From positions 806,001-870,000 of the forward strand of contig NZ_CP041659.1 in NCBI RefSeq assembly GCF_007998985.1: a stretch of DNA of 64,000 bases, given 5' to 3'. This DNA is from Sphingomonas xanthus (lineage in GTDB: Bacteria > Pseudomonadota > Alphaproteobacteria > Sphingomonadales > Sphingomonadaceae). A program made the translations under genes and the position numbers. Positions 1-64,000 of this stretch are shown piece by piece. Under the pieces are notes generated by a model, which was not told where the DNA came from, ran no database searches, and saw only the letters and a list, made by a program, of their open reading frames with translations. Every line of letters starts with the position of its first letter. Position 1 is the stretch's first letter.

Positions 1-2
1 AG

Positions 3-1208
3 GAACCTGGAGGCATTCGCGATCTGCTGACCGGCCTTACCGAGTTCGGGTGGAAGCCGATCGAGGAAGGCGGCAAGATCATCGCCCTGTCCGGGGCCGA
101 CGGAACTATCAGCCTTGAGCCCGCGGGCCAGCTGGAACTGTCGGGCGCGCCGCTCGCGAACCTTCATTTGAGCTGCCAGGAAAGCGGTCGCCACCTCGAG
201 CAGGTCAAGGCCGTCGGCGACCGGCTCGGGCTGGGCTTCCTTGGCCTTGGCATGTGGCCCGACAAGGCGCGCGCCGACCTGCCGATCATGCCCAAGGGGC
301 GCTATGACATCATGCTTCGACACATGCCGCGGGTCGGAACGCTGGGCCTCGACATGATGCTTCGAACCTGTACCATCCAGGTTAACTTGGACTATTCGTC
401 GGAATCCGATATGGTGAAGAAGTTTCGGGTCGGACTGGCCCTGCAGCCGGTCGCCACCGCGCTGTTCGCCAATTCGCCCTTCACAGACGGCAAGCCGAAC
501 GGGTTCAAGAGCTTTCGCAGCCATATCTGGGAGGATACCGACCCCGCCCGCACCGGCATGCTCCCCTTCGTCTTCGACAAGGGGTTCGGCTACGAACGCT
601 ATTGCGACTATGCGCTCGATGTCCCGATGTATTTCGTGTTCCGCGACGGACGCTACATCGACGCCGCCGGGCAGAGCTTCCGCGATTTCCTCGACGGCCG
701 GCTCCCCGCCCTCCCCGGGGAAAGGCCGACCCGCGCCGACTGGACCGATCATTTGTCGACCGCTTTCCCCGAGGTCCGCCTCAAGAGCTTTCTCGAAATG
801 CGCGGCGCCGATGGCGGCCGCTGGGGCCGGATCTGCGCGCTGCCCGCGCTTTGGGTCGGCCTTCTTTATTCGGATTCCTCGCTCGATGCGGCGTGGGACT
901 TGGTCAAACATTGGTCGATCGAGGAGCGCGAGTCGCTTCGCCACGCGGTACCAAGGCAGGCGCTCGACTCCCCGGTGCCCGGCGGCGGGACGGTTCGCGA
1001 CCTTGCGGCTGAGGTGCTTGCCATCTCCTCGGCGGGGCTAAGCGAACGCGCGCAGATCAACGCCGCCGGAGACAATGAAGGCGGCTTCCTCGACCCGCTG
1101 CGCGATGTGGTGAAAAGCGGCAAGACTTTCGCCGACCGGCTGCTCGATCGCTACCATGGCGAATGGAACGGCGACGTCGGCATGGTCTATCGCGAATATA
1201 GTTTCTGA
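3..1208 (+). CDS. gshA: Glutamate-cysteine ligase, plant/alphaproteobacterial type (5' end missing)
   Basis: This is the C-terminal 401 residues of the enzyme that joins glutamate to cysteine, the first step of glutathione synthesis in the cytoplasm. The frame is open from the first bases of the window, so the start lies to the left; an internal TTG at 168 has no claim to be the start because family sequence continues upstream of it. Family landmarks are [34 protein letters not shown] and the end VYREYSF, which match the class II (plant-like) ligases of alphaproteobacteria rather than the enterobacterial GshA. It ends about 150 bases before the TonB receptor and appears to be the last gene of its transcript. 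Confidence 0.93.
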
Positions 1209-1256
1209 GGCGTGCCGCAGCGGATGTGAAATATTCGCGCCCGGCCGCGCCTCGCA

Positions 1257-1284
1257 TTGACAGAAGGCGGGGCAGGCGTAGAGG
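1257..1284 (+). promoter_or_regulatory. Probable housekeeping promoter for the TonB-dependent receptor
   Basis: A perfect -35 TTGACA (1257-1262) is followed after 16 bases by TAGAGG (1279-1284). The same -10 hexamer is paired with TTGACA in front of tRNA-Leu in this window. The receptor start codon lies about 70 bases downstream. Confidence 0.45.
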
Positions 1285-1355
1285 CGCGAAAGCATCGGGC
1301 GGGGCATCTTTTATCGCAAGCGCCGGCCCACTGGCTTTTACTAGAAAGACCCGGG

Positions 1356-3623
1356 ATGCGCACCTTCACCTCGACTTCGATGTTCGCGCTGGCCATAGCC
1401 TGCGCCCTTCCCGCCCCTGCGATTGCGCAGGCAACCGGTGACACTGACCAGCCCGCCGAAGACGCGACCCAGCCGGTTATCCAGGGCGTCACCGACATCG
1501 TCGTCACCGCGACCCGCCGTAGTGAAAATCTGCAGGACATCCCCCTGTCGGTCGCGACGGTTTCGGACGAAACGCTGGCCGTGATCAATTCGGGCGGCGC
1601 CGACATTCGCGGCCTGTCGGGCCGGGTGCCAAGCCTGAACATCGAAAGCTCGTTCGGCCGGACCTTCCCGCGCTTTTACATCCGCGGACTCGGCAACACC
1701 GATTTCGACCTCAACGCGTCACAGCCCGTCAGCCTGGTCTATGACGATGTTGTCCTGGAAAATCCGATCCTGAAGGGCTTCCCGGCGTTCGACATCGACC
1801 GGGTCGAGGTGCTGCGCGGACCGCAAGGCACGCTGTTCGGCCGCAACACGCCGGCCGGCATCGTCAAGTTCGACACGGTAAAGCCGGGGCGCGGCCGCAA
1901 TTATGCGCGCGTCAGCTACGGCACCTATGGCACCGTCAACGCCGAAGGCGCGGTTGGCGGCGAACTCAGCGACACCGTCTCGGTCCGACTGTCGGGCGTG
2001 TGGCAGCACCGCAACGACTGGATCGACAATCTCGCGGCTTCCGGGGGCAATGATCTCGAGGGTTATGACGACATCGCTCTTCGGGCCCAAATCCAGTTTC
2101 GACCGAACGAGGACCTCACCGTACGGCTGACCGGGCAGATGCGGGACATGGACGGCAATGCCCGGATCTTCCGCGCCAACGCGTTGCAGCCCGGCAGCAA
2201 CAAGCTGGTTGGCCTCGACGGCGGCAAGTTCAAGCGCGACGAGGTCGCGACCAACGGCCTCAACTTCCAGAAGCTTAAGACCCAGAATATCGCCGGCGCG
2301 ATTGAATATGATCTCGGCCCCGCTACCCTCTATTCGGTGACGAGCTACTGGCACGGCGAGCTCAAGAGCCGAGGCGACATCGATGGCGGCACCGACGCCG
2401 GGCCGGGCTTCATCCCCTTCCAAGCCCAGAGCCAGGACAATATCCCGAGCCTCGACCAATTCACTCAGGAGCTGCGGATCGCTTCGAACAATTCGACCGG
2501 TCTGGGTTACCAGGCGGGGATTTTCTACTTCAATGAGAAGCTCGACATCGAAACCTTCGACTTCGGCTCGCCCACCGCGACCGACCCGTCAGCGATCGTC
2601 AACCAGCGCCAGGTCGCCAAGGCCCTCGGCATCTTCGGTTCGGTCAATTACAAGTTCGACAACGGGCTGACCGTCCAGGGCGGCGCTCGCTGGAACCATG
2701 ACAAGAAGCGGCTGGTCGCCGAACGGCTGTTCGATGCGCGCCCGATCTTCATCGGCGGCGGCCCGGTTGCTGAGACCAACACCAGGGTCAAGGACAATGT
2801 GCTAACCTGGGACCTGTCGGCAATTCAGGAGATCAATCAGGACATCAATGTCTATGCGCGCATCGCCAAGGGCTATCGGGCGCCGGCGATTCAGGGCCGT
2901 ATCCTGTTCGATCGCGACGTGACGACCGCTGACAGCGAAAACACCATGTCCTATGAAGCCGGCATCAAGACGGTCCTGCTCGACCGCAGGCTTCGCTTCA
3001 ACCTGACGGGCTACGCCTTCAAGACCAAGGACCTGCAGCTGTCGGCGGTGGGCGGGGCGGCGAATGCCAACCTGCTGCTGAATGCCGACGCGGTGAAGGG
3101 CCACGGCTTTGAAGCCGAACTGGAAGCCCGCCCGATGCGCGGCCTGACGCTGACCGGTGGCATCAGTTACAACGTCGCCAAGATCCGCGACCGTGACCTG
3201 ACGGTCGAGACTTGCGGCGCGCCATGCACCGTGCTCGACCCTATCGCGGTTCCGGCGGCACCGTTCCAGCCGGCGATCGTCTTCATCCACGGCAACCAGT
3301 TGCCGCAGGCGCCGAAGTGGACGCTGAACTGGACTGCTGGCTACGAACATCCGGTGGGCCCCGGCTCAGTCTATGTCTTCACCGACTGGTACCACCGCTC
3401 GAAGGTCCAGTTCTTCCTGTATGATTCGGTCGAATTCAGCGACGACAAGCTTCTCGAAGGCGGGCTTCGCGTTGGCTACAAGACCGACCGCTTCGATGTC
3501 GCCGGCTTCGTCCGCAACATCACCAATGACAAGAGCGCAGTGAGCGGCATCGACTTCAATAATCTGACGGCGATGGTCAACGAACCGCGGATCTTCGGCA
3601 TCGAAGCCGGCGTGAAATTCTAA
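1356..3623 (+). CDS. TonB-dependent outer-membrane receptor, substrate unknown
   Basis: A 755-residue outer-membrane gated channel powered by TonB. The chosen ATG gives a clean signal peptide (MRTFTSTSMFALAIACALPA, cut near AIAQA); an upstream in-frame TTG at 1257 overlaps the -35 box and is rejected. DIVVTATRR near residue 45 fits a TonB-box region, then comes the plug with FYIRGLGNTDFD and VEVLRGPQGTLFGRNTPAG, and then a beta-barrel ending in aromatic residue F (GIEAGVKF). Sphingomonads carry dozens of such receptors and the substrate cannot be read from sequence. It has its own promoter and a strong terminator, so it need not be co-transcribed with the ATP-grasp operon that follows. No Fur box was seen before it. 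Confidence 0.92.
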   Translation: MRTFTSTSMFALAIACALPAPAIAQATGDTDQPAEDATQPVIQGVTDIVVTATRRSENLQDIPLSVATVSDETLAVINSGGADIRGLSGRVPSLNIESSFGRTFPRFYIRGLGNTDFDLNASQPVSLVYDDVVLENPILKGFPAFDIDRVEVLRGPQGTLFGRNTPAGIVKFDTVKPGRGRNYARVSYGTYGTVNAEGAVGGELSDTVSVRLSGVWQHRNDWIDNLAASGGNDLEGYDDIALRAQIQFRPNEDLTVRLTGQMRDMDGNARIFRANALQPGSNKLVGLDGGKFKRDEVATNGLNFQKLKTQNIAGAIEYDLGPATLYSVTSYWHGELKSRGDIDGGTDAGPGFIPFQAQSQDNIPSLDQFTQELRIASNNSTGLGYQAGIFYFNEKLDIETFDFGSPTATDPSAIVNQRQVAKALGIFGSVNYKFDNGLTVQGGARWNHDKKRLVAERLFDARPIFIGGGPVAETNTRVKDNVLTWDLSAIQEINQDINVYARIAKGYRAPAIQGRILFDRDVTTADSENTMSYEAGIKTVLLDRRLRFNLTGYAFKTKDLQLSAVGGAANANLLLNADAVKGHGFEAELEARPMRGLTLTGGISYNVAKIRDRDLTVETCGAPCTVLDPIAVPAAPFQPAIVFIHGNQLPQAPKWTLNWTAGYEHPVGPGSVYVFTDWYHRSKVQFFLYDSVEFSDDKLLEGGLRVGYKTDRFDVAGFVRNITNDKSAVSGIDFNNLTAMVNEPRIFGIEAGVKF

Positions 3624-3647
3624 AGGGCCTGTCTCAGCCTAACAACG

Positions 3648-3682
3648 GGGCGGCGGCTGCGCGATGCGGCCGCCGCCCTTTT
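3648..3682 (+). terminator. Strong intrinsic terminator after the TonB receptor
   Basis: A ten-base perfect stem GGGCGGCGGC/GCCGCCGCCC (3648-3657 and 3669-3678) extends inward by three more pairs (one G-U) to a five-base loop, and is followed by TTTT. It lies 24 bases after the receptor stop codon. Confidence 0.85.
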
Positions 3683-3761
3683 GCTTGGGTCCCGATGCAG
3701 CGTTCTTGCGGGCCAGCAGCCAATCCTCCATCAAGCCCCGATGGGACAACAAGGGGCGCAT

Positions 3762-4760
3762 ATGTTCACGTCGGCCCAGCTGCCGAATTCGACCTTGCTG
3801 ATGATCGTCGGGTCCGACCAGCCGGACCAAGTCCGGCGGGTCGGCACGCGGATCCGGCTGGGCGGCTCGACCGACCTCAACAAGCTGCTTCCGCCCGACG
3901 TCCATCCACACCGGCTTCATGTCACCCCCCAGTCACTACGCCAGGCGCGGCGACCGGAGCTGGATGGCTATGATTTCCTGCTCAACATGGTCACCGAGCC
4001 CGAGGGCAATGACCGGGTCCTGGACAATATGCGCAAACTGCTGCGCGGCATTCGCGGCAAGGTCATCAATCGCCCGGACGCGGTCGCGCGCTCTACCCGC
4101 GACCGCGTGGCCCGCCTGTTGGCCGGGATCGACGGGTTGCTGGTCCCTAAAGCGATCCGCCTCAATGGCGCCAAGCCGGACGTGGCGGTTCGGGCAATCG
4201 GAAATGCCGGCCTGTCCCTGCCGATCATCCTGCGGCGCACCGGCACGCATGGAGGCGAGATCCTGGGCTGCCTCGATTCGCTCGATGCGATCCGCGATGC
4301 CCTGACCGCTGGCGACCATATCGCCACCGAATTTTGCGACTTCCAAAGCGCGGACGGCCTTTATCGCAAATATCGAATCTTCTTTATCGGCGACCAGCTG
4401 GTCTTCCGCCACCTGCTGATTTCGGACGGCTGGAACATCCATGCCAAGGACCGGCGCCGATTCATGCTTCCCCGGCCCGACCTGCTAGCGGAGGAGGAAG
4501 CGATGTTCAGCCGGGCCGACGGCGCTTTCCCGGACCCGGTTCACCGCGTCCTCGACGCGGTCCGCGAACGCATGCCACTCGACTATTTCGGAATGGATTT
4601 CGGGATTGATCCGGCGGGCCGGCTGGTCCTGTTCGAGGCCAATGCGACGATGAATTTCTTTCCGTTCCTGCCCGATCCCGAGTTTGCCTATGTCCGGCGT
4701 TGCCTTGAACCGGCGCAGCAGGCCTTTCGCGCGCTGGTCGGCATGGAAACGGGTCGATGA
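3762..4760 (+). CDS. ATP-grasp ligase-like protein (glutathione synthetase/RimK type)
   Basis: A 332-residue soluble protein. The C-terminal half resembles an ATP-grasp fold: PIILRRTGTHGGE in the middle, and FGMDFGIDPAG leading into LVLFEANATMNF, the metal- and ATP-binding segment typical of carboxylate-amine ligases. The ATG at 3762 was chosen because AAGGGG lies five bases before it; ATG 3741 and TTG 3681 are in frame but poorer. It is the first of four genes linked by four-base ATGA overlaps (ligase, GNAT, PhyH dioxygenase, peptidase), which argues for one pathway, perhaps amide-bond formation on a small peptide or amino acid derivative. Substrates are unknown and no precursor peptide was seen nearby. 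Confidence 0.75.
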   Translation: MFTSAQLPNSTLLMIVGSDQPDQVRRVGTRIRLGGSTDLNKLLPPDVHPHRLHVTPQSLRQARRPELDGYDFLLNMVTEPEGNDRVLDNMRKLLRGIRGKVINRPDAVARSTRDRVARLLAGIDGLLVPKAIRLNGAKPDVAVRAIGNAGLSLPIILRRTGTHGGEILGCLDSLDAIRDALTAGDHIATEFCDFQSADGLYRKYRIFFIGDQLVFRHLLISDGWNIHAKDRRRFMLPRPDLLAEEEAMFSRADGAFPDPVHRVLDAVRERMPLDYFGMDFGIDPAGRLVLFEANATMNFFPFLPDPEFAYVRRCLEPAQQAFRALVGMETGR

Positions 4761-5562
4761 TCGCTGCCGGACAGCGCGTCGAGGGCTTAGACCTAGGGCT
4801 GCTCGACCGAGTCGTCGAGACCGACCGTGTCTATTTCGAACTTGGCGCGCAGGTCGAATCCCTCGCCGGCGCATCGCTAGCCTGGATGCCCGGGCTTACC
4901 GACTGTCCCGCGTCCACCGTCATCCACCGGGTTGATCCCGATGCGATGATGCGCGGGGGCCGGCGCTGGATCGAGCAGGTCGAACAGCGGCTGGCGGATA
5001 TCGGCGTTGGCCTTGCCCGGATTTATTGCGACGCGCGCGGACCAGCCGACAATGTCCTTCGGGAAGCAGGCTATACCGACCGCGAGGAGCTGGCCTTCGT
5101 CCATCAATTCGGGCCGGACGAACCGCAACTGGCTCTGCGGCCGGTTACCGATGACGCGGACTGGGCGATGAAGCTTGCGCTTCACGACGCGCTGGGCGGA
5201 TCGCCGGACGGCCATTGCAACGAGGCGCGCGACTGGATCGCCCTTGAACGGCGCAAGGCCGGCACCGCGCTGCAGCCTTATCTCGCGCTGAGCGACGGCA
5301 AGGTGGTCGGGGCAATTTGCGGATTGTGGGGCGCGGACCTGCTGCGATTGAAGAACATCGTCATCCATCCCCGACATCGCCGCCGCGCGCTTGGCCATGC
5401 CATGCTCGCCTCGCTCGCCGGGATCGGGCGGCAGCGCGGCCTGACCGAACAAGGCGTGTTCGCGGTTGGCGGGAGTTCGGGTGAAAGCTTTTATCGGGCG
5501 CTGGGCATGCGCGAGGTCGGGCGACAAATTGAGTGGTCGAAGATGCTGAGCGGCGGCGCGCA

Positions 5563-5566
<4 letters not shown>
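4757..5566 (+). CDS. GNAT-family N-acetyltransferase
   Basis: A 269-residue protein whose C-terminal half carries the GNAT acetyl-CoA-binding region: NIVIHPRHRRRALGHAML, with the RRALGHA turn in place of the usual Q/R-x-x-G-x-G/A, followed by FAVGGSSGESFYRALGM. The N-terminal half has its own fold-like pattern (LTDCPASTVIHRV) and may be a second, degenerate acetyltransferase half. It starts at an ATGA overlap with the ATP-grasp gene and ends at another with the PhyH gene, so translation is likely coupled. The acceptor amine is unknown; the context suggests acylation of a product of the ligase. Confidence 0.8.
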
Positions 5567-7214
<1,648 letters not shown>

Positions 7215-9344
7215 TCACTCGCCCGGGCGATAGGTGCGGCGGATGTGGCCGCGCAACTCGTCGGGATAGAAATGGACTTTCCGCGGACGGCCAGTGGCAT
7301 AAAGCACGGCTTGGTCGTTGAAGTGCGGGGAAGCGGGGTGGCCGCTTTGTCCGCCGACGCTTAAGGCGTGGGCACGCACTCGCGGTCCGAATTCGACGAA
7401 GGCGACGAAACTGTTGCCGCTGGTCCCGTACCAGTTGGTGCTGCCTCCGCGCGGGGCCGAGCCGAACGAGGCGAGCGAGCCGAAATTGCCCGACGCGAAG
7501 CCGACCGGAATGCTTTGCGCCCTGTCGTCGAACGGGTGATCGATCGCACCGGAAATTCGCTGGAAACGGTTGATCTGCCCCCAGGGAGTTCGCCAGTCGC
7601 CGAAGTCGGTCCTGATGCTCGACATGGCGGCAGACAAGGCCTCCAGCTGTTCGCGGTCAGGCAGCCGCTCGATCCGCTCGATCGTTTCCATATGGGTCAG
7701 CCGCTGGCCAACGCGGACCTTGTCCCAAAGCGGACTGGCCCAGAACATCGCCAGCGACTGCGCAACGCTGTCGGTCGCCCAGCGATGGTCCCAGTCACGG
7801 AGCCGGGCGATGGGCTCCGCGAGCGCGTCCTTATCCGGGCCGGCAGGCGCGCGATCCCATGCCGTGACGAGGCCCGGGATCAGGCGCGCGAAGGCCGGCT
7901 GATGGCTGTCATAAGCGGCATCGCGAAGCCGCTCGAGAGTCCAACCACGACTGTCCTTGAGCAGCGCGGTCGCATGGACGCCACGGTAATTTTCACCGAA
8001 CACATCCATGTAACGCGGATAATCGGCCGGCTTGGGGCTGGCCTTCCCCGCCGCACTATAGGGCCAATTATTGGTATTCATCGCCCAGCCGGTTGCGGGA
8101 TCGATGACGTTCGGCAGGTCGGCAATTTCGTGCAGCGCGCGCCAGTCGGTGCGCGGATCGCTGCCGTCGACGGGCCTCGTGTAATCGAAGCGCGGATCGC
8201 GCACCGGCACGAATTGCGGGTGGAGATAGGCGATCCGCCCATCGGCATCGGCGTAGAGCGTATTGTTGCTGCTGTTGCCCTTGAAATCGGCAATCCGAAG
8301 GAACGTAGGCAAGTCGCGGGCCTTGGTCCGCAAATAGCTTTGCTGAAGCGCCTCAAGCGGCCGATGCATCATCGCGAAGGAGATCCACTTGCCGCCTTCT
8401 GATCGCACGATCGGCCCATGATGCGTCCGCCAACTGTCGAAGCGGCGCTCGGCCATGGTGCCATCCGCGGCGCGATAGCGAATCGTGACCGGCCTTACGC
8501 CTAACGCCCGCCACTGGTCACCGTCGCGATAGTGGCCCTTGCTCACCGTCTCGGCAAATTCATCGACATTGTCGACGCCGCTCGAGGTGTGCATCCAGCC
8601 GGCCCGGTCGTTGAAACCCTGATAGATGAAGAACTGCCCCCAGGTCGAAGCACCATAGGCATTCAGCCCCTCTTCGCTCGTGACCTGTTGTTCGGCGCGA
8701 AAATAGAAGCTGGTGTGAGGATTAATCAGCAGCAGCGCCTTGCCGTCCCTGGTCAGCGCTGGCGCAATGGCGATCCCGTTCGACCCGCGCGGCTCCGGGT
8801 CATGGGGCGCAGCCGCCTGCTTTGCCGTTTCAGAATAAAAGCGTTCGAGCGCCTTGAGGTCGATCCGTTCGATATCGCCACCGATGCTGCCCTCGGTGAA
8901 ACTCAGCGCCATCCACGGCTCGAACCGGGTCAGGACACGCGGCTTAACCTCCGGGTGCGTCGCCAGATAATGGTTGAGTCCGGCAGCCCAGCTGTCCATC
9001 AGCAGCCGCAACCAGGCGGGGCTTCGCCGATATTCGGCCACCAGCTCATTTTCGCTGACGTAAAGGCGAGCGCGCAGGTCCTGCCAGATCGCCTTCTCGC
9101 CTTCCGCCTCCGCCATCCGCCCAAGCGCGGTCAGGTAATTGGCCTCGATCCGGGGAAAGTCGTCTTCGGCCTGGGCATAGATCATGCCGAACACTGCGTC
9201 GGCGTCGGTCCGCCCTTGGATATGGGCTATGCCATGATCGTCGCGCACGATCGTCACCCGCTGCGCCTGCTCTCGCCATTGTCCCTCCTCCGCCGGGGAA
9301 GCCGCGATGAGGATCAGGGCGAGCGGAAGGATCAGCGGACGCAT
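7215..9344 (-). CDS. Penicillin acylase family amidase (Ntn hydrolase)
   Basis: A 709-residue precursor of an N-terminal-nucleophile amidase, probably periplasmic: it begins with a signal-peptide-like stretch (MRPLILPLALILIAASPAE). Self-cleavage is expected between G187 and S188 in PRGSNGIAIAP, exposing S188 as the nucleophile of the beta subunit. DPATGWAMNTNNWP and TNWYGTSGNSFV are further family-like segments. Members cleave amides such as penicillins, cephalosporins, aculeacin or acyl-homoserine lactones; the Y-T-S-F-rich sequence does not tell which. It faces the proline iminopeptidase with no space between the two stops. A role in quorum quenching, antibiotic or peptide use is possible but unproven. 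Confidence 0.88.
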   Translation of the reverse strand: MRPLILPLALILIAASPAEEGQWREQAQRVTIVRDDHGIAHIQGRTDADAVFGMIYAQAEDDFPRIEANYLTALGRMAEAEGEKAIWQDLRARLYVSENELVAEYRRSPAWLRLLMDSWAAGLNHYLATHPEVKPRVLTRFEPWMALSFTEGSIGGDIERIDLKALERFYSETAKQAAAPHDPEPRGSNGIAIAPALTRDGKALLLINPHTSFYFRAEQQVTSEEGLNAYGASTWGQFFIYQGFNDRAGWMHTSSGVDNVDEFAETVSKGHYRDGDQWRALGVRPVTIRYRAADGTMAERRFDSWRTHHGPIVRSEGGKWISFAMMHRPLEALQQSYLRTKARDLPTFLRIADFKGNSSNNTLYADADGRIAYLHPQFVPVRDPRFDYTRPVDGSDPRTDWRALHEIADLPNVIDPATGWAMNTNNWPYSAAGKASPKPADYPRYMDVFGENYRGVHATALLKDSRGWTLERLRDAAYDSHQPAFARLIPGLVTAWDRAPAGPDKDALAEPIARLRDWDHRWATDSVAQSLAMFWASPLWDKVRVGQRLTHMETIERIERLPDREQLEALSAAMSSIRTDFGDWRTPWGQINRFQRISGAIDHPFDDRAQSIPVGFASGNFGSLASFGSAPRGGSTNWYGTSGNSFVAFVEFGPRVRAHALSVGGQSGHPASPHFNDQAVLYATGRPRKVHFYPDELRGHIRRTYRPGE

Positions 9345-9381
9345 GACGGGAGGCTAGGCGACCGGCCTGCGCCTTGCCAAG

Positions 9382-11820
9382 TCAAAGCTTGGGCAGCTTC
9401 TGGCTAGCCCGGCCCCAGCCGGCGAGGTCCTTGGCCGCCGCCCGCTTTAGCAGTTTATCGGCGTCCCGGATCGAGAAGGCAGCGCCGCTGTCGAAGCGCT
9501 CCAGTTCCGCCCAGCCGATGGGTGCGGCGACCGGCGCACCGGACCGGGCACGGGCCGAATAGGGCATGACGGCCGTCGCCCCGCGCTGGTTGCGCAGCCA
9601 GTCGAGGAAGATGCGGCCTTTGCGCTGCGCCTTGCGGATGTTTGCCGTGAACAATTCGGGCTGGTCGCCAGCGACCGCTCGGGCGAACCGCTCGGCGAAG
9701 CTTTTGACCGACGGCCAGGTAGCGGATGGGGTGAGCGGCGCGATGACATGGACGCCCTTGCCGCCCGTCAGCATCGGAAAGGTTTCCAGGCCGAGATCGG
9801 CAAGCAGGTCGCGCAGGATTATCGCCGCCTTTTGCACATCAACGAAGTCGAGGCCTTCGTCGGGGTCGAGGTCGAACACCAGCCGGTCGGGCTTTTCAAG
9901 CGGCTTCACCCGGCTCCCCCAACCGTGGAATTCGATCGTCCCCATCTGCACGCATGCAAGGATCCCGCGGGCATCCTCGACATAGAGATAGTCGGCGGTC
10001 TTGCCGTCGCTTTCCTTGATCGCGACATGCTTCACATGCTCGCCCATCGACCCGCTATCATGCTTCTGGAAGAAGCAATGCTTGGCTCGGCCCTGCGGGC
10101 ATCGGACCAGGCTGACCGGCCGGCTTCCCATCTCCGCCAGCATCAGCGCCTCGATCGCGGCATAATAATCGGCAAGGTCGCCTTTGGTCAGTTTTTCGCC
10201 GGGAAAGATGACCCGGTCCTCGCTGCTGATGGCAATGCCGAAGCGTTCGCCTTCATCGCGGTGTACCGGCGTTTCGCGGACAACCTGGCGGACCGGCTTG
10301 TCCTCACGCAAGGCAATGAAGCTGGGATGGCGCAGCGTGCCTTCACGCGTGAATTCGGTAAAGGCGATTTCGGCGACAAGCCTGGGCTTGACCCAGTGCG
10401 ACTGGCGGCGTGCCGTACGGGGCACGTCGAGGGCCGGCTCCCTGACCTCGAGCTTCATGAGCTGGGTGCTCATGTCGCGAAGCTGGTCGGCGTTGAAGCC
10501 GGTTCCGACTTTTCCGGCATAGACGAGCTTTGATCCCTCGTTAAGGCCGAGGTGGAGCGAGCGAAAGCCCTTGCGCTTGTCGCTTTCCTGCCAACCGACG
10601 ATCACGAATTCCTGCCGCCTGGTGCATTTGACCTTGAGCCAGTTGCGGGTGCGCTTTCCGACATAGCTGGCATCGGCCTTCTTGGAGATGATGCCCTCGC
10701 CGCCTTCCTTGCAGATGGCGTCGAACAGCGCCTCGCCCTTGCCGGCGACATGGTCGCCATAGATGATCGGCGCCTTGACGCCCTTGAGGAGCGCGGCGAG
10801 CCGCTTCTTGCGCTCCAGGTTGGACAGTTTGCGAATGTCCTTGCCGCCCTCGATCGGCAAATCGAAGGCGTAGAATGCCAGTTCGGCATCGCCACCCTCG
10901 AAGCTGGCCTGCAGAAGCTGGAAGTCGGGCTTGCCGTTCTTTCCCATGGCCACTGCCTCGCCGTCGATTAGACATCCGGCGGGCAGTTCGCCCGCAGCGC
11001 GGACGATCGACCGGAACTTGTCGGTCCAGTCCTTGCCGTTGCGCGTATAGGCCGTCGCCGAGCCGCCGCCGGTCGCAAGCAGCAGGCGGTATCCGTCATA
11101 TTTATACTCGTGAATCCAGCCAGGTCCGCCGGGCACCTTGTCGGCAAGGGTCGCGAGCTGCGGCGGCTGGTAGGGCGGCGGCTTGGGCCCGGGCTTGCGC
11201 TTGCCGCGGCCCTTGCCGCCGGCCGAATGCCAGACGTCCTTGCCTGCCGCGATTTCCGCCATGGTTCGGCCCGATGCGACGCTGTTCAGCCCTTTTTCGA
11301 CCAGCTCCTCCCCCGGACCGGTGAAGTCGTCCGCGACCTTCTTCAGCATCCAGTTCTCGCCTTTTTCGCCGGGCCTCCCCTTCAGCCGGAACATCACCCA
11401 TTCCCCCTTCATCCGTTCACCTTCGAGGGTGAAGTGAAGATGGCCTTCCTCAATCGTCTTTGCCGGGTCCTTGCCGGGTTCGGGAATCCATCGCCCGCGG
11501 TCCCACAGCATCACCGTGCCGCCGCCATATTCCCCCTTGGGAATGACTCCTTCGAACTCACCATAGTCGAGCGGATGGTCTTCGGTCCGGACCGCCAGCC
11601 GCTTGTCGTCAGGGTCGATCGACGGCCCCTTGGGAACCGCCCAGCTTTTCAGCACGCCGTCGAGTTCGAGCCGGAAATCCCAGTGAAGTCGCGACGCCTC
11701 ATGCTTCTGGACGACGAAACGGTCACCCTTGCCGCTGAGCTTGCGGCCGCGCGGCTCCTTGGTCCGGCTGAAGTCCCGCTTCTCGTTATAAGTGTCGATA
11801 TCCAGGCGTGATCGCGCCAT
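9382..11820 (-). CDS. ligD: Non-homologous end-joining DNA ligase D
   Basis: An 812-residue multidomain repair enzyme that processes and seals double-strand breaks with Ku. Domain order is 3'-phosphoesterase (about 30-150, HWDFRLELDGVLKSWAVPKG), ATP-dependent ligase (about 220-510, nucleotidyl lysine K240 in EYKYDGYR, then the OB part) and the polymerase/primase domain (about 535-800, VRCPQGRAKHCFFQKH and FDLDPDEGLDF). This is the order usual in proteobacteria, unlike the mycobacterial Pol-PE-Lig order. Its ATG lies one base after the ku stop, so the pair is an operon. Confidence 0.97.
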   Translation of the reverse strand: MARSRLDIDTYNEKRDFSRTKEPRGRKLSGKGDRFVVQKHEASRLHWDFRLELDGVLKSWAVPKGPSIDPDDKRLAVRTEDHPLDYGEFEGVIPKGEYGGGTVMLWDRGRWIPEPGKDPAKTIEEGHLHFTLEGERMKGEWVMFRLKGRPGEKGENWMLKKVADDFTGPGEELVEKGLNSVASGRTMAEIAAGKDVWHSAGGKGRGKRKPGPKPPPYQPPQLATLADKVPGGPGWIHEYKYDGYRLLLATGGGSATAYTRNGKDWTDKFRSIVRAAGELPAGCLIDGEAVAMGKNGKPDFQLLQASFEGGDAELAFYAFDLPIEGGKDIRKLSNLERKKRLAALLKGVKAPIIYGDHVAGKGEALFDAICKEGGEGIISKKADASYVGKRTRNWLKVKCTRRQEFVIVGWQESDKRKGFRSLHLGLNEGSKLVYAGKVGTGFNADQLRDMSTQLMKLEVREPALDVPRTARRQSHWVKPRLVAEIAFTEFTREGTLRHPSFIALREDKPVRQVVRETPVHRDEGERFGIAISSEDRVIFPGEKLTKGDLADYYAAIEALMLAEMGSRPVSLVRCPQGRAKHCFFQKHDSGSMGEHVKHVAIKESDGKTADYLYVEDARGILACVQMGTIEFHGWGSRVKPLEKPDRLVFDLDPDEGLDFVDVQKAAIILRDLLADLGLETFPMLTGGKGVHVIAPLTPSATWPSVKSFAERFARAVAGDQPELFTANIRKAQRKGRIFLDWLRNQRGATAVMPYSARARSGAPVAAPIGWAELERFDSGAAFSIRDADKLLKRAAAKDLAGWGRASQKLPKL

Positions 11821-11821
11821 G

Positions 11822-12703
11822 TCAGGCCCGCTTGCGCGCTGGCGCCTTCTTGGCCGTTGACCGGCGCCCCGTAGGCTTCGACGAGCCCTTCTTCACCCCT
11901 GCCTTGGGCTTGTCACCGTCACCGATGCTCTTCTTGAGCGCCGCCATCAGGTCGATGACGTTCGAGCCCTTTGACGCGGTGTCGGCCTCGTCGTCCTGGA
12001 TGACCCGCTTGCCCTTCTTTTTCTGCTTCTCGGCGATCAGCTTCCTGAGCGCTTCGATATAGCGGTTCTCAAACTCGGCGGCGTCGAAGTCGCTGGCTTT
12101 CTTCTCGATAAGGGCCTCGGCCAGTTCGAGCAGGTCGGTATCGGGTTTCGCATCGCCGATTTCACGGAAGTAGCCCGAAGCCCGGTGCACTTCGTCGGCG
12201 TAGCGCAGGGTTTCGAGCACCATCCCGCGACCGCAAGGCTTCAGGCTGACGACATATTCCTGTCCGCGCATCGCCAACTGGCCGATGCCGACCTTCTTGG
12301 TCCGCTTGAGCGCTTCACGGAGCACGATGAACGCCTCTTCGGCCAGGTCGTCCGCGGGCGCCACATAATAGGGTTTGTCGTAATAGATGGGATCGATGTC
12401 GGCGAGGTCGACGAACTGGGTCAGCTCCAAGGTCTTGCGGCTCTCCAGCTTGACCTTTTCAATCTCCTCCGGGTCGAGCAACACATATTCGCCCTTCGAC
12501 ACCTCATAGCCCTTGAGAATCTCGTCGCGGTCGACCGGGCCGATTCCGGGAACCACCTTCTCGTAGCGGACGCGCTGACCCGACGGTTCATGGACCTGGT
12601 GAAAGGCAATCGACTTGCCGGCCCGGGTTGCCGGGTAGATTTCGACCGGGATCGCCACCAGCGCCAGCCTGATCTGCCCTCGCCATGAAGGACGCGCAGC
12701 CAT
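11822..12703 (-). CDS. ku: Ku protein, non-homologous end joining
   Basis: A 293-residue bacterial Ku that forms a homodimer ring on broken DNA ends and recruits LigD. MAARPSWRGQIRLALVAIPV is the typical start, and the ATG at 12703 has GGAGAG four bases before it; a longer frame from 12739 is rejected. RRASGYF is replaced by VHRASGYFREIGD, followed by AEALIEKKASDFD near the end of the core. The C-terminal tail is basic (SSKPTGRRSTAKKAPARKRA), as in other bacterial Ku proteins. ku is the first gene of the ku-ligD operon, transcribed away from the small membrane protein gene at 12821. Confidence 0.97.
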   Translation of the reverse strand: MAARPSWRGQIRLALVAIPVEIYPATRAGKSIAFHQVHEPSGQRVRYEKVVPGIGPVDRDEILKGYEVSKGEYVLLDPEEIEKVKLESRKTLELTQFVDLADIDPIYYDKPYYVAPADDLAEEAFIVLREALKRTKKVGIGQLAMRGQEYVVSLKPCGRGMVLETLRYADEVHRASGYFREIGDAKPDTDLLELAEALIEKKASDFDAAEFENRYIEALRKLIAEKQKKKGKRVIQDDEADTASKGSNVIDLMAALKKSIGDGDKPKAGVKKGSSKPTGRRSTAKKAPARKRA

Positions 12704-12820
12704 AATTCTCTCCGCCTGATCGGTTCGCAGGCGATTCAATAATCGGCGGGCAGAGTCGTTCCCGCGCTCGCTTGGTGTTCGTTCGGAGCTGGGCTAGCAA
12801 TCCGATGGGGAGGATCATCG

Positions 12821-13147
12821 ATGGCCAATGCCGCAATCATGGCCGCAGTCGCAGCTGCGGCGCACCAGGAAGAACGCAAGAAGCATGTGCTGGAGCCGCT
12901 AAAGAAGGCGGGCGCGACTGGCGCTTCGCGCGCGATTGCCTTGACGCTCAAGGAAAAGCAGCAGGTCTACCTCGACCAGGCGCTGGCCGATGGGGCGGTC
13001 AAGCGGACACCGGAGGGGCGCTACTACCTCGATGAGCGGGCGATCCGCGAAAAGGCGCAGGGTCAGGGGTTTCTCGTCCTACTGATCTTGCTGGTTGCGG
13101 CCTCGCTGGTGGCCTCGGCCGTCGCATTGGTTAGTTCTGCCAGTTGA
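12821..13147 (+). CDS. Small single-pass membrane protein, unknown
   Basis: A 108-residue protein not recognised. It starts with an alanine-rich helix (MANAAIMAAVAAAAHQEERK), continues with a basic, charged central part that looks like a small helical or winged domain (KEKQQVYLDQALADGAVKRT), and ends with one strong membrane helix (about 84-106, LVLLILLVAASLVASAVALV). GGGGAGGA before the ATG is a good ribosome binding site. It is divergent from ku with about 117 bases between the two starts, so it may share a control region with ku, but nothing else links it to repair. Confidence 0.7.
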   Translation: MANAAIMAAVAAAAHQEERKKHVLEPLKKAGATGASRAIALTLKEKQQVYLDQALADGAVKRTPEGRYYLDERAIREKAQGQGFLVLLILLVAASLVASAVALVSSAS

Positions 13148-13190
13148 CGAGCCGCTGGACCCGGTGGCAAAGGCCGCGAGCCGGAGATGG

Positions 13191-13264
13191 GCGGGTGTAG
13201 CTCAATGGTAGAGCAGAAGCCTTCCAAGCTTACGACGAGGGTTCGATTCCCTTCACCCGCTCCA
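13191..13264 (+). tRNA. tRNA-Gly (anticodon UCC)
   Basis: The acceptor stem GCGGGTG/CACCCGC is perfect, the D arm is GCTC...GAGC, the anticodon loop is CTTCCAA, the T arm is GAGGGTTCGATTCCCTT, and CCA is encoded (74 bases). Confidence 0.97.
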
Positions 13265-13284
13265 GCCGAACCATGTCCTGCCGA

Positions 13285-13368
13285 CGGCCTGTCGCGGCCC
13301 CGGCCCACTCGAGGCAAGCTTTAGCGGCGCGGCCTGAAGCAGACGCGGCGCAATGCCTCGACAGGCCG
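13285..13368. repeat. Ten-base inverted repeat between the two tRNA genes
   Basis: CGGCCTGTCG (13285-13294) and CGACAGGCCG (13359-13368) are exact reverse complements separated by 64 bases. If tRNA-Gly and tRNA-Tyr are on one transcript, this would pair across most of the spacer. It may also be chance in a GC-rich stretch. Nothing else was recognised in 13265-13415. Confidence 0.5.
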
Positions 13369-13415
13369 GTTGACAGACCGCCGCTGGACCGCCATTTGGC
13401 CCGCCTGCCTCGCCT

Positions 13416-13501
13416 GGACAGGTGGCCGAGTGGTTAAAGGCAGCAGACTGTAAATCTGCCCGCGCAAGCGTACGCTGGTTCGAATCCAGCCCTGTCCACC
13501 A
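13416..13501 (+). tRNA. tRNA-Tyr (anticodon GUA)
   Basis: An 86-base class II tRNA with acceptor GGACAGG/CCTGTCC, anticodon stem GCAGA/TCTGC around loop CTGTAAA, a long variable arm, T arm GCTGGTTCGAATCCAGC and encoded CCA. Confidence 0.97.
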
Positions 13502-13626
13502 CGGCTTCGGCAAGTCGCTGCGATCGGTGCGCAACCCCCTACAGGTTAAACTTTCGCCCATTCGGACCTTTTGCTCCGAGCCAAATCTCCTTGACGTGGC
13601 GTTTACCCATCGGATTTGAGGATTGG

Positions 13627-13650
13627 CCCGCTTTGCTCTAGAAAAGCGGG
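13627..13650. promoter_or_regulatory. Hairpin or operator-like inverted repeat before the LuxR-type gene
   Basis: CCCGCTTT (13627-13634) and AAAGCGGG (13643-13650) pair perfectly around GCTCTAGA. No U-run follows on either strand, so it is not a normal terminator. It lies 40 bases before the start of the membrane-anchored regulator and could be an operator or an mRNA leader hairpin. A TTGACG (13591-13596) with a weak ATTTGA 17 bases on may be the promoter. Confidence 0.4.
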
Positions 13651-13689
13651 GTAATGCGTGATCGCATCGTTCCATGCTCGGAAGGAATT

Positions 13690-14274
13690 ATGCAGACAAT
13701 GACCGTACCCCGGGCAGAAAAGCGAGAAATGGTGGCCGACCCGGATACGTCCGTCGCGCGTCTTAGCCAGGGACAGATCGACTGTCTTCTGCTGGTCGAC
13801 CAGCATCATAGCAGCAAGGAAATCGCGCTTCGTCTGGGGATCAGCCCCCATACCGTCGACCAGCGTATTCGCGGCGCTCTGGAGAAGCTTGGCGTCGATC
13901 GCCGTGGCGAGGCGGCGCGGCTGGTCGTTGCCGCGCTTTCCGCATCGGACGGACCATATCAACGGTTGATACATCAACCGCCGCACATCGACCCGCAGGA
14001 GCTCGGCCGACATCAAGGCGGCACGATCGGCAAACAGATTCGGCACGCTGATCGTGCAGGGGAGGCCAACCCTCCCGGTGTCATAACCGAGCAGAGATCG
14101 GCTGGACTTGGCTCTCCCCTGCAACTGCCGTTCGCAACGAGGAGCCAGCCTAGCAATGAAATGAGCATGGGACTCCGGCTGGTCTGGATCCTGCTCATTG
14201 CGATTGGAGCGACCTTCTCGGCAGGCATGTATCTCGCAGGGCTTGAAAGCCTTTCGCGCCTGCTGACCGAGTAA
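13690..14274 (+). CDS. LuxR-type helix-turn-helix regulator with C-terminal membrane anchor
   Basis: A 194-residue protein. Residues about 25-75 form a LuxR/GerE DNA-binding domain (SSKEIALRLGISPHTVDQRI, then RGALEKLGVDRRGEAARLV). There is no receiver or autoinducer domain. A poorly conserved, polar linker of about 80 residues follows, then one membrane helix (about 165-183, LRLVWILLIAIGATFSAGMY). The ATG at 13690 was chosen over 13654 because GGAAGGA precedes it. Proteins of this shape are common in sphingomonads; the N-in topology would hold the DNA-binding domain at the membrane. Targets are unknown. Confidence 0.8.
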   Translation: MQTMTVPRAEKREMVADPDTSVARLSQGQIDCLLLVDQHHSSKEIALRLGISPHTVDQRIRGALEKLGVDRRGEAARLVVAALSASDGPYQRLIHQPPHIDPQELGRHQGGTIGKQIRHADRAGEANPPGVITEQRSAGLGSPLQLPFATRSQPSNEMSMGLRLVWILLIAIGATFSAGMYLAGLESLSRLLTE

Positions 14275-14338
14275 GCCCACCGATATTGCTTGTCATGGCC
14301 CGGCGCGGGTCTTCCGCGCATCACGGGAGCATTTTGCC

Positions 14339-14683
14339 ATGCGTAAACAGATGATCGAATCCGCCGCTTTCGAAGTCGCCACCCAGGTCCGCGCCGTCGA
14401 GGACGCGATCGAGACCGCGCTGGCAGAAATCGCCGAACTCCAGGGCCGCATGATTCGCGCCCGCGCCGTTGCCGGCGTGTCGACGGCGCTTGGCCATGAA
14501 GCGCTTGAACAGTTGGCGCTGGCAACCACCGGGCTGGTGACCGCTCGCGGCGGTGTCGCTCATTGTCATGGCGTCCTCAAGGACAGCAAGCAGTTTGTCC
14601 CGGGCCTGCGCACCACCAGCTTCGGCGAGGGCGACGAATGCCCTCCGGCTGCCGCGACGACCCCGCTCCGCGTGGTCGCCTGA
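14339..14683 (+). CDS. Small helical protein, unknown
   Basis: A 114-residue protein not recognised. It is largely helical (EVATQVRAVEDAIETALAEI, then HEALEQLALATTGLVTARGG) with a disordered end rich in proline and alanine. No signal peptide or membrane helix was seen. GGGAG lies nine bases before the ATG. It follows the membrane-anchored regulator by 64 bases on the same strand and may be co-transcribed with it. Confidence 0.7.
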   Translation: MRKQMIESAAFEVATQVRAVEDAIETALAEIAELQGRMIRARAVAGVSTALGHEALEQLALATTGLVTARGGVAHCHGVLKDSKQFVPGLRTTSFGEGDECPPAAATTPLRVVA

Positions 14684-14730
14684 CGGACTTGAAGGGCCGG
14701 GCTGTTCAAGGATAGTCCGGCCGCTTCGTC

Positions 14731-15165
14731 ATGCTTAGTCCCCTAGCCTATTGGGCCGTGCTGCTGGCCGTTTCCGCCTACGCCTTCCTGCGCGGCAAGG
14801 TCGACGAGCGCGGGGCCGCCGCGGTGTGCCTCGCCGCGACGGTCGCCACGCGGCTGGTCCATTCGCCGCTCAGCACGCGCTTTTCCAGCGTCGAGATCGG
14901 CGTCCTCATTGTCGACTTGCTGGCTTTCGCCGGCTTTACGGCCATCGCGCTTCGTTCGCGTCGCTTCTGGCCGCTGTGGATCGCTGGCCTCCAGCTCACG
15001 ACCACCATGGCCCATCTGATGAAGGCGATTGAGATCGACCTTTATCCGCAGGCCTATGCTGCCGCCGCGCGGGTGTGGGTCTATCCCATCTTTCTGATCA
15101 TCGTCGTCGGCACGTGGCGAAGCGACCAGCGTCGCAAGAATGCGCCCACGGTCGCGCTAGCCTAG
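14731..15165 (+). CDS. Small integral membrane protein, unknown
   Basis: A 144-residue protein with about four or five membrane helices (PLAYWAVLLAVSAYAFL; IGVLIVDLLAFAGFTAIAL; WPLWIAGLQLTTTMAHLM; VYPIFLIIVVGTW) and a short basic tail (WRSDQRRKNA). The family is seen in sphingomonads but has no function known to me. The ribosome binding site is weak. The stop lies about 30 bases before phoR, so the two may share a transcript, though nothing links it to phosphate. Confidence 0.72.
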   Translation: MLSPLAYWAVLLAVSAYAFLRGKVDERGAAAVCLAATVATRLVHSPLSTRFSSVEIGVLIVDLLAFAGFTAIALRSRRFWPLWIAGLQLTTTMAHLMKAIEIDLYPQAYAAAARVWVYPIFLIIVVGTWRSDQRRKNAPTVALA

Positions 15166-15196
15166 GCTTTCCGCCAATCGCCGCTAAGGTGCGGCC

Positions 15197-16201
15197 ATGA
15201 CGGTTACCGCGGAACAGGCCCGCCTTTTCATCAATGCTCTCGACGAACCGGCGCTGATCATCCGCAACGGGCGGACCTTGGCCGCGAGCAACGCGGCCAA
15301 GGCGCTGCTTGGTGGGGGCATCGAGGGAAGCGACGTGCGGATCGCCATCCGCCACCCCGAAGCCCTTTCGATAATCCTGGCAGGTCGCCACAGGCAGCTC
15401 GAACTGGTCGGAATCGGCGGTGCTGCCCGGCCCTGGCAGCTGTCGGTGAAGCCGTTTGGCAACGGCCTGGTCCTGGTCCGCCTGTCGGACCGCAGCGCAG
15501 CCCGGGCGGCCGAACGGATGCGCACCGATTTCGTCGCCAATGCCAGCCATGAACTGCGCACCCCCTTGGCGACGATCATCGGCTATGCCGAAACCTTGGC
15601 TGACGAGGCGCCGGCAGACGACGCGATGCGCCGCAAGTTCGGGGCGACCATCGAGACCGAGGCGCGGCGAATGCTCCGAATCGTCGAAGACCTGATGAGC
15701 CTGTCCCGGATCGAGGCCGACCGCTACCGCTTGCCGGACGAGCGGGTCCACCTTGGGAAAATCGCCCGGATCGCGGCGGACAATGCCGAATCGCTGGCCG
15801 AACGGCGCGGCTCTAGGGTGGAAGTCGAAATCCTCGATGACATTCCCGAGGTAAGCGGTGATTTCAGCCAACTGCTTCAGATGGTCGACAATCTAATCGC
15901 CAATGCGCTGCGCTACGGCTGTCCCAAGCCCGGCGCGCCGGTGACGGTCCGGGTCGGTTCCACGGACGGCCGGATCAAGCTTCAGGTCATAGACCGGGGG
16001 GACGGAGTCGATCCCCGTCACCTGCCCCGGCTGACTGAACGCTTCTACCGGGTCGACCCGGCTCGAAGCCGGGAGTCGGGCGGCACCGGTCTTGGGCTGG
16101 CGATCGTCAAGCATATCGTCGAGCGTCACCGCGGATCGCTCGACATCATATCGGCGCCGGGCAAGGGGACGACCGTCACCGTCACGCTGCACGTTCACTG
16201 A
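15197..16201 (+). CDS. phoR: Phosphate regulon sensor histidine kinase PhoR
   Basis: A 334-residue histidine kinase that phosphorylates PhoB when phosphate is scarce. Residues 1-95 look like a small PAS-type sensor; the dimerisation and phosphoacceptor box is FVANASHELRTPLATIIGYA with H118; the ATPase domain has N-box NLIANALRYG and G-boxes DRGDGVDP and GGTGLGLAIVKHI. No membrane helix is visible before the PAS region, whereas many PhoR proteins have one or two. It could be a soluble form that reads PstSCAB-PhoU through protein contacts. The Pho box lies after it, so phoR is transcribed upstream of the phosphate-controlled promoter. Confidence 0.92.
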   Translation: MTVTAEQARLFINALDEPALIIRNGRTLAASNAAKALLGGGIEGSDVRIAIRHPEALSIILAGRHRQLELVGIGGAARPWQLSVKPFGNGLVLVRLSDRSAARAAERMRTDFVANASHELRTPLATIIGYAETLADEAPADDAMRRKFGATIETEARRMLRIVEDLMSLSRIEADRYRLPDERVHLGKIARIAADNAESLAERRGSRVEVEILDDIPEVSGDFSQLLQMVDNLIANALRYGCPKPGAPVTVRVGSTDGRIKLQVIDRGDGVDPRHLPRLTERFYRVDPARSRESGGTGLGLAIVKHIVERHRGSLDIISAPGKGTTVTVTLHVH

Positions 16202-16215
16202 GCCGGCCGGCGGCG

Positions 16216-16244
16216 CTGTCATGAAACTGTAATGTAGTTGTCAC
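16216..16244 (+). promoter_or_regulatory. Pho box (three direct repeats), PhoB binding site for pstS
   Basis: Three seven-base direct repeats with four-base spacers are present: CTGTCAT (16216-16222), CTGTAAT (16227-16233) and TTGTCAC (16238-16244). This is the classic 11-base-period PhoB site, CTGTCAT-N4. It lies 70 bases before the pstS start and 15 bases after the phoR stop. Confidence 0.88.
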
Positions 16245-16314
16245 AGGGACATCGCGGACTGGCACCTAAGGGGGCGACGGCGGTCAGACAAACGCCGCAC
16301 AACGGGAGTTCGAA

Positions 16315-17349
16315 ATGAAAAAATTGCTGATCACGCTGCCGATGGCAGCGATGCTCGCGGCATGCGGCGGAAGCGGTTCGGGCGGTGCAGCTGCCGACCA
16401 GCTGAAGGTTGTCGGGTCTTCGACCGTCTATCCGTTCACCACCGCAGTCGCCGAGGAATTCCAGCGCGCCAACCCGGGTACCAGCGTCATCGTCGAATCG
16501 ACCGGTACCGGTGCGGGCATCAAGCTGTTCTGCAGCGGCATTGGCGCCCAGTTTCCCGACATGGTCAATGCGTCGCGCGAGCTGAAGGCCAGCGAATATG
16601 AAGATTGCGCCAATGCCGGGGTGAAGAATGTCATCGAACTGCCCGTGGGCATCGATGGCCTGACCCTGATCCAGGCAAAGGGACAGCCGCCGCTGAACCT
16701 GACCGTCGAGCAGATCTACAAGGGCCTTGCCGCCAACCCTTATGGCAAGACCCAGACCGCCCAGACCTGGGCCGATGTCGACCCGTCGCTTCCGGCGGTG
16801 AAGATTCGCGTACTTGGCCCGCCGCCGACCTCTGGAACGCGTGACAGCCTTGCCGAGCTGATCCTTGAAAAGGGCTGCGACAGCGACCCGGCGATGAAGG
16901 CGCTGAAGGAAAAGGACAAGGACGCTCACAAGGCGACCTGCACCAAGATCCGCGAGGACGGTGCCTATGTCGAAGCGGGCGAAAACGACAATCTGCTGGT
17001 GCAGAAGGTATCGGCCGACCCGGGCGCGATCGGCGTCCTGGGCTATAGCTTCCTTGAAGAAAACCTCGACCGTGTCGCGCCGGTATCGATTGGCGGCGTG
17101 ACCCCGACCGAAGCAACCATCAGCAACCTCAGCTACCCCGGGAGCCGCAAGCTGTACGTCTATGTGAAGGGCGAGCATATGGCGGCCAAACCGGCCATCA
17201 AGCGCTTCATCGAGGCCTATTCCAAGGCCACGGGCAAGGGCGGCATGCTCGCCAAGCGCGGGCTGGTGCCGCTTGGCGACGCCGACAGCGCGGCCGCCAC
17301 CGCGCAGGCGGGCGCGCTTGCGCCGGTCGATCCGGCCAGCCTGAAGTAA
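16315..17349 (+). CDS. pstS: Phosphate ABC transporter substrate-binding lipoprotein PstS
   Basis: A 344-residue periplasmic phosphate-binding protein. The start MKKLLITLPMAAMLAACGG has a lipobox LAAC, so C17 should be lipidated. Phosphate-binding segments are VGSSTVYPFT near the start and GTGAGIKLFC, then PPTSGTRDSLAEL. It is the first gene under the Pho box and is followed by pstC after 18 bases. A C-terminal alanine-rich stretch replaces the usual short end. Confidence 0.96.
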   Translation: MKKLLITLPMAAMLAACGGSGSGGAAADQLKVVGSSTVYPFTTAVAEEFQRANPGTSVIVESTGTGAGIKLFCSGIGAQFPDMVNASRELKASEYEDCANAGVKNVIELPVGIDGLTLIQAKGQPPLNLTVEQIYKGLAANPYGKTQTAQTWADVDPSLPAVKIRVLGPPPTSGTRDSLAELILEKGCDSDPAMKALKEKDKDAHKATCTKIREDGAYVEAGENDNLLVQKVSADPGAIGVLGYSFLEENLDRVAPVSIGGVTPTEATISNLSYPGSRKLYVYVKGEHMAAKPAIKRFIEAYSKATGKGGMLAKRGLVPLGDADSAAATAQAGALAPVDPASLK

Positions 17350-17367
17350 GCAGCGGGCGCGAGCGCC

Positions 17368-18750
17368 ATGACCCTGAGCATCGCGCTCTTCGCCGTATTG
17401 GCGATTGCCGTCGCCGCCAGCTTCCTGGCCCGAAACCGGGCCCGGGGGCTGCGCGGCGGCGGCGTCCGCCTCAATAGCCTGCCAAACTACCACGCGGCGT
17501 TCGTCGGCTTATGGGCCGCGATTCCGGCGCTTTTGTTCCTGGCGGTCTGGGCACCGGTCCAGACCGGCCTCATCGAACAGACGGCACTAGCTTCGCCGGC
17601 GGGCCAGCAGCTTCCCGATTTTGACCTCCAGCGCGACTCGATCCTGTCCGAAGCCCGCGAGATTGCGACGGGTGAGCGCAGTGTCGGCTTCAATCCCGAA
17701 GCCAGCGAACTGGCGCCGATCTTCGCCGCCGCCGCGGGCCGCTACGCGCTCGCGGGCAGTGCGGTCGCGATCCTGATCGCGCTTGGCGGCGCCTTTTTCG
17801 CGATGCGCCGCGTCAATGTCGATTTCCGCGCCCGCAGCGGAGTCGAAAAACTGGTGATGGCGCTGCTGGTCGGAGCATCGCTGATCGCGATCCTCACCAC
17901 CTTGGGCATCGTGCTTTCGCTGCTGTTCGAAAGCCTTCGCTTCTTCAATCTCGTCAGCCCGGTCGAATTCCTGTTTGGATCAACCTGGAGCCCGCAAACT
18001 GCCATTCGCGCCGACCAGGCCGGATCGTCGGGTGCATTCGGGTCGATCCCCTTGTTCTGGGGCACGATCTTCATCGGCGCGATCATCGCGATGGTGGTCG
18101 CCATCCCGCTTGGCCTAATGAGCGCGATCTTCCTCACCCAATATGCGCCGCGCCGCGCCCGGACCTGGCTGAAGCCGATCCTGGAAATCCTCGCCGGCAT
18201 CCCTACCGTGGTCTATGGCTATTTCGCCGCACTCACCGTCGCTCCGGCGGTTCGCGACCTCGGTATCAGCATCGGGATCAGCTCGGCGTCGAGCGAAAGC
18301 GCGCTTGCGGCGGGTCTGGTGATGGGCATCATGATCATCCCCTTCGTCAGCTCGATGGCCGACGACAGCATCGCCGCCGTCCCCCAAGCGATGCGCGACG
18401 GAAGCCTGGCGCTCGGCGCCACCAAGTCGGAAACAATCAAGAAGGTCGTCCTTCCCGCTGCCCTGCCCGGCGTGGTCGGCGGAGTCTTGCTGGCGGTCAG
18501 CCGGGCGATCGGCGAAACGATGATCGTGGTGATGGCTGCCGGCCTTGCCGCCAATCTCACCGCCAATCCGTTCGAAAGCGTGACGACGGTCACGACTCAG
18601 ATCGTCCAACTGCTAACCGGCGACCAGGAATTCGACAGCGCCAAGACGCTGGCGGCCTTCGCGCTGGGCCTTGCGCTGTTCATTATTACCTTGATCCTCA
18701 ACCTCATCGCGCTGCGCGTTGTCCGCAAGTATCGGGAAGCTTATGAATAG
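17368..18750 (+). CDS. pstC: Phosphate ABC transporter permease PstC
   Basis: A 460-residue inner-membrane permease. A long N-terminal region with its own membrane helix and a periplasmic loop precedes the usual six-helix permease core, as in many alphaproteobacterial PstC proteins. The ABC-contact loop is seen at DGSLALGATKSETIKKVVLP, followed by GVVGGVLLAVSRAIGETMIV. Its stop TAG is inside the start region of pstA (eight-base overlap), so the two permeases are translated together. Confidence 0.95.
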   Translation: MTLSIALFAVLAIAVAASFLARNRARGLRGGGVRLNSLPNYHAAFVGLWAAIPALLFLAVWAPVQTGLIEQTALASPAGQQLPDFDLQRDSILSEAREIATGERSVGFNPEASELAPIFAAAAGRYALAGSAVAILIALGGAFFAMRRVNVDFRARSGVEKLVMALLVGASLIAILTTLGIVLSLLFESLRFFNLVSPVEFLFGSTWSPQTAIRADQAGSSGAFGSIPLFWGTIFIGAIIAMVVAIPLGLMSAIFLTQYAPRRARTWLKPILEILAGIPTVVYGYFAALTVAPAVRDLGISIGISSASSESALAAGLVMGIMIIPFVSSMADDSIAAVPQAMRDGSLALGATKSETIKKVVLPAALPGVVGGVLLAVSRAIGETMIVVMAAGLAANLTANPFESVTTVTTQIVQLLTGDQEFDSAKTLAAFALGLALFIITLILNLIALRVVRKYREAYE

Positions 18751-19987
18751 CCTGTCCTCCGCGTCCCGATGGACCGACGGGTCGATGCGCAAGCGCGTCG
18801 CCAAGCGTTACGCGGCCGAGCGGCGCTTCCGCCTGTTTGGGCTGGCGGCGATCGCCCTTTCCGTAGCCTTCCTCGCGTTCCTGCTCGTCAACATGACATG
18901 GAAGGGGGCCAGCGGCTTTACCCGCGCCGAGGTCAAGATCGCGCTCGATTTCCCGCGCTCCGACCTGATCGTCGATCCGGCGGCGCTACGCGGCGGCGAT
19001 GCCGAACGCACCCTTGCCGATGCGGGGCTCGAAAATGTCCTCGATCAGGCCGCGGTTGCCCAGTTCGGTGAGGGCGGAGCGGATTTGTTCGGCGGCGCCA
19101 GCGCGCGCGAACTGGCGTCGCAGCTGATTGCCGAGCCCGACCTCCTGACGCGCCGCGCGGAACTGTGGCTGCCGCTGTCGTCGAAGGGAGACGTCGCCGC
19201 CAAGACGGACGGAGATCCTGCGCTTGAGCAATTACTTGCCAAGGCCGAGGTCCGCCGGAGCTTCAACAGCAGCTTCCTGACCAGTTCGGACGCCACCGAT
19301 GCATCGGTCGTAGGCGTATGGGGGGCGCTGAAGGGCAGCTTCCTGACCATCCTGGTGACGATGGCGCTGGCATTCCCGATCGGCGTTCTTGCCGCACTTT
19401 ACCTTGAGGAATTCGCGGCGCGGAACCGTTGGACCGACATGATCGAGGTCAGCATCAACAATCTTGCCGCGGTGCCGTCGATCATCTTCGGCCTGCTCGG
19501 GCTCGCCGTGTTCCTGAACTTCATGCACCTGCCGCGTTCCGCGCCGCTGGTCGGGGGCCTGACGCTCGCGCTGATGACCATGCCGGTCATTGTCATTGCC
19601 GGGCGCAACGCGATCAAATCGGTGCCGCCGTCGATCCGCGACGCGGCCCTTGGCGTCGGTGCCTCGAAGATGCAGGTTGTATTTCACCATGTCTTGCCGC
19701 TGGCCCTTCCGGGGATCCTGACCGGCACGATCATCGGCATGGCCCGCGCGCTAGGCGAAACGGCGCCCTTGCTGATGATTGGCATGCGCGCCTTCATCGC
19801 GTCGCCCCCGCAAAGCATCACCGAGCCGGCAAGCGTCCTGCCGGTGCAGATCTTCCTCTGGTCGGACGAAGTCGACCGGGGTTTCGTCGAAAAGACCAGC
19901 GCGGCGATTATCGTCCTGCTCGTTTTCATGCTGCTGATGAACGGCCTCGCCATTTATCTGCGCAACAAATTTGAACGCCGCTGGTAG
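18743..19987 (+). CDS. pstA: Phosphate ABC transporter permease PstA (with DUF3333 insert)
   Basis: A 414-residue permease. After the first membrane helix (about 32-50) there is a periplasmic region of about 150 residues (DUF3333-like, from [13 protein letters not shown] to [10 protein letters not shown]) that enterobacterial PstA lacks but alphaproteobacterial forms carry. The core then follows, with the ABC-contact loop [20 protein letters not shown] and [18 protein letters not shown] 18743, inside the pstC end, was chosen; it sits at an eight-base overlap. It is followed by pstB after five bases. Confidence 0.94.
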
Positions 19988-19992
19988 GCAGG

Positions 19993-20814
19993 ATGACCAT
20001 GATCGACACTATCATTCCAACGACGACCGAAGCCGCCGAGCCGGTGACGGCAGACGGCACGCCGAAAATGAGCGCCCGCGACGTCAGCGTCTTCTACGGT
20101 CCGAAGCAGGCGCTGCAATCGGTCAGCGTCGACATTCATGACGACAAGGTCACCGCCTTCATCGGCCCGTCGGGCTGCGGCAAGTCGACTTTCCTGCGCT
20201 GCCTCAACCGGATGAATGATACCATCCCGGCTGCGCGCGTGACCGGCGACATCAGCCTCGACGGCCAGGACATCTACGCTTCGAAGATGGACGTGGTGCA
20301 GCTTCGCGCCCGGGTCGGGATGGTGTTCCAGAAGCCCAACCCCTTTCCCAAGTCGATCTTTGAAAACGTTGCCTATGGTCCGCGCATCCATGGCCTAGCC
20401 GACGGAAAGAACGAGCTTGAAGCGATCGTCGAGAAGTCGCTGAAGCGCGCGGGTCTTTGGGACGAGGTCAAGGATCGGCTGCAGGAAAGCGGTACGGCCC
20501 TTTCGGGCGGCCAGCAGCAACGGCTGTGTATCGCCCGCGCCATCGCGGTCGACCCGGAAGTGATCCTGATGGACGAGCCGTGCAGCGCGCTCGACCCGAT
20601 CGCCACCGCCAAGATCGAGGAACTGATCCACGAACTGCGCGGGCGCTACGCGATTGCGATCGTTACCCATAACATGCAGCAGGCGGCACGCGTGTCGCAG
20701 CGCACCGCCTTCTTCCACCTTGGCGAGATGGTCGAATATGGCCGTACCAAGGACATCTTCACCAATCCGCGCGAACAGCGCACCCAGGATTATATCACCG
20801 GCCGCTACGGCTGA
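19993..20814 (+). CDS. pstB: Phosphate ABC transporter ATPase PstB
   Basis: A 273-residue ABC ATPase that drives PstCA. Walker A is GPSGCGKST, the signature is [15 protein letters not shown], Walker B is [13 protein letters not shown], and the switch histidine is in [14 protein letters not shown]. Alternative start at 19999 would remove two residues. It is also part of the phosphate-sensing complex with PhoU and PhoR. Confidence 0.97.
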
Positions 20815-20827
20815 TCGGAGACAGGAC

Positions 20828-21532
20828 ATGGCCACCAGCGGACATACGATCAAAGCCTTCGACGAGGATCTCGACCGGCTGCGCGCGCTCATCAGCGAGA
20901 TGGGGGGGCACGCCGAACATGCGATCCGTGAATCGTTGCGCTGCCTCGTTCAACAGGACCTCGATGGCGCCGCCAAGATCGTCGACGAGGACAAGAAGCT
21001 CGACCTGCTAGAAATTGAGACCGAGCGGCGAGCTGTGCAGCTGATCGCGCTGCGCGCGCCGATGGCGACCGACCTTCGCGACGTCGTCGCCGCGCTCAAA
21101 ATCTCTAGCGTGGTCGAACGGATCGGCGATTATGCAAAGAACATCTCCAAGCGCGTTCCCCTGCTGGAGAGCGGGGGCGCGATCGAGCCTTTGTCGCTGC
21201 TCCCGGAAATGGGCCGCATGGTTACCGAAATGGTCCATGACGTGCTCAATGCCTTTGTCGAAAGAGACGCCGAAGCTGCTCTGCAGGTGATCGAGCGCGA
21301 CAAGGCAGTCGACGATTTCTACAACAGCATCTTCCGGACGCTGCTGACCTATATGATGGAAAACCCCAACAATATCGGCAAGTCGGCGCACCTCCTGTTT
21401 ATTGCCAAGAACGTCGAGCGCGTCGGCGACCATGCGACCAACATCGGCGAAATGGTCTACTATGCGGCGACCGGCCAGCACATCATGGACCGGCCCAAGG
21501 GCGATGATGAAATGATGGTGGAGAAGATCTGA
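20828..21532 (+). CDS. phoU: Phosphate signalling protein PhoU
   Basis: A 234-residue helical protein with two PhoU repeats that dampens PhoR signalling and limits phosphate uptake. Motifs RRAVQLIALRAPMATDLRDV in the first half and LLFIAKNVERVGDHATNIGE in the second are the metal-binding helices with conserved E/D-x-x-x-D spacing. The ATG at 20828 with GGAGACAGGA before it was chosen; a frame starting at 20654 is inside pstB. The stop TGA overlaps the phoB start as TGATG... (one base shared). Confidence 0.95.
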   Translation: MATSGHTIKAFDEDLDRLRALISEMGGHAEHAIRESLRCLVQQDLDGAAKIVDEDKKLDLLEIETERRAVQLIALRAPMATDLRDVVAALKISSVVERIGDYAKNISKRVPLLESGGAIEPLSLLPEMGRMVTEMVHDVLNAFVERDAEAALQVIERDKAVDDFYNSIFRTLLTYMMENPNNIGKSAHLLFIAKNVERVGDHATNIGEMVYYAATGQHIMDRPKGDDEMMVEKI

Positions 21533-22221
21533 TGCTTCCCAAGCGCCTGCTTCTGGTCGAGGACGACCGGGCGCTTGCCGAGCTAGTTTCCTTTCATTTC
21601 GACCGCGCCGGTTATGCGGTGACCCGTACCGGGGATGGCGAGGAGGCCCTGATCCTTGCCGACGAGGTGCGCCCCGACCTGGTCCTGCTCGATTGGATGA
21701 TCGAGGGGATCAGCGGAATCGAGGTTTGCCGCCGCCTCCGCCGCCGCCAGGCAACCGCTAATGTCCCGATCATCATGCTTACTGCCCGTGGTGAGGAAGA
21801 TGACCGGATTCGCGGCCTCGAAACCGGTGCCGACGACTATATGACCAAGCCCTTCAGCCCAAAGGAGCTCGTCGCGCGCGCCGGCGCCGTGCTCCGCCGC
21901 GTCCGACCCGCGCTCGCCGCCGAGGCGCTTGCCTACGCCGGCGTCGAAATGGACCTGGTCGCCCATCGGGTGAAGCGCGCAGACCGGGCGATCCAGCTGG
22001 GTCCGACCGAATATCGCTTGCTGCGCCACTTCCTTGAAAACCCGGGCCGGGTGTTTTCGCGCCAGCAACTGCTTGAAACCGTCTGGCCGCACAGCGAAGA
22101 CATCGAATTGCGGACCGTCGATGTCCATATCCGGCGGCTGCGCATGGCGCTTGGCCATCCCGACCTGATCCGCACGGTTCGGTCGGCCGGCTATGCGCTC
22201 GATTCCGAAGAACATTCCTGA
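21532..22221 (+). CDS. phoB: Phosphate regulon response regulator PhoB
   Basis: A 229-residue OmpR-family regulator. The receiver has acidic pair LLVEDD, phosphorylated D54 in LVLLDWMIEG, and conserved lysine in MTKPFSPKEL. The winged-helix domain ends with ELRTVDVHIRRLRMAL and IRTVRSAGYAL. It binds the Pho box before pstS. It starts within the phoU stop codon and ends the operon; a terminator follows. Confidence 0.96.
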   Translation: MLPKRLLLVEDDRALAELVSFHFDRAGYAVTRTGDGEEALILADEVRPDLVLLDWMIEGISGIEVCRRLRRRQATANVPIIMLTARGEEDDRIRGLETGADDYMTKPFSPKELVARAGAVLRRVRPALAAEALAYAGVEMDLVAHRVKRADRAIQLGPTEYRLLRHFLENPGRVFSRQQLLETVWPHSEDIELRTVDVHIRRLRMALGHPDLIRTVRSAGYALDSEEHS

Positions 22222-22230
22222 ACCCAGGAG

Positions 22231-22263
22231 GCGGCGCGAAATCGGGGACGCGCCGCTTTTCTT
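22231..22263 (+). terminator. Intrinsic terminator of the pst-pho operon
   Basis: A perfect eight-base stem GCGGCGCG/CGCGCCGC (22231-22238 and 22249-22256) with a ten-base loop is followed by TTTTCTT, ten bases after the phoB stop. Confidence 0.85.
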
Positions 22264-22291
22264 GCGCTCGGCGGATGGCTAGGGGGAACCC

Positions 22292-23032
22292 ATGGCACGC
22301 AAGAACAAGGGCCGCGGCGGCGGCAACCCCAACCGCCCGCGCTTCTGGGGCAAGCACGCAGTAGCTGCTGCGCTCGACAATCCCGATCGCAAGGTCCTGA
22401 AGGCCTGGGCCTCGCGCGAGGCGGCGGGCTTCATGCAATTTCCGGCTGAACTGCCGGTGGTCATGGCCGAGGCGCCGGACCTGGGCCGCATGGTTCCCGC
22501 CGACGCACCGCACCAGGGAGTGGTCATCGAGGTCGAACCGCTTGAGGAACGCTGGCTGGCCGATCTTCTCGCCGACGCGCCGGATCGCGCGGTCCTGTTG
22601 GTGCTGGATCAGGTTACCGACCCGCATAATGTCGGCGCGATCCTGCGTTCCGCCGCTGCCTTCGGCGCGGTCGGAATCGTCACCCAGGACCGCCATTCCC
22701 CGCCCGAAAGCGGCGCCTTGGCAAAGGCGGCATCGGGCGCGCTGGAACGGGTGCCCTGGGTCCGCGTGGTCAACCTGGCCCGCGCGCTGGAAGAAATTGC
22801 CGAGGCCGGATTCTGGCGGATCGGCCTCGCCGGCGAAGCCGAAACCGACCTCAAGGAAGCGCTTGGCCCGGCCAGGGTCGCGCTGGTGCTTGGCGCCGAA
22901 GGTCCCGGGTTGCGGCCGAATACCCGCGAGCATTGCGACGCCCTGGCCAAGCTGCCGATCCGGGACATGATGGAGAGCCTTAACGTCTCCAATGCCGCAG
23001 CGGTCGCGCTATACGCCGCCAACGTCGCCTGA
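22292..23032 (+). CDS. rlmB: 23S rRNA 2'-O-methyltransferase, TrmH/RlmB family
   Basis: A 246-residue SPOUT methyltransferase, probably acting on guanosine 2251 of 23S rRNA. The N-terminus is basic and glycine-rich (MARKNKGRGGGNPNRPR) before the substrate-binding domain FWGKHAVAAAL. SPOUT motifs are DPHNVGAILRSAAAFG, LVLGAEGPGLR and MMESLNVSNAAAVALY, which build the AdoMet knot. AGGGGG precedes the ATG. The stop shares a base with the alkA start (TGATG). Confidence 0.9.
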   Translation: MARKNKGRGGGNPNRPRFWGKHAVAAALDNPDRKVLKAWASREAAGFMQFPAELPVVMAEAPDLGRMVPADAPHQGVVIEVEPLEERWLADLLADAPDRAVLLVLDQVTDPHNVGAILRSAAAFGAVGIVTQDRHSPPESGALAKAASGALERVPWVRVVNLARALEEIAEAGFWRIGLAGEAETDLKEALGPARVALVLGAEGPGLRPNTREHCDALAKLPIRDMMESLNVSNAAAVALYAANVA

Positions 23033-23652
23033 TGGTCCGCACGGTTCAGTCGTTACACGCCAGCCTGGATGCGCTTGCCGAGCGCGAGGCGGCCTTCGCC
23101 CGGGTCCTGGATATCCATGGCAGGCCCGAGCCGCGTTCAAGCGAGCCCGGCGTCGAAACGCTGCTGCGCACAATCGTTGGCCAGCAGGTCAGCGTGGCCG
23201 CGGCCCGGTCAATGTGGAATAAGCTTACCGCAAGTTACGGCAGGCCGGTCGACCTGGAAGCGCTGCACGGCGCCGACAACGACACGCTACGCGAAGCCGG
23301 CCTGTCGCGGCAGAAAGCAGGCTATGCGCGAAGCCTCGCCGGGCTGGTCCTATCTGGCGAGCTCGACCTCGCCGGTCTTCCCGAGGATGATGAGGAAGCG
23401 ATCGCCCTGTTGACCAAGGTCAAGGGGATCGGCCGCTGGTCGGCTGAGATCTACCTGCTGTTCGCCGAGGGACGCGGCGATGTCTGGCCGGCGGGCGATC
23501 TTGCGGTCCAGGTCGAGATAGGAAAGCTGCTAGGGCTCGAGGCTCGTCCGTCCGAAAGACAGCTGCGCGCCCTGGCCGAAGCCTGGCGACCGCACCGCGG
23601 CGCTGCCGCCGTGCTTGCATGGCACAGCTATAACGCTCCGCCTCTGGACTAA
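23032..23652 (+). CDS. alkA: DNA-3-methyladenine glycosylase II (HhH-GPD)
   Basis: A 206-residue base-excision glycosylase that removes alkylated bases. The helix-hairpin-helix is TKVKGIGRWSAEIYLLF and the catalytic aspartate is D156 in VWPAGDLAVQ. The length fits the short bacterial AlkA-like enzymes without the N-terminal domain of E. coli AlkA. It starts inside the rlmB stop codon, so both are made from one message. Confidence 0.92.
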   Translation: MVRTVQSLHASLDALAEREAAFARVLDIHGRPEPRSSEPGVETLLRTIVGQQVSVAAARSMWNKLTASYGRPVDLEALHGADNDTLREAGLSRQKAGYARSLAGLVLSGELDLAGLPEDDEEAIALLTKVKGIGRWSAEIYLLFAEGRGDVWPAGDLAVQVEIGKLLGLEARPSERQLRALAEAWRPHRGAAAVLAWHSYNAPPLD

Positions 23653-23660
23653 ACCAGGGA

Positions 23661-24950
23661 TCAGGCTGCGGCGCCCTGCCGCTGGAGCCCGGCGCTGTGG
23701 GGGCGCGCACTCAGACCGCGGAAAATGCGCGGGCCAAGGTCGAGCCGGAACGGCGCCAACTTGGCGTCGCTTTCATTGCCGCGCCCAACCAAGAAGCTGG
23801 CCGACGCCTGACTTTCCCCCGATCCGGTGCGGAACAGGATGTTGAAGGCGACGATCGGAACGAAAAGTTTGCGGCCCTCAAGCTCGAAGCTGTGAAGCGC
23901 ATCGATTGGCAGCTTGACCGCGCTGCGCAATCCCACCCGGCCCCGTGCGGCAATCGCCGGCATGCGGTCGCCCTGACCATTGGGCTTGCCAAAGAATTCC
24001 GCGATCTCCTGGTCTTGGCGGGCGTGGGCGCCGAACAGCGCGCCTTCCACCAGCACGTCGCGCGCAGGCGCAGTCCCGGCGTTGACGATCACCAGTTCGA
24101 ACTGGAGCATGACCTCATGTTCGGTCACTACCGCACGGTCGGGGCGGAAATCGAAGCGCAAGTCCGGCTTGAAGGCGGTCGACACGATCAGGCCGTCGTC
24201 CGGTGCCTTCGGCTCCGGAACCGCCGGCGGGGCCGCCGGGGCGGCCGGCCTTGGCGCAGGTGCCGGTTGGGACCGAGGCGGAGCCGGGTCTGGACGCGTG
24301 CGAGCCGGCGGGAAGGACGGCGCCTCGGAAACGTCGTCGGGTGCCAGGCCGGCGAAGGCCATGCGGCCCGGATCCGGCTGTTCGCGGCGGCCAAAACGGT
24401 TCCAGCCCAGATAGGCGATCCCGGCAGTTGCCGCCATCAACGCTAAGATCCACGCCCAGCCCAATCCCTTGTTGTCGGCGGAATTCCCGACGGTAACGTC
24501 GAGCGGAACGCTTTCGGTTATCGCCGGGGCAGGGACCAGGCCCGCTGCCCCCGGGTCGAGCGCGGCAGTAAGCCCTTCGGTTTGCGACGGCTCGATCGAT
24601 GGACGGGCGTCGGTGGGTTGCGCGTCGGCCCGGGTGGAAGGGGCGGCAACGGGTGCCGCACTACGATCGGAAGTCGCGGCCGAAGCCGGCCGAGCGGGCG
24701 GTTCCGCGCTTGGCTGAGGCGTCGCCTGCTGCGCGGGCTGTTGTTGCGCTGGCCGCTCCGCAGGACGGGTGACCGAACCTTCGAGGCTGAAATTGCGCAG
24801 CTGCGACGGGCCGACCGTGTCCGCTGCTGTGGTTGGCGCGGCGGTCACGTCGACCGGCGCGTCGCTGTTCTGCGCCCCGGCCGGAACGGCCAGGACCAGC
24901 GCCACGATGGCCAACAATGACTTACATTTCATGCGGCGCGATGCCGTCAT
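23661..24950 (-). CDS. Proline-rich bitopic membrane protein, unknown
   Basis: A 429-residue protein not recognised. It has a signal-peptide-like start (MTASRRMKCKSLLAIVALVL, cut near PAGAQ), a long low-complexity P/A/S-rich periplasmic part (about 45-160), one membrane helix (about 165-183, WAWILALMAATAGIAYLGW), a second P-rich segment and then a folded C-terminal domain (about 250-415) with strand-rich pattern (VMLQFELVIVNAGTAPARDV). That domain looks like an Ig-like or BatD-type fold, but this is a guess. AGGA lies eleven bases before the ATG. The stop is nine bases from the convergent alkA stop. Confidence 0.75.
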   Translation of the reverse strand: MTASRRMKCKSLLAIVALVLAVPAGAQNSDAPVDVTAAPTTAADTVGPSQLRNFSLEGSVTRPAERPAQQQPAQQATPQPSAEPPARPASAATSDRSAAPVAAPSTRADAQPTDARPSIEPSQTEGLTAALDPGAAGLVPAPAITESVPLDVTVGNSADNKGLGWAWILALMAATAGIAYLGWNRFGRREQPDPGRMAFAGLAPDDVSEAPSFPPARTRPDPAPPRSQPAPAPRPAAPAAPPAVPEPKAPDDGLIVSTAFKPDLRFDFRPDRAVVTEHEVMLQFELVIVNAGTAPARDVLVEGALFGAHARQDQEIAEFFGKPNGQGDRMPAIAARGRVGLRSAVKLPIDALHSFELEGRKLFVPIVAFNILFRTGSGESQASASFLVGRGNESDAKLAPFRLDLGPRIFRGLSARPHSAGLQRQGAAA

Positions 24951-25033
24951 CTGCCCGTCCTGCCGGTTGAATGGATCCGCGCTAGCCTACCCCAGCTGGC
25001 CAGCGCCTGAACGCGCTAATGACGAGAAATAAC

Positions 25034-25055
25034 CCGCGACACAAGGGTTTCGCGG
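25034..25055 (-). terminator. Possible weak terminator after the pirin gene
   Basis: On the minus strand, CCGCGA and TCGCGG (six pairs, ten-base loop) follow the pirin stop by one base, with GGTTATTTCT after them. The stem is short and the U-run is broken, so this is tentative. Confidence 0.3.
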
Positions 25056-25056
25056 T

Positions 25057-25749
25057 CTATCGAGCATCGACTAGGACGAGCTCCGCGTCAGCTTCCGCCC
25101 CTATCGTGATGGCGGCTTCGCCGGTGATGGCGACCCCGTCCCGGGCGTTGGCCGCGACGCCGTTGACCAGCACCCGTGCGGAGGGAACGAGGTAGAGATG
25201 CCGCGACGGATCGGCAGCATAAGTCACCGCATCGCCAGCCTTCAGTGTCGCACCCAGCACCCGTGCATCGGCGTTGATCGAGAGCACGCCGTCGCCGGGG
25301 TCGCCGCTCGCCAGAAGCTGGAAATTGCCGTCGCGCGCCTCCTTGGGGAAAGGCATCATGCCCCAGTTGGGCTCGGCTCCCGGCTTGTCGGTTTCGATCC
25401 AGATCTGGAACAAGGTCGTTTCCTCGTCTTCCAGATTATATTCGGCATGCCGGACCCCGGTTCCCGCGCTCATGACCTGAACGTCGCCCGCCGGCGTTCG
25501 GCCGCAATTACCCATCGAATCCTGGTGGCTGATCGCCCCGGTCCGGACATAGGTGATGATCTCCATGTCCCGGTGCGGATGCGGCGGGAAGCCGGTCTTG
25601 GCCGCGATCCGGTCGTCGTTCCAAACCCGGATCGAACCCCAGCCCAATCGCCGGAGGTCATGATAGCCGGCGAAGCTGAAATGGTGACGGGCATCGAGCC
25701 AGCCATGGTCGGCGTGGCCAAGCGAAGCGAAGGGTCGAATGTCGATCAT
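25057..25749 (-). CDS. Pirin family protein (bicupin)
   Basis: A 230-residue bicupin. MIDIRPFASLGHADHGWLDA and RHHFSFAGYHD are the usual pirin start, so the ATG at 25749 was chosen. The metal site of the N-terminal cupin is visible as HPHRDMEIITYV, then HQDSMG and later GVRHAEYN. Some pirins act as quercetin 2,3-dioxygenases or as regulators; the substrate here is unknown. It is followed by the gamma carbonic anhydrase gene upstream on the same strand with a 40-base gap, so the two may form an operon. Confidence 0.9.
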   Translation of the reverse strand: MIDIRPFASLGHADHGWLDARHHFSFAGYHDLRRLGWGSIRVWNDDRIAAKTGFPPHPHRDMEIITYVRTGAISHQDSMGNCGRTPAGDVQVMSAGTGVRHAEYNLEDEETTLFQIWIETDKPGAEPNWGMMPFPKEARDGNFQLLASGDPGDGVLSINADARVLGATLKAGDAVTYAADPSRHLYLVPSARVLVNGVAANARDGVAITGEAAITIGAEADAELVLVDAR

Positions 25750-25789
25750 GGGACTGGAGATGACCCTTGCCCGCATCGGCTTTCAAGTG

Positions 25790-26314
25790 TCAGCCGTGTG
25801 ACCGCAATTCCTTGGCATAGCGCGCCGCCTTTTCGGAATAATGGGCAGCCGAGAGGCTGAGCATCGCGACCTGTTCATCGCTCAGTTGCCGAACCGCGCG
25901 GGCGGGCGAGCCGACGATCAGACTACGCGGTTCGAAGGTCCTGCCCTCGGTAACCAGCGCGCCGGCCCCGACGATGCATTGCGCACCGATCACCGCTCCA
26001 TTGAGGATTCGCGCCCCCATGCCGACCAGTGCCTCGTCCTCGACGGTGCAGCCATGAAGAATCGCCTGATGGCCGACGGTGACCCGTGCGCCGATCGTCA
26101 GCGGCGCGCCGGGATCACTATGCCCGATCGCGCCGTCCTGGAAATTGCTCTGCTCGCCCAGCAGGATCGGCGTGTTGTCGGCGCGGATAACGGCGCCGAA
26201 CCAAACACTGGCATGTGCGCCAAGCCGGACGTCACCGATGAGGTCAGCCGACGGAGCGACCCAAGCGCTGGGATCGATCTGCGGTCCGGTGGTTCCGATG
26301 GAAAAGAGAGCCAT
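25790..26314 (-). CDS. Gamma carbonic anhydrase family protein (left-handed beta helix)
   Basis: A 174-residue hexapeptide-repeat protein that should trimerise. Repeats run from DPSAWVAPSADLIGDVRLG to ALVTEG. Metal-site histidines of the gamma carbonic anhydrase type are seen in AIGHSDPG, TVGHQAILHGC. The short acid loop of Cam enzymes is absent, as in YrdA/PaaY-like members, so true carbonic anhydrase activity is uncertain. It is upstream of pirin on the same strand. Confidence 0.9.
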   Translation of the reverse strand: MALFSIGTTGPQIDPSAWVAPSADLIGDVRLGAHASVWFGAVIRADNTPILLGEQSNFQDGAIGHSDPGAPLTIGARVTVGHQAILHGCTVEDEALVGMGARILNGAVIGAQCIVGAGALVTEGRTFEPRSLIVGSPARAVRQLSDEQVAMLSLSAAHYSEKAARYAKELRSHG

Positions 26315-26419
26315 GTCGCCGATATTAGTCCGTATCAGACCGAGCGTCGATCAGCCCTTTGCAGGGCGACTCCGCCTCCCTTGGGAATCCGTACGATGAC
26401 GTTATTCGGGAGGCATTAA

Positions 26420-26719
26420 TTGTCCGGTGCCGAACAGTCTCGGCGTGCCGAGCGGGTAGCGCTTCGCGCCGACATCGATTTCCTCCGGTCCGGCGATCAT
26501 AAATATCGAGTCAGCATCCTCGATATCTCTCCCGAAGGCTGTTGGATCGACCTTCCCGAGATGCTGGCCGTCGGCGAGACCATCTGGATCTTTCTGCCCA
26601 GCCTCGAATCGCTCCACGCCAAGGTTTGCTGGGTCAAGGACTGGACCGCCGGGGTCGAATTCACGCAGCCGCTCCACCCCGCGGTATTCACGACGATCGA
26701 ACAGCGAATGCGCCGCTAG
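26420..26719 (+). CDS. PilZ domain protein (c-di-GMP receptor)
   Basis: A 99-residue stand-alone PilZ domain. The c-di-GMP motif is intact: RxxxR at R8-R12 (SRRAERV) and D/NxSxxG at D35-G40 (DISPEG). No ATG is available; the start is TTG at 26420 with GGGAGG seven bases before it. It probably works as a c-di-GMP-responsive adapter for motility or polysaccharide; the partner is not nearby. It is divergent from the carbonic anhydrase gene and tRNA-Leu is just downstream on the other strand. Confidence 0.88.
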   Translation: MSGAEQSRRAERVALRADIDFLRSGDHKYRVSILDISPEGCWIDLPEMLAVGETIWIFLPSLESLHAKVCWVKDWTAGVEFTQPLHPAVFTTIEQRMRR

Positions 26720-26754
26720 CAAGAGCGGGCCAAGGCGCTGACGGACAGGATTAA

Positions 26755-26841
26755 TGGTGCCCAGGAGAGGACTCGAACCTCCACGCCGTTTCCAGCGCCG
26801 CCACCTGAAGACGGTGCGTCTACCAATTCCGCCACCTGGGC
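26755..26841 (-). tRNA. tRNA-Leu (anticodon CAG)
   Basis: An 87-base class II tRNA on the minus strand. The acceptor is GCCCAGG/CCTGGGC, the anticodon stem-loop is CCGTC-TTCAGGT-GGCGG, the variable arm is long, the T arm is GAGGTTCGAGTCCTC and CCA is encoded. Confidence 0.96.
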
Positions 26842-26872
26842 ACAGGGGCATGTGATTGCCGGTAGGCGGCGG

Positions 26873-26902
26873 CCTCTAGGGGGGCGATGGGCCGTCTGTC
26901 AA
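26873..26902 (-). promoter_or_regulatory. Promoter of tRNA-Leu(CAG)
   Basis: On the minus strand, TTGACA (26902-26897) is followed after 18 bases by TAGAGG (26878-26873), which ends 31 bases before the mature tRNA 5' end. The hexamers equal those proposed for the TonB receptor at 1356. Confidence 0.55.
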
Positions 26903-26985
26903 CAGCCTGTCGGGGCCTTGCGGGAAATCGCCGCTTGGCCCAAGGACATGGGCCGATTCCCATCGCCGCAGGAACTGATCCCATC

Positions 26986-27936
26986 ATGAGGAAACCCGGT
27001 ACTCCGCCACTGGTCACCGTCTTCGGCGGAAGCGGCTTTATCGGCCGCTATGTCTGTGAAATGCTGCTTAAGGCAGGCGCCCGCGTGCGCGTTGCCGAGC
27101 GCGATCCGCGCAAGGCCTGGTTCCTCCAGCCGCTCGGGTCGGTCGGGCAGGTTTCGGCCATCGCCGCCGATCTTGGCCGTCCCCAAACGATCGCCCGCGC
27201 GGTCGAGGGCGCCGATGCCGTCGTCAACCTCGTGGGGGTGTTCAAGGGCGACCTGGAAACCCTTCATGTCACCGGCGCGGGAAAGCTTGCCGAAGCCGCC
27301 AATGCCGCCGGGGCCACGGCGCTCGTGCACGTCAGCGCGATCGGCGCCGATCCCGAAGCCGAGTCCCGCTATGGCCGGACCAAGGGGCTGGGCGAACAGG
27401 CTGTCCGCAAGGGCTTTGCGGCCGCGACGATCATCCGTCCCAGCGTGGTGTTCGGCTCCGAGGACGAGTTCACCAACCGCTTCGCCCGCATGGCGCGCTT
27501 CCCGGTCCTTCCGGTGATCGCGCCGAACAGCCGCTTCCAGCCGGTTTATGTGCGCGATCTTGCCCAGGCGATCGCCGCGGCCGCGCTCAATCCCCGGGTC
27601 CATGCCGGCAATACTTATGAACTGGCCGGGCCCGATGTCATGACCATGCGCGAACTGAACGGGACGGTCGCGGCGATAGCCGGCGGTGAGCCCGAACTGG
27701 TCGATGTGCCCGACATCATTGCCCGCGGCATCGCGATGGCCGGCTTCCTGCCAGGCGCGCCGCTGACCACCGACCAATGGCTGATGCTACAAAGCGACAA
27801 TGTCGCCTCTGGCCGGCATCCGGGTTTCAAGGCGTTCGACATCGTTCCGACACCCTTGTCGGCGGTCGCCCATGAATGGCTTGGGCGCTATCGCGTCGGC
27901 GGCCGTTTCGCGCCCCACCGCAGTGCGCGGGCCTGA
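26986..27936 (+). CDS. Complex I NDUFA9-like NAD(P)-binding protein
   Basis: A 316-residue atypical short-chain dehydrogenase of the NDUFA9 type. The nucleotide-binding loop is VTVFGGSGFIGRYVCEMLL and the YxxxK position reads YGRTKGLGE. In alphaproteobacteria and mitochondria this protein binds NADPH at complex I and helps assembly or stability. The ATG at 26986 gives the usual start just before the first beta strand; a longer frame from 26887 has no support. uppP follows after eight bases. Confidence 0.88.
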   Translation: MRKPGTPPLVTVFGGSGFIGRYVCEMLLKAGARVRVAERDPRKAWFLQPLGSVGQVSAIAADLGRPQTIARAVEGADAVVNLVGVFKGDLETLHVTGAGKLAEAANAAGATALVHVSAIGADPEAESRYGRTKGLGEQAVRKGFAAATIIRPSVVFGSEDEFTNRFARMARFPVLPVIAPNSRFQPVYVRDLAQAIAAAALNPRVHAGNTYELAGPDVMTMRELNGTVAAIAGGEPELVDVPDIIARGIAMAGFLPGAPLTTDQWLMLQSDNVASGRHPGFKAFDIVPTPLSAVAHEWLGRYRVGGRFAPHRSARA

Positions 27937-27944
27937 GCGCGACC

Positions 27945-28745
27945 ATGCCGATCCTCCTGCTGGTCGTCATCCTCGGCATCGTCGAGGGCGTTACCGAATA
28001 TCTCCCGGTCTCCTCGACTGGCCATCTGATCCTCGCCACCGAGCTGATGGGCTTTGACGCCGACAAATGGGCCTTGTTCAACATCGCCATCCAGCCCGGC
28101 GCCATCCTTGCCATTCTGGTGCTGTACTGGCGCACCTTCCGCGACGTCCTGGTCGGACTGTGGCAGCGCGAGCCGTCGGCCTTCGCCTTCGTCCGCAACC
28201 TGCTGGTCGCCTTCATTCCCGCAGTCGTGCTTGGACTGGCGATCGGCGACTATGTCGAGCTGTTGCTGGGCAATGCCGAAGTCGTCGCCTGGATGCTGAT
28301 CATCGGCGGCTTTGCCATCCTGTTGATCGAGCGGCTGGCGCGGCCGACAGACAGCGGCGGCGTCGCCAATGTCACCTTGAATCATTCGGTCGGCATCGGG
28401 CTGATCCAGTGCCTGGCGATGATCCCCGGGGTCAGCCGGTCGGGGGCGACGATCATGGGCGCGATGGCTATGGGTGTCGACCGCAAGACGGCCGCCGAAT
28501 TCAGCTTCTTCCTAGCCGTACCGACGTTGAGCGGCGCGACTGCGCTCCAACTGTACAAACATGGTGCGACGATGGACCCGGGTACGGGCGGCTGGATCCT
28601 GGTCGGTGCCCTCGTCTCCTTCGTCGTCGCGGTCGCGGTGGTGAAGGCCTTTGTCGCCGTCATCCAGAAGTTCGGCTTCGCGCCATTCGCCTGGTACCGG
28701 ATCGCCGCCGGCACCGCCGCACTTCTGTGGCTGGCGGCGCGCTGA
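27945..28745 (+). CDS. uppP: Undecaprenyl-diphosphatase UppP (BacA)
   Basis: A 266-residue inner-membrane enzyme that recycles undecaprenyl diphosphate, the lipid carrier for peptidoglycan. Both signature motifs are clear: EGVTEYLPVSSTGHLIL near the start and MIPGVSRSGATIMGAMAMG in the second half. About eight membrane helices are predicted by eye. Loss of function in related species raises bacitracin sensitivity. It follows the NDUFA9-like gene closely. Confidence 0.96.
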   Translation: MPILLLVVILGIVEGVTEYLPVSSTGHLILATELMGFDADKWALFNIAIQPGAILAILVLYWRTFRDVLVGLWQREPSAFAFVRNLLVAFIPAVVLGLAIGDYVELLLGNAEVVAWMLIIGGFAILLIERLARPTDSGGVANVTLNHSVGIGLIQCLAMIPGVSRSGATIMGAMAMGVDRKTAAEFSFFLAVPTLSGATALQLYKHGATMDPGTGGWILVGALVSFVVAVAVVKAFVAVIQKFGFAPFAWYRIAAGTAALLWLAAR

Positions 28746-28786
28746 GGCTCGCGCTAGGCTGGCCGGGTCTAACCGGGGGGTTCAGC

Positions 28787-29440
28787 ATGAAGTTCAGTGT
28801 CTTACTTTCCTTGTCGCTCGCCTGCGCAATGCCGGCGGTCGCCGCGCCGGAGCCGCCAGCCGCGACCAGCGAGGCCGACCCGCAGCGCCTGGCACTTGCC
28901 CGCCAGGCGGTCGACGCGATTGTCCCGCCGGGAACGATGCAGCGGGTGATGAAGCAGAATATGGTCCAGGTCGAACAGGCGATGCTGAAGAGCATGTTCG
29001 ACATGAAAGGGTCGGACATCTGCAAGGATTGCAAGGACGGCGGCGACCGGACCCTGCGGGACGCGATTGCCGAAAAGGACCCGCATTTCGAAGAGCGGCT
29101 GAAGATTACCAACCGCGTCATGGCGGAGGAGATTGCGACAATCTTTGCGCGGATGGAGCCCGGGATGAAGCTGGGCATGGCGCGCGCCTATGCGCGGCGG
29201 TTCAATGTGGCGGAGCTGTCCGAGATCAATCGCTTCTTCGCCTCCCCGGCCGGCGCCAGTTTCGCCCGACAGTCGTTCGAGATGATGACCGACCCCGAGA
29301 TCAGCAGCGAGATGATGGCGATGGTGCCCGAACTGATGAAGGACATGCCGGCCATCATGGCCAAGGTGAAGGCCGCTATCGCCCATCTGCCGCCGCCGGC
29401 TTCCGAAGAGGAGGACTCGCCGCAGGAGACAACGTCCTGA
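28787..29440 (+). CDS. DUF2059-like secreted protein
   Basis: A 217-residue exported protein. It starts with a signal peptide (MKFSVLLSLSLACAMPAVAA) and has a helical C-terminal part with YARRFNVAELSEINRFFASP, AGASFARQSFEMM, the core of the DUF2059 family. A CKDCKDGGD segment in the middle has two cysteines that could bind metal or form a disulfide. Function is not known; it probably acts in the periplasm. Confidence 0.82.
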   Translation: MKFSVLLSLSLACAMPAVAAPEPPAATSEADPQRLALARQAVDAIVPPGTMQRVMKQNMVQVEQAMLKSMFDMKGSDICKDCKDGGDRTLRDAIAEKDPHFEERLKITNRVMAEEIATIFARMEPGMKLGMARAYARRFNVAELSEINRFFASPAGASFARQSFEMMTDPEISSEMMAMVPELMKDMPAIMAKVKAAIAHLPPPASEEEDSPQETTS

Positions 29441-29520
29441 GGCCCCGGTCCACCGCCAAGCTGTTGACGGTTAAGCGAATATCGCCATTCTCAGGCGCGA
29501 CTCGCGAGGAAGGAACAGCC

Positions 29521-29946
29521 ATGCGCGCTGCGCTATTTGCCCTTTTCCTGCTGATCGCCCCGGCGCCCGTCGTGGCGGCCCCGGCTCAATCCTTGCCGAT
29601 GCCGCGCGAGCTCAGCGATCCTGCGATGGCCGATCGCCTTGGCCGGATGATGGGCGGGATCACCCGCGCGCTGATGGATTTGCCGGTAGGCGAAATCGAG
29701 GCTGCGGCGGAGGGCCGCGAGCCAACCCCTGGCGATCGGGCCCGCCGGGTTCGCGACCGCGTGGGCGGCCCAGGCGCCGAACAAGCCGTGGCGGCCCAGG
29801 CGGCGGCTTCGGGCCGGGCGATTCAGGCGGTCGGCCGCACGCTTGTCGCGTCGCTCCCGACAATCCTGCAGGCGCTAGGCGGCGTCGAGGCCGAAGTCGA
29901 ACGGGCGGTCGCCAACATCCCCGATCCAACCTATCCCCGCCGCTAA
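29521..29946 (+). CDS. Small exported protein, unknown
   Basis: A 141-residue protein with a signal peptide (MRAALFALFLLIAPAPVVAA) and an alanine-rich helical mature part (LGRMMGGITRALMDLPVGEI; AEQAVAAQAAASGRAIQAVG). GGAAGGA precedes the ATG. It follows the DUF2059-like gene by 80 bases on the same strand, and both look like periplasmic helical proteins, but no function is known to me. Confidence 0.75.
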   Translation: MRAALFALFLLIAPAPVVAAPAQSLPMPRELSDPAMADRLGRMMGGITRALMDLPVGEIEAAAEGREPTPGDRARRVRDRVGGPGAEQAVAAQAAASGRAIQAVGRTLVASLPTILQALGGVEAEVERAVANIPDPTYPRR

Positions 29947-30002
29947 TTTTTGTCGGCCGGGCGGTGGACTGAATCGTCGCCGCCGCTAAAGCTGCCTTAT
30001 CC

Positions 30003-30674
30003 ATGTGGCAGCTGTTCCAATTTCCCCTGTGCCCCTTTTCCCGCAAAGTCCGGCTCGTCCTTGGCGAGAAGGGCGTCGCGCATGAACTGGTGCGCGAAAA
30101 TCCGTGGGAGCGGCGTGACGAGTTCATCGACCTTAACCCCGCCGGAGAGACTCCTGTTCTAGTCGATTCGACGGCGGGGATCGCGTTGATCGGAAGCCAG
30201 CCGATCGTCGAATTTTTCGATGAAACGGTCGACAAGATGCCGATGATCCACGGCAATGGGGCTGCCCGAGCCGAGATCCGCCGGCTGACTGAATGGTTCG
30301 ACGAAAAGCTTTTTCGCGAAGTGGTCGAGCCGCTGATGCACGAACGGATGAGGAAGCGGCTGGTCAGCCGTGAAAGCCCCGACACACGCGTGCTGCGGGA
30401 GGCAATGCGGATCGCCAATGGCCACCTCGACTATATGGACTATCTGCTAGACCACCGCCGCTGGATCGCCGGCGCGGGCCTGAGCCTTGCCGATTTCACG
30501 GCCGCGGCGCATCTCAGCGTCGTCGATTATCTCGGTGCGCTCGACTGGCGCGGGCACAAGCAGACCAAGGACTGGTATGCGGTGATGAAGTCCCGTCCCG
30601 CCTTCCGCCCGCTGCTTGGCGAGCGCATGGAAGTGATCGTGCCCCCGGCTCACTACGACAAGGTCGATTTCTAG
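30003..30674 (+). CDS. Glutathione S-transferase family protein
   Basis: A 223-residue cytoplasmic GST. The thioredoxin-like N-domain has FQFPLCPFSRKVRLVLGEKG with a C-P-F-S motif (C10 and S13), the cis-proline segment is NPAGETPVLVD, and the helical domain ends with AGAGLSLADFTAAAHLSVVD. The motif pattern resembles omega/beta-like and stringent-starvation-like GSTs. The substrate is unknown. Confidence 0.88.
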   Translation: MWQLFQFPLCPFSRKVRLVLGEKGVAHELVRENPWERRDEFIDLNPAGETPVLVDSTAGIALIGSQPIVEFFDETVDKMPMIHGNGAARAEIRRLTEWFDEKLFREVVEPLMHERMRKRLVSRESPDTRVLREAMRIANGHLDYMDYLLDHRRWIAGAGLSLADFTAAAHLSVVDYLGALDWRGHKQTKDWYAVMKSRPAFRPLLGERMEVIVPPAHYDKVDF

Positions 30675-30716
30675 GCCGGGGCCAGGCGGGCATGGGGGTC
30701 TGAGCCCAGCGCAGCG

Positions 30717-31055
30717 TCACGTCCGATCGTCTTGCGCCGCGCCCTCCGCCGCGTAAAATTCCTGCCTGCGGTTCCCCCGCTTCAGCAGCTTGCGAAGCGC
30801 GGCTGGACGGACTTCCTGCGCTTCAAGGGTCAACGTCGCCAACCCGCCTTTCAGCCAGCCGGTTTGTTTTTCGAGCGACTTTCGGATCCGCCGGAACGCC
30901 TTTTCGGCTGCATCCTCAAACCCCGAGGCGAGGACATAGCGATGGCAATAAAAACCCGCCGGCGTGAACATTTCCTCATTGGCCGAATGATCGGGCACCC
31001 AGTCAAGGCGTCCGTGGACGAGAACATAGAAGCTGCGCACGCCTAGGACGCCCAC
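30717..31055 (-). CDS. Conserved small protein downstream of ubiG, unknown
   Basis: A 112-residue soluble protein not recognised, with a strand-rich start (VRSFYVLVHGRLDWV), AGFYCHRYVLASG and a basic end. It overlaps the ubiG stop by 13 bases if it starts at GTG 31055; another GTG at 31040 fits the family-like start VRSFYVL better and would remove the overlap. It is read on the same strand just after ubiG and is likely translated with it. No link to ubiquinone is shown by sequence. Confidence 0.65.
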   Translation of the reverse strand: MGVLGVRSFYVLVHGRLDWVPDHSANEEMFTPAGFYCHRYVLASGFEDAAEKAFRRIRKSLEKQTGWLKGGLATLTLEAQEVRPAALRKLLKRGNRRQEFYAAEGAAQDDRT

Positions 31056-31765
31056 CTGGCCGCGACGAGATAATTAAGGCTCAGATCCTCGCTGAGGTGC
31101 AGCCCGCGTGTCGGGCTGACGGCGATGCCTTCAAAATCGGCGACCTCGAGCCCCGCCTGGGCGAGCAGCCCCCGCATCGAGTCGGGATCGATGAACTTGT
31201 TGTAGTCATGGGTGCCCCTGGGAATCCGCCCGGTGCCTTCCGCCAGGGTGATGGTCAGCAATTTCGACCATGCCGTACGATTGGGGGTCGAAAGGATCAG
31301 CAGCCCGCCGTCCGCAAGCCGCTCGGCCAGCCCGTCGATAAAGCTCTGCGGGTCGGCGACGTGCTCGATCACTTCCATCGCGGTGACGAGGTCGAACCGA
31401 CCACCAAGCTCCTCCACCCCACCGGCGCGATAATCGATTTGGAGTCCCTGTCCCGCGGCATGGGCCTTGGCGACCGCGATGAGTTCGGGCGCGGCATCGA
31501 CCGCGGTAACCCGGGCGCCCAGCCGGGCCAGCGGCTCGGCCAGCAGTCCCGCGCCGCAGCCCACGTCCAGCGCCGACTTGCCGGCCAGCGGCTTGAAACC
31601 ATGTTCATCGGCCTGCCAATGCTGGTCGATCATATCGCGGACATAGGCAAGGCGCACGGGGTTGAGCTTGTGCAACATCGCCGAGCTTCCGCTGGGGTCC
31701 CACCAGTCGTCCGCCATCCCGCCGAAATGCGCGGCTTCCTTGTCGACGATGCTTGTTTCGGCCAT
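31043..31765 (-). CDS. ubiG: Ubiquinone biosynthesis O-methyltransferase UbiG
   Basis: A 240-residue AdoMet-dependent enzyme that performs both O-methylations of ubiquinone synthesis. The start DKEAAHFGGMADDWWDPSG is diagnostic, motif I is ALDVGCGAGLLAEPLARLGA, and EVIEHVADP and LSTPNRT follow. GGGAGGGGAC precedes the ATG. It is divergent from lysC with 55 bases between starts, the usual alphaproteobacterial layout. Confidence 0.97.
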   Translation of the reverse strand: MAETSIVDKEAAHFGGMADDWWDPSGSSAMLHKLNPVRLAYVRDMIDQHWQADEHGFKPLAGKSALDVGCGAGLLAEPLARLGARVTAVDAAPELIAVAKAHAAGQGLQIDYRAGGVEELGGRFDLVTAMEVIEHVADPQSFIDGLAERLADGGLLILSTPNRTAWSKLLTITLAEGTGRIPRGTHDYNKFIDPDSMRGLLAQAGLEVADFEGIAVSPTRGLHLSEDLSLNYLVAARWAS

Positions 31766-31820
31766 GTCCCCTCCCTAACAGGGCGCGGCACGCTCGCCAA
31801 AGAGGAAAAACCGCCGATCC

Positions 31821-33065
31821 ATGGCACGCATCGTGATGAAATTCGGCGGCACCTCGATGGCGGGGATCGAGCGCATTCGCGCCGTCGCCGCCAGGGTGAA
31901 GCGCGAAGTCGACTCCGGCAATCAGGTCGCGGTGGTGGTTTCCGCCATGGCCGGCGAAACCGACCGGCTGGTGCAATTGTGCAAGGAAGCCGCAGCACTT
32001 TACGACCCGCGCGAATATGATGTGGTCGTCGCCAGCGGCGAACAGGTCACCAGCGGCCTCCTCGCCATTACGCTGCAGGGCATGGGCCTCAACGCCAAAA
32101 GCTATATGGGTTGGCAACTGCCGATCCGCGCGTCGGGTCATTCGGCGGCGCTCATCGAAAATATCGACGTCGATGTACTCGAGCGGGTGTTCGACGGCGG
32201 CGGCATCGCCGTTATCCCCGGTTTTCAGGGCGTCACCAGCGAAGGCGCGGTGGCCACGCTCGGCAGGGGCGGGTCCGACACCTCGGCGGTGGCGCTGGCG
32301 GCAGCGATGAATGCCGACCGCTGCGACATCTACACTGATGTTGACGGCGTCTACACCACCGATCCCCGGATCGTGCCGCAGGCGCGCAAGCTCGACATGG
32401 TCACCTATGAAGAGATGTTGGAACTGGCCAGCGTCGGCGCCAAGGTGCTGCAGACCCGATCGGTTGGGCTCGCCATGCGTTACAACATGCCGCTGACCGT
32501 CCTGTCCTCCTTCGAGGACAAGCCCGGGACCTTGATCGTCGGCGATCACCAGCTTGAGGAAAGCGGAATGGAACGCAACATCATCACCGGCATCGCCCAT
32601 GACAAGAATGAAGCGATGGTGACCTTGACCGGGCTGCCCGACAAGGCCGGCACGGTAGCCGGAATTTTCGCGCCGCTGGCTGAAGCCAATGTCAACGTCG
32701 ACATGATCGTGCAAAGCGTTCCGCGGACAGGCGAGCCGAGCGTTCTGACTTTCACCGTGCCGACCGCCAGCCTGGCGCACAGCGTCGCCGAGCTCCAGAA
32801 GGTCCAGGACGACATTGGATTCCAGGAAATTCTGACCGATACCAATGTCGTCAAGATCAGCGCGGTCGGAGTTGGCATGCGCTCGAACGCGGGGATCGCC
32901 GCGCGCATGTTCCAGACGCTGGCTGAACGGGGGATCAATATCCTCGCCATCACCACCAGCGAAATCAAGGTGAGCGTATTGATCCCCGAGGAATATACCG
33001 AACTGGCCGTCCGGGTGCTGCATAGCGCCTACGGCCTCGACGCAAACCGGGAGGATGTGGCGTGA
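31821..33065 (+). CDS. lysC: Aspartate kinase
   Basis: A 414-residue kinase that opens the lysine, threonine and methionine pathway. The catalytic part has KFGGTSMAGIERI and LGRGGSDTSAVALAAAM; two ACT domains follow (about 265-400) with ITGIAHDKNEA and LADKAG-like GLPDKAGTVAGIF, then VGVGMRSNAGIAARMFQTLA, so feedback control by lysine or threonine is expected. The stop overlaps the next gene start (GTGA). Confidence 0.97.
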   Translation: MARIVMKFGGTSMAGIERIRAVAARVKREVDSGNQVAVVVSAMAGETDRLVQLCKEAAALYDPREYDVVVASGEQVTSGLLAITLQGMGLNAKSYMGWQLPIRASGHSAALIENIDVDVLERVFDGGGIAVIPGFQGVTSEGAVATLGRGGSDTSAVALAAAMNADRCDIYTDVDGVYTTDPRIVPQARKLDMVTYEEMLELASVGAKVLQTRSVGLAMRYNMPLTVLSSFEDKPGTLIVGDHQLEESGMERNIITGIAHDKNEAMVTLTGLPDKAGTVAGIFAPLAEANVNVDMIVQSVPRTGEPSVLTFTVPTASLAHSVAELQKVQDDIGFQEILTDTNVVKISAVGVGMRSNAGIAARMFQTLAERGINILAITTSEIKVSVLIPEEYTELAVRVLHSAYGLDANREDVA

Positions 33066-34120
33066 GCGGCGAAGGCGTTATTGCGGAGCCCCGGGCGGTT
33101 CATGGTGATGCGGGAATGATCCGCCTCAAGGAATTGATGCTCCGCGGGACCGCATTTCTCGGGACCGAATGGGCAATTCTCGGCGGGGCGATGAGCTGGG
33201 TCAGCGAGCGCAACCTCGTCGCCGCGATATCCAACGCTGGCGGCTTTGGCGTGATCGCTTGCGGCGCGATGTCACCGGAACTGCTCGACACGGAAATCGC
33301 CGAGACCAAGGCGCTGACCGATAAGCCCTTTGGCGTCAACCTGATCACGATGCACCCGCAACTGGACAGCCTGATCGACGTTTGCGCTCGGCACGAGGTC
33401 AGCCATGTGGTGCTGGCCGGCGGCCTCCCGCCCGGCGGAGCGATCGAGCGGATCAAGAGCACTGGCGCCAAGCTGATCGCGTTCGCGCCCGCGCTCGCGC
33501 TAGCCAAAAAGCTGATGCGCTCGGGCGCCGATGCGCTGGTCATCGAGGGGATGGAAGCCGGCGGTCACATCGGCCCGGTGGCGACCAGCGTCCTTGCACA
33601 GGAAATATTGCCGCATGTCGCCGCCGACATTCCGGTGTTCGTTGCCGGGGGCATCGGCCGGGGCGAGGCGATCGCCGCCTATCTGGAGATGGGCGCGGTC
33701 GGCGTGCAGCTCGGCACGCGCTTCGTCTGCGCGCACGAGAGTATCGCCCATGAGAACTTCAAGAAGGCCTTCATTCGCGCCTCCGCCCGCGACGCGATCC
33801 CGTCGGTGCAGATCGACCCGCGCCTGCCGGTGATCCCGGTCCGGGCGCTGAAGAATCGCGAGATGGAGAATTTCGCCGCCAAGCAGCGCGAAGTCGCGCA
33901 GGCGCTTGACGGCGGAGCGATCGAAATGGCCGAAGCCCAGCTGCAGATCGAACATTATTGGGCCGGAGCGCTGCGCCGCGCGGTGATCGACGGCGACGTG
34001 GAGCGTGGCTCGGTCATGGCCGGCCAGTCGGTCGGCATGGTCAAGCGCGAGGAACCGGTTCAGGCAATCATCGACGAGTTGGTCGAGGAAGCCGCATCGG
34101 CGCTTGGCGCCCGCCGCTAG
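33062..34120 (+). CDS. Nitronate monooxygenase family flavoprotein (FabK-like fold)
   Basis: A 352-residue FMN-binding TIM barrel. Motifs are GGAMSWVSERNLVAAISNAG near the start, IEGMEAGGHIG with the phosphate-site glycines, FVAGGIGRGEAI and GAVGVQLGTRF. It may oxidise nitronates or act like enoyl-ACP reductase II; the two are hard to tell apart by sequence. It begins at GTG overlapping the lysC stop; a later ATG (residue 19) is also possible. In many alphaproteobacteria ptsP follows lysC directly, so this gene and the next are extra here. Confidence 0.85.
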   Translation: MSGEGVIAEPRAVHGDAGMIRLKELMLRGTAFLGTEWAILGGAMSWVSERNLVAAISNAGGFGVIACGAMSPELLDTEIAETKALTDKPFGVNLITMHPQLDSLIDVCARHEVSHVVLAGGLPPGGAIERIKSTGAKLIAFAPALALAKKLMRSGADALVIEGMEAGGHIGPVATSVLAQEILPHVAADIPVFVAGGIGRGEAIAAYLEMGAVGVQLGTRFVCAHESIAHENFKKAFIRASARDAIPSVQIDPRLPVIPVRALKNREMENFAAKQREVAQALDGGAIEMAEAQLQIEHYWAGALRRAVIDGDVERGSVMAGQSVGMVKREEPVQAIIDELVEEAASALGARR

Positions 34121-34978
34121 CTAGTTGCTGGCGTAGCTGCCCGCCGCCGCGCGGTAGGTGAATGGCATCTGCATTACCCGGACGAAGCCGTCGTAAACGG
34201 TCCGCGCCGCCCAGGCGATGGTCGACGGACCATTGTTCGTGTTGCGCGCAAAAAAGGCCACCGCGAGGCGGCGCCCGTCGGGCAGGGTGATGAAGCCGAC
34301 ATCGCTGCTGTAGCGGTTAAGCGTGCCGGTCTTGTTCTGCACCGGCGTCCCGCTCGGCAGCAGCGCGCGGATGCGGTTCTTGCCGGTCCTGCAGCGGGCC
34401 ATCATGTCGAGCAGATAGTCGCTGTTCGACCGGCTGAGCAGGGTCGCCTGGTCGATGCGTTTCAACAGGTCGACCATCGCCCGCGGCGTGCTGCTGTCGC
34501 GGATGTCGCTGAGGTCGCGCTTGTCGGCGAGAAGGCGCGCGATGTTGCGGTCAATGCGCAATCCTTCGAGCCCCTGTTGCCGGAGCCATGCCTGTACGGT
34601 CGCAGGTCCGCCGAGATCGCGCAGCAGCAGGTCTGTCGCGTGATTGTCGCTGCGGGTCATCATCGCATCCATCAGCCGGGCGGCCGATACGCCGCCGATC
34701 TGCCGGTCGAGGGTGCGGCGCCCATGTTCGACCTGCGCGAGATAGTTTGCGGCAACCGCGATCTTGACGGTGCTGGCCATAGGGAAGGGTTCGTCCGGGG
34801 CGACCCCGATCAGTTCGCCGGTCTTGAGGTCGAGCGCGGCAATGCCGACGTTGCCCGGGCGCTGGGCAGCCAATGTCTGGAGTTGGCGTTCGAGCGGCTC
34901 AAGCGCAGGCGAACTGGCCGCAAGCGCGGGCTGCGCCGCCAATGCGATCAGAAAACAAGCCAGTCCTTTCAAGCGCAT
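34121..34978 (-). CDS. Class A beta-lactamase-like serine hydrolase lacking Glu166
   Basis: A 285-residue exported protein (signal peptide MRLKGLACFLIALAAQPALA). The class A core is there: S69-x-x-K72 (MASTVKIA), S110-D111-N112 and K216-T217-G218 (QNKTGTL). The omega-loop aligns as RIDRNIARLL to the TEM RLDRWEPELN, which puts Ile146 at the deacylating Glu166 and Leu150 at Asn170. Without that glutamate, turnover of penicillins should be poor, so a penicillin-binding or peptidoglycan-related role is as likely as resistance. ATG 34978 follows GGGAGA. Its stop abuts the convergent nmo stop. Confidence 0.85.
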   Translation of the reverse strand: MRLKGLACFLIALAAQPALAASSPALEPLERQLQTLAAQRPGNVGIAALDLKTGELIGVAPDEPFPMASTVKIAVAANYLAQVEHGRRTLDRQIGGVSAARLMDAMMTRSDNHATDLLLRDLGGPATVQAWLRQQGLEGLRIDRNIARLLADKRDLSDIRDSSTPRAMVDLLKRIDQATLLSRSNSDYLLDMMARCRTGKNRIRALLPSGTPVQNKTGTLNRYSSDVGFITLPDGRRLAVAFFARNTNNGPSTIAWAARTVYDGFVRVMQMPFTYRAAAGSYASN

Positions 34979-35345
34979 GCCATCTCCCACCTGATGTGGC
35001 CGCAACGCGTACAGCCTAGGACGAACGACCTTAGGAAATGGTTTCCGTGCCTTGCAACCTGTCCCACGATGAACCGTAAGCGCGCGGCGATGACCTGTAT
35101 GTTAACGACGATTTCAGTTCGCCGCGTACGGCGCGGACCGGACCGCGACCCATTCCGCCGGCGAATTGAGACAGGGGTTTTCAGGATCGATACGTTCCGG
35201 CCAGAGCCGACGCCAAATCCTGGCCAGCCTTGCGGAAGTCTGCAAAACGACCGGCCATCTTCGCGATTTGCTTGAAGCTCGCTCCATAAATGATGAACTT
35301 CGCGGCGCTTGGAAAGCGGCGGTTTTCCTTGCATAGCCTTGGGCC
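34979..35345. other. 367-base divergent intergenic region (bla-like / ptsP)
   Basis: This is the only gene-free stretch above 300 bases. It must hold the promoters of the beta-lactamase-like gene (leftward) and ptsP (rightward). Short frames exist (for example 68 codons from ATG 35072 on the plus strand and a 77-codon frame on the minus strand at 35114-35347), but they have arginine- and serine-rich compositions typical of chance frames in GC-rich DNA. No clear terminator, operator or riboswitch was seen. Confidence 0.6.
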
Positions 35346-37610
35346 ATGCCACTCAGTGCCGCCTCGTCCGCCCGCGAAATCCTGACTGGCCTTCATGAGG
35401 TCATGGCTAAGCGGGGTTCTGCCCAGGCCAAACTCGACAAGGTTGTCGACCTTATTGCCGACGCCATGCAGAGCGAAGTCTGTTCGATTTACCTGCTTCG
35501 CGACAAGGCGCTCGAACTCTCGGCAACGCACGGCCTACGCAAGGAAGCGGTACATGTGACCCGGCTGGCGATGGGGGAAGGCCTCGTCGGCACGATCGCC
35601 GACGAGGGAAGGGTCCTGAACCTCGCCGAGGCCGCGGCGCACCCTAATTTCGCCTACCGCCCCGAAACCGGGGAAGAGCGATTCCATAGTTTCGCCGGAG
35701 TGCCGATCATCCGGCGCGAAATGGCGATCGGCGTTCTTGCCGTCCAGCATGCGGATCCGCGCCGCTATGACGATGTCGAGATCGAAGCGCTACAGACGGT
35801 GGCGATGGTGCTTTCCGAACTCCTAGGCAGTGCCCGACTGGTTGACGGGGCCCGTTCGTCGCAGCGCGATGCCGGGATGCAGCGAATGGCCGGCCTCAAA
35901 CTGGTGACCGGCATGGCCAAGGGCATTGCGGTGTTCCACCAGCCGCGCGTCGTTGTCGAACATACCGTTGCCGAGGACACTGAGGCCGAGCGCGCTCGCG
36001 TCTATGCCGCGTTTCGCAAGATGCGCGACCAGATCGACCATATGACCCGCGAAGCGGAGTTCGGGACCGCGGGTGAGCATTATGAGATCCTCGAGACTTA
36101 CAAGATGTTTGCCTATGACGAGGGTTGGGCGCGGCGGATCAACGAGGCGATCGACAGCGGCCTCACCGCCGAAGCGGCGATCGAACGGGTCCAGCAGCGG
36201 ACCCGCGCCCGCATGCAGGACATCGACGATCCGATCCTCAAGGAACGGATGCATGACCTTGAGGACCTCTCCAACCGGCTGATGCGGATCGTGTCGGGGC
36301 GGATGGGAACGGCCGCGCAGACCGGCCTATCGCGGGACGCGATCCTGATCGCCCGCAACCTCGGGCCCGCCGAGCTGCTGGAATATGACCGGCGCCGGCT
36401 CAAGGGCGTCGTGCTGGAGGAAGGCTCGCTGACCGCCCATGTCACGATCGTCGCCCGGGCGATGGGCGTGCCGGTGGTCGGTCGCATCGGCGATATTCGT
36501 CACATCGTCGCCGAGGGTGACAGCATCCTCGTCGATGGCGACACCGGCGCAGTCATCGTCAGGCCCAGCCGGGCGCTGGTCAACGCCTTCGACCAGCGCA
36601 TGGCGATGAGTCAGAAGCGGCGCGCCGAATATGCCGCGATCCGCAACCAGCCCGCCGACACCAAGGATGGGCGCCATGTGACCTTGATGGTCAATGCCGG
36701 CCTTGCCGAAGATGCTGCCATGCTGGAAGCGGCGGGAGCCGACGGGATCGGCCTGTTTCGCACCGAGTTCCAATTTCTCGTCGCCGCAACGCTTCCGGGC
36801 CGGGAAAGCCAGTTGAGGCTCTATAAACAGGTGCTCGATGCGGCAGGCGACAAGCCAGTGGTGTTTCGTACGGTGGACATTGGCGGCGACAAGGCCCTTC
36901 CCTACCTCAGCGACGAGCGCGACGAGAGCGAAAATCCGGCAATGGGCTGGCGCGCGCTCCGCCTCAGTCTCGAGCGCAAGGCGCTGATGAAGGCGCAGGC
37001 TCGGGCATTGATCGACGCGGCCGCCGGAAAGGTGCTGCGCGTGATGTTCCCGATGGTCAGCGAACCCTGGGAATATGAGGAAGCCCGCGCCCTTTTCGAA
37101 GAGCAGATCGAATGGGCGCGAGCAGCCAAGCGGGCGATGCCGTCCCGGGTCGAGTTCGGCGCAATGCTGGAGGTGCCGAGCCTCGCCGAGATGCTCGACC
37201 AGCTGCTTCCGCGGGTCGATTTCCTGTCGATCGGCACCAATGACCTTACCCAGTTCCTGTTCGCCGCCGACCGCGCTGATCCGCGGCTCGCCGAACGCTA
37301 TGACTGGCTGAGCCCGGCAATCCTGCGCTTCCTCCGCCGTGTCGTCGTGCAGGCGCGCGAGGCCGGAGTGCCGGTAAGGGTCTGCGGGGAAATGGCCGGC
37401 CGGCCTTTGGAAGCCCTGGCCCTGATCGGCATTGGCATCGACAATTTCTCCATTACCCCGGCGGCGGTCGGGCCGGTCAAGGCGATGGTCCGTTCGATCG
37501 ATGCTGCCGCGGTCACCGCCAAGGTGGAGGCCCTGCTTGCAAAGCCGCCGCCAAAATTGCGCAAATCGCTTGGCGACTGGGCCAAGCGCCAAGGCTTCAT
37601 TCTCGGCTGA
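35346..37610 (+). CDS. ptsP: PtsP, enzyme I of the nitrogen phosphotransferase system
   Basis: A 754-residue phosphoenolpyruvate-protein phosphotransferase. Residues 1-160 are a GAF sensor domain (LIADAMQSEVCSIYLLRD); the phosphohistidine domain has H365 in GSLTAHVTIVARAMG; the TIM-barrel PEP-binding part has DGIGLFRTEFQFL, FRTVDIGGDKALPYL and SIGTNDLTQFLFAADR, and the active cysteine region is VPVRVCGEMAGRP. It feeds phosphate to NPr and EIIA-Ntr, which tie nitrogen and carbon state to potassium and stress responses. Confidence 0.96.
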   Translation: MPLSAASSAREILTGLHEVMAKRGSAQAKLDKVVDLIADAMQSEVCSIYLLRDKALELSATHGLRKEAVHVTRLAMGEGLVGTIADEGRVLNLAEAAAHPNFAYRPETGEERFHSFAGVPIIRREMAIGVLAVQHADPRRYDDVEIEALQTVAMVLSELLGSARLVDGARSSQRDAGMQRMAGLKLVTGMAKGIAVFHQPRVVVEHTVAEDTEAERARVYAAFRKMRDQIDHMTREAEFGTAGEHYEILETYKMFAYDEGWARRINEAIDSGLTAEAAIERVQQRTRARMQDIDDPILKERMHDLEDLSNRLMRIVSGRMGTAAQTGLSRDAILIARNLGPAELLEYDRRRLKGVVLEEGSLTAHVTIVARAMGVPVVGRIGDIRHIVAEGDSILVDGDTGAVIVRPSRALVNAFDQRMAMSQKRRAEYAAIRNQPADTKDGRHVTLMVNAGLAEDAAMLEAAGADGIGLFRTEFQFLVAATLPGRESQLRLYKQVLDAAGDKPVVFRTVDIGGDKALPYLSDERDESENPAMGWRALRLSLERKALMKAQARALIDAAAGKVLRVMFPMVSEPWEYEEARALFEEQIEWARAAKRAMPSRVEFGAMLEVPSLAEMLDQLLPRVDFLSIGTNDLTQFLFAADRADPRLAERYDWLSPAILRFLRRVVVQAREAGVPVRVCGEMAGRPLEALALIGIGIDNFSITPAAVGPVKAMVRSIDAAAVTAKVEALLAKPPPKLRKSLGDWAKRQGFILG

Positions 37611-37698
37611 CGACGGTCGACGCTGCGGTTGACAGCGGCGCGGCTGGCTTCGACAACGGGCGGAATTTCAATTGCATGCGACCAGTCGGGGGACAGTG

Positions 37699-38487
37699 AT
37701 GGACGAGATGGAGTCGGACGGCGTGATGACGGTCGCCCAGCGACTTCGCGAAGCTCGCGAAACGCTCGGCTTGTCGATCGAGGACATTGCTGCCCAGACC
37801 CGCATTCCGACCCGCCATCTTGCCAGCCTGGAGGCGGGCGAATGGAGCAAGCTTCCCGCGGCAACCTATTCGGTCGGCTTCGCCAAAAGCTATGCGGCGG
37901 CGGTCGGCCTCGACCGAAGCGAGATCGGCGACCAGCTCCGTGCCGAAATGGGCGGCGTGGGACCGGTCACCGCTGCGCCCGAGGTTTTCGAAGCGGCCGA
38001 CCCGGCGCGAACCATGCCCAAGGGGCTGGTGTTCGGGGCGCTGGCGGTGCTGTTGCTCGTCGTCCTGGGACTGACCTGGCTCAACAACCGTTCGCTCCGG
38101 CCCGACGAGGCGGCAACGCCTCCCGCAAACGAACCGGCGATCGCCGGCAATGGGGCGGCACCCGTCGCCGAGCCAGTGGCCGCCGGCCCGGTCGTGCTGA
38201 CGGCCAATGACGCGGTTTGGATCGAGGTCAAGGACGGGGAGGTCGTGCTGAAACAGGGCGAGCTTGCCGCCGGCCAAAGCTATGAAGTTCCGGCCAATGC
38301 CGCCGCGCCGCTGCTGACTACCGGCAAGCCCGAGGCGCTGCGGATTTCGGTGGGGACCGCAAACGCGCCGCCGATCGGCCCGGCCGGCCAGCGCGTTTCG
38401 GGAGTAAGCCTTCGGGCGAAGGACCTGATGCAGCCCGCGTCGGCCACGGACGGGCCCGCCGCTGCACCGGTCCCGGCATCCGAGTAA
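37699..38487 (+). CDS. RodZ-like helix-turn-helix membrane protein (HTH_25 + DUF4115)
   Basis: A 262-residue bitopic protein. The N-terminal Xre-like helix-turn-helix (AQRLREARETLGLSIEDIAA and RIPTRHLASLEAGEWSKLPA) is followed by one membrane helix (about 114-132, LVFGALAVLLLVVLGLTWL), a P/A-rich linker and a small beta domain (about 180-245, DAVWIEVKDGEVVLKQG) of DUF4115 type. RodZ links MreB to the cell wall machinery; alphaproteobacterial forms may also act otherwise. ATG 37699 with GGGGGACAG before it was chosen over 37672. Confidence 0.85.
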   Translation: MDEMESDGVMTVAQRLREARETLGLSIEDIAAQTRIPTRHLASLEAGEWSKLPAATYSVGFAKSYAAAVGLDRSEIGDQLRAEMGGVGPVTAAPEVFEAADPARTMPKGLVFGALAVLLLVVLGLTWLNNRSLRPDEAATPPANEPAIAGNGAAPVAEPVAAGPVVLTANDAVWIEVKDGEVVLKQGELAAGQSYEVPANAAAPLLTTGKPEALRISVGTANAPPIGPAGQRVSGVSLRAKDLMQPASATDGPAAAPVPASE

Positions 38488-38553
38488 TTCATCCGCGAGA
38501 CAGCTGCGCAGGGCCAGTCTCCCGTTGCAACCATGAATCAATCGAGGAACATC

Positions 38554-39444
38554 ATGCGTTTTCGTGCCGTCATCCCCGTCGCTGCCCTTGCCGTTCTGGC
38601 CCTGACGCCAGCTGAAGCGCAGCGCCGCCAGCCGACCCCCGAACAGCGGATCGACCGGCTAGAAAAACAGGTGCGGCAGGTCCAGCGCCAGGTGTTCCCC
38701 AAGGGGCAGCCCGCCGACACCGCGGGGCTCGTCGACGATCCCGCCGCCACCCAGCAGGCGGTCAGCGCACTGGTCAGCCGGATCGACTCGGTCGAGCGCC
38801 AGCTCGCCGACATCGTTCGCCAGGCTGAGGAAAATGCCCAGCGCGTCAGCGTGCTGGAAACCGACCTTGCCCGATTGCGCGCCGAACAGGATCAGCGCCT
38901 GCGCGCCATCGAGAACAATACCAGCGGCCGCGGGGACGCGGGCGAGCAGCCGGCCGATGATTTCGAAGCGCCTCCTCCCGCGCCCCAACCCAAGGTCGAG
39001 CGGTCCCGGGCCGACGCAGCGCCGACCCCCGTGGCATTGACCGGCAATGCCGATGTCGACGCCGAAGCCGCCTATGATGCCGGCTACCGGCTGTGGACCG
39101 CGGGCAAATTCGACCAGGCGATCGCCGCGCTTAATGACATGGCCAAGAAATATCCAAACCATCGCCGGGTCAGCTGGGCTCATAATCTTGCCGGCCGGGC
39201 CCTGCTCGACAAGGGTCAGCCGCGCGCTGCCGCCGAGGCGTTGCTGGCCAACTATCGCCGCGACCCCAAGGGCGAACGCGCCCAAGACAGCCTGTTCTAT
39301 CTCGGTCAGGCGCTGGTGAAGCTGGGCCAGTCGAGCCAGGCCTGCAAAGCCTATGCGGAACTCGAAGACGTCTACGGCGGCAACTTGCGCGCGCAGCTGA
39401 AGGCTTCGCTGCCGGCTGCCAAGGCCCAGGCCAAGTGCAGCTGA
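38554..39444 (+). CDS. cpoB: Cell division coordinator CpoB (YbgF), TPR protein
   Basis: A 296-residue periplasmic protein of the Tol-Pal system. It has a signal peptide (MRFRAVIPVAALAVLALTPAEA), a trimerising coiled coil (about 25-125, QRIDRLEKQVRQVQRQV and VERQLADIVRQAEENAQRVS), a linker and TPR repeats (about 180-290, AAYDAGYRLWTAGKFDQAI). GAGG six bases before ATG 38554 decides the start over 38533. CpoB couples outer-membrane constriction to septal wall synthesis. The cpoB-tilS-ftsH order is typical of the class. Confidence 0.93.
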   Translation: MRFRAVIPVAALAVLALTPAEAQRRQPTPEQRIDRLEKQVRQVQRQVFPKGQPADTAGLVDDPAATQQAVSALVSRIDSVERQLADIVRQAEENAQRVSVLETDLARLRAEQDQRLRAIENNTSGRGDAGEQPADDFEAPPPAPQPKVERSRADAAPTPVALTGNADVDAEAAYDAGYRLWTAGKFDQAIAALNDMAKKYPNHRRVSWAHNLAGRALLDKGQPRAAAEALLANYRRDPKGERAQDSLFYLGQALVKLGQSSQACKAYAELEDVYGGNLRAQLKASLPAAKAQAKCS

Positions 39445-39480
39445 GCTTCACCTGATTTTCGCCCCGGCCTAAGCTGGGGA

Positions 39481-40440
39481 ATGGACTCCGCGCCACAACC
39501 TTCCGCGATCGAGCGATTCGCCGCTGGCCTGGATTCGCTGGTCGCGCCGGCCAGCCGCATCGGCGTCGCCGTGTCCGGGGGACCGGACAGCTTGGCGCTG
39601 CTGCTGCTCGCGGCGGCGGCACGACCCGGGAAGGTGGCCGCAGCAACCGTCGATCATGGCCTTCGCCCCGAGAGCGTCGAGGAGGCGGCAATGGTGGCCG
39701 AGTTGTGCGAGCGGCTGGGCATCCCGCATGCCACGCTGAATGCCGACTGGACCCGGGCGCCCACGTCGAACCAACAGGCGGTCGCCCGGGCGATGCGCTA
39801 CCGGCTGCTCGACCAATGGGCGAGGTGGGACGGGCTTGCAGCGATCGCCACCGCGCACCACGCCGACGACCAGGCGGAGACGCTGTTGATGCGGCTTGCC
39901 CGGGGGTCGGGGGTAAGAGGTCTTGGCGGCAGCCGCGCGAGCCGATCGCTGAGTGAGGAGGTGCTGCTGGTCCGCCCCTTGCTCGAATGGCGCAAGGCCG
40001 AGCTGGTCACGATCGTCGCGCGGGCGGGGATCGCGGCATTCGATGATCCCTCCAACCATGACCCGCGCCACGATCGCAGCCGATTTCGCGTGCTGTTGGC
40101 CGCCGCCGACTGGATCGATCCGGCGCGAATCTCGGCCAGCGCGTCTGCCCTGCGCGACGCCGATGAGGCGCTCGACTGGGCGCTCGCCCCGCTGATCGCC
40201 AGCCGGATCAGCCCGTGCGAAGGGGGCATCCTGGTTGAACCGACCGACCTTCCCCGCGAACTCCAGCGCCGGCTGCTGCTCGCCGCATTTGGCGAACTGG
40301 GCGTCTCCGCGCCACGCGGTCCGGAATTGATGCGCGCGCTCGCAGCCCTTAACGCGGGACAGGCCGTCACGCTCTCGGGGCTCAAGCTTGAAGGCGGTCC
40401 GCAGTGGCGTCTATCCCCGGAGCCGCCGCGGCGCCACTGA
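39481..40440 (+). CDS. tilS: tRNA(Ile)-lysidine synthetase TilS
   Basis: A 319-residue enzyme that makes lysidine at the CAU anticodon of tRNA-Ile2, an essential step for reading AUA. The PP-loop is VAVSGGPDSLALLLLAAAA, followed by TVDHGLRPESVEEA and HHADDQAETLLMRLARGSG. The C-terminal domain is short, as in other alphaproteobacteria. It lies between cpoB and ftsH. Confidence 0.95.
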   Translation: MDSAPQPSAIERFAAGLDSLVAPASRIGVAVSGGPDSLALLLLAAAARPGKVAAATVDHGLRPESVEEAAMVAELCERLGIPHATLNADWTRAPTSNQQAVARAMRYRLLDQWARWDGLAAIATAHHADDQAETLLMRLARGSGVRGLGGSRASRSLSEEVLLVRPLLEWRKAELVTIVARAGIAAFDDPSNHDPRHDRSRFRVLLAAADWIDPARISASASALRDADEALDWALAPLIASRISPCEGGILVEPTDLPRELQRRLLLAAFGELGVSAPRGPELMRALAALNAGQAVTLSGLKLEGGPQWRLSPEPPRRH

Positions 40441-40460
40441 CCGGCCGGCCGCTCGTTCCA

Positions 40461-40488
40461 TTGTCATTAAGGGCAATGCGCCTATCTT
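40461..40488 (+). promoter_or_regulatory. Probable promoter of ftsH
   Basis: TTGTCA (40461-40466) and TATCTT (40483-40488) are separated by 16 bases, ending 27 bases before the ftsH start. Confidence 0.5.
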
Positions 40489-40514
40489 AGCGGTCTCACC
40501 AAAGGAATCGATAC

Positions 40515-42473
40515 GTGGACGACGACAAGCGTAACCCGAAGAAGCCCGGCAACACCTGGACCAAGTCCCTGCTGATTTGGGTCGGGATCATTTTCGGCCT
40601 GGTGCTGTTCGTGCGCGCGTTCGACACCAGCAATGCGACACCGGGCGAACCGCTCGCTTATTCCGACTTCGTCCGACAGGCCGACGAAGGCAATGTCCAG
40701 TCCGCGACCATCGCCACCTCCTCGGTCGGCAATGTCTCGATCAGCGGCAAGATGGCCGACGGCAAGGCGTTCCGAACGGTCGCCCCGCCCAACAGCGATG
40801 TCGCCGACCGGCTTGTGGCAAAGGGCATCGGCGTTTCGGTGAAGGCCGAGGAACAGTCTAGCGTCTGGATGATCCTCCTTTACCAGTCGCTGCCGTTCCT
40901 GCTGATCCTTGGCATCAGTTTCTTCGTCATGCGCCAGATGCAGAAGAATGCAGGCGGCGGGGCGATGGGCTTCGGCAAAAGCCGCGCGCGCATGCTGACG
41001 GAAAAGCAGGGCCGGGTGACCTTCGCCGACGTTGCCGGGATCGACGAAGCGCGCGAAGAGCTTCAGGAAATTGTCGAATATCTGAAGGATCCGGGCAAGT
41101 TCGCGCGCCTTGGCGGCAAGATCCCCAAGGGCGCACTGCTCGTCGGTTCGCCCGGAACCGGCAAGACGCTGCTCGCCCGCGCCATCGCCGGCGAGGCGGG
41201 CGTGCCGTTTTTCACCATCTCGGGCTCGGATTTCGTCGAAATGTTCGTCGGCGTCGGCGCCAGCCGGGTCCGCGACATGTTCGACCAAGCCAAGAAGTCG
41301 GCGCCCTGCATCGTCTTCATCGATGAAATCGACGCCGTCGGCAGGCATCGCGGCGCCGGCCTGGGCAACGGCAATGACGAGCGGGAGCAGACGCTGAACC
41401 AACTGCTCGTCGAGATGGACGGGTTCGAGGCCAATGAGGGCATCATCATCATCGCGGCGACCAACCGCCCCGACGTGCTTGACCCCGCGCTTCTCCGCCC
41501 GGGTCGGTTCGACCGCCAGGTCGTCGTGCCGCGCCCGGATATCGACGGCCGCGAGCAGATCCTCGGCGTCCATATGAAGAAAGTCCCGCTGGCGCCCGAC
41601 GTCGACCCCCGCGTGATCGCCCGGGGGACACCCGGCTTTTCCGGTGCCGACCTTGCCAATCTCGTCAACGAGGCCGCGCTGCTTGCTGCCCGCAAGGGCA
41701 AGCGACTGGTCGCCATGCAGGAATTCGAGGAGGCCAAGGACAAGGTGCTGATGGGCACCGAGCGCAAGTCGATGGTGATGACCGAGGACGAAAAGAAGAT
41801 GACCGCCTATCATGAGGCCGGTCACGCGATCGTCGCCCTGCACGAACCGGCTTCCGATCCGATCCACAAGGCGACGATCATCCCGCGCGGCCGCGCGCTA
41901 GGCATGGTCATGCGCCTGCCCGAACGCGACAGCTACAGCTACCATCGCGACAAGATGTACGCGAACCTCGCCGTGGCCATGGGCGGACGCGTCGCGGAAG
42001 AAGTGATCTTCGGCTACGACAAGGTATCATCCGGCGCGTCCTCGGACATCAGCTATGCGACCGGCCTTGCCCGCGACATGGTCACCCGCTGGGGCATGTC
42101 AGACAAGCTTGGACCCCTGCAATATGCCGAGGCCGACGAGGAAGTGTTCCTCGGCTATTCGGTCAACCGGCAGAAGAACATGTCGAACGAGACCGCTCAG
42201 GCGATCGATCAGGAGATCCGCCGGATCGTCGAGGTCGGCTATGACCGGGCCAAGCAGCTGCTCGAGGAAAATCGCACGGAGCTGGAGACTTTGGCCCAGG
42301 CCTTGCTCGAATATGAGACGCTGTCGGGCGACGAGATCAAGACACTGCTTGAGGGCGGGACGATCGACCGCGGTTCTTCGTCAAAGCCGTCGATCCCTAC
42401 GGCCGGCTCGTCGATCCCCAAATCCAAGCGGCCCAAGCCGGGAATTGGCGGCGCGGCCCCCGCGGGCGCCTGA
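40515..42473 (+). CDS. ftsH: ATP-dependent zinc metalloprotease FtsH
   Basis: A 652-residue membrane AAA+ protease that removes misfolded membrane proteins and regulators. Two membrane helices flank a periplasmic domain (about 18-33 and 117-138). Walker A is GSPGTGKT (211-218), Walker B is [15 protein letters not shown] is [13 protein letters not shown], and the zinc site is [10 protein letters not shown] (HEAGH). Start is GTG 40515, with AAAGGA before it. The C-terminal tail is S/P/K-rich. Confidence 0.98.
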
Positions 42474-42535
42474 ACCACGTTTCGGCACGGGCGGCCCACT
42501 TACGCCGCCGCGTCGGGGCGTGCTAGCAGTCCTGG

Positions 42536-43147
42536 ATGCGGCGCATCGGTCTCCTCGGCGGCAGCTTTAATCCGGCTCATCGTGGACATCGGCGGATGAG
42601 TCTCGCCGCGATTGAGGCGCTCCGCCTCGATGAAGTCTGGTGGCTGGTCTCGCCCCGCAACCCGCTCAAGCCCGATCATGGCATGGCTCCCTATGCCGCC
42701 AGGCTCGCGTCGGCTCGGGAAATGGCACGCCGAAGCCGAATCGCGGTCAGCGATTTCGAGGCGCGAGAGGGCACCCGCTATACCGTTGATACGCTGGAAA
42801 AATTGCTCCAGCGCTGGCCGAGGGACCGGTTCATCTGGCTGATGGGTGAAGATACTGTTGCGCAATTCCACCAGTGGAAGGACTGGCGGCGACTGGCGCG
42901 CATGGTCCCGATTGCGGTGCTTTCCCGGCCCGGCTATGATGACGATGCCCGCGCGGCGCGCGCGATGGGCTGGCTTCGGCGGTTTGTCCGGCCGCGTGGC
43001 CAGACTCGGAATTGGACGGATTGGAGTGCACCGGCGATTATTTTCCTTCGCCTGCCCCCCGACCAAAGCTCTGCCACCCGCTTGCGCGCGCTTGAACCCG
43101 ACTGGCATCACCGCTTCGCTGTGAAGCATCAACGCCGTCATCGCTGA
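42536..43147 (+). CDS. nadD: Nicotinate-nucleotide adenylyltransferase NadD
   Basis: A 203-residue enzyme that makes nicotinate adenine dinucleotide in NAD synthesis. The nucleotidyltransferase motif is LLGGSFNPAHRGHRRMS, with LVSPRNPLKP and WLMGEDTVAQFHQWKDW typical of bacterial NadD; the ISSTxxR motif reads DQSSATRLR. It heads the nadD-rsfS-rlmH-envC-ctpA group that is common in alphaproteobacteria. Confidence 0.95.
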   Translation: MRRIGLLGGSFNPAHRGHRRMSLAAIEALRLDEVWWLVSPRNPLKPDHGMAPYAARLASAREMARRSRIAVSDFEAREGTRYTVDTLEKLLQRWPRDRFIWLMGEDTVAQFHQWKDWRRLARMVPIAVLSRPGYDDDARAARAMGWLRRFVRPRGQTRNWTDWSAPAIIFLRLPPDQSSATRLRALEPDWHHRFAVKHQRRHR

Positions 43148-43160
43148 CGAAGGAGTCCCA

Positions 43161-43559
43161 TTGGCTGATCCCGTTACCGCGTCCGCCACATCGTCCGAAC
43201 CGGTTGATGTCACGGCGCTGCACAAGCTTGTCATGCAGTCGCTCGATGACGACCAGGCCGTCGAGGTGATAACCATCCCGCTGGCCGGAAAGTCGTCGAT
43301 CGCCGATCATATGGTGATCGCCTCGGGCCGCTCGTCCCGCCAGGTGGCGTCGATGGCCAACAAACTGGCCGAGAAGATCAAGCAGCAGTTCGGCCGGATC
43401 GTCCGGATCGAGGGTCTGCCGGTCGCCGACTGGGTGCTGGTCGATGCCGATGACGTGATCATCCATCTATTCCGTCCCGAGGTGCGCACCTTCTATAATC
43501 TTGAGCGGATGTGGGCGTTCGGCGACGAGTCCGCGCCCAAGGCCGCGCCAGGCGCCTGA
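43161..43559 (+). CDS. rsfS: Ribosome silencing factor RsfS
   Basis: A 132-residue protein that binds ribosomal protein uL14 and blocks subunit joining when nutrients are low. The core DDDQAVEVITIPLAGKSSIA, DHMVIASGRSSRQV and WVLVDADDVIIHLF is diagnostic. The start is TTG 43161, supported by GAAGGAG seven bases before; no ATG fits. It lies 13 bases after nadD. Confidence 0.95.
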   Translation: MADPVTASATSSEPVDVTALHKLVMQSLDDDQAVEVITIPLAGKSSIADHMVIASGRSSRQVASMANKLAEKIKQQFGRIVRIEGLPVADWVLVDADDVIIHLFRPEVRTFYNLERMWAFGDESAPKAAPGA

Positions 43560-43570
43560 ACCGGGCGCGC

Positions 43571-43993
43571 GTGCTGCTGCACATCATTGCGCGCGGGAAG
43601 ATTGGCCGCTCCGCCGAAGCGGAACTGACGGAACGCTATCTCAAGCGTATCGCCTGGAAAACCAGGGTAACTGAACTGCCGGATCGCGGCGGACGGGTTC
43701 CCGACCCTGCGGCCAATGCCGTCACCATCGTTCTCGACGAGCGCGGCAAGCCGCTGTCCTCGGTCGCTTTCGCCAAGCTGCTTGAGGGCTGGCGCGATAC
43801 AGGCCGGCGCGAGGCGCGGTTTCTGATCGGCGCCGCCGACGGCCATGAAGAGCAGCTTCGAGACAAGGCCGACCTGCTGATGTCGTTCGGTCCCGCGACT
43901 TGGCCGCACATGCTGGCCCGCGCCATGCTCGCCGAGCAATTGTTCCGGGCGGTCAGCATTCTCGACAATCATCCATATCATCGCGACGGATGA
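43571..43993 (+). CDS. rlmH: 23S rRNA pseudouridine-1915 N3-methyltransferase RlmH
   Basis: A 140-residue SPOUT enzyme acting on helix 69 of the large subunit. GTG 43571 gives the usual start (VLLHIIARGKIGRSAEAEL). The knot region is FLIGAADGHEEQLRDKADLL, SFGPATWPHMLARAMLAEQL and the end DNHPYHRDG. Its stop overlaps the next start as ATGA. Confidence 0.95.
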   Translation: MLLHIIARGKIGRSAEAELTERYLKRIAWKTRVTELPDRGGRVPDPAANAVTIVLDERGKPLSSVAFAKLLEGWRDTGRREARFLIGAADGHEEQLRDKADLLMSFGPATWPHMLARAMLAEQLFRAVSILDNHPYHRDG

Positions 43994-45171
43994 TCGACCG
44001 CCCGCTTCTCCTGCTGCTTGGCGCCGCGTTGGCCGCGATGAGCGGACCCGTGAGGCCGCTCGCGCCAAGTGCCGACCAGGCGCTCAACGTTGCCCGCGCG
44101 GAAGCAGCCCGCGCGGCCCGGCGACTGGTGGCGGTCGAGGCCGAGACGGCCAAGGCGGAGACCGAAGTCGCCCGCCTCAGCGCCGAGCGGGCCGCCGGAG
44201 CCGCGGCGATCGAGGATGCCGAGGCACGGATCAGCGAGGCACAGGCCCGCTTTCGCCTAGCCAGAGCGCAGGTCGCGCTCGGCGAGCGCCGGCTTTTCCG
44301 GCGGCGCGCGCCGCTGGCGTCCCTAATCGCGGGCCTAGCGACGATGGGGCGGCAGCCGCCGCTACTTTCGCTGGCCGACCGGGGCTCGGTCGATGAGCTT
44401 GTCCGGATGCGCGCTCTGCTCGATGCGACAATGCCGGTGATCGAGCAGCGCAGTGCCGCCCTTCGCCAGGAACTGGAGCGGCGGCAGGCCAGGATGATCG
44501 AGGCTCGGGAGGCGCGGGCCGATGTTGAGCGGGTACGCAACCTTTTGGCCGAGCGACAGCGGCAGTTCGCCGCGTTGGAGGCCAGGGCCGGCGCTCGGTC
44601 CGCACGACTTTTGAGCGAGACCATTGGCGCGGGCGACCGGCTTCTTGCCACCCAGGAACAGCTGGCCGAGGCAGGAAATGACGCCGCAGCGCGCCGCTCG
44701 GCGCTTCGCAGCGCTGAAGCGTTGGCCAAGCTGAGTTTCGCGCCGGCCAGGCCGATGCGCGGCGATTCGGGACTCCCGCCACTCGATTTCGCCTACAGCC
44801 TTCCCGTCGATGCGCCGCTTGAAGATGGGCTCGGCTCGATCAGCGACGCGGGCATCGCCTCGCGCGGGCTGCATATGGCAACCCGCCGGGGCACCATGGT
44901 CCGGGTACCTGCGGACGGGACGATCCTGTTCGCGGCGCCCTACCGGGGCCATGACGGGGTGGTGATCATCGACCATGGCAAGGGCTGGACCAGCCTGCTT
45001 CTGGGAGTCGCCAGCGATCATCCCCGCGGCAGCAAGCTGGTGCGAGGGCAGCCGCTGGGCCGCACGCTCGGCCCGATCGGCGTCGAATTGCGGCAGGACG
45101 GACGGGCCGTTTCGCCTGCCTTCATCGCAGCTTCATCTCCGCCGCTGTCAAATGGCGCCAACAACCGCTAA
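43990..45171 (+). CDS. EnvC-like murein hydrolase activator (degenerate M23 domain)
   Basis: A 393-residue periplasmic protein. After a signal-like start (MIDRPLLLLLGAALAAMSGP) there is a long alanine- and arginine-rich coiled coil (about 25-260) and a LytM/M23-type domain (about 290-380, RGTMVRVPADGTILFAAPYR, VIIDHGKGWTSLLLGV). The H-x-x-x-D and H-x-H metal ligands are not visible: the usual YAHL region reads SLLLGV. EnvC of E. coli is likewise inactive and switches on amidases, so the same activator role is likely. ATGA overlap with rlmH. Confidence 0.88.
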   Translation: MIDRPLLLLLGAALAAMSGPVRPLAPSADQALNVARAEAARAARRLVAVEAETAKAETEVARLSAERAAGAAAIEDAEARISEAQARFRLARAQVALGERRLFRRRAPLASLIAGLATMGRQPPLLSLADRGSVDELVRMRALLDATMPVIEQRSAALRQELERRQARMIEAREARADVERVRNLLAERQRQFAALEARAGARSARLLSETIGAGDRLLATQEQLAEAGNDAAARRSALRSAEALAKLSFAPARPMRGDSGLPPLDFAYSLPVDAPLEDGLGSISDAGIASRGLHMATRRGTMVRVPADGTILFAAPYRGHDGVVIIDHGKGWTSLLLGVASDHPRGSKLVRGQPLGRTLGPIGVELRQDGRAVSPAFIAASSPPLSNGANNR

Positions 45172-45202
45172 TCTGCCGGGCGACAAAGACAGGAACAAAG
45201 TA

Positions 45203-46537
45203 ATGCAACGCCTCGCCAAGCTACTTCCGCCTCTCGCGCTGGTGGGCGCGCTCGCCTTGGTACCGGTCACGACGACGGCGATGGCCGCCGCGGAATCGAG
45301 CACCCAGAAAGAGCTGGAAACCTTCTTCGGCGTGTTCGAACGGGTTCGCGCCAATTATGTTGACAAGGTCGACGACCATACGCTGATCAAGGGCGCGATC
45401 GACGGGATGCTTGCCGCGCTCGATCCGCACAGCAGTTACGCCGAGGCTTCCGATTTCGTCCAGCTGCGCACCACCACCGAAGGCAATTACGGCGGATTGG
45501 GGATCAGCGTATCGACCGAAGACGGGGCGGTGAAGGTGATTACCGCGACCGAGGATACGCCCGCGGACCGCGCTGGGATCAAGCCGGGTGATTACATCAC
45601 CCATATCAATGGCGAATTTCTCTACGGCTTTACGCTGGATGAGGCGGTCGAGAAGATGCGGGGCCGTCCCGGCACCGCGGTCAAGCTGACGATTGTCCGG
45701 CCGGGCCGCGACAAGCCGCTTGACCTGTCGCTGGTCCGCGAACGGATTGAACTCAAGCCGGTCAAGTGGGAGGTCAAGGACAATGTCGGCATCGTCAACG
45801 TCAACGGCTTTTCCGCCAACACCGGCGCGCTTACCCGTGAGGCGCTGGTAAGCATCGACAAGGCGACCGGCGGCAGGGCCCTGGGCTATATCGTCGACCT
45901 GCGCTCCAACCCGGGCGGGCTGCTCGACCAGGCCATCGAGGTTAGCGACGCGTTCCTCGAACAGGGAGAAATCGTCTCCGAACGCGGGCGCGAACCCAAC
46001 GACATCGAACGATTTTACGCGAAGCCCGGCGACCTGACCAAGGGCAAGCCGGTGATCGTGCTGGTCGACGCGGGCTCGGCATCGGCCGCCGAGATTGTCG
46101 CGGGCGCGCTTCAGGACCATCGCCGGGCAGTCGTCATGGGCGAACGCAGCTTCGGCAAGGGATCGGTGCAAAGCGTGATCCAGACAGGGCCGCAATCGGC
46201 ACTGCGACTGACCACCGCGCGCTATTACACCCCGTCGGGCAAGTCGGTTCAGGCGGGCGGGATCACCCCCGATATCAGCGTCCCGCAATTGAGCGACGAA
46301 GATTTCAAGACTCGCCGCGTGCTGCGCGAATCCGACCTTCGCCGCCATCTCGTCACTCAGGCGAAGATCAAGGACGAAGTGCTGGAAGACGATGAGCGGC
46401 CCGATCCGCGTTTTACTGCGACTGCGGCTGAACTTCAGAAGCAGGGCATCAAGGATTACCAGCTTCATTATGCGATCAATGCGCTGAAGCGGGCGGCGCC
46501 CCGGACCGTGAGCGTGGCCAAGACGGCGGGCCGCTGA
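45203..46537 (+). CDS. ctpA: C-terminal processing protease CtpA (S41 family)
   Basis: A 444-residue periplasmic serine protease with a signal peptide, a PDZ domain (about 95-170, GLGISVSTEDG and AGIKPGDYITHING) and the S41 core. The catalytic pair is S294 (GSASAAEIVAGAL) and K319 (GERSFGKGSVQ), 25 residues apart as in CtpB of Bacillus. It trims or degrades cell wall enzymes and may act on the EnvC-like neighbour's pathway. AGGA lies eight bases before ATG 45203. The stop shares a base with dsbB. Confidence 0.95.
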   Translation: MQRLAKLLPPLALVGALALVPVTTTAMAAAESSTQKELETFFGVFERVRANYVDKVDDHTLIKGAIDGMLAALDPHSSYAEASDFVQLRTTTEGNYGGLGISVSTEDGAVKVITATEDTPADRAGIKPGDYITHINGEFLYGFTLDEAVEKMRGRPGTAVKLTIVRPGRDKPLDLSLVRERIELKPVKWEVKDNVGIVNVNGFSANTGALTREALVSIDKATGGRALGYIVDLRSNPGGLLDQAIEVSDAFLEQGEIVSERGREPNDIERFYAKPGDLTKGKPVIVLVDAGSASAAEIVAGALQDHRRAVVMGERSFGKGSVQSVIQTGPQSALRLTTARYYTPSGKSVQAGGITPDISVPQLSDEDFKTRRVLRESDLRRHLVTQAKIKDEVLEDDERPDPRFTATAAELQKQGIKDYQLHYAINALKRAAPRTVSVAKTAGR

Positions 46538-47028
46538 TGCTGGCACCGCCCCCGCCGAATTATTTGGCTTTATTGCGGAAGGCCCGGCTCCTGGCCTTGC
46601 TCGTCCCCGGCGGACTGCTTGGAGGCGCGCTCTTCTCCCAGTATGTTGGCGGCCTCCATCCGTGCGAGATGTGCTATTGGCAGCGCTGGCCACATGCCGC
46701 GGCGATGGTCATGGCGATCTGGGCCTTGCTGTCGCCTGCCGCGACGGGCCGCGCCCGGATGCTGGTGCTTGGCGCCGCACTGGCGATCGCGCTGTCGGGC
46801 GCAATCGGGGTTTTCCATGCCGGGGTCGAAGCCGGCCTTTGGGAAGGCGTTACCAGCTGTACAGCGACGGCCGCCTCCAGCCTCGACGACATCCTCAACA
46901 CGCCGCTGATCCGCTGCGACCAGGTGCCATGGTCTTTCCTCGGCATTTCGATGGCCGGGTGGAACGCCATTTTGTCGCTTGGCGGCGCGACCATGATCGG
47001 CTGGCTTGCGCTGCGGAGGGCGACGTGA
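46537..47028 (+). CDS. dsbB: Disulfide bond formation protein DsbB
   Basis: A 163-residue inner-membrane quinone reductase that reoxidises DsbA. Four membrane helices can be seen; the first cysteine pair is C43-x-x-C46 (HPCEMCYWQRW) and the second is C108 and C127 (TSCTATA and IRCDQVPWSFLG). It starts within the ctpA stop (TGATG). The DsbA-like lipoprotein at 58349 may be one partner. Confidence 0.93.
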   Translation: MLAPPPPNYLALLRKARLLALLVPGGLLGGALFSQYVGGLHPCEMCYWQRWPHAAAMVMAIWALLSPAATGRARMLVLGAALAIALSGAIGVFHAGVEAGLWEGVTSCTATAASSLDDILNTPLIRCDQVPWSFLGISMAGWNAILSLGGATMIGWLALRRAT

Positions 47029-47564
47029 CCGGCGGCTGGCGACCGGGTGACAGGCGGCCCGATCGAGACGCGATGCTTCGCGTCAACCAAGCCGGCGAAT
47101 ATGGCGCAACGCGCATTTACGCGGGTCAGCTGGCCGTGCTCGGCCGCTCCTCACCGGCAGCGCACCAGATCGCACGCATGGCGGCGCAGGAAGAAAGCCA
47201 CCTTGCGCGCTTTAACCATCTCATGGCCGAGCGGCGGGTGCGTCCAACCGCGCTTCAGCCTTTGTGGAAAGTGGCCGGCTTCGCGCTTGGTGCGGCGACC
47301 GCGCTGATCAGCGAAAAGGCGGCAATGGCCTGCACCGACGCGGTCGAAACCGAGATCGACAGACATTATGCCGAGCAGCTTGCCGAGTTGGGCGAGGAGG
47401 ATCCGGAGCTTGCTGCGGATATCGCCCAGTTCCAGGCGGAAGAGCTGGAACATCGCGAAACCGCGCGTGAACATGGCGCACAAGACGCGGTCGGCTATCC
47501 GCTTCTGACTGCCGCGATCCGGGCCGGCTGCCGGGTCGCGATCGAACTGTCCAAACGTATCTAA
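47025..47564 (+). CDS. coq7: Demethoxyubiquinone hydroxylase COQ7
   Basis: A 179-residue di-iron hydroxylase of ubiquinone synthesis. Iron ligands are in VNQAGEYGATRIY, AAQEESHLARF and FQAEELEHRETAREH (E, ExxH, E, ExxH pattern). GTG 47025 overlaps the dsbB stop (GTGA) and has CGGAGGGC before it. A later ATG at residue 17 would also begin a family-like protein. Confidence 0.95.
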   Translation: MTGGWRPGDRRPDRDAMLRVNQAGEYGATRIYAGQLAVLGRSSPAAHQIARMAAQEESHLARFNHLMAERRVRPTALQPLWKVAGFALGAATALISEKAAMACTDAVETEIDRHYAEQLAELGEEDPELAADIAQFQAEELEHRETAREHGAQDAVGYPLLTAAIRAGCRVAIELSKRI

Positions 47565-47618
47565 GGGAACCGGGAGCGCGGCTCGACCGCTTTGCCCCTG
47601 ATAAAGGAAGCGTAACCG

Positions 47619-48029
47619 ATGTCGAAACTGCCCTACCTTGCCTTCTCTGCCGCCGGGCTGGCCCTGGCCGTACCGGTGCTGATGGCTCCGGCGCCCGCGT
47701 TCGCCCAACGCGGCAGCGTCAGCGAAATCATCGTCTACGGTACTGATCCCTGCCCCCGCTCGACGGACGACGAAGTCGTAGTTTGCGCCCGCAAGCCTGA
47801 AAGCGAGCGCTATCGCATTCCGGAAAAGCTGCGCCAGGGCGGATCGCTTCAGTCGCGCCAGTCCTGGGCCAATCGCGCCATTGCGTTCGAAACCTACGGA
47901 CGTACCGGAATCAACAGTTGCTCGCCGGTCGGACCGGCCGGCTTCACTGGCTGCACCCAGCAGCTGATCAACAAGGCGATGAAGGAACGGCGCGAAGAAG
48001 ACGATGCCGCAACGGCCCCGGAGCAATAA
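47619..48029 (+). CDS. Small exported cysteine-containing protein, unknown
   Basis: A 136-residue exported protein with a signal peptide (cut near APAFAQR). The mature part has four cysteines (TDPCPR, VVCARK, NSCSPV, GCTQQ), likely two disulfides, and RYRIPEKLR and NSCSPVGPAGFTGC, features of a family common in sphingomonads with no function known to me. AAAGGAAG precedes the ATG. Its end is rich in acidic and alanine residues. Confidence 0.78.
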   Translation: MSKLPYLAFSAAGLALAVPVLMAPAPAFAQRGSVSEIIVYGTDPCPRSTDDEVVVCARKPESERYRIPEKLRQGGSLQSRQSWANRAIAFETYGRTGINSCSPVGPAGFTGCTQQLINKAMKERREEDDAATAPEQ

Positions 48030-48067
48030 TCGGGCACTGCGCAAGAAAATCCCCTAAAAAGAAAGCG

Positions 48068-48095
48068 TTGGACAGCCGCACCTTGCGAACATAAA
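48068..48095 (+). promoter_or_regulatory. Probable promoter of the radical SAM gene, giving a near-leaderless mRNA
   Basis: TTGGAC (48068-48073) and CATAAA (48090-48095) are separated by 16 bases. The expected transcription start is about 48102, one or two bases before the ATG at 48104, and no clear ribosome binding site precedes that ATG. The LexA-type box overlaps the -10. Confidence 0.4.
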
Positions 48096-48101
48096 GTGAA
48101 C
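48087..48101 (+). promoter_or_regulatory. LexA-type SOS box before the radical SAM gene
   Basis: GAACATAAAGTGAAC is an exact GAAC-N7-GAAC direct repeat, the reverse complement of the alphaproteobacterial LexA box GTTC-N7-GTTC. It sits on the putative -10 and ends two bases before the start codon, a position suited to repression. Confidence 0.7.
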
Positions 48102-48103
48102 GC

Positions 48104-49345
48104 ATGGCGCAACTCGATACAAGGCAGAAATTGGCGATTCTCGCTGACGCCGCCAAATATGACGCGTCCTGCGCTTCGTCAGGATCGACCAGACGCGACA
48201 GCCGGGGCGGCAAAGGCGTCGGATCGACCGAGGGCATGGGGATCTGCCACGCCTATGCCCCCGACGGGCGCTGCATCAGCCTGCTCAAGATCCTGTTGAC
48301 CAACAGCTGCATTTTCGACTGCCATTATTGCATCAACCGCAAGAGCTCGAACGTGCGCCGCGCCCGGTTCACGGTCGAAGAAGTCGTCCACCTCACTTTG
48401 TCCTTCTACAAGCGCAACTATATCGAGGGCCTGTTCCTTTCGAGCGGCATTATTCGCAGCAGCAATTACACGATGGAGCAATTGGTCGAGGTTGCCCGGC
48501 AGCTGCGCGACGTTCACGATTTTCGCGGCTATATCCACCTCAAGACGATCCCTGACGCCGACCCCGAACTGGTGCACCAGGCCGGGCTTTACGCCGATCG
48601 CGTATCCATCAATGTCGAGCTTCCGACCGAGGCCGGGCTTTCCCGGCTCGCCCCCGAAAAGGACGGGCGGCGGATCGAAGGCGCGATGCGGGACATGAAG
48701 GGCGCGATCGACGATGGGCGCGACGCTCGCCGCAAATACCGCAGCGCGCCAAAGTTCGCGCCGGGCGGTCAGTCGACGCAGATGATCGTCGGGGCAGACG
48801 AGGCGAGCGACGGCGACATCGTGGTCCGGGCAAGCCAGCTATACGACCGCTTCTCGCTTCGGCGCGTTTATTATAGCGCCTTTTCTCCAATCCCGGACGC
48901 CAGCGCGGTCCTGCCGCTGAAACGACCGCCTTTGCTGCGCGAACACAGGCTGTATCAATCCGACTGGTTGATCCGCTTTTACGGATTTAAGCCGAAGGAG
49001 GTCGTTGCTGCGACCGAAGACGGCATGTTGCCCCTCGACATCGATCCCAAGCTCGCCTGGGCGCTCAAGTTTCGCGAACAGTTTCCGGTGGACATCAATC
49101 GAGCCGGGCGCGAGCAATTGCTGCGAATCCCGGGGCTCGGCACCAAGGCCGTCGGCCGAATTCTCACAAGTCGTCGTTGGCGCAAGATAACGCTCGATGA
49201 CGTCGCGAGGCTGACGGTCAGCATTGCCAGGGTGCGGCCCTTCATCGTCACGGCCGACTGGCGGCCGACCTTGCTAACCGATCGCGCCGATCTGCGCACC
49301 CTCGTCGCTCCACGCGAACAGCAATTGAACCTCTTCGCTGCCTGA
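48104..49345 (+). CDS. Putative DNA modification/repair radical SAM protein
   Basis: A 413-residue radical SAM enzyme. The 4Fe-4S cluster motif CX3CX2C is C69, C73 and C76 (NSCIFDCHYCINRK). An N-terminal segment (KYDASCASSGSTRR) and GICHAYAPDGRCISLLKILL precede it. The C-terminus carries helix-hairpin-helix DNA-binding sequence (DINRAGREQLLRIPGLGTKA, then VGRIL). This fits the family known as 'putative DNA modification/repair radical SAM protein' (as in TIGR03916), which is usually found beside DUF4130/UdgX genes, as here. The reaction is unknown. A LexA-type box lies directly before the start. Confidence 0.93.
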   Translation: MAQLDTRQKLAILADAAKYDASCASSGSTRRDSRGGKGVGSTEGMGICHAYAPDGRCISLLKILLTNSCIFDCHYCINRKSSNVRRARFTVEEVVHLTLSFYKRNYIEGLFLSSGIIRSSNYTMEQLVEVARQLRDVHDFRGYIHLKTIPDADPELVHQAGLYADRVSINVELPTEAGLSRLAPEKDGRRIEGAMRDMKGAIDDGRDARRKYRSAPKFAPGGQSTQMIVGADEASDGDIVVRASQLYDRFSLRRVYYSAFSPIPDASAVLPLKRPPLLREHRLYQSDWLIRFYGFKPKEVVAATEDGMLPLDIDPKLAWALKFREQFPVDINRAGREQLLRIPGLGTKAVGRILTSRRWRKITLDDVARLTVSIARVRPFIVTADWRPTLLTDRADLRTLVAPREQQLNLFAA

Positions 49346-49378
49346 ACCGTTTCGCCGGCACGAAGGAGGAGAAGCGCG

Positions 49379-49882
49379 ATGGATATTTTCGAGCGGCTTA
49401 AACAGGATCACAACCGGCACCGCGAACTGATCGACAAGATCAAGGCAACCAGCGGCGACAGCGAGGAACGGCGTACGCTGTTCGAACAGTTCAAGACCGA
49501 TGCCATGGCCCATGCCGCGGCGGAGGAAGGCACGCTTTACGCAACGATGATGGAGGATCCCGAGATCCGCCAGGACGCGCAGCACAGCGTCAAGGAACAT
49601 GCCGATATCGGCATGTTGTTCGTCGAACTGGATGAAATGGACATGAGCTCATCGGGCTGGCTCAACAAGTTCAACAGCCTTGCCGACGAATATGCCCACC
49701 ATATTGACGAGGAAGAAGAGGAGAAATTCGCCAAGGCCCAAGAAGAAATCGACGAGGCCACGGCGGAGCGATTGGCGAGCGTGTTCGAGGAGCGCAAGCC
49801 GGTCGAGGTTGAGCGGGTTGTCGAAGGCAAGGATGTCGACGAGATCAAGCACGCCATCGCGGAAGAGGAAGGCAGCAAATAG
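49379..49882 (+). CDS. Hemerythrin/HHE domain protein
   Basis: A 167-residue helical protein. The first 110 residues fit an HHE di-iron domain: LKQDHNRHRELIDKI, HAAAEEGTLYATM, VKEHADIGMLFVELD, DEYAHHIDEEEEE. A charged tail (about 120-165) follows. It lies between the radical SAM gene and the DUF4130-UdgX gene, 33 bases after the first and two bases before the second, so co-expression is likely. It might bind oxygen, sense redox state or protect or repair iron-sulfur clusters; none of this is shown. Confidence 0.88.
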   Translation: MDIFERLKQDHNRHRELIDKIKATSGDSEERRTLFEQFKTDAMAHAAAEEGTLYATMMEDPEIRQDAQHSVKEHADIGMLFVELDEMDMSSSGWLNKFNSLADEYAHHIDEEEEEKFAKAQEEIDEATAERLASVFEERKPVEVERVVEGKDVDEIKHAIAEEEGSK

Positions 49883-49884
49883 TC

Positions 49885-51351
49885 ATGCCATCGTCGGAGC
49901 CGACACTCGGGGCCTATCAGGTCCGCCTGTCGGCCCCCGACGATTTCGACGGCTGGCGTGCCGCCGCGCGCGGACTGGCGGAGGCGGGTGTGCCGGCCGC
50001 TGCCGTCAGTTGGGCGGTAGAGGGCGAGGGCGGCGACCTGTTCGCCCTTGGGGCGCCGCCTCCCCCGCTGCGCCCCCCTGGATTCGCCGTCCCGCGCGAA
50101 TTCCTGAGTCTCGCCGAGGCCGCCATTTGTCACCGCAACCCCGAACGTTTTGCGCTGCTTTACATGCTCCTGCTCAGGTTGCGGGAAAACCGCAATGCGC
50201 TGGAGGACCGGGCGGACCCCCTGGTCGACCGGCTCGATGCGATGGCAAAGGAAGTACGGCGGGACGCGCACAAGATGCATGCCTTCGTGCGCTTCCGCGA
50301 AGTCGAGGACAGCGAAGGCGCCCGGTTCGTCGCCTGGTTTGAACCCGATCACCATATCGTCCGGCGTGAAGCGGGATTTTTCCAGCGCCGCTTCTCCAAT
50401 ATGCGCTGGTCGATTCTGACCCCCGAGCTGACCATCCACTGGGATGGCCGGGAGCTTAGCGAGGGACCAGGAGCGAGCCAGGCCGAGGCGCCGGACGGAG
50501 ACCCGGTCGAGGCCATATGGCAGACCTATTATGCCAGCATTTTCAATCCCGCCCGGGTCAAGGTGAAAGCCATGACGAAGGAAATGCCCAAAAAATATTG
50601 GCGCAACATGCCGGAGACCGCGCTTATCAGCGGGCTGCTGGCCGGCGCTCAGGCCCGGGAGGCAGCGATGATCGACTTAAGCCGCCATAAAGGCCCCGCC
50701 CAGCCGGTAGCCGACCGGCCTTCGCCATCAGGCGCGGGCAGCAACCTTGCCGCCGCCTGGCAGGCGCTCAAGGCCGACGCGCTTCGGTGCACTCGCTGCG
50801 ACCTTTACCGCTGCGCGACGCAGACAGTGTTCGGAGAAGGCCCGCTCAATGCTTCAATCTTGTTCCTGGGAGAACAGCCGGGCGACCAGGAAGACCTGGC
50901 TGGCCGCCCCTTTGTCGGCCCGGCCGGGGAGCTGTTCAACGCGGCGCTTGCCGAGGCGGGGATCGACCGGGAGCGGGCCTATGTCACCAACGCGGTCAAA
51001 CATTTCAAATTCGTCCAGCGCGGCAAGAGGCGCGTGCACAGCAAGCCGGACGCGGGTGAGATCGAGGCCTGCCGCTGGTGGCTGGAACAGGAGCGCGAGC
51101 TTATCCGGCCGCCGCTGACGGTGGCACTTGGGGCGACCGCGGCCCGATCATTGTTCGGCAAGGCCGTGACCATCCGCGCAATGCGCGGCTCCCCGCATGC
51201 GCTGGCAGACGGCAGCGAATGCTGGGTAACGGTCCACCCCAGCTTCCTTCTCCGCCTGCCCGGCGAGGAGGCCAGGGCCAGCGAGCGGCAGCGCTTCGTT
51301 GATGACCTCAGCAGAGTCCGCGACCGCGCCGCCGAGCTTGCCGGGCGCTAG
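49885..51351 (+). CDS. udgX: DUF4130-UdgX fusion, uracil-DNA cross-linking protein
   Basis: A 488-residue fusion. Residues about 1-265 are the DUF4130 part (CHRNPERFALLYMLLLRL; RRDAHKMHAFVRF; WFEPDHHIV). Residues about 290-485 are UdgX, a family-4-like uracil-DNA glycosylase: motif A GEQPGDQEDLAGRPFVGPAG, the UdgX-specific loop GKRRVHSK with H385, and motif B HPSFLLR. In mycobacterial UdgX the loop histidine forms a covalent bond to the abasic sugar. Cluster ligands may be C302, C305, C396 and H373. The stop overlaps the convergent TonB receptor stop by three bases. Confidence 0.93.
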   Translation: MPSSEPTLGAYQVRLSAPDDFDGWRAAARGLAEAGVPAAAVSWAVEGEGGDLFALGAPPPPLRPPGFAVPREFLSLAEAAICHRNPERFALLYMLLLRLRENRNALEDRADPLVDRLDAMAKEVRRDAHKMHAFVRFREVEDSEGARFVAWFEPDHHIVRREAGFFQRRFSNMRWSILTPELTIHWDGRELSEGPGASQAEAPDGDPVEAIWQTYYASIFNPARVKVKAMTKEMPKKYWRNMPETALISGLLAGAQAREAAMIDLSRHKGPAQPVADRPSPSGAGSNLAAAWQALKADALRCTRCDLYRCATQTVFGEGPLNASILFLGEQPGDQEDLAGRPFVGPAGELFNAALAEAGIDRERAYVTNAVKHFKFVQRGKRRVHSKPDAGEIEACRWWLEQERELIRPPLTVALGATAARSLFGKAVTIRAMRGSPHALADGSECWVTVHPSFLLRLPGEEARASERQRFVDDLSRVRDRAAELAGR

Positions 51352-53495
51352 ATTCCGAAGCGCAGCGTCGCCCGCACCGTGCGCGGCGCTCCCGGGGTGA
51401 TATTATTGTCGTTATGGGCGTTGGCGTAATAGTCCTCGCCAAGCAGGTTCTCGACATTCACCTGCACGCCCAGCCGGTCGCTGAGCGTGAAATACCCGGC
51501 CGCGTCGACGCGGGTATAGGCCGGAAGCACGACCGCATTGCTGATCGACGCGAAGCTACGTGACTGGTGATAGACCCCCAGTCCCGCGCCGAACCGATCG
51601 CTGAAATCATAACGGCCCCACAGCGACGCCTGGAATTCGGGCACCAGCGGCGCTTCGCGGCCAATCATCGCCGCGACCGCGCTCTTGCGAATTTCGACGT
51701 CCTGGATCGCGATCCCGCCGCTGACCGACAGGCGCCGCGTGACGTCGCCGCGCACTTCAAGCTCGACACCTTTGCTGCGCTGTTCGCCGGTCAGGACCGT
51801 TTCGAGCGTCAGCGGGTCCGTCTCCCGGGTATTGGTGCGGTCCAGCCGATAGGCGGCGAGCGTCACGTCGAGACCGGGCATCGGCTGCCACTTTGCCCCG
51901 ACCTCCAGGTTGGTGAACCGCTCCGGCTTGAGCGCGGCCAAGGTGACATCGAGCGCGTTGAACTGGTCACCCGACTGCGGGAGGAAGCTTCGGGCGAAGC
52001 TGGCGTAAAAGCTCAAGGCTTCAATGGGCTTGAGCACCAGGCCGAGCCGCGGCGACCATAGCCGGTCCTTGCGCGCGAACGACCGGTCGGTGACCAGATT
52101 GTCGATCTTGAGGTCGAACCAGTCGCGGCGGAGTCCGGCGATGATCTCCACATGATCGCCCAGCTTGACCTGGTCTTGGACATAGATGCCGATCGCCCGG
52201 ACGTCCGACCGAACCGAACGGTTGCCGCTGCCGTCGCGAAAGCTGATCGGCGGCACCGCGATTCGCTCGCCGAGCAGCACGTCGGTGCGGCGGCCGCCGT
52301 TGCTGGTGGCGACGCCCGAATCAAAGAAGCCGTTGATCCGCTGGTTGCGGCTCTGCTGGTCGGCGAAATCGGCGCCCAGCAATAGGGTATGGCGCAACGG
52401 CCCTGTCGCGAAGTCCGCGACCAGATCGTTTTGCAGGAGGATATTCTCGCGCCGGGTCGGGTCGCGATAGGCCTCGATGGCAACGACATCCACTCCGCCG
52501 ACGCTCCGTGCCGGTCCCGCCGCATAGGCGTTCTGGTACAATTTGTCGTAATCGCCATAGAGCGCCTTCGACGAAAGTCGGAGCTGGTCGTTGAAACGAT
52601 GTTCGAGGCCGATCCGGAAGACCTTGGCAGTGAAGCGGCTGCGATTGACCTGCGAGTCGCCGAAAAAGGTCTCGTCAAATCCGTCGAGCGGACGTGCCGG
52701 GTCGTCGATATTCGCTGCCGCGCGGCCGCGAATGTCGGACGGGACGCCCCGGTCGATCACGCGCCGGTCGCGCGCATATTCAAAACCAAGGTCGATGCGG
52801 GTGTCAGGCGTCGCCTGGATTGCAATAGTCGGATTGAGCGCGAAGCGATGCCCTTCATAGACATCGCGGAAATTGTCGAACTCCTCATAGACTCCGTTCA
52901 CTCGGCCATCGATTACGCGACCAAGCGGCATGTTGGCGTCGCCCTCGACGTACCAAGCGCCTTCCAGGTCGGCGGAAACCGCGCCGCGGGCAAAGTGGCC
53001 GTCGGTCGCGCGTTTGGATACGCGGTTAACGACCCCGCCGCCGCCGCCACGGCCGAAGATCATTGCATTGGGGCCCTTAAGCACCTCGACCCTCTCGAGG
53101 TTGTAGAGGCCGCGATAATATTGGACGTCGTCCCGAAACCCATCGACAAAGAAGTCAGCGGTCGAATTGTTGCCGCGCAGCACGATCTGGTCGCGGTGCC
53201 CTTCGCCCTGCGCGCCAAGCGTTCCCGGAACATAGCGCAGCACATCACCGACCGACCGCAAGGACTGGTCGGCAATCTGCTGGGCGGTGATCACGCTGAT
53301 CGATTGCGGGACGTCTTCCAGCGGCGTGTCGGTCTTGGTCGCTGTTGAAGTGCTCGTCACGCCATAAACGCCGCGTTCGCCGATGACGATGATGTCATGC
53401 CCGTCAGCTTCAATCAAAGTTTCGGCCGCCACGGCCGGAGCGGTCATGACGGTGGAAGCAAGCAAGGCAACGAACGGCGCACGTAACATCGACAA
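51348..53495 (-). CDS. TonB-dependent siderophore receptor
   Basis: A 715-residue outer-membrane receptor of the ferric-siderophore type. A signal peptide (MSMLRAPFVALLASTVMTAP, cut near AVAAE) is followed by the plug with LEDVPQSISVITAQQIADQS, VEVLKGPNAMIFGRGGGGG and VNRVSK, and by a barrel ending in RATLRFGI. The pattern is that of Fiu/FhuE-like catecholate or hydroxamate receptors; the exact siderophore cannot be told. A Fur box lies 42 bases before the start, which supports iron control. Confidence 0.93.
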   Translation of the reverse strand: MSMLRAPFVALLASTVMTAPAVAAETLIEADGHDIIVIGERGVYGVTSTSTATKTDTPLEDVPQSISVITAQQIADQSLRSVGDVLRYVPGTLGAQGEGHRDQIVLRGNNSTADFFVDGFRDDVQYYRGLYNLERVEVLKGPNAMIFGRGGGGGVVNRVSKRATDGHFARGAVSADLEGAWYVEGDANMPLGRVIDGRVNGVYEEFDNFRDVYEGHRFALNPTIAIQATPDTRIDLGFEYARDRRVIDRGVPSDIRGRAAANIDDPARPLDGFDETFFGDSQVNRSRFTAKVFRIGLEHRFNDQLRLSSKALYGDYDKLYQNAYAAGPARSVGGVDVVAIEAYRDPTRRENILLQNDLVADFATGPLRHTLLLGADFADQQSRNQRINGFFDSGVATSNGGRRTDVLLGERIAVPPISFRDGSGNRSVRSDVRAIGIYVQDQVKLGDHVEIIAGLRRDWFDLKIDNLVTDRSFARKDRLWSPRLGLVLKPIEALSFYASFARSFLPQSGDQFNALDVTLAALKPERFTNLEVGAKWQPMPGLDVTLAAYRLDRTNTRETDPLTLETVLTGEQRSKGVELEVRGDVTRRLSVSGGIAIQDVEIRKSAVAAMIGREAPLVPEFQASLWGRYDFSDRFGAGLGVYHQSRSFASISNAVVLPAYTRVDAAGYFTLSDRLGVQVNVENLLGEDYYANAHNDNNITPGAPRTVRATLRFGI

Positions 53496-53536
53496 ATTCC
53501 CCTTTACCCCGAAGCGGGCCTGAGGAAGCGCCTAGC

Positions 53537-53555
53537 GTTAATGATAGTCATTCGC
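53537..53555. promoter_or_regulatory. Fur box before the siderophore receptor
   Basis: GTTAATGATAGTCATTCGC matches 15 of 19 bases of the Fur consensus GATAATGATAATCATTATC. It lies in the 71-base gap between the P450 stop and the receptor start, 42 bases before that start on the minus strand. Confidence 0.75.
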
Positions 53556-53566
53556 AATAGCGAACT

Positions 53567-54907
53567 TCAGCGTCTTTGTTCCAGCTTCAATATGAGGCCG
53601 CCCTTGGGCCGCAAGGTCACCATTCCGCCAGGCTCCACGGGGCGGCCCAAGCTGACGAATTTCCAACGGCGCAGCCAGTGTGCAAGGAGGGTCAAGGCTT
53701 CGATCGTTGCGAATTGGGCCCCGACACAGGTCCGTGGCCCCCCACCGAACGGAAGATATTGGAAACGGTGGCGCCCGGCCTTCGCCTCGAACCGATCGAT
53801 CCGGAATGTATCGGGCTCGTCCCACAACTTGCGATGGCGGTGGATCAGCCAAGGCCATATCGACACGATGTCGCCCGGCTTGACGTCCCATTCTCCCAGG
53901 CGCGCTGGTTCGATCGCCTGTCGATCGAACCGCGGCACGGGCGGATAGAGGCGCATCGATTCCATTAGCGCCCGGCGCAGCAGCGAAAGGCCATCGATGG
54001 TTGCCCGGCCACCGCCATCCAGTGCGGCTGTCGCTTCCTCGGCCAACTGCTCCTGCAACTCCGGCTGCTCCGCCAGCAGGAACAAGGTCCAGGTCAGCGC
54101 ATTGGCGGTGGTTTCATGGCCAGCCAGATAGAAAGTCGCCGCATTGTCGATAGCCAATGCCCGGGCCTGCTCATCGGGGAAGCGCTCACGCAATGCCGTC
54201 ACCACACCGGTCAGAAAGTCGTCGGCAACGCGGCCATGCCAGCGATCATCGACCACTTCGGACAAGGTGCGGCGGAGGAAGATCTGGCCGCGCTGACCCG
54301 CGCGTCCCCTGGCGGTCAGCGGGAATTGCGGCAGGCGCAGCAGCGCCAGCATCCGCGCTTCGGAAAAGCCTTCGATAGCCGCCGCGATATGGGCCATAGA
54401 CGTGTCGGAAATCAGTCGCGGGTCGCCGCCGAACAGCGCCAGGGCGATGACCGTCATCGTGGTCCGCGTGGCTTCCGCGGCCATATCGACCAGTTGCCCG
54501 TCGTTCCACCCGTCCATCGCCCGGTTCGCGGCCTCGATGAACCGATCGCGCTGGGTTTCGACCGCGCCCGGCGCGAAGCTGGCGGCGACGATCCGCCGCT
54601 GCTCGCGCCACAGCTCGCCATCGCTGGTTAGCAGCCCGTGGCCGATAATCGGATGAAGCAGCTCATGGACGATATCCGGCTTGGCGTAGTTGGCGGCCTC
54701 CTCGAGCAGCACTTGCTGGACATGGTCGGGGTCGAGCAGCACATGGACGGTAAAGCCGAGAATGCGCCGCTTGATATGGTCGGTTTCGAAGGCCCGCTCG
54801 GACCAGCCGTATACGGAGCTTCGCGCCCGCTCCCCGAAAAAGCCGCGCCAGCCCGCGACCGGCCTTGGCGGCCGCGGCGGATGGGGCGGGATGAAGGGCC
54901 GGGTCAC
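53567..54907 (-). CDS. Cytochrome P450
   Basis: A 446-residue P450. The heme loop is FGGGPRTCVGAQF with C394 as axial ligand, the oxygen-activating I-helix is YLAGHETTANA (262-267) and the K-helix ExxR is E316-R319 (MESMRLYP). It is soluble (no N-terminal membrane helix) and would need a ferredoxin and reductase made elsewhere. Start is GTG 54907, overlapping the smc stop by four bases (GTGA), so it is probably translated after smc. Its substrate is unknown. The iron-controlled receptor lies after it. Confidence 0.93.
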   Translation of the reverse strand: MTRPFIPPHPPRPPRPVAGWRGFFGERARSSVYGWSERAFETDHIKRRILGFTVHVLLDPDHVQQVLLEEAANYAKPDIVHELLHPIIGHGLLTSDGELWREQRRIVAASFAPGAVETQRDRFIEAANRAMDGWNDGQLVDMAAEATRTTMTVIALALFGGDPRLISDTSMAHIAAAIEGFSEARMLALLRLPQFPLTARGRAGQRGQIFLRRTLSEVVDDRWHGRVADDFLTGVVTALRERFPDEQARALAIDNAATFYLAGHETTANALTWTLFLLAEQPELQEQLAEEATAALDGGGRATIDGLSLLRRALMESMRLYPPVPRFDRQAIEPARLGEWDVKPGDIVSIWPWLIHRHRKLWDEPDTFRIDRFEAKAGRHRFQYLPFGGGPRTCVGAQFATIEALTLLAHWLRRWKFVSLGRPVEPGGMVTLRPKGGLILKLEQRR

Positions 54908-57900
54908 TCCGCGGCCAGCAGCTCTTCCGCCCCGCCAAGGTCGACCGACACGAGCCGGCTGACCCCGCGCTCGATCATGGTCACGCCGTAAAGGCGATGC
55001 ATCCGGCTCATTGTTACCGCATTATGAGTGACGATGAGGTAGCGGGTGTCGGTTTCACCGGTCATCCGGTCGAGCAAGTCACAGAAACGGTCGACATTGG
55101 CATCATCGAGCGGGGCGTCGACCTCGTCGAGCACGCAGATCGGCGCCGGATTGGTCAGGAACAGGGCGAAGATCAACGCAACCGCGGTCAGCGCCTGTTC
55201 GCCGCCCGACAAAAGGGTCAGCGTCGACAATCGCTTGCCGGGCGGCTGGGCCATGATCTCCAGTCCTGCCTCGAGCGGATCGTCGCTTTCAACGAGTTCG
55301 AGATGGGCCTGGCCGCCGTCGAAAAGGGTGGTGAACAGACTGCCGAAATGCGAATTGACCTTTTCGAACGCGTCGACCAGCCGGATGCGACCTTCGCGAT
55401 TGAGGCTGCCGATCGATCCACGAAGGCGCAGGACCGCTTGTGCAAGCTCATCTTTTTCTGCGATATTGGCCTCCCGGCTGGTGTCGAGTTCGGCCAGTTC
55501 CTGCTCGGCGACAAGGTTGACCGGGCCGATCCGCTCACGGTCGGCAGTCAGCCGGTCGAGACTGTCCTTCTCCGCCTCCGGATCAGCGAAGTCGTCGGCG
55601 GCAAAGCCCAAGCGTTCGGGCAAAAGCGGCGGCGGACATTGAAATTTTTCGCCGCAGATGCGGGCATATTCCTGCCGCCGCCCGGCCTGTGCCTCGGCCC
55701 GGGCCGCGGCGCCGGCACGGGCCTCGCGCGCCGCCGCAAAGGCTTCGCCGGCCTCCGCCAGCGCCCGCCCGGCGATCGTGACCGCTTCCTGCGCGTTCCG
55801 CTCGGCCTCCAATGTCTCTGCAATGCGCGCCTCGCTGGTCGCGCCCTGCTGTTCAAGGCGTTCGATTTCGATAGCATGGCGGTCGGGCTGGTCGGCGAGC
55901 TCCTCCTGCTCCTCCTCCATCGCCATCGCACGCGACGCGGTTTCCGCCAGTCGCCGCTCGGCCTGCAACGCGCGGGTACGCCATTCTCCCGATTCCCGCC
56001 CCGCGGCGGCATGGCGCTCGCGGTCAGCGGCGGTCTCGCGGGCGCGGGTGGCGGAACGGGCCCGACAGTCCGCCACCGCTTCACCAGCCTGGGCAGCAGC
56101 CGCGCGCGCGGCGCCGACCTCGTCGCCCAGCGTATCCGGGTCGGGCAGCGCGGCAAGCGCCGCCATCGCCTCGTCGACCGCGCGCCGCGCGGCCTCGGCA
56201 AGCGGTGCAAGGTCGGTCTTGCGCTCTTCCAGTCCGGCGCGCTGGGCGTCGAGCCGCTCCAGGGCTGCCGCGGCGCTATCCCCCGCCCGCGCGGCGTCAC
56301 GGCCCGTTCGTTCCGCCATTGCAGCATCGGCCCGTGCCCGCTCGGCCTGCTGGCGATGGGCTTCGACAGCCGCCGCCGCCCCGTCGCGAACACCCTCGGC
56401 GTCACGGACCACCTGCTGCAATGGCGGCAAGCTTCGGTCGATCTCCGCCAGCCGGTTGGCGCGCAGCAACCGCTCAGCCGCCGCTGCGCCGCCGCCTTCG
56501 CTGACGAATCCGTCCCAGCGGCGCAGGACGCCGTCGCGAGTCACGAGGCGCTGACCAACGGCAAGGGGCTGCCCTTCGTCGTTTTCGGCCATGCCGACCT
56601 GCGCGAGCCGCCGATGCAGCGCTTTGGGCGCGTCGACATGATCGAGCAGCCGGGTAAGTCCCGGCGCCAGCGGCGGATCCGATGCCGAGGCTTCGCTTCC
56701 TTGCCAACGGCGTTGGCCCTTGTCGCCGAGCACCGCCTCGATATCCTCGCCAAGCGCCGCCGCCAGGGCCAGCTCATAGCCTGGCGCGGCTCGTAGTTCG
56801 GCCAATGCCGCGCCGCCGCCATGATCGAGCGCACGGGCCAGCGCGTCGCGCTCCGCATTTGCCGCGCTCAGCGCCGCCCGGGCAGCCGCAAGTGCGCTCT
56901 CTGCCTCGTCACGGGTCGCGGCGGCCGCAGCGCGCTGGGCCTCCGCCTCGTCCAGCGCCGCTTCGGCCCTGACCAATTCCTGCTCGGACTGCTTCGATTG
57001 CCGTGACGCCTGCGCGATTGCCGCACGTTCGATCGCGCCGTCACCGACATTGCCAAGCTGGCTTGCAAGTCGTTCGGCTTCCGCCTCGACCCGGCCCCAC
57101 TGCGATCGTGCCGCCTCCAGCGCTGCGTCGGCAACTCGCCGCTCCGCGCGCATAGCGGCCTCGCGGGCCAGCAATCCGGCCAGCGCCGCTTCAGCCTCGC
57201 GCGAGGCCGCTTCGGCCGCGGTCAGTTCAGTGGCGATTCGGGCCGCGACCGTTTCCGCGTCGGCCAGCCTTTCCTCGATCGTCTTGCGTTCCTGGTCGAG
57301 CGCTTCGATCGCCCGCGCCGCATCGGCCTTGAGAGCTACCTCGCGCGCGGTTTCCGCCGAAAGCGCCTCGGCCAGCCGGACCAGTTCCGCGAGCCGGCGC
57401 ACCACCGTGTCGCGCCTGGCCCGTGCCGTCGCCAACTCATGCGCCAGCGTTCGTCCGGTGTCGCGCGCCGCGATCGCGGCCTCGCGCCGCTCCGCAAGCG
57501 CCGCCGCCGCCTGTTCCTGGAGCGACTGGGCCGCCTGCATCGCTTCGCCCAGCCGATGGACTTCGCGCTCGCATGCCCTGGCTTCTTCCAAAGCCGCGAC
57601 TGCTGCTCGGTCGGCTTCATGCCAGCGAGCGTAGACCAGTCGGCCCTCGGCCAGCCGGATTTTGTCGCTCAGCGCGCGATAGCGTTCGGCGGCGCGCGCC
57701 TGCCTGCGCAGCGCGGACGCGCGCGCTTCCTGGTCGCTCAGCAGTTCATCGAGCCGCTGGAGGTTCGCCTCCGTCGCGCGAAGCTTGGCCTCGGCGTCCT
57801 TGCGCCGCGCATGGAGGCCCGAAATGCCGGCCGCCTCCTCCAGCATCATCCGCCGTTCCACGGGCTTGGCGGCAATCACTGCGCCAATGCGGCCTTGGCT

Positions 57901-58326
57901 GACCAGCGCGGGCGAATGAGCGCCGGTCGCCGCGTCGGCGAACAGCAGCGACACATCCTTCTGCCGCACGTCGCGTCCGTCTAGCCGGTAGGCGGAGCCC
58001 GCGCCGCGCTCGATCCGGCGGGTGACCTCGCTTTCGGTCGCGAGGTCTGAACCGCCCTCGCCCGCTTCGTGCTCGATCAGCAGCGAGACTTCGGCGAAGT
58101 CGCGAGGTGGACGGGTGGCGGTTCCGGCGAAGATGACGTCTTCCATCCCGCCGCCGCGCAACGACTTGGGCGAGCCTTCGCCCATCACCCAGCGGATCGC
58201 TTCGAGCAGGTTGGATTTGCCGCAACCATTGGGGCCGACGACTCCCGTCAGCCCCGGCTCGATCCTTAACTCGGCGGGTTCGACGAAGCTTTTGAAGCCG
58301 CTGAGTTTCAGTCGGCGGAAGCGCAA
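54904..58326 (-). CDS. smc: Chromosome segregation protein SMC
   Basis: A 1140-residue condensin subunit. Walker A is VVGPNGCGKSNLLEAI, the signature is LLSGGEQALTAVALIF, Walker B is ICVLDEVDAPLDDANV; two very long alanine- and glutamate-rich coiled coils (about 170-480 and 640-950) flank a hinge (about 500-620). The start is TTG 58326, which gives the family start LRFRRLKLSGFKSFVEPAEL; GGGGGG lies eight bases before it and the nearby ATG is in another frame. It sits after the DsbA-like gene by 22 bases. ScpA and ScpB are not in the window. Confidence 0.97.
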   Translation of the reverse strand: MRFRRLKLSGFKSFVEPAELRIEPGLTGVVGPNGCGKSNLLEAIRWVMGEGSPKSLRGGGMEDVIFAGTATRPPRDFAEVSLLIEHEAGEGGSDLATESEVTRRIERGAGSAYRLDGRDVRQKDVSLLFADAATGAHSPALVSQGRIGAVIAAKPVERRMMLEEAAGISGLHARRKDAEAKLRATEANLQRLDELLSDQEARASALRRQARAAERYRALSDKIRLAEGRLVYARWHEADRAAVAALEEARACEREVHRLGEAMQAAQSLQEQAAAALAERREAAIAARDTGRTLAHELATARARRDTVVRRLAELVRLAEALSAETAREVALKADAARAIEALDQERKTIEERLADAETVAARIATELTAAEAASREAEAALAGLLAREAAMRAERRVADAALEAARSQWGRVEAEAERLASQLGNVGDGAIERAAIAQASRQSKQSEQELVRAEAALDEAEAQRAAAAATRDEAESALAAARAALSAANAERDALARALDHGGGAALAELRAAPGYELALAAALGEDIEAVLGDKGQRRWQGSEASASDPPLAPGLTRLLDHVDAPKALHRRLAQVGMAENDEGQPLAVGQRLVTRDGVLRRWDGFVSEGGGAAAAERLLRANRLAEIDRSLPPLQQVVRDAEGVRDGAAAAVEAHRQQAERARADAAMAERTGRDAARAGDSAAAALERLDAQRAGLEERKTDLAPLAEAARRAVDEAMAALAALPDPDTLGDEVGAARAAAAQAGEAVADCRARSATRARETAADRERHAAAGRESGEWRTRALQAERRLAETASRAMAMEEEQEELADQPDRHAIEIERLEQQGATSEARIAETLEAERNAQEAVTIAGRALAEAGEAFAAAREARAGAAARAEAQAGRRQEYARICGEKFQCPPPLLPERLGFAADDFADPEAEKDSLDRLTADRERIGPVNLVAEQELAELDTSREANIAEKDELAQAVLRLRGSIGSLNREGRIRLVDAFEKVNSHFGSLFTTLFDGGQAHLELVESDDPLEAGLEIMAQPPGKRLSTLTLLSGGEQALTAVALIFALFLTNPAPICVLDEVDAPLDDANVDRFCDLLDRMTGETDTRYLIVTHNAVTMSRMHRLYGVTMIERGVSRLVSVDLGGAEELLAAE

Positions 58327-58348
58327 ATCATCTACCCCCCAGCGCCCA

Positions 58349-59104
58349 TCAGTCGGCCAGCGCTTCCTTGATCTTCGGTTCCAGCTGGGCCCATGCCGCA
58401 GTGCTTTCGACCAGCTTTCCGTTGATGAGGAAGGATGGCGTGCCCGGAATATTGTGATTGGAAGCCGCGTCGCTGTTCATCTGAACGAGCGTGTTGATTT
58501 CCGCTTCGTTGGACAGGCACTGATCGGCCTTGGCGCGGGGCACGCCGCGCATCGCCGCGAACTGCTTGAGGTTGGCAAGGTCGGCGATGGTCGAGAATTG
58601 CTGCGCCGGCGGCATCGACTGAAGCGCGCCAAGTTGCGCTTCCGATGCTTTCTGCAACTCGCCCATCCAATTACGTTGCTCGGCGAACAAGCTGCGGGTC
58701 ATGCCGAAATAATTGGCTTCGCCGCCGCAGCGCGCGAGCAGCGTCGCGGTCATGTCGAACGGGTCGCGGACGAAATTTCGAAGCTCCCAGGACACCAGTC
58801 CCTTCTTCACATAATTGTCGACCAGCGGCTTGGCCCCCTCCTCTTCGAACGTGGCACAGTGCGGGCAAGTCATCGACGCAAACTCGACAAGTTTCACCTT
58901 GGCGTCAGGATTGCCCATGATGAAGCCGCCGTCGGACGTCTTGCGGATGATCGTCGACCAGTCGCCGTTGTTCGGAGCGACAACCGGCTCTGCCGTGACC
59001 TCCGGTCCAGTGCCGCCAGCGGTATTGCCCTCGGTGCCGCCACAAGCGGTGGCAAGCAGCGCCGTGGAGGCGACGATCAAGGTAGAAAGCTTCATGGGGT
59101 TCAT
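58349..59104 (-). CDS. DsbA-like thioredoxin-fold lipoprotein
   Basis: A 251-residue exported protein. The start MKLSTLIVASTALLATACGG suggests a lipoprotein signal with C21. The active site is C80-P-H-C83 (SMTCPHCATFEEEG) in a thioredoxin_4 domain; the cis-proline segment is IPGTPSFLINGKLV. It should be a periplasmic disulfide oxidase or isomerase recharged by DsbB. ATGA overlap with dciA and GGAG four bases before ATG 59104. The dciA-dsbA-smc order is typical of alphaproteobacteria. Confidence 0.92.
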   Translation of the reverse strand: MNPMKLSTLIVASTALLATACGGTEGNTAGGTGPEVTAEPVVAPNNGDWSTIIRKTSDGGFIMGNPDAKVKLVEFASMTCPHCATFEEEGAKPLVDNYVKKGLVSWELRNFVRDPFDMTATLLARCGGEANYFGMTRSLFAEQRNWMGELQKASEAQLGALQSMPPAQQFSTIADLANLKQFAAMRGVPRAKADQCLSNEAEINTLVQMNSDAASNHNIPGTPSFLINGKLVESTAAWAQLEPKIKEALAD

Positions 59105-59652
59105 TTGCTCCGGATGGTGGGAATGGGGATATCGGTCAGGCGCTGCACCTGCGGTGCGCCGCTCGACCCGGCCAGGCTGGATGCAAGCGATTCGAGACAG
59201 GCGCGAAGTTCGGGGTCGGCGATCTGGCGAAGGCCTACCCCCAATTCGGCCGGGACCGGCGCAGACGCCGGGCGCTGCGGAGGCGCGGCCGGCCTGGCCA
59301 CCCGGCCCTGGCGATAGGCGATCTTGGCAATGGCCTCATAGCCGAAGAACCGGTTGACCCGTTCAATGACCAGGGGGCCGAGGTGCTGCATCAACGGCGC
59401 ATGGGCGCCCTCGACGGTCAGGGTCAGCGTTCCGCCGGACTTGCGGCCGGCCGGGAAACGGATCGATTCGGGCGCGGAAACGCGGGCGTAGCGTTCGCCG
59501 ACGATTTCGCCCCAGCGGCTTACCACGGCGCCCTGGACGAACCCGAACCGCTTGAAACTCGTCCCGGCGATGTCGCCGACAAGGTCGCCTGCGGCCTTGG
59601 CATAGCCGCGGCGGTTGTCATTCTTGGATTCGGGACGTTGGGACTTCGCCAT
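59101..59652 (-). CDS. dciA: DciA family helicase-loading protein (DUF721)
   Basis: A 183-residue DUF721 protein. The conserved KH-like domain is seen in FVQGAVVSRWGEIVGERYAR and VEGAHAPLMQHLGPLVIERV, NRFFGYEAIAKI. DciA helps load the replicative helicase DnaB in bacteria without DnaC. The ATG at 59652 gives the typical start; a much longer open frame upstream runs antisense through mutY and is not coding. It is divergent from mutY (27 bases between starts) and first gene of the dciA-dsbA-smc-P450 transcript. Confidence 0.88.
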   Translation of the reverse strand: MAKSQRPESKNDNRRGYAKAAGDLVGDIAGTSFKRFGFVQGAVVSRWGEIVGERYARVSAPESIRFPAGRKSGGTLTLTVEGAHAPLMQHLGPLVIERVNRFFGYEAIAKIAYRQGRVARPAAPPQRPASAPVPAELGVGLRQIADPELRACLESLASSLAGSSGAPQVQRLTDIPIPTIRSK

Positions 59653-59679
59653 CGCGCTGGACCATGCCATAGCGATTTC

Positions 59680-60714
59680 ATGCCCGCCAGTGCCGCATCG
59701 CAGCTTGTCGACCCTCGCGGCGCAACTGGCCGGCTGCTTGCCCATTATGATGCCCATGCCCGGCCACTGCCATGGCGAAGCCCGCCCGGAAGTCCGCCGC
59801 CGCATCCCTACCTCGTCTGGTTGAGCGAAGTGATGCTTCAGCAAACCACGGTAGCCAGCGTGGAACCACGCTTTCATCGATTCGTCGCGCGGTGGCCGAC
59901 GCTGCAATCGCTGGCAGAGGCACCCGAGGAGCAGATCTTCGCGGAGTGGGCAGGGCTCGGCTATTATGCGCGCGCCCGCAATCTCATCGCCTGCGCCCGC
60001 CAGGTCGCCGAGCGTGGAGGCTTCCCGACGCATGAGGCCGAACTTCGCAAGCTGCCCGGTCTGGGCGCCTACACCGCCGCCGCCATTGCTGCGATTGCCT
60101 TTGGCCGGCGGGCCGTGGTCATCGACACCAATGTTGCCCGGGTAATCGCGCGCCTGCATGCCCTCGACCGGCCATTGGCAGCGCTTGGTCCCGACATTCG
60201 CCGGCTTGCCGACTCCCTGACGCCGGACGATCGCCCTGGCGATTTCGCTCAGGCCATGATGGACCTTGGCGCGACCCTCTGCCGCCCGCGAAGCCCCGGC
60301 TGCGCAGCCTGTCCGCTGTCCGCCGATTGCCGGGCCTTTGCCCGTGGCGAGCCTCAGCGCTTCCCGGCGCCCGCGCCAAAACGAGCGCCGCGCCAGCGCT
60401 TCGGCACGGCATGGTGGATCGAACGGGCCGGATCGGTGTGGCTGGTACGCAGGCCGAAGCACGGCCTGCTCGGGGGAATGGCGGCGCTGCCCGGGACGGA
60501 ATGGGGCGAGCAGGGCCCTCCAGGCGGGAGCGGACCGGTGATCCGCCATGCCTTCACCCACTTCGCGCTCGATCTGCGAGTCGCCACCGCCTCCGAGCCC
60601 GTGGGCGAGGGCTGGTGGCAGCCAGTCGCCCGGCTTGGCGAGGCGGGCTTGCCGACCCTCTATATGAAAGCTGCCGAGGCGATCCTCGCCGGCCGGATTC
60701 GCGATGCGGCTTAG
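59680..60714 (+). CDS. mutY: A/G-specific adenine glycosylase MutY
   Basis: A 344-residue glycosylase that removes adenine paired with 8-oxoguanine. E50 in LSEVMLQQTTV and D149 in VVIDTNVARV are catalytic, the helix-hairpin-helix is LPGLGAYTAAAI, the 4Fe-4S cluster is C201-x6-C208-x2-C211-x5-C217, and the C-terminal NUDIX-like 8-oxoG recognition domain begins near RFGTAWWIERAG. ATG 59680 was chosen; upstream in-frame sequence is antisense to dciA. The stop overlaps nudC. Confidence 0.96.
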   Translation: MPASAASQLVDPRGATGRLLAHYDAHARPLPWRSPPGSPPPHPYLVWLSEVMLQQTTVASVEPRFHRFVARWPTLQSLAEAPEEQIFAEWAGLGYYARARNLIACARQVAERGGFPTHEAELRKLPGLGAYTAAAIAAIAFGRRAVVIDTNVARVIARLHALDRPLAALGPDIRRLADSLTPDDRPGDFAQAMMDLGATLCRPRSPGCAACPLSADCRAFARGEPQRFPAPAPKRAPRQRFGTAWWIERAGSVWLVRRPKHGLLGGMAALPGTEWGEQGPPGGSGPVIRHAFTHFALDLRVATASEPVGEGWWQPVARLGEAGLPTLYMKAAEAILAGRIRDAA

Positions 60715-61564
60715 ACCCTTTTTTTCGGGAGGCGGTCTCGACCGCGCTGACCATTTGCGCACGGACCCAGCCGCGATCGGTCGGCTTTGCGCCGATTCGG
60801 GCGCACTCGAATTGGTGTGGGAAAATGGCGCCCCGGCGATCGACGCCATGGGCCGGCTTTGCTGGCAGCCGGTCAGCGGCAGTCCGCCACTGCTCCTCGG
60901 CTTGAACGATCATCATCCCCGACTGTGCGCGCTGCCTGAGGACAATGGCCCAATCGACGCGCGCACGCACATTCAACTGCTGACGCTGCTTGCAGCCGAG
61001 GACTCGCCGACCTTCGCGGCCGCTCTCAGCTTGGCCCAATGGCACGGCCGTCACCGTTTCTGTTCGAATTGCGGACAATCGACCGAGCCCAACCGTTGCG
61101 GCTGGTCGCGAGCGTGCACCGGCTGCGGGGCCGAACATTATCCTCGCGTCGACCCGGTCGTCATCATGATCGCCGAACATGATGGACGCCTGCTTCTGGG
61201 CCGCCAGCCCAGCTACCCGCCGGGTCGCTTTTCGGCACTGGCGGGATTCGTCGAGCCGGGCGAATCGCTGGAGGCCGCTGTCGCGCGCGAACTGCAGGAA
61301 GAAGCCGGGATTGCGGTCGGCGAGGTTCGCTACCTTACCAGCCAGCCCTGGCCCTTCCCTTCCTCGTTGATGGTCGGCGCATGGGCGTCAGCACAAAGCG
61401 ATTCGCTGACTATCGATACTAACGAGTTGGACGACGCCCGCTGGTTCAGCCGCGCCGAGGTGGTCCAGGCTCTTTCGGGCGATCCAGATGCGCCCTTCCT
61501 CCCGCCGCCTGCCGCGGCAATCGCGCGGACCTTGCTCGAAGCTTGGGTCGACGGCTTGATGTGA
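60704..61564 (+). CDS. nudC: NAD(+) diphosphatase / NAD-decapping NudC
   Basis: A 286-residue Nudix enzyme that cleaves NADH and removes NAD caps from RNA. The zinc ribbon is C120-x2-C123 and C138-x2-C141 (RFCSNCGQ and RACTGCGAEHYP). The Nudix box is GFVEPGESLEAAVARELQEE followed by AGI, and SQPWPFPSSLM is the NudC signature. It overlaps the mutY end by eleven bases, so the two are co-translated. Confidence 0.95.
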   Translation: MRLRPFFSGGGLDRADHLRTDPAAIGRLCADSGALELVWENGAPAIDAMGRLCWQPVSGSPPLLLGLNDHHPRLCALPEDNGPIDARTHIQLLTLLAAEDSPTFAAALSLAQWHGRHRFCSNCGQSTEPNRCGWSRACTGCGAEHYPRVDPVVIMIAEHDGRLLLGRQPSYPPGRFSALAGFVEPGESLEAAVARELQEEAGIAVGEVRYLTSQPWPFPSSLMVGAWASAQSDSLTIDTNELDDARWFSRAEVVQALSGDPDAPFLPPPAAAIARTLLEAWVDGLM

Positions 61565-61630
61565 GGGCATGCGCGTCTTAAAGGGCTGCACCGAATTCAA
61601 CCATTTCTCGGCTAGGCCGAACGGGGTTTC

Positions 61631-62299
61631 ATGAACGACCGCAACAACACCATCGCCGGCTGGGTCCTGTTCGCCGGTATCGTCGCACTCGGCGCATCGA
61701 TCGTTACCGGTGAGATGTATAAGGGCGAGCGGCCGGAAACGATGGGCTATCCGATCGAGGGCGTGGTCGAGGAAGGTGCCGGCGGCGAAGCGGAAAAGCC
61801 GATCGCCTTCTTCCTGCAAACCGCCGACGCGGCCAAGGGCGAAGCGCAATTCAAGAAGTGCGCGGCCTGCCACACCATCGACGCTGGCGGCGCCAACGGC
61901 ATCGGCCCGGCGCTTTTTGGAACGCTGGGCAAGCCGATCGCTGGCCACGCCGGTTTCGCATATTCGGACGCATTGAAGGGCGTTGGCGGCACCTGGGGTT
62001 GGGATAACATGTCGGCATGGCTGGCCAATCCGAAGCGGTTCGCGCCGGGCACCAAGATGGCGTTCGCCGGCCTTTCCAACCCGCAGGATCGCGCCGACCT
62101 GCTGCTATTCCTAAATTCCAAGGGCGGCACGCTGACCGTTCCGCCGCCGCCCGCCGAGGATGCCCCCGCCGCCGGCGAGGATGCCGCGAAGGCCGATGCC
62201 GAAGCCAGCTCGACCGCCGAGAAAGCCGAAGACGTCCCGGTCGTTCCGGGCGCCGAGGAAGGCCGCGGCAAGGGCGACGCCGACGCGCAGGGCCGCTAA
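61631..62299 (+). CDS. Membrane-anchored cytochrome c (CycM-like)
   Basis: A 222-residue cytochrome c. The N-terminal uncleaved helix (about 8-26, IAGWVLFAGIVALGASIV) holds it in the membrane. The heme motif is C77-AAC-H81 (KKCAACH) and the sixth ligand is M143 (GTKMAFAG). It resembles cytochrome c552/CycM that links complex III to aa3 oxidase in alphaproteobacteria. The C-terminal 60 residues are a disordered A/E/P-rich tail, longer than usual. Confidence 0.92.
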   Translation: MNDRNNTIAGWVLFAGIVALGASIVTGEMYKGERPETMGYPIEGVVEEGAGGEAEKPIAFFLQTADAAKGEAQFKKCAACHTIDAGGANGIGPALFGTLGKPIAGHAGFAYSDALKGVGGTWGWDNMSAWLANPKRFAPGTKMAFAGLSNPQDRADLLLFLNSKGGTLTVPPPPAEDAPAAGEDAAKADAEASSTAEKAEDVPVVPGAEEGRGKGDADAQGR

Positions 62300-62320
62300 G
62301 GCACTAGCCAGATAAAGTTC

Positions 62321-62356
62321 AGGCGGCAGCCAGGAGTTTTCCCGGCCGCCGCCTTT
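62321..62356. terminator. Probable bidirectional terminator between cytochrome c and LOG genes
   Basis: AGGCGGC (62321-62327) pairs with GCCGCCT (62348-62354), and after an A-C mismatch GCCAGG pairs with CCCGGC with one mismatch. TTTGTT follows on the plus strand. It lies between the convergent stops at 62299 and 62395. Confidence 0.55.
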
Positions 62357-62394
62357 GTTCTGATTGCCGAGGCCGGACACGTCGTTCCGCCCGT

Positions 62395-63252
62395 TTAGCA
62401 CTCATAATGTTCGCAGACCGCTTCCCATGCCTGTTCGGCGGTCTCGCACCAGGTGATGAGATCCAGGTCATGTGGGCTGATAACGCCTTCTTCAGCTAGT
62501 CCCTTGAAGTCGACCACCCGCTCCCAGAATTGCTTGCCGAACAACAGGATGGGCAGCGGCCGCACCTTGCCGGTCTGGATCAGGGTCAGTAGCTCGAACA
62601 TCTCGTCGAAGGTGCCGAAGCCACCCGGGAACACCGCCACGGCGCGCGCGCGGAGCAGGAAGTGCATCTTGCGCAGCGCGAAATAGTGGAACTGGAATGA
62701 CAAGTCCGGCGTCACGAAAGTGTTTGGCAGCTGCTCATGCGGCAGGACGATATTTAGGCCGATCGATTCCTTGCCTTCGTCGCAGGCGCCGCGGTTTGCG
62801 GCCTCCATGAACGAAGGCCCCCCGCCCGACGTCACCACGAAATGCCGCTTGCCGTCCTCGTCTACCGGAAAGCGGCTAGCGATCCGCGCAAGCTTGCGCG
62901 CTTCGTCATAATAATGCGCCTTGGCTACCAGCCGCTCGGCGACCGTCCGGTCCCAGTCGGTCCGCGCTTTTTCGAGAAGCGCCTGTGCCTTGGCCGGTTC
63001 TGGAACCCGCGCCGATCCGTAGAAGACGAAGGTCGAGGCGATATTCGCCTCGTTCATCAGCAATTCGGGCTTCAGCAGTTCAAGCTGGAAGCGAACCGGA
63101 CGAAGGTCGTCACGAAGCAGGAAGTCGGTGTCCTGGAACGCCAGCTTATAGGCTTCGCTCTCGGTCTGCGGAGAGCTTGGCACATGTTTTGCGGCCCGGG
63201 CGTCGGTGCTTGCTTCGGGGAAAATACGTTTGGGTGGTTTGGGATCGGTCAT
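62395..63252 (-). CDS. LOG family protein (lysine decarboxylase-like, TIGR00730)
   Basis: A 285-residue Rossmann-like protein. The two signatures are TSGGGPSFMEAANRGA and the nucleotide-binding PGGFGTFDEMFELLTLIQTG. LOG proteins cleave the ribose-phosphate from cytokinin nucleotides or other nucleoside 5'-monophosphates; the old name lysine decarboxylase is not supported. The N-terminus is about 80 residues longer than the plant-type LOG, as in the larger bacterial group, some of which are AMP nucleosidases. It starts with ATG at 63252. Confidence 0.9.
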   Translation of the reverse strand: MTDPKPPKRIFPEASTDARAAKHVPSSPQTESEAYKLAFQDTDFLLRDDLRPVRFQLELLKPELLMNEANIASTFVFYGSARVPEPAKAQALLEKARTDWDRTVAERLVAKAHYYDEARKLARIASRFPVDEDGKRHFVVTSGGGPSFMEAANRGACDEGKESIGLNIVLPHEQLPNTFVTPDLSFQFHYFALRKMHFLLRARAVAVFPGGFGTFDEMFELLTLIQTGKVRPLPILLFGKQFWERVVDFKGLAEEGVISPHDLDLITWCETAEQAWEAVCEHYEC

Positions 63253-63344
63253 TGCGGAAGCGGCCTTAGCGGCGAGTGCTCCCCGCGACTAGTCCTGAGG
63301 CGGTCGCCTCGTCGGGACCGCCCCGGACGCCGCAGCGAATTGCG

Positions 63345-64000
63345 TCAGTTACGATATTTGCGCTCTATGCGATCGGCCAAGTCCGCTGCATCCGCGCTAG
63401 CACGGCGGGTCAAGTAGACCTGCCGATTGGCATAAAGCCAATAATTCTCGACAGCTGCGCGAAGCGGCGGATTGGCTCGCACGATCGATGCGACCTCCTG
63501 GAATGATTTGCCGTCCACGGCGGAAATTCCCTCCTTTTGCATGGCATCGAGGATCCGAAGCCGGTTTTCGGCGAGCGATCGCTCAAATGTGAGGAGCAGG
63601 TCCACCGACGCGTAATATTGCTGGATTTCGCCCAGCATCATCTGATCGTCGATCAGGTTGGGGCCGTCGGCGTTGATCAGCGTATTATAGGCGAAGCGAT
63701 TTCCGTCGTAAAAGCTGAGAATGAAGGCCTCGATACCGATGGCATAGCCCGACTGCCGATTGAACGGCGGCACCTGTTCGACCTGGATTGCAAATCGCGA
63801 CGACGGGAATTCCCTTGGAGGATCCCAGTCGCCCGCAAGCCGAAGCAGATAATCGAGCGACGCCATGCGCGACGAGGCGGTCCGGATGTTTTCGTCCATT
63901 TCCGCGACGTCTTCGCGCAGGTTGCGCGCGACGTTCATCATCAGGGAAATCTCGCGCGCCCGGTCTTGGCGTTCTTCATTCCACTGTGTGACCTGAAGGC
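63345..64000 (-). CDS. DUF6090-like protein (5' end missing)
   Basis: At least 218 residues are visible, and the frame stays open to the right edge, so the start is outside the window. Just inside the edge the sequence reads LQVTQWNEERQDRAREISL, like the segment after the N-terminal membrane helix of the DUF6090 family (usually VGVLAALQVDQWNEQR-like). A helical region (NLREDVAEMDENIRTASSRM) and a soluble part follow. Function is unknown; an internal ATG at 63941 is not likely to be the real start. Confidence 0.6.
   Translation of the reverse strand, partial: LQVTQWNEERQDRAREISLMMNVARNLREDVAEMDENIRTASSRMASLDYLLRLAGDWDPPREFPSSRFAIQVEQVPPFNRQSGYAIGIEAFILSFYDGNRFAYNTLINADGPNLIDDQMMLGEIQQYYASVDLLLTFERSLAENRLRILDAMQKEGISAVDGKSFQEVASIVRANPPLRAAVENYWLYANRQVYLTRRASADAADLADRIERKYRN

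What the first reader, a model, noticed from the sequence alone, without database searches (positions are those of the whole stretch)
48068..51351. LexA-box-headed radical SAM, hemerythrin and DUF4130-UdgX cluster: a candidate undescribed DNA repair system
Three same-strand genes with short gaps (33 and 2 bases) encode a radical SAM enzyme with a DNA-binding helix-hairpin-helix tail, an HHE di-iron protein and a DUF4130-UdgX fusion. An exact GAAC-N7-GAAC element sits at the start of the first. The radical SAM and DUF4130-UdgX pairing is known by families but its reaction is not; SOS control would tie it to damage response. A radical enzyme acting on DNA together with a protein that can bind covalently to a damage site suggests a handling or protection pathway for modified or abasic bases.
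Basis: partly seen in the sequence, partly recalled or inferred. Interest (0 to 1): 0.78.

Follow-up and report, generated by a model that had tools for sequence, protein, structure and literature searches.

The report
SOS-switched radical SAM DNA repair operon
A bacterial operon encoding a radical enzyme and a protein predicted to trap uracil in DNA appears to be switched on by the classic DNA-damage alarm, and the enzyme carries a tail that should dock it onto the replication machinery; the pair is a known family whose chemistry is still unknown.

Summary
Three same-strand genes encode a TIGR03916 radical SAM enzyme, a hemerythrin-like HHE protein and a DUF4130-UdgX fusion (gaps 33 and 2 bases). 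The LexA-type element GAAC-N7-GAAC lies at -17 to -3 of the first ATG. It is real: present there in 30 of 30 loci of the window's genus, in 79 of 80 named Sphingomonadales loci and in 21 of 22 loci across the class, and it also stands before lexA, recA and uvrA in the same genome. Outside the class, 19 of 23 proteobacterial loci carry the E. coli-type box CTGT-N8-ACAG instead: SOS control was kept while the motif changed. The box covers the -10 of a promoter that predicts a leaderless mRNA.

New here: the enzyme ends in a sliding-clamp-binding-like motif (QLNLF). The strict form is in 147 of 158 relatives, against 2 of 529 background ORFs.

Corrections: SOS control of a UDG pair filed as COG1573-COG4277, which I take to be this one, is already reported, and HHE is a local accessory. 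Best reading: an SOS-induced, clamp-tethered radical SAM/DUF4130 lesion-processing module. The reaction remains unknown.

The parts
48069..48074 (+). predicted -35 hexamer TGGACA
   Evidence: Lies in the conserved TTGRC-like block at -35..-31 of 56 deduplicated Sphingomonadales promoters (T-35 .89, G-33 .88, C-31 .86); the 17 nt to the -10 hold little information at -29..-18, the rest being the operator's first bases; window letters
48087..48101 (+). LexA-type operator GAACATAAAGTGAAC (GAAC-N7-GAAC), -17..-3 of the ATG
   Evidence: same motif before lexA in 27 of 30 loci
48092..48097 (+). predicted -10 hexamer TAAAGT inside the operator; predicted start site at or next to the A of the ATG (leaderless mRNA)
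   Evidence: T-12 and A-11 invariant, T-10 .75, A-9 .84 in 56 upstreams; SD-like word in 10 of 56; inferred
48104..49345 (+). radical SAM protein, 413 aa, TIGR03916
   Evidence: 570.4 bits against cut-off 343.5
48308..48331 (+). CX3CX2C cluster motif CIFDCHYC (C69, C73, C76)
   Evidence: invariant in 20 alphaproteobacterial sequences and in 9 of 9 sequences from five phyla and one phage contig
48170..48274 (+). stretch with three further conserved cysteines C23, C48, C57 (possible second metal site)
   Evidence: invariant in 20 of 20 and present in 8 of 9; metal binding is inferred
49127..49165 (+). helix-hairpin-helix core IPGLGTKAVGRIL
   Evidence: Pfam HHH_3 17.9 bits, below cut-off; model pLDDT 81-94 by blocks over residues 321-390
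49322..49336 (+). C-terminal QLNLF, sliding-clamp-binding-like motif
   Evidence: strict motif in 147 of 158 relatives against 2 of 529 ORFs; Q407 and L408 invariant in 9 of 9 with unrelated linkers
49379..49882 (+). hemerythrin-like HHE protein, 167 aa, lineage-specific accessory
   Evidence: Pfam PF01814 56.7 bits; between rSAM and DUF4130 in 29 of 80 named loci
49885..51351 (+). DUF4130-UdgX fusion, 488 aa
   Evidence: TIGR03915 and TIGR03914 over cut-off
49933..50619 (+). DUF4130 / TIGR03915 domain (residues 17-245)
   Evidence: AlphaFold2 model mean pLDDT 83.9
50623..51315 (+). UdgX domain (residues 247-477); GEQPG 50869-50883, KRRVH 51025-51039, HPSFLLR 51235-51255

Best explanation
This is an SOS operon for a replication-coupled DNA lesion-processing module. 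LexA sits on an operator that covers the -10 element and blocks transcription; RecA-driven LexA cleavage releases a leaderless transcript that starts at the ATG of the radical SAM gene (promoter logic: strong comparative evidence; binding and start site inferred). The radical SAM enzyme is held on the beta sliding clamp by its C-terminal QLNLF tail and on DNA by its HhH (motifs shown; binding inferred). With its obligate partner DUF4130 it uses a 5'-deoxyadenosyl radical to reverse or rearrange a base lesion that stalls or follows the fork (inferred). The optional UdgX domain excises uracil in the same stretch of DNA and holds the resulting abasic site covalently through the His of KRRVH, so that it is not broken before recombination or resynthesis (chemistry from characterised UdgX; role here inferred). 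HHE is a local add-on that may handle iron or oxygen for the oxygen-sensitive enzyme (speculative).
For: LexA box: 30 of 30, 79 of 80, 21 of 22 loci and 24 of 25 further alpha loci, while the bases between the -35 block and the box carry little information. Motif switch: 19 of 23 non-alpha loci carry CTGT-N8-ACAG and 0 of 23 the alpha box; 0 of 25 alpha loci carry the coli box. Same-genome controls: GAAC-N7-GAAC before lexA, recA, uvrA, rmuC and radA. Obligate pair: of 289 class genomes, TIGR03916 is over cut-off in 22 and TIGR03915 in 23; all 22 are shared, on the same strand within 0.7 kb; the 23rd keeps a 65-bit C-terminal piece of the radical SAM gene. Clamp motif. UdgX nucleophile: GEQPG and the R-loop His in 15 of 15 fused members; 166.5 bits to solved UdgX (6iod).
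Against: No binding, induction or activity was measured. The clamp consensus (QL[S/D]LF, UmuC QLNLF) is recalled, not from a call, and short motifs can be chance; the relaxed pattern occurs in 29 of 529 background ORFs. Most GAAC-N7-GAAC sites of the genome do not stand before SOS genes, and the genome total exceeds the reversed control pattern only slightly (71 against 58). Six of 23 DUF4130 genomes have no UdgX over the cut-off, so the uracil trap cannot be the core reaction. No family match to spore photoproduct lyase and no close solved relative, so 'lesion reversal' rests on family context only. The radical SAM model is poor (pLDDT 61.8).
Confidence: 0.55

Rival explanations
1. Abasic-site shield: the main actor is UdgX, which crosslinks to uracil/abasic sites at stalled forks (functionally like SRAP/HMCES); radical SAM + DUF4130 resolve that crosslink or prepare the site.
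For: UdgX active-site motifs retained; published proposal that UdgX protects AP sites and that its complexes are resolved by RecA-dependent pathways or proteases (PMC10359453, passages); SOS and clamp features fit fork work.
Against: UdgX is absent over cut-off in 6 of 23 DUF4130 genomes and present without DUF4130 in 13 others; in the Parabacteroides locus the TIGR03915 gene is annotated as a separate 765-base gene.
Confidence: 0.15
2. DNA modification, not repair: the radical SAM enzyme installs or edits a base modification during SOS and UdgX reads or polices it.
For: NCBIfam name 'DNA modification/repair'; Aravind et al. 2013 suggested modification of thymines (PMC3765255, passages); copies on plasmids and in phage records.
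Against: Tight damage control would be unusual for a housekeeping modification.
Confidence: 0.15
3. Spore-photoproduct-lyase-like direct reversal of a UV dimer.
For: Radical SAM + DNA context; a second radical SAM gene (PA0069 family, L005) in the same genome also has a LexA-type site, 24 bases from its start.
Against: No SPL family hit by NCBIfam or Pfam; SPL needs no DUF4130 partner (recalled); Foldseek's best rows are HydE, LIAS, TsrM and biotin synthase, on a poor model.
Confidence: 0.1
4. The box is not LexA's: another regulator or chance repeats explain it.
For: The pattern alone is common (71 exact sites in the genome against 58 for the reversed control pattern).
Against: Position-specific conservation, and replacement by the E. 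coli-type LexA box outside the class.
Confidence: 0.03

Closest known systems
COG1573-COG4277 LexA-regulated UDG two-gene operon (Bacteroidetes, Verrucomicrobia, Alphaproteobacteria/Caulobacter)
   Same: UDG-type gene paired with a partner gene under LexA; PMC8565304 passages state regulation in Bacteroidetes and cite Verrucomicrobia and Alphaproteobacteria (reference 65 is the Caulobacter SOS regulon). The Caulobacter control genome rings for TIGR03916, TIGR03915 and TIGR03914.
   Different: COG4277 = TIGR03916 is recalled; the Verrucomicrobia and Caulobacter papers were not held. I saw no mention of a clamp motif or leaderless layout in the passages read; the HHE insertion is local.
UdgX (Mycobacterium smegmatis, PDB 6IOD/6AJO)
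   Same: GEQPG, KRRxH loop with the covalent His, motif B
   Different: Fused to DUF4130; motif B has F/Y (14 of 15 fused members) where the published UdgX consensus has S/A
SplB / PA0069-type radical SAM repair proteins
   Same: Radical SAM, linked to DNA repair, LexA sites predicted for splB (PMC3323433, passages)
   Different: Different family by profile; conserved C23/C48/C57, HhH and clamp-like tail here; obligate DUF4130 partner
Clamp-binding translesion proteins (UmuC, ImuB, DinB)
   Same: Clamp-like motif and SOS control; the window's pentapeptide equals the UmuC motif as I recall it
   Different: A radical SAM enzyme, not a polymerase

Membership tests
TIGR03916 rSAM_link_UDG | score over curated cut-off and CX3CX2C | tested here: met
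   570.4 vs 343.5 bits; C69/C73/C76
TIGR03915 / DUF4130 | score over curated cut-off; genomic pairing with TIGR03916 | tested here: met
   212.6 vs 112.25; 22 of 22 TIGR03916 genomes of the class sample have it within 0.7 kb
UdgX (TIGR03914) | score over cut-off; GEQPG; KRRxH loop with His | tested here: met
   316.2 vs 189.95; motifs at residues 329-333 and 381-385
UdgX | covalent bond to abasic DNA after uracil excision | not testable with these tools
   biochemical
LexA (SOS) regulon | conserved LexA motif in the promoter | tested here: met
   motif before lexA in 27 of 30
LexA (SOS) regulon | LexA binding and RecA-dependent induction | not testable with these tools
   experimental
Sliding-clamp client | QL[S/D]LF-type motif in an exposed tail | tested here: met
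   147 of 158 strict, 157 of 158 relaxed; background 2 and 29 of 529; tail residues 392-413 have pLDDT under 50, as a flexible tail would. Consensus recalled
Sliding-clamp client | binding to DnaN | not testable with these tools
   experimental
Spore photoproduct lyase / SplB | profile match to the SPL family | tested here: not met
   no SPL model among NCBIfam or Pfam hits at E <= 0.01
PA2171 ribosome-binding persister protein (for the HHE gene) | score over curated cut-off | tested here: not met
   40.8 vs 190 bits
Known anti-phage defence system (PADLOC) | profile match | tested here: not met
   0 families for three proteins at E <= 0.01
DHH/DHHA1 (RecJ-like) fold for DUF4130 | clear structural match | tested here: inconclusive

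The most novel reading that the evidence does not exclude
TIGR03916/DUF4130 is a sliding-clamp-tethered radical SAM DNA repair machine, a class not described so far as I know: SOS puts a [4Fe-4S] enzyme (perhaps with a second metal site at C23/C48/C57) onto the clamp, where with DUF4130 it chemically reverses or rearranges a fork-blocking base lesion, while UdgX, when fused, covalently guards uracil/abasic sites in the same stretch.
Probability: 0.35. Interest if true: 0.85.

Novelty: new member of a known kind. Interest (0 to 1): 0.58.

Why it matters
The radical SAM/DUF4130 pair is widespread (TIGR03916 over cut-off in 22 of 289 sampled class genomes and 103 of 397 sampled phylum genomes), yet I know of no established reaction for it. 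Retention of SOS control through a change of LexA motif shows that damage induction is part of its job. The clamp-like tail gives a concrete, cheap test of where it acts, and points the search for the substrate to lesions met at or behind the replication fork.

Tried and rejected
HHE as a core part: rejected. It is between the genes in 29 of 80 named loci (2 more, cut at contig ends, have it after the radical SAM gene) and in the genus behind the radical SAM gene in 10 of 30 loci. It needs 8 changes on an 81-row quick tree, of which well-supported branches force 2 (there only HHE genes within 300 bases of the radical SAM gene were counted), and 0 of 48 further proteobacterial loci had a match. 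The other intervening ORFs are mostly one-offs.

UdgX as the core reaction: rejected (see rivals). SPL, PA2171 and defence-system membership: not met. PHROGs gave only a weak radical SAM match, 22.3 bits.

Cys-DUF4130 link: the Gemmatirosa relative lacks the three cysteines and a detectable DUF4130 neighbour, but the phage contig L231 also shows no DUF4130 nearby and keeps the cysteines, so I draw no rule from it.

Literature: 'clamp-binding motif' with 'radical SAM' 0 papers; family names 2 papers, one on UdgX biochemistry and one on Chloroflexota genomes (listing); 'UdgX' with 'radical SAM' 0; TIGR03916 or DUF4130 1. Only open-licence PMC papers were searched, so 'not in print' is not shown.

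Own checks that could mislead. One search used the 72 named loci with the box exactly at -17 and 80 bases upstream (56 after deduplication), so its GAAC columns are invariant by choice; the -35 block and T-12/A-11 are not. One search saw 50 loci or stretches for other sites plus the lexA locus, not all 71 sites; 20 of the stretches were chosen with a leaning to A/T-rich spacers. It printed 41 sites near an ORF start, and I took 8 to NCBIfam because I recognised their N-termini; the rest look unrelated or spurious. UvrA and RmuC scored below their cut-offs (both pieces run to the end of the stretch). The background ORFs were picked by length, so some are shadow ORFs on other frames; one search recognised only 53 radical SAM genes in the 80 loci. 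The relaxed patterns differ. The 158 loci may hold a species twice. Start codons were chosen by alignment, so box distances may be off by a few codons. One search left out the 12 sub-cut-off matches. In one search I took 21 of the 35 over-cut-off non-alpha genomes, spread over families without sight of their promoters, plus two plasmid-borne loci; the 25 alpha loci are those newly handed out. A2 holds 20 of the 23 DUF4130 proteins. In one search one of the three misses (L062, near a contig end) is my script picking the wrong ORF. Loci without an exact box: L100 (one mismatch), L175, L255 (alpha); L253, L291, L292, L297 (non-alpha).
Full report
What is there. Three + strand ORFs lie at 48104-49345 (413 aa), 49379-49882 (167 aa) and 49885-51351 (488 aa), with gaps of 33 and 2 bases. 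Profile searches give TIGR03916 'putative DNA modification/repair radical SAM protein' (570.4 bits, cut-off 343.5), a Pfam hemerythrin domain (56.7, cut-off 25.3), and TIGR03915/DUF4130 plus TIGR03914/UdgX (212.6 and 316.2 bits, both over cut-off). GAACATAAAGTGAAC lies at 48087-48101, two bases before the first ATG. The window is part of a 2.2 Mb single-contig genome; named relatives of the radical SAM protein are mostly Sphingomonas and Sphingomicrobium.

Is the LexA box real? In the window alone it is not remarkable: 2 matches against 1.71 expected. Genome-wide there are 71 exact sites against 58 for the reversed control pattern. Conservation settles it. Of 61 related genomes searched, 31 have the radical SAM gene: 30 of 37 in the genus and 1 of 24 in other families of the order. 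All 30 loci that were handed out, all from the genus, carry GAAC-N7-GAAC at -17 (29) or -18 (1) of the start. Of 80 named Sphingomonadales loci, 79 carry it (-17 in 72, -18 in 4, -19 in 2, -30 in 1), and the one left, L100, has a single mismatch. Across the class, 21 of 22 loci with a full-score gene carry it within about 60 bases (this set includes the window's own locus); a further set gave 24 of 25.

Controls. lexA itself has the motif upstream in 27 of 30 loci. In the window's own genome I looked at about 51 of the 71 sites; 41 lie near an ORF start, most of them at unrelated or doubtful ORFs, but among them are lexA, recA, uvrA, rmuC, radA, a PA0069-family radical SAM gene, a cytosine methyltransferase and pdeM (site inside its first codons). 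Among 23 proteobacterial loci outside the class, 19 carry CTGT-N8-ACAG, the E. coli-type LexA box (consensus recalled), at -15 to -56, and none the alpha box, while 0 of 25 alpha loci carry the coli box. SOS control has thus outlived a change of the LexA motif.

Promoter layout. I took the named loci with the box at -17 and deduplicated them to 56. Apart from the GAAC columns, which are invariant by that choice, information is concentrated in a TTGRC-like block at -35 to -31 and in T-12, A-11, T-10, A-9 inside the operator, a TATA-like -10 at 17-nt spacing; -29 to -18 holds little. A start site 6-7 bases after the -10 hexamer falls on the A of the ATG. Only 10 of 56 have an SD-like word in -20 to -4, whereas the window's HHE and DUF4130-UdgX genes have purine-rich SD-like stretches before their starts (AGGAGG and GGAAGG). 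I infer a leaderless mRNA with LexA on the core promoter. This layout is typical of this order; in several other alphas the box lies further upstream.

What belongs together. In 289 class genomes (at least 90% complete), TIGR03916 is over cut-off in 22 and TIGR03915 in 23; all 22 are shared, on the same strand within 0.7 kb, and the 23rd retains only a 65-bit C-terminal piece of the radical SAM gene. UdgX is over cut-off in 17 of these 23 genomes, in two of them at another place, and in 13 genomes without DUF4130. HHE lies between the two genes in 29 of 80 named Sphingomonadales loci, needs 8 changes on a tree of 81 radical SAM proteins, and was found in 0 of 48 other proteobacterial loci. The core is therefore radical SAM + DUF4130; UdgX is a frequent and HHE a local add-on.

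The radical SAM protein ends in QLNLF. A strict pattern Q[LM]x[LM][FLIWA] occurs in the last 45 residues of 147 of 158 relatives, a relaxed one in 157 of 158; the same windows of 529 background ORFs give 2 and 29. In the last 16 residues the background is 0 of 529 for the strict pattern and for a slightly tighter relaxed one (some background ORFs are shadow frames). In nine sequences from five phyla and a phage contig, nothing after F380 is invariant except Q407 and L408, although the linkers differ in length and sequence. Examples are QLSLF (Subdoligranulum), QLKLF (Fusobacterium), QLILPF (Parabacteroides), QLSLW (Gemmatirosa). From memory, this is the bacterial sliding-clamp-binding motif, and QLNLF is the motif of UmuC. 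A search for 'clamp-binding motif' with 'radical SAM' returned no paper.

Active-site anatomy. CX3CX2C is invariant; three more cysteines, C23, C48 and C57, are invariant in 20 of 20 alphas and present in 8 of 9 sequences across phyla, Gemmatirosa being the exception. I suggest a second metal site, untested because the model was poor. The UdgX domain keeps GEQPG and the nucleophilic His of the R-loop (KRRVH); in 15 fused members the His is always present, while motif B reads HPS(Y/F) in 14 of 15 where the published UdgX consensus is HPS(S/A). DUF4130 yields a good model (83.9) without a convincing known fold; RecJ/Cdc45-type DHH proteins dominate weak matches.

What is already known. Aravind et al. 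2013 linked DUF4130 to SplB-like radical SAM enzymes and uracil-DNA glycosylases and suggested a possible modification of thymines (PMC3765255, passages). The Bacteroidetes LexA paper lists a COG1573-COG4277 UDG operon as SOS-regulated there and cites the same for Verrucomicrobia and Alphaproteobacteria (PMC8565304, passages, and part of its reference list). I take COG4277 to be this radical SAM family from memory. The cited papers were not held. So the SOS link as such is not new. My calls add its near-universal conservation in the class sample, the motif switch outside it, the leaderless layout in Sphingomonadales, the clamp-like tail, and the demotion of HHE.

Most likely mechanism. SOS derepression; leaderless translation of the radical SAM protein first; recruitment to the clamp by its tail; radical chemistry with DUF4130 on a base lesion; and, where fused, UdgX holding uracil/abasic sites. 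Promoter logic and motifs are shown by comparison; every binding and chemical step is inferred. I put 0.55 on this account as a whole, over 0.95 on SOS control, about 0.75 on clamp binding, and much less on any particular lesion.

Noticed in passing
49316-49330: A second exact GAAC-N7-GAAC lies inside the radical SAM gene and encodes EQQLN, overlapping the codons of the clamp-like motif; most named relatives have QLELF instead (65 of 102), so it looks like a codon coincidence.
   Followed up: partly
L233 (G000:C1:1709656): A DNA cytosine-5-methyltransferase gene (TIGR00675) has GAACATAACAGGAAC 32 bases before its start: a possible SOS-controlled methyltransferase.
   Followed up: no
L005 (G000:C1:103169) and L238 (G000:C1:931737): A PA0069-family radical SAM gene has a LexA-type site 24 bases before its start, and the ligase-associated endonuclease gene pdeM has one within its first codons.
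   Followed up: no
L063, L072 and other lexA loci: lexA promoters in the window's genus carry one or two overlapping GTTC-N7-GTTC copies, opposite in orientation to the radical SAM box and further from the start.
   Followed up: no
H61-H70, L231, L279, L280: Relatives of the radical SAM gene occur in 10 phage records, 2 IMG/VR contigs and 158 plasmid records. The phage contig L231 has sequences close to the Gram-positive LexA box upstream (box recalled).
   Followed up: partly
G212:C1:4828899-4829965: One class genome keeps DUF4130 beside a remnant of the radical SAM gene (65-bit C-terminal match only).
   Followed up: no
L230 (Gemmatirosa kalamazoonensis): A 35%-identical relative lacks C23/C48/C57 and a detectable DUF4130 neighbour but keeps QLSLW: perhaps a sister family.
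   Followed up: partly
49933-50619: The predicted DUF4130 fold resembles RecJ/Cdc45/DHH proteins weakly but consistently.
   Followed up: partly
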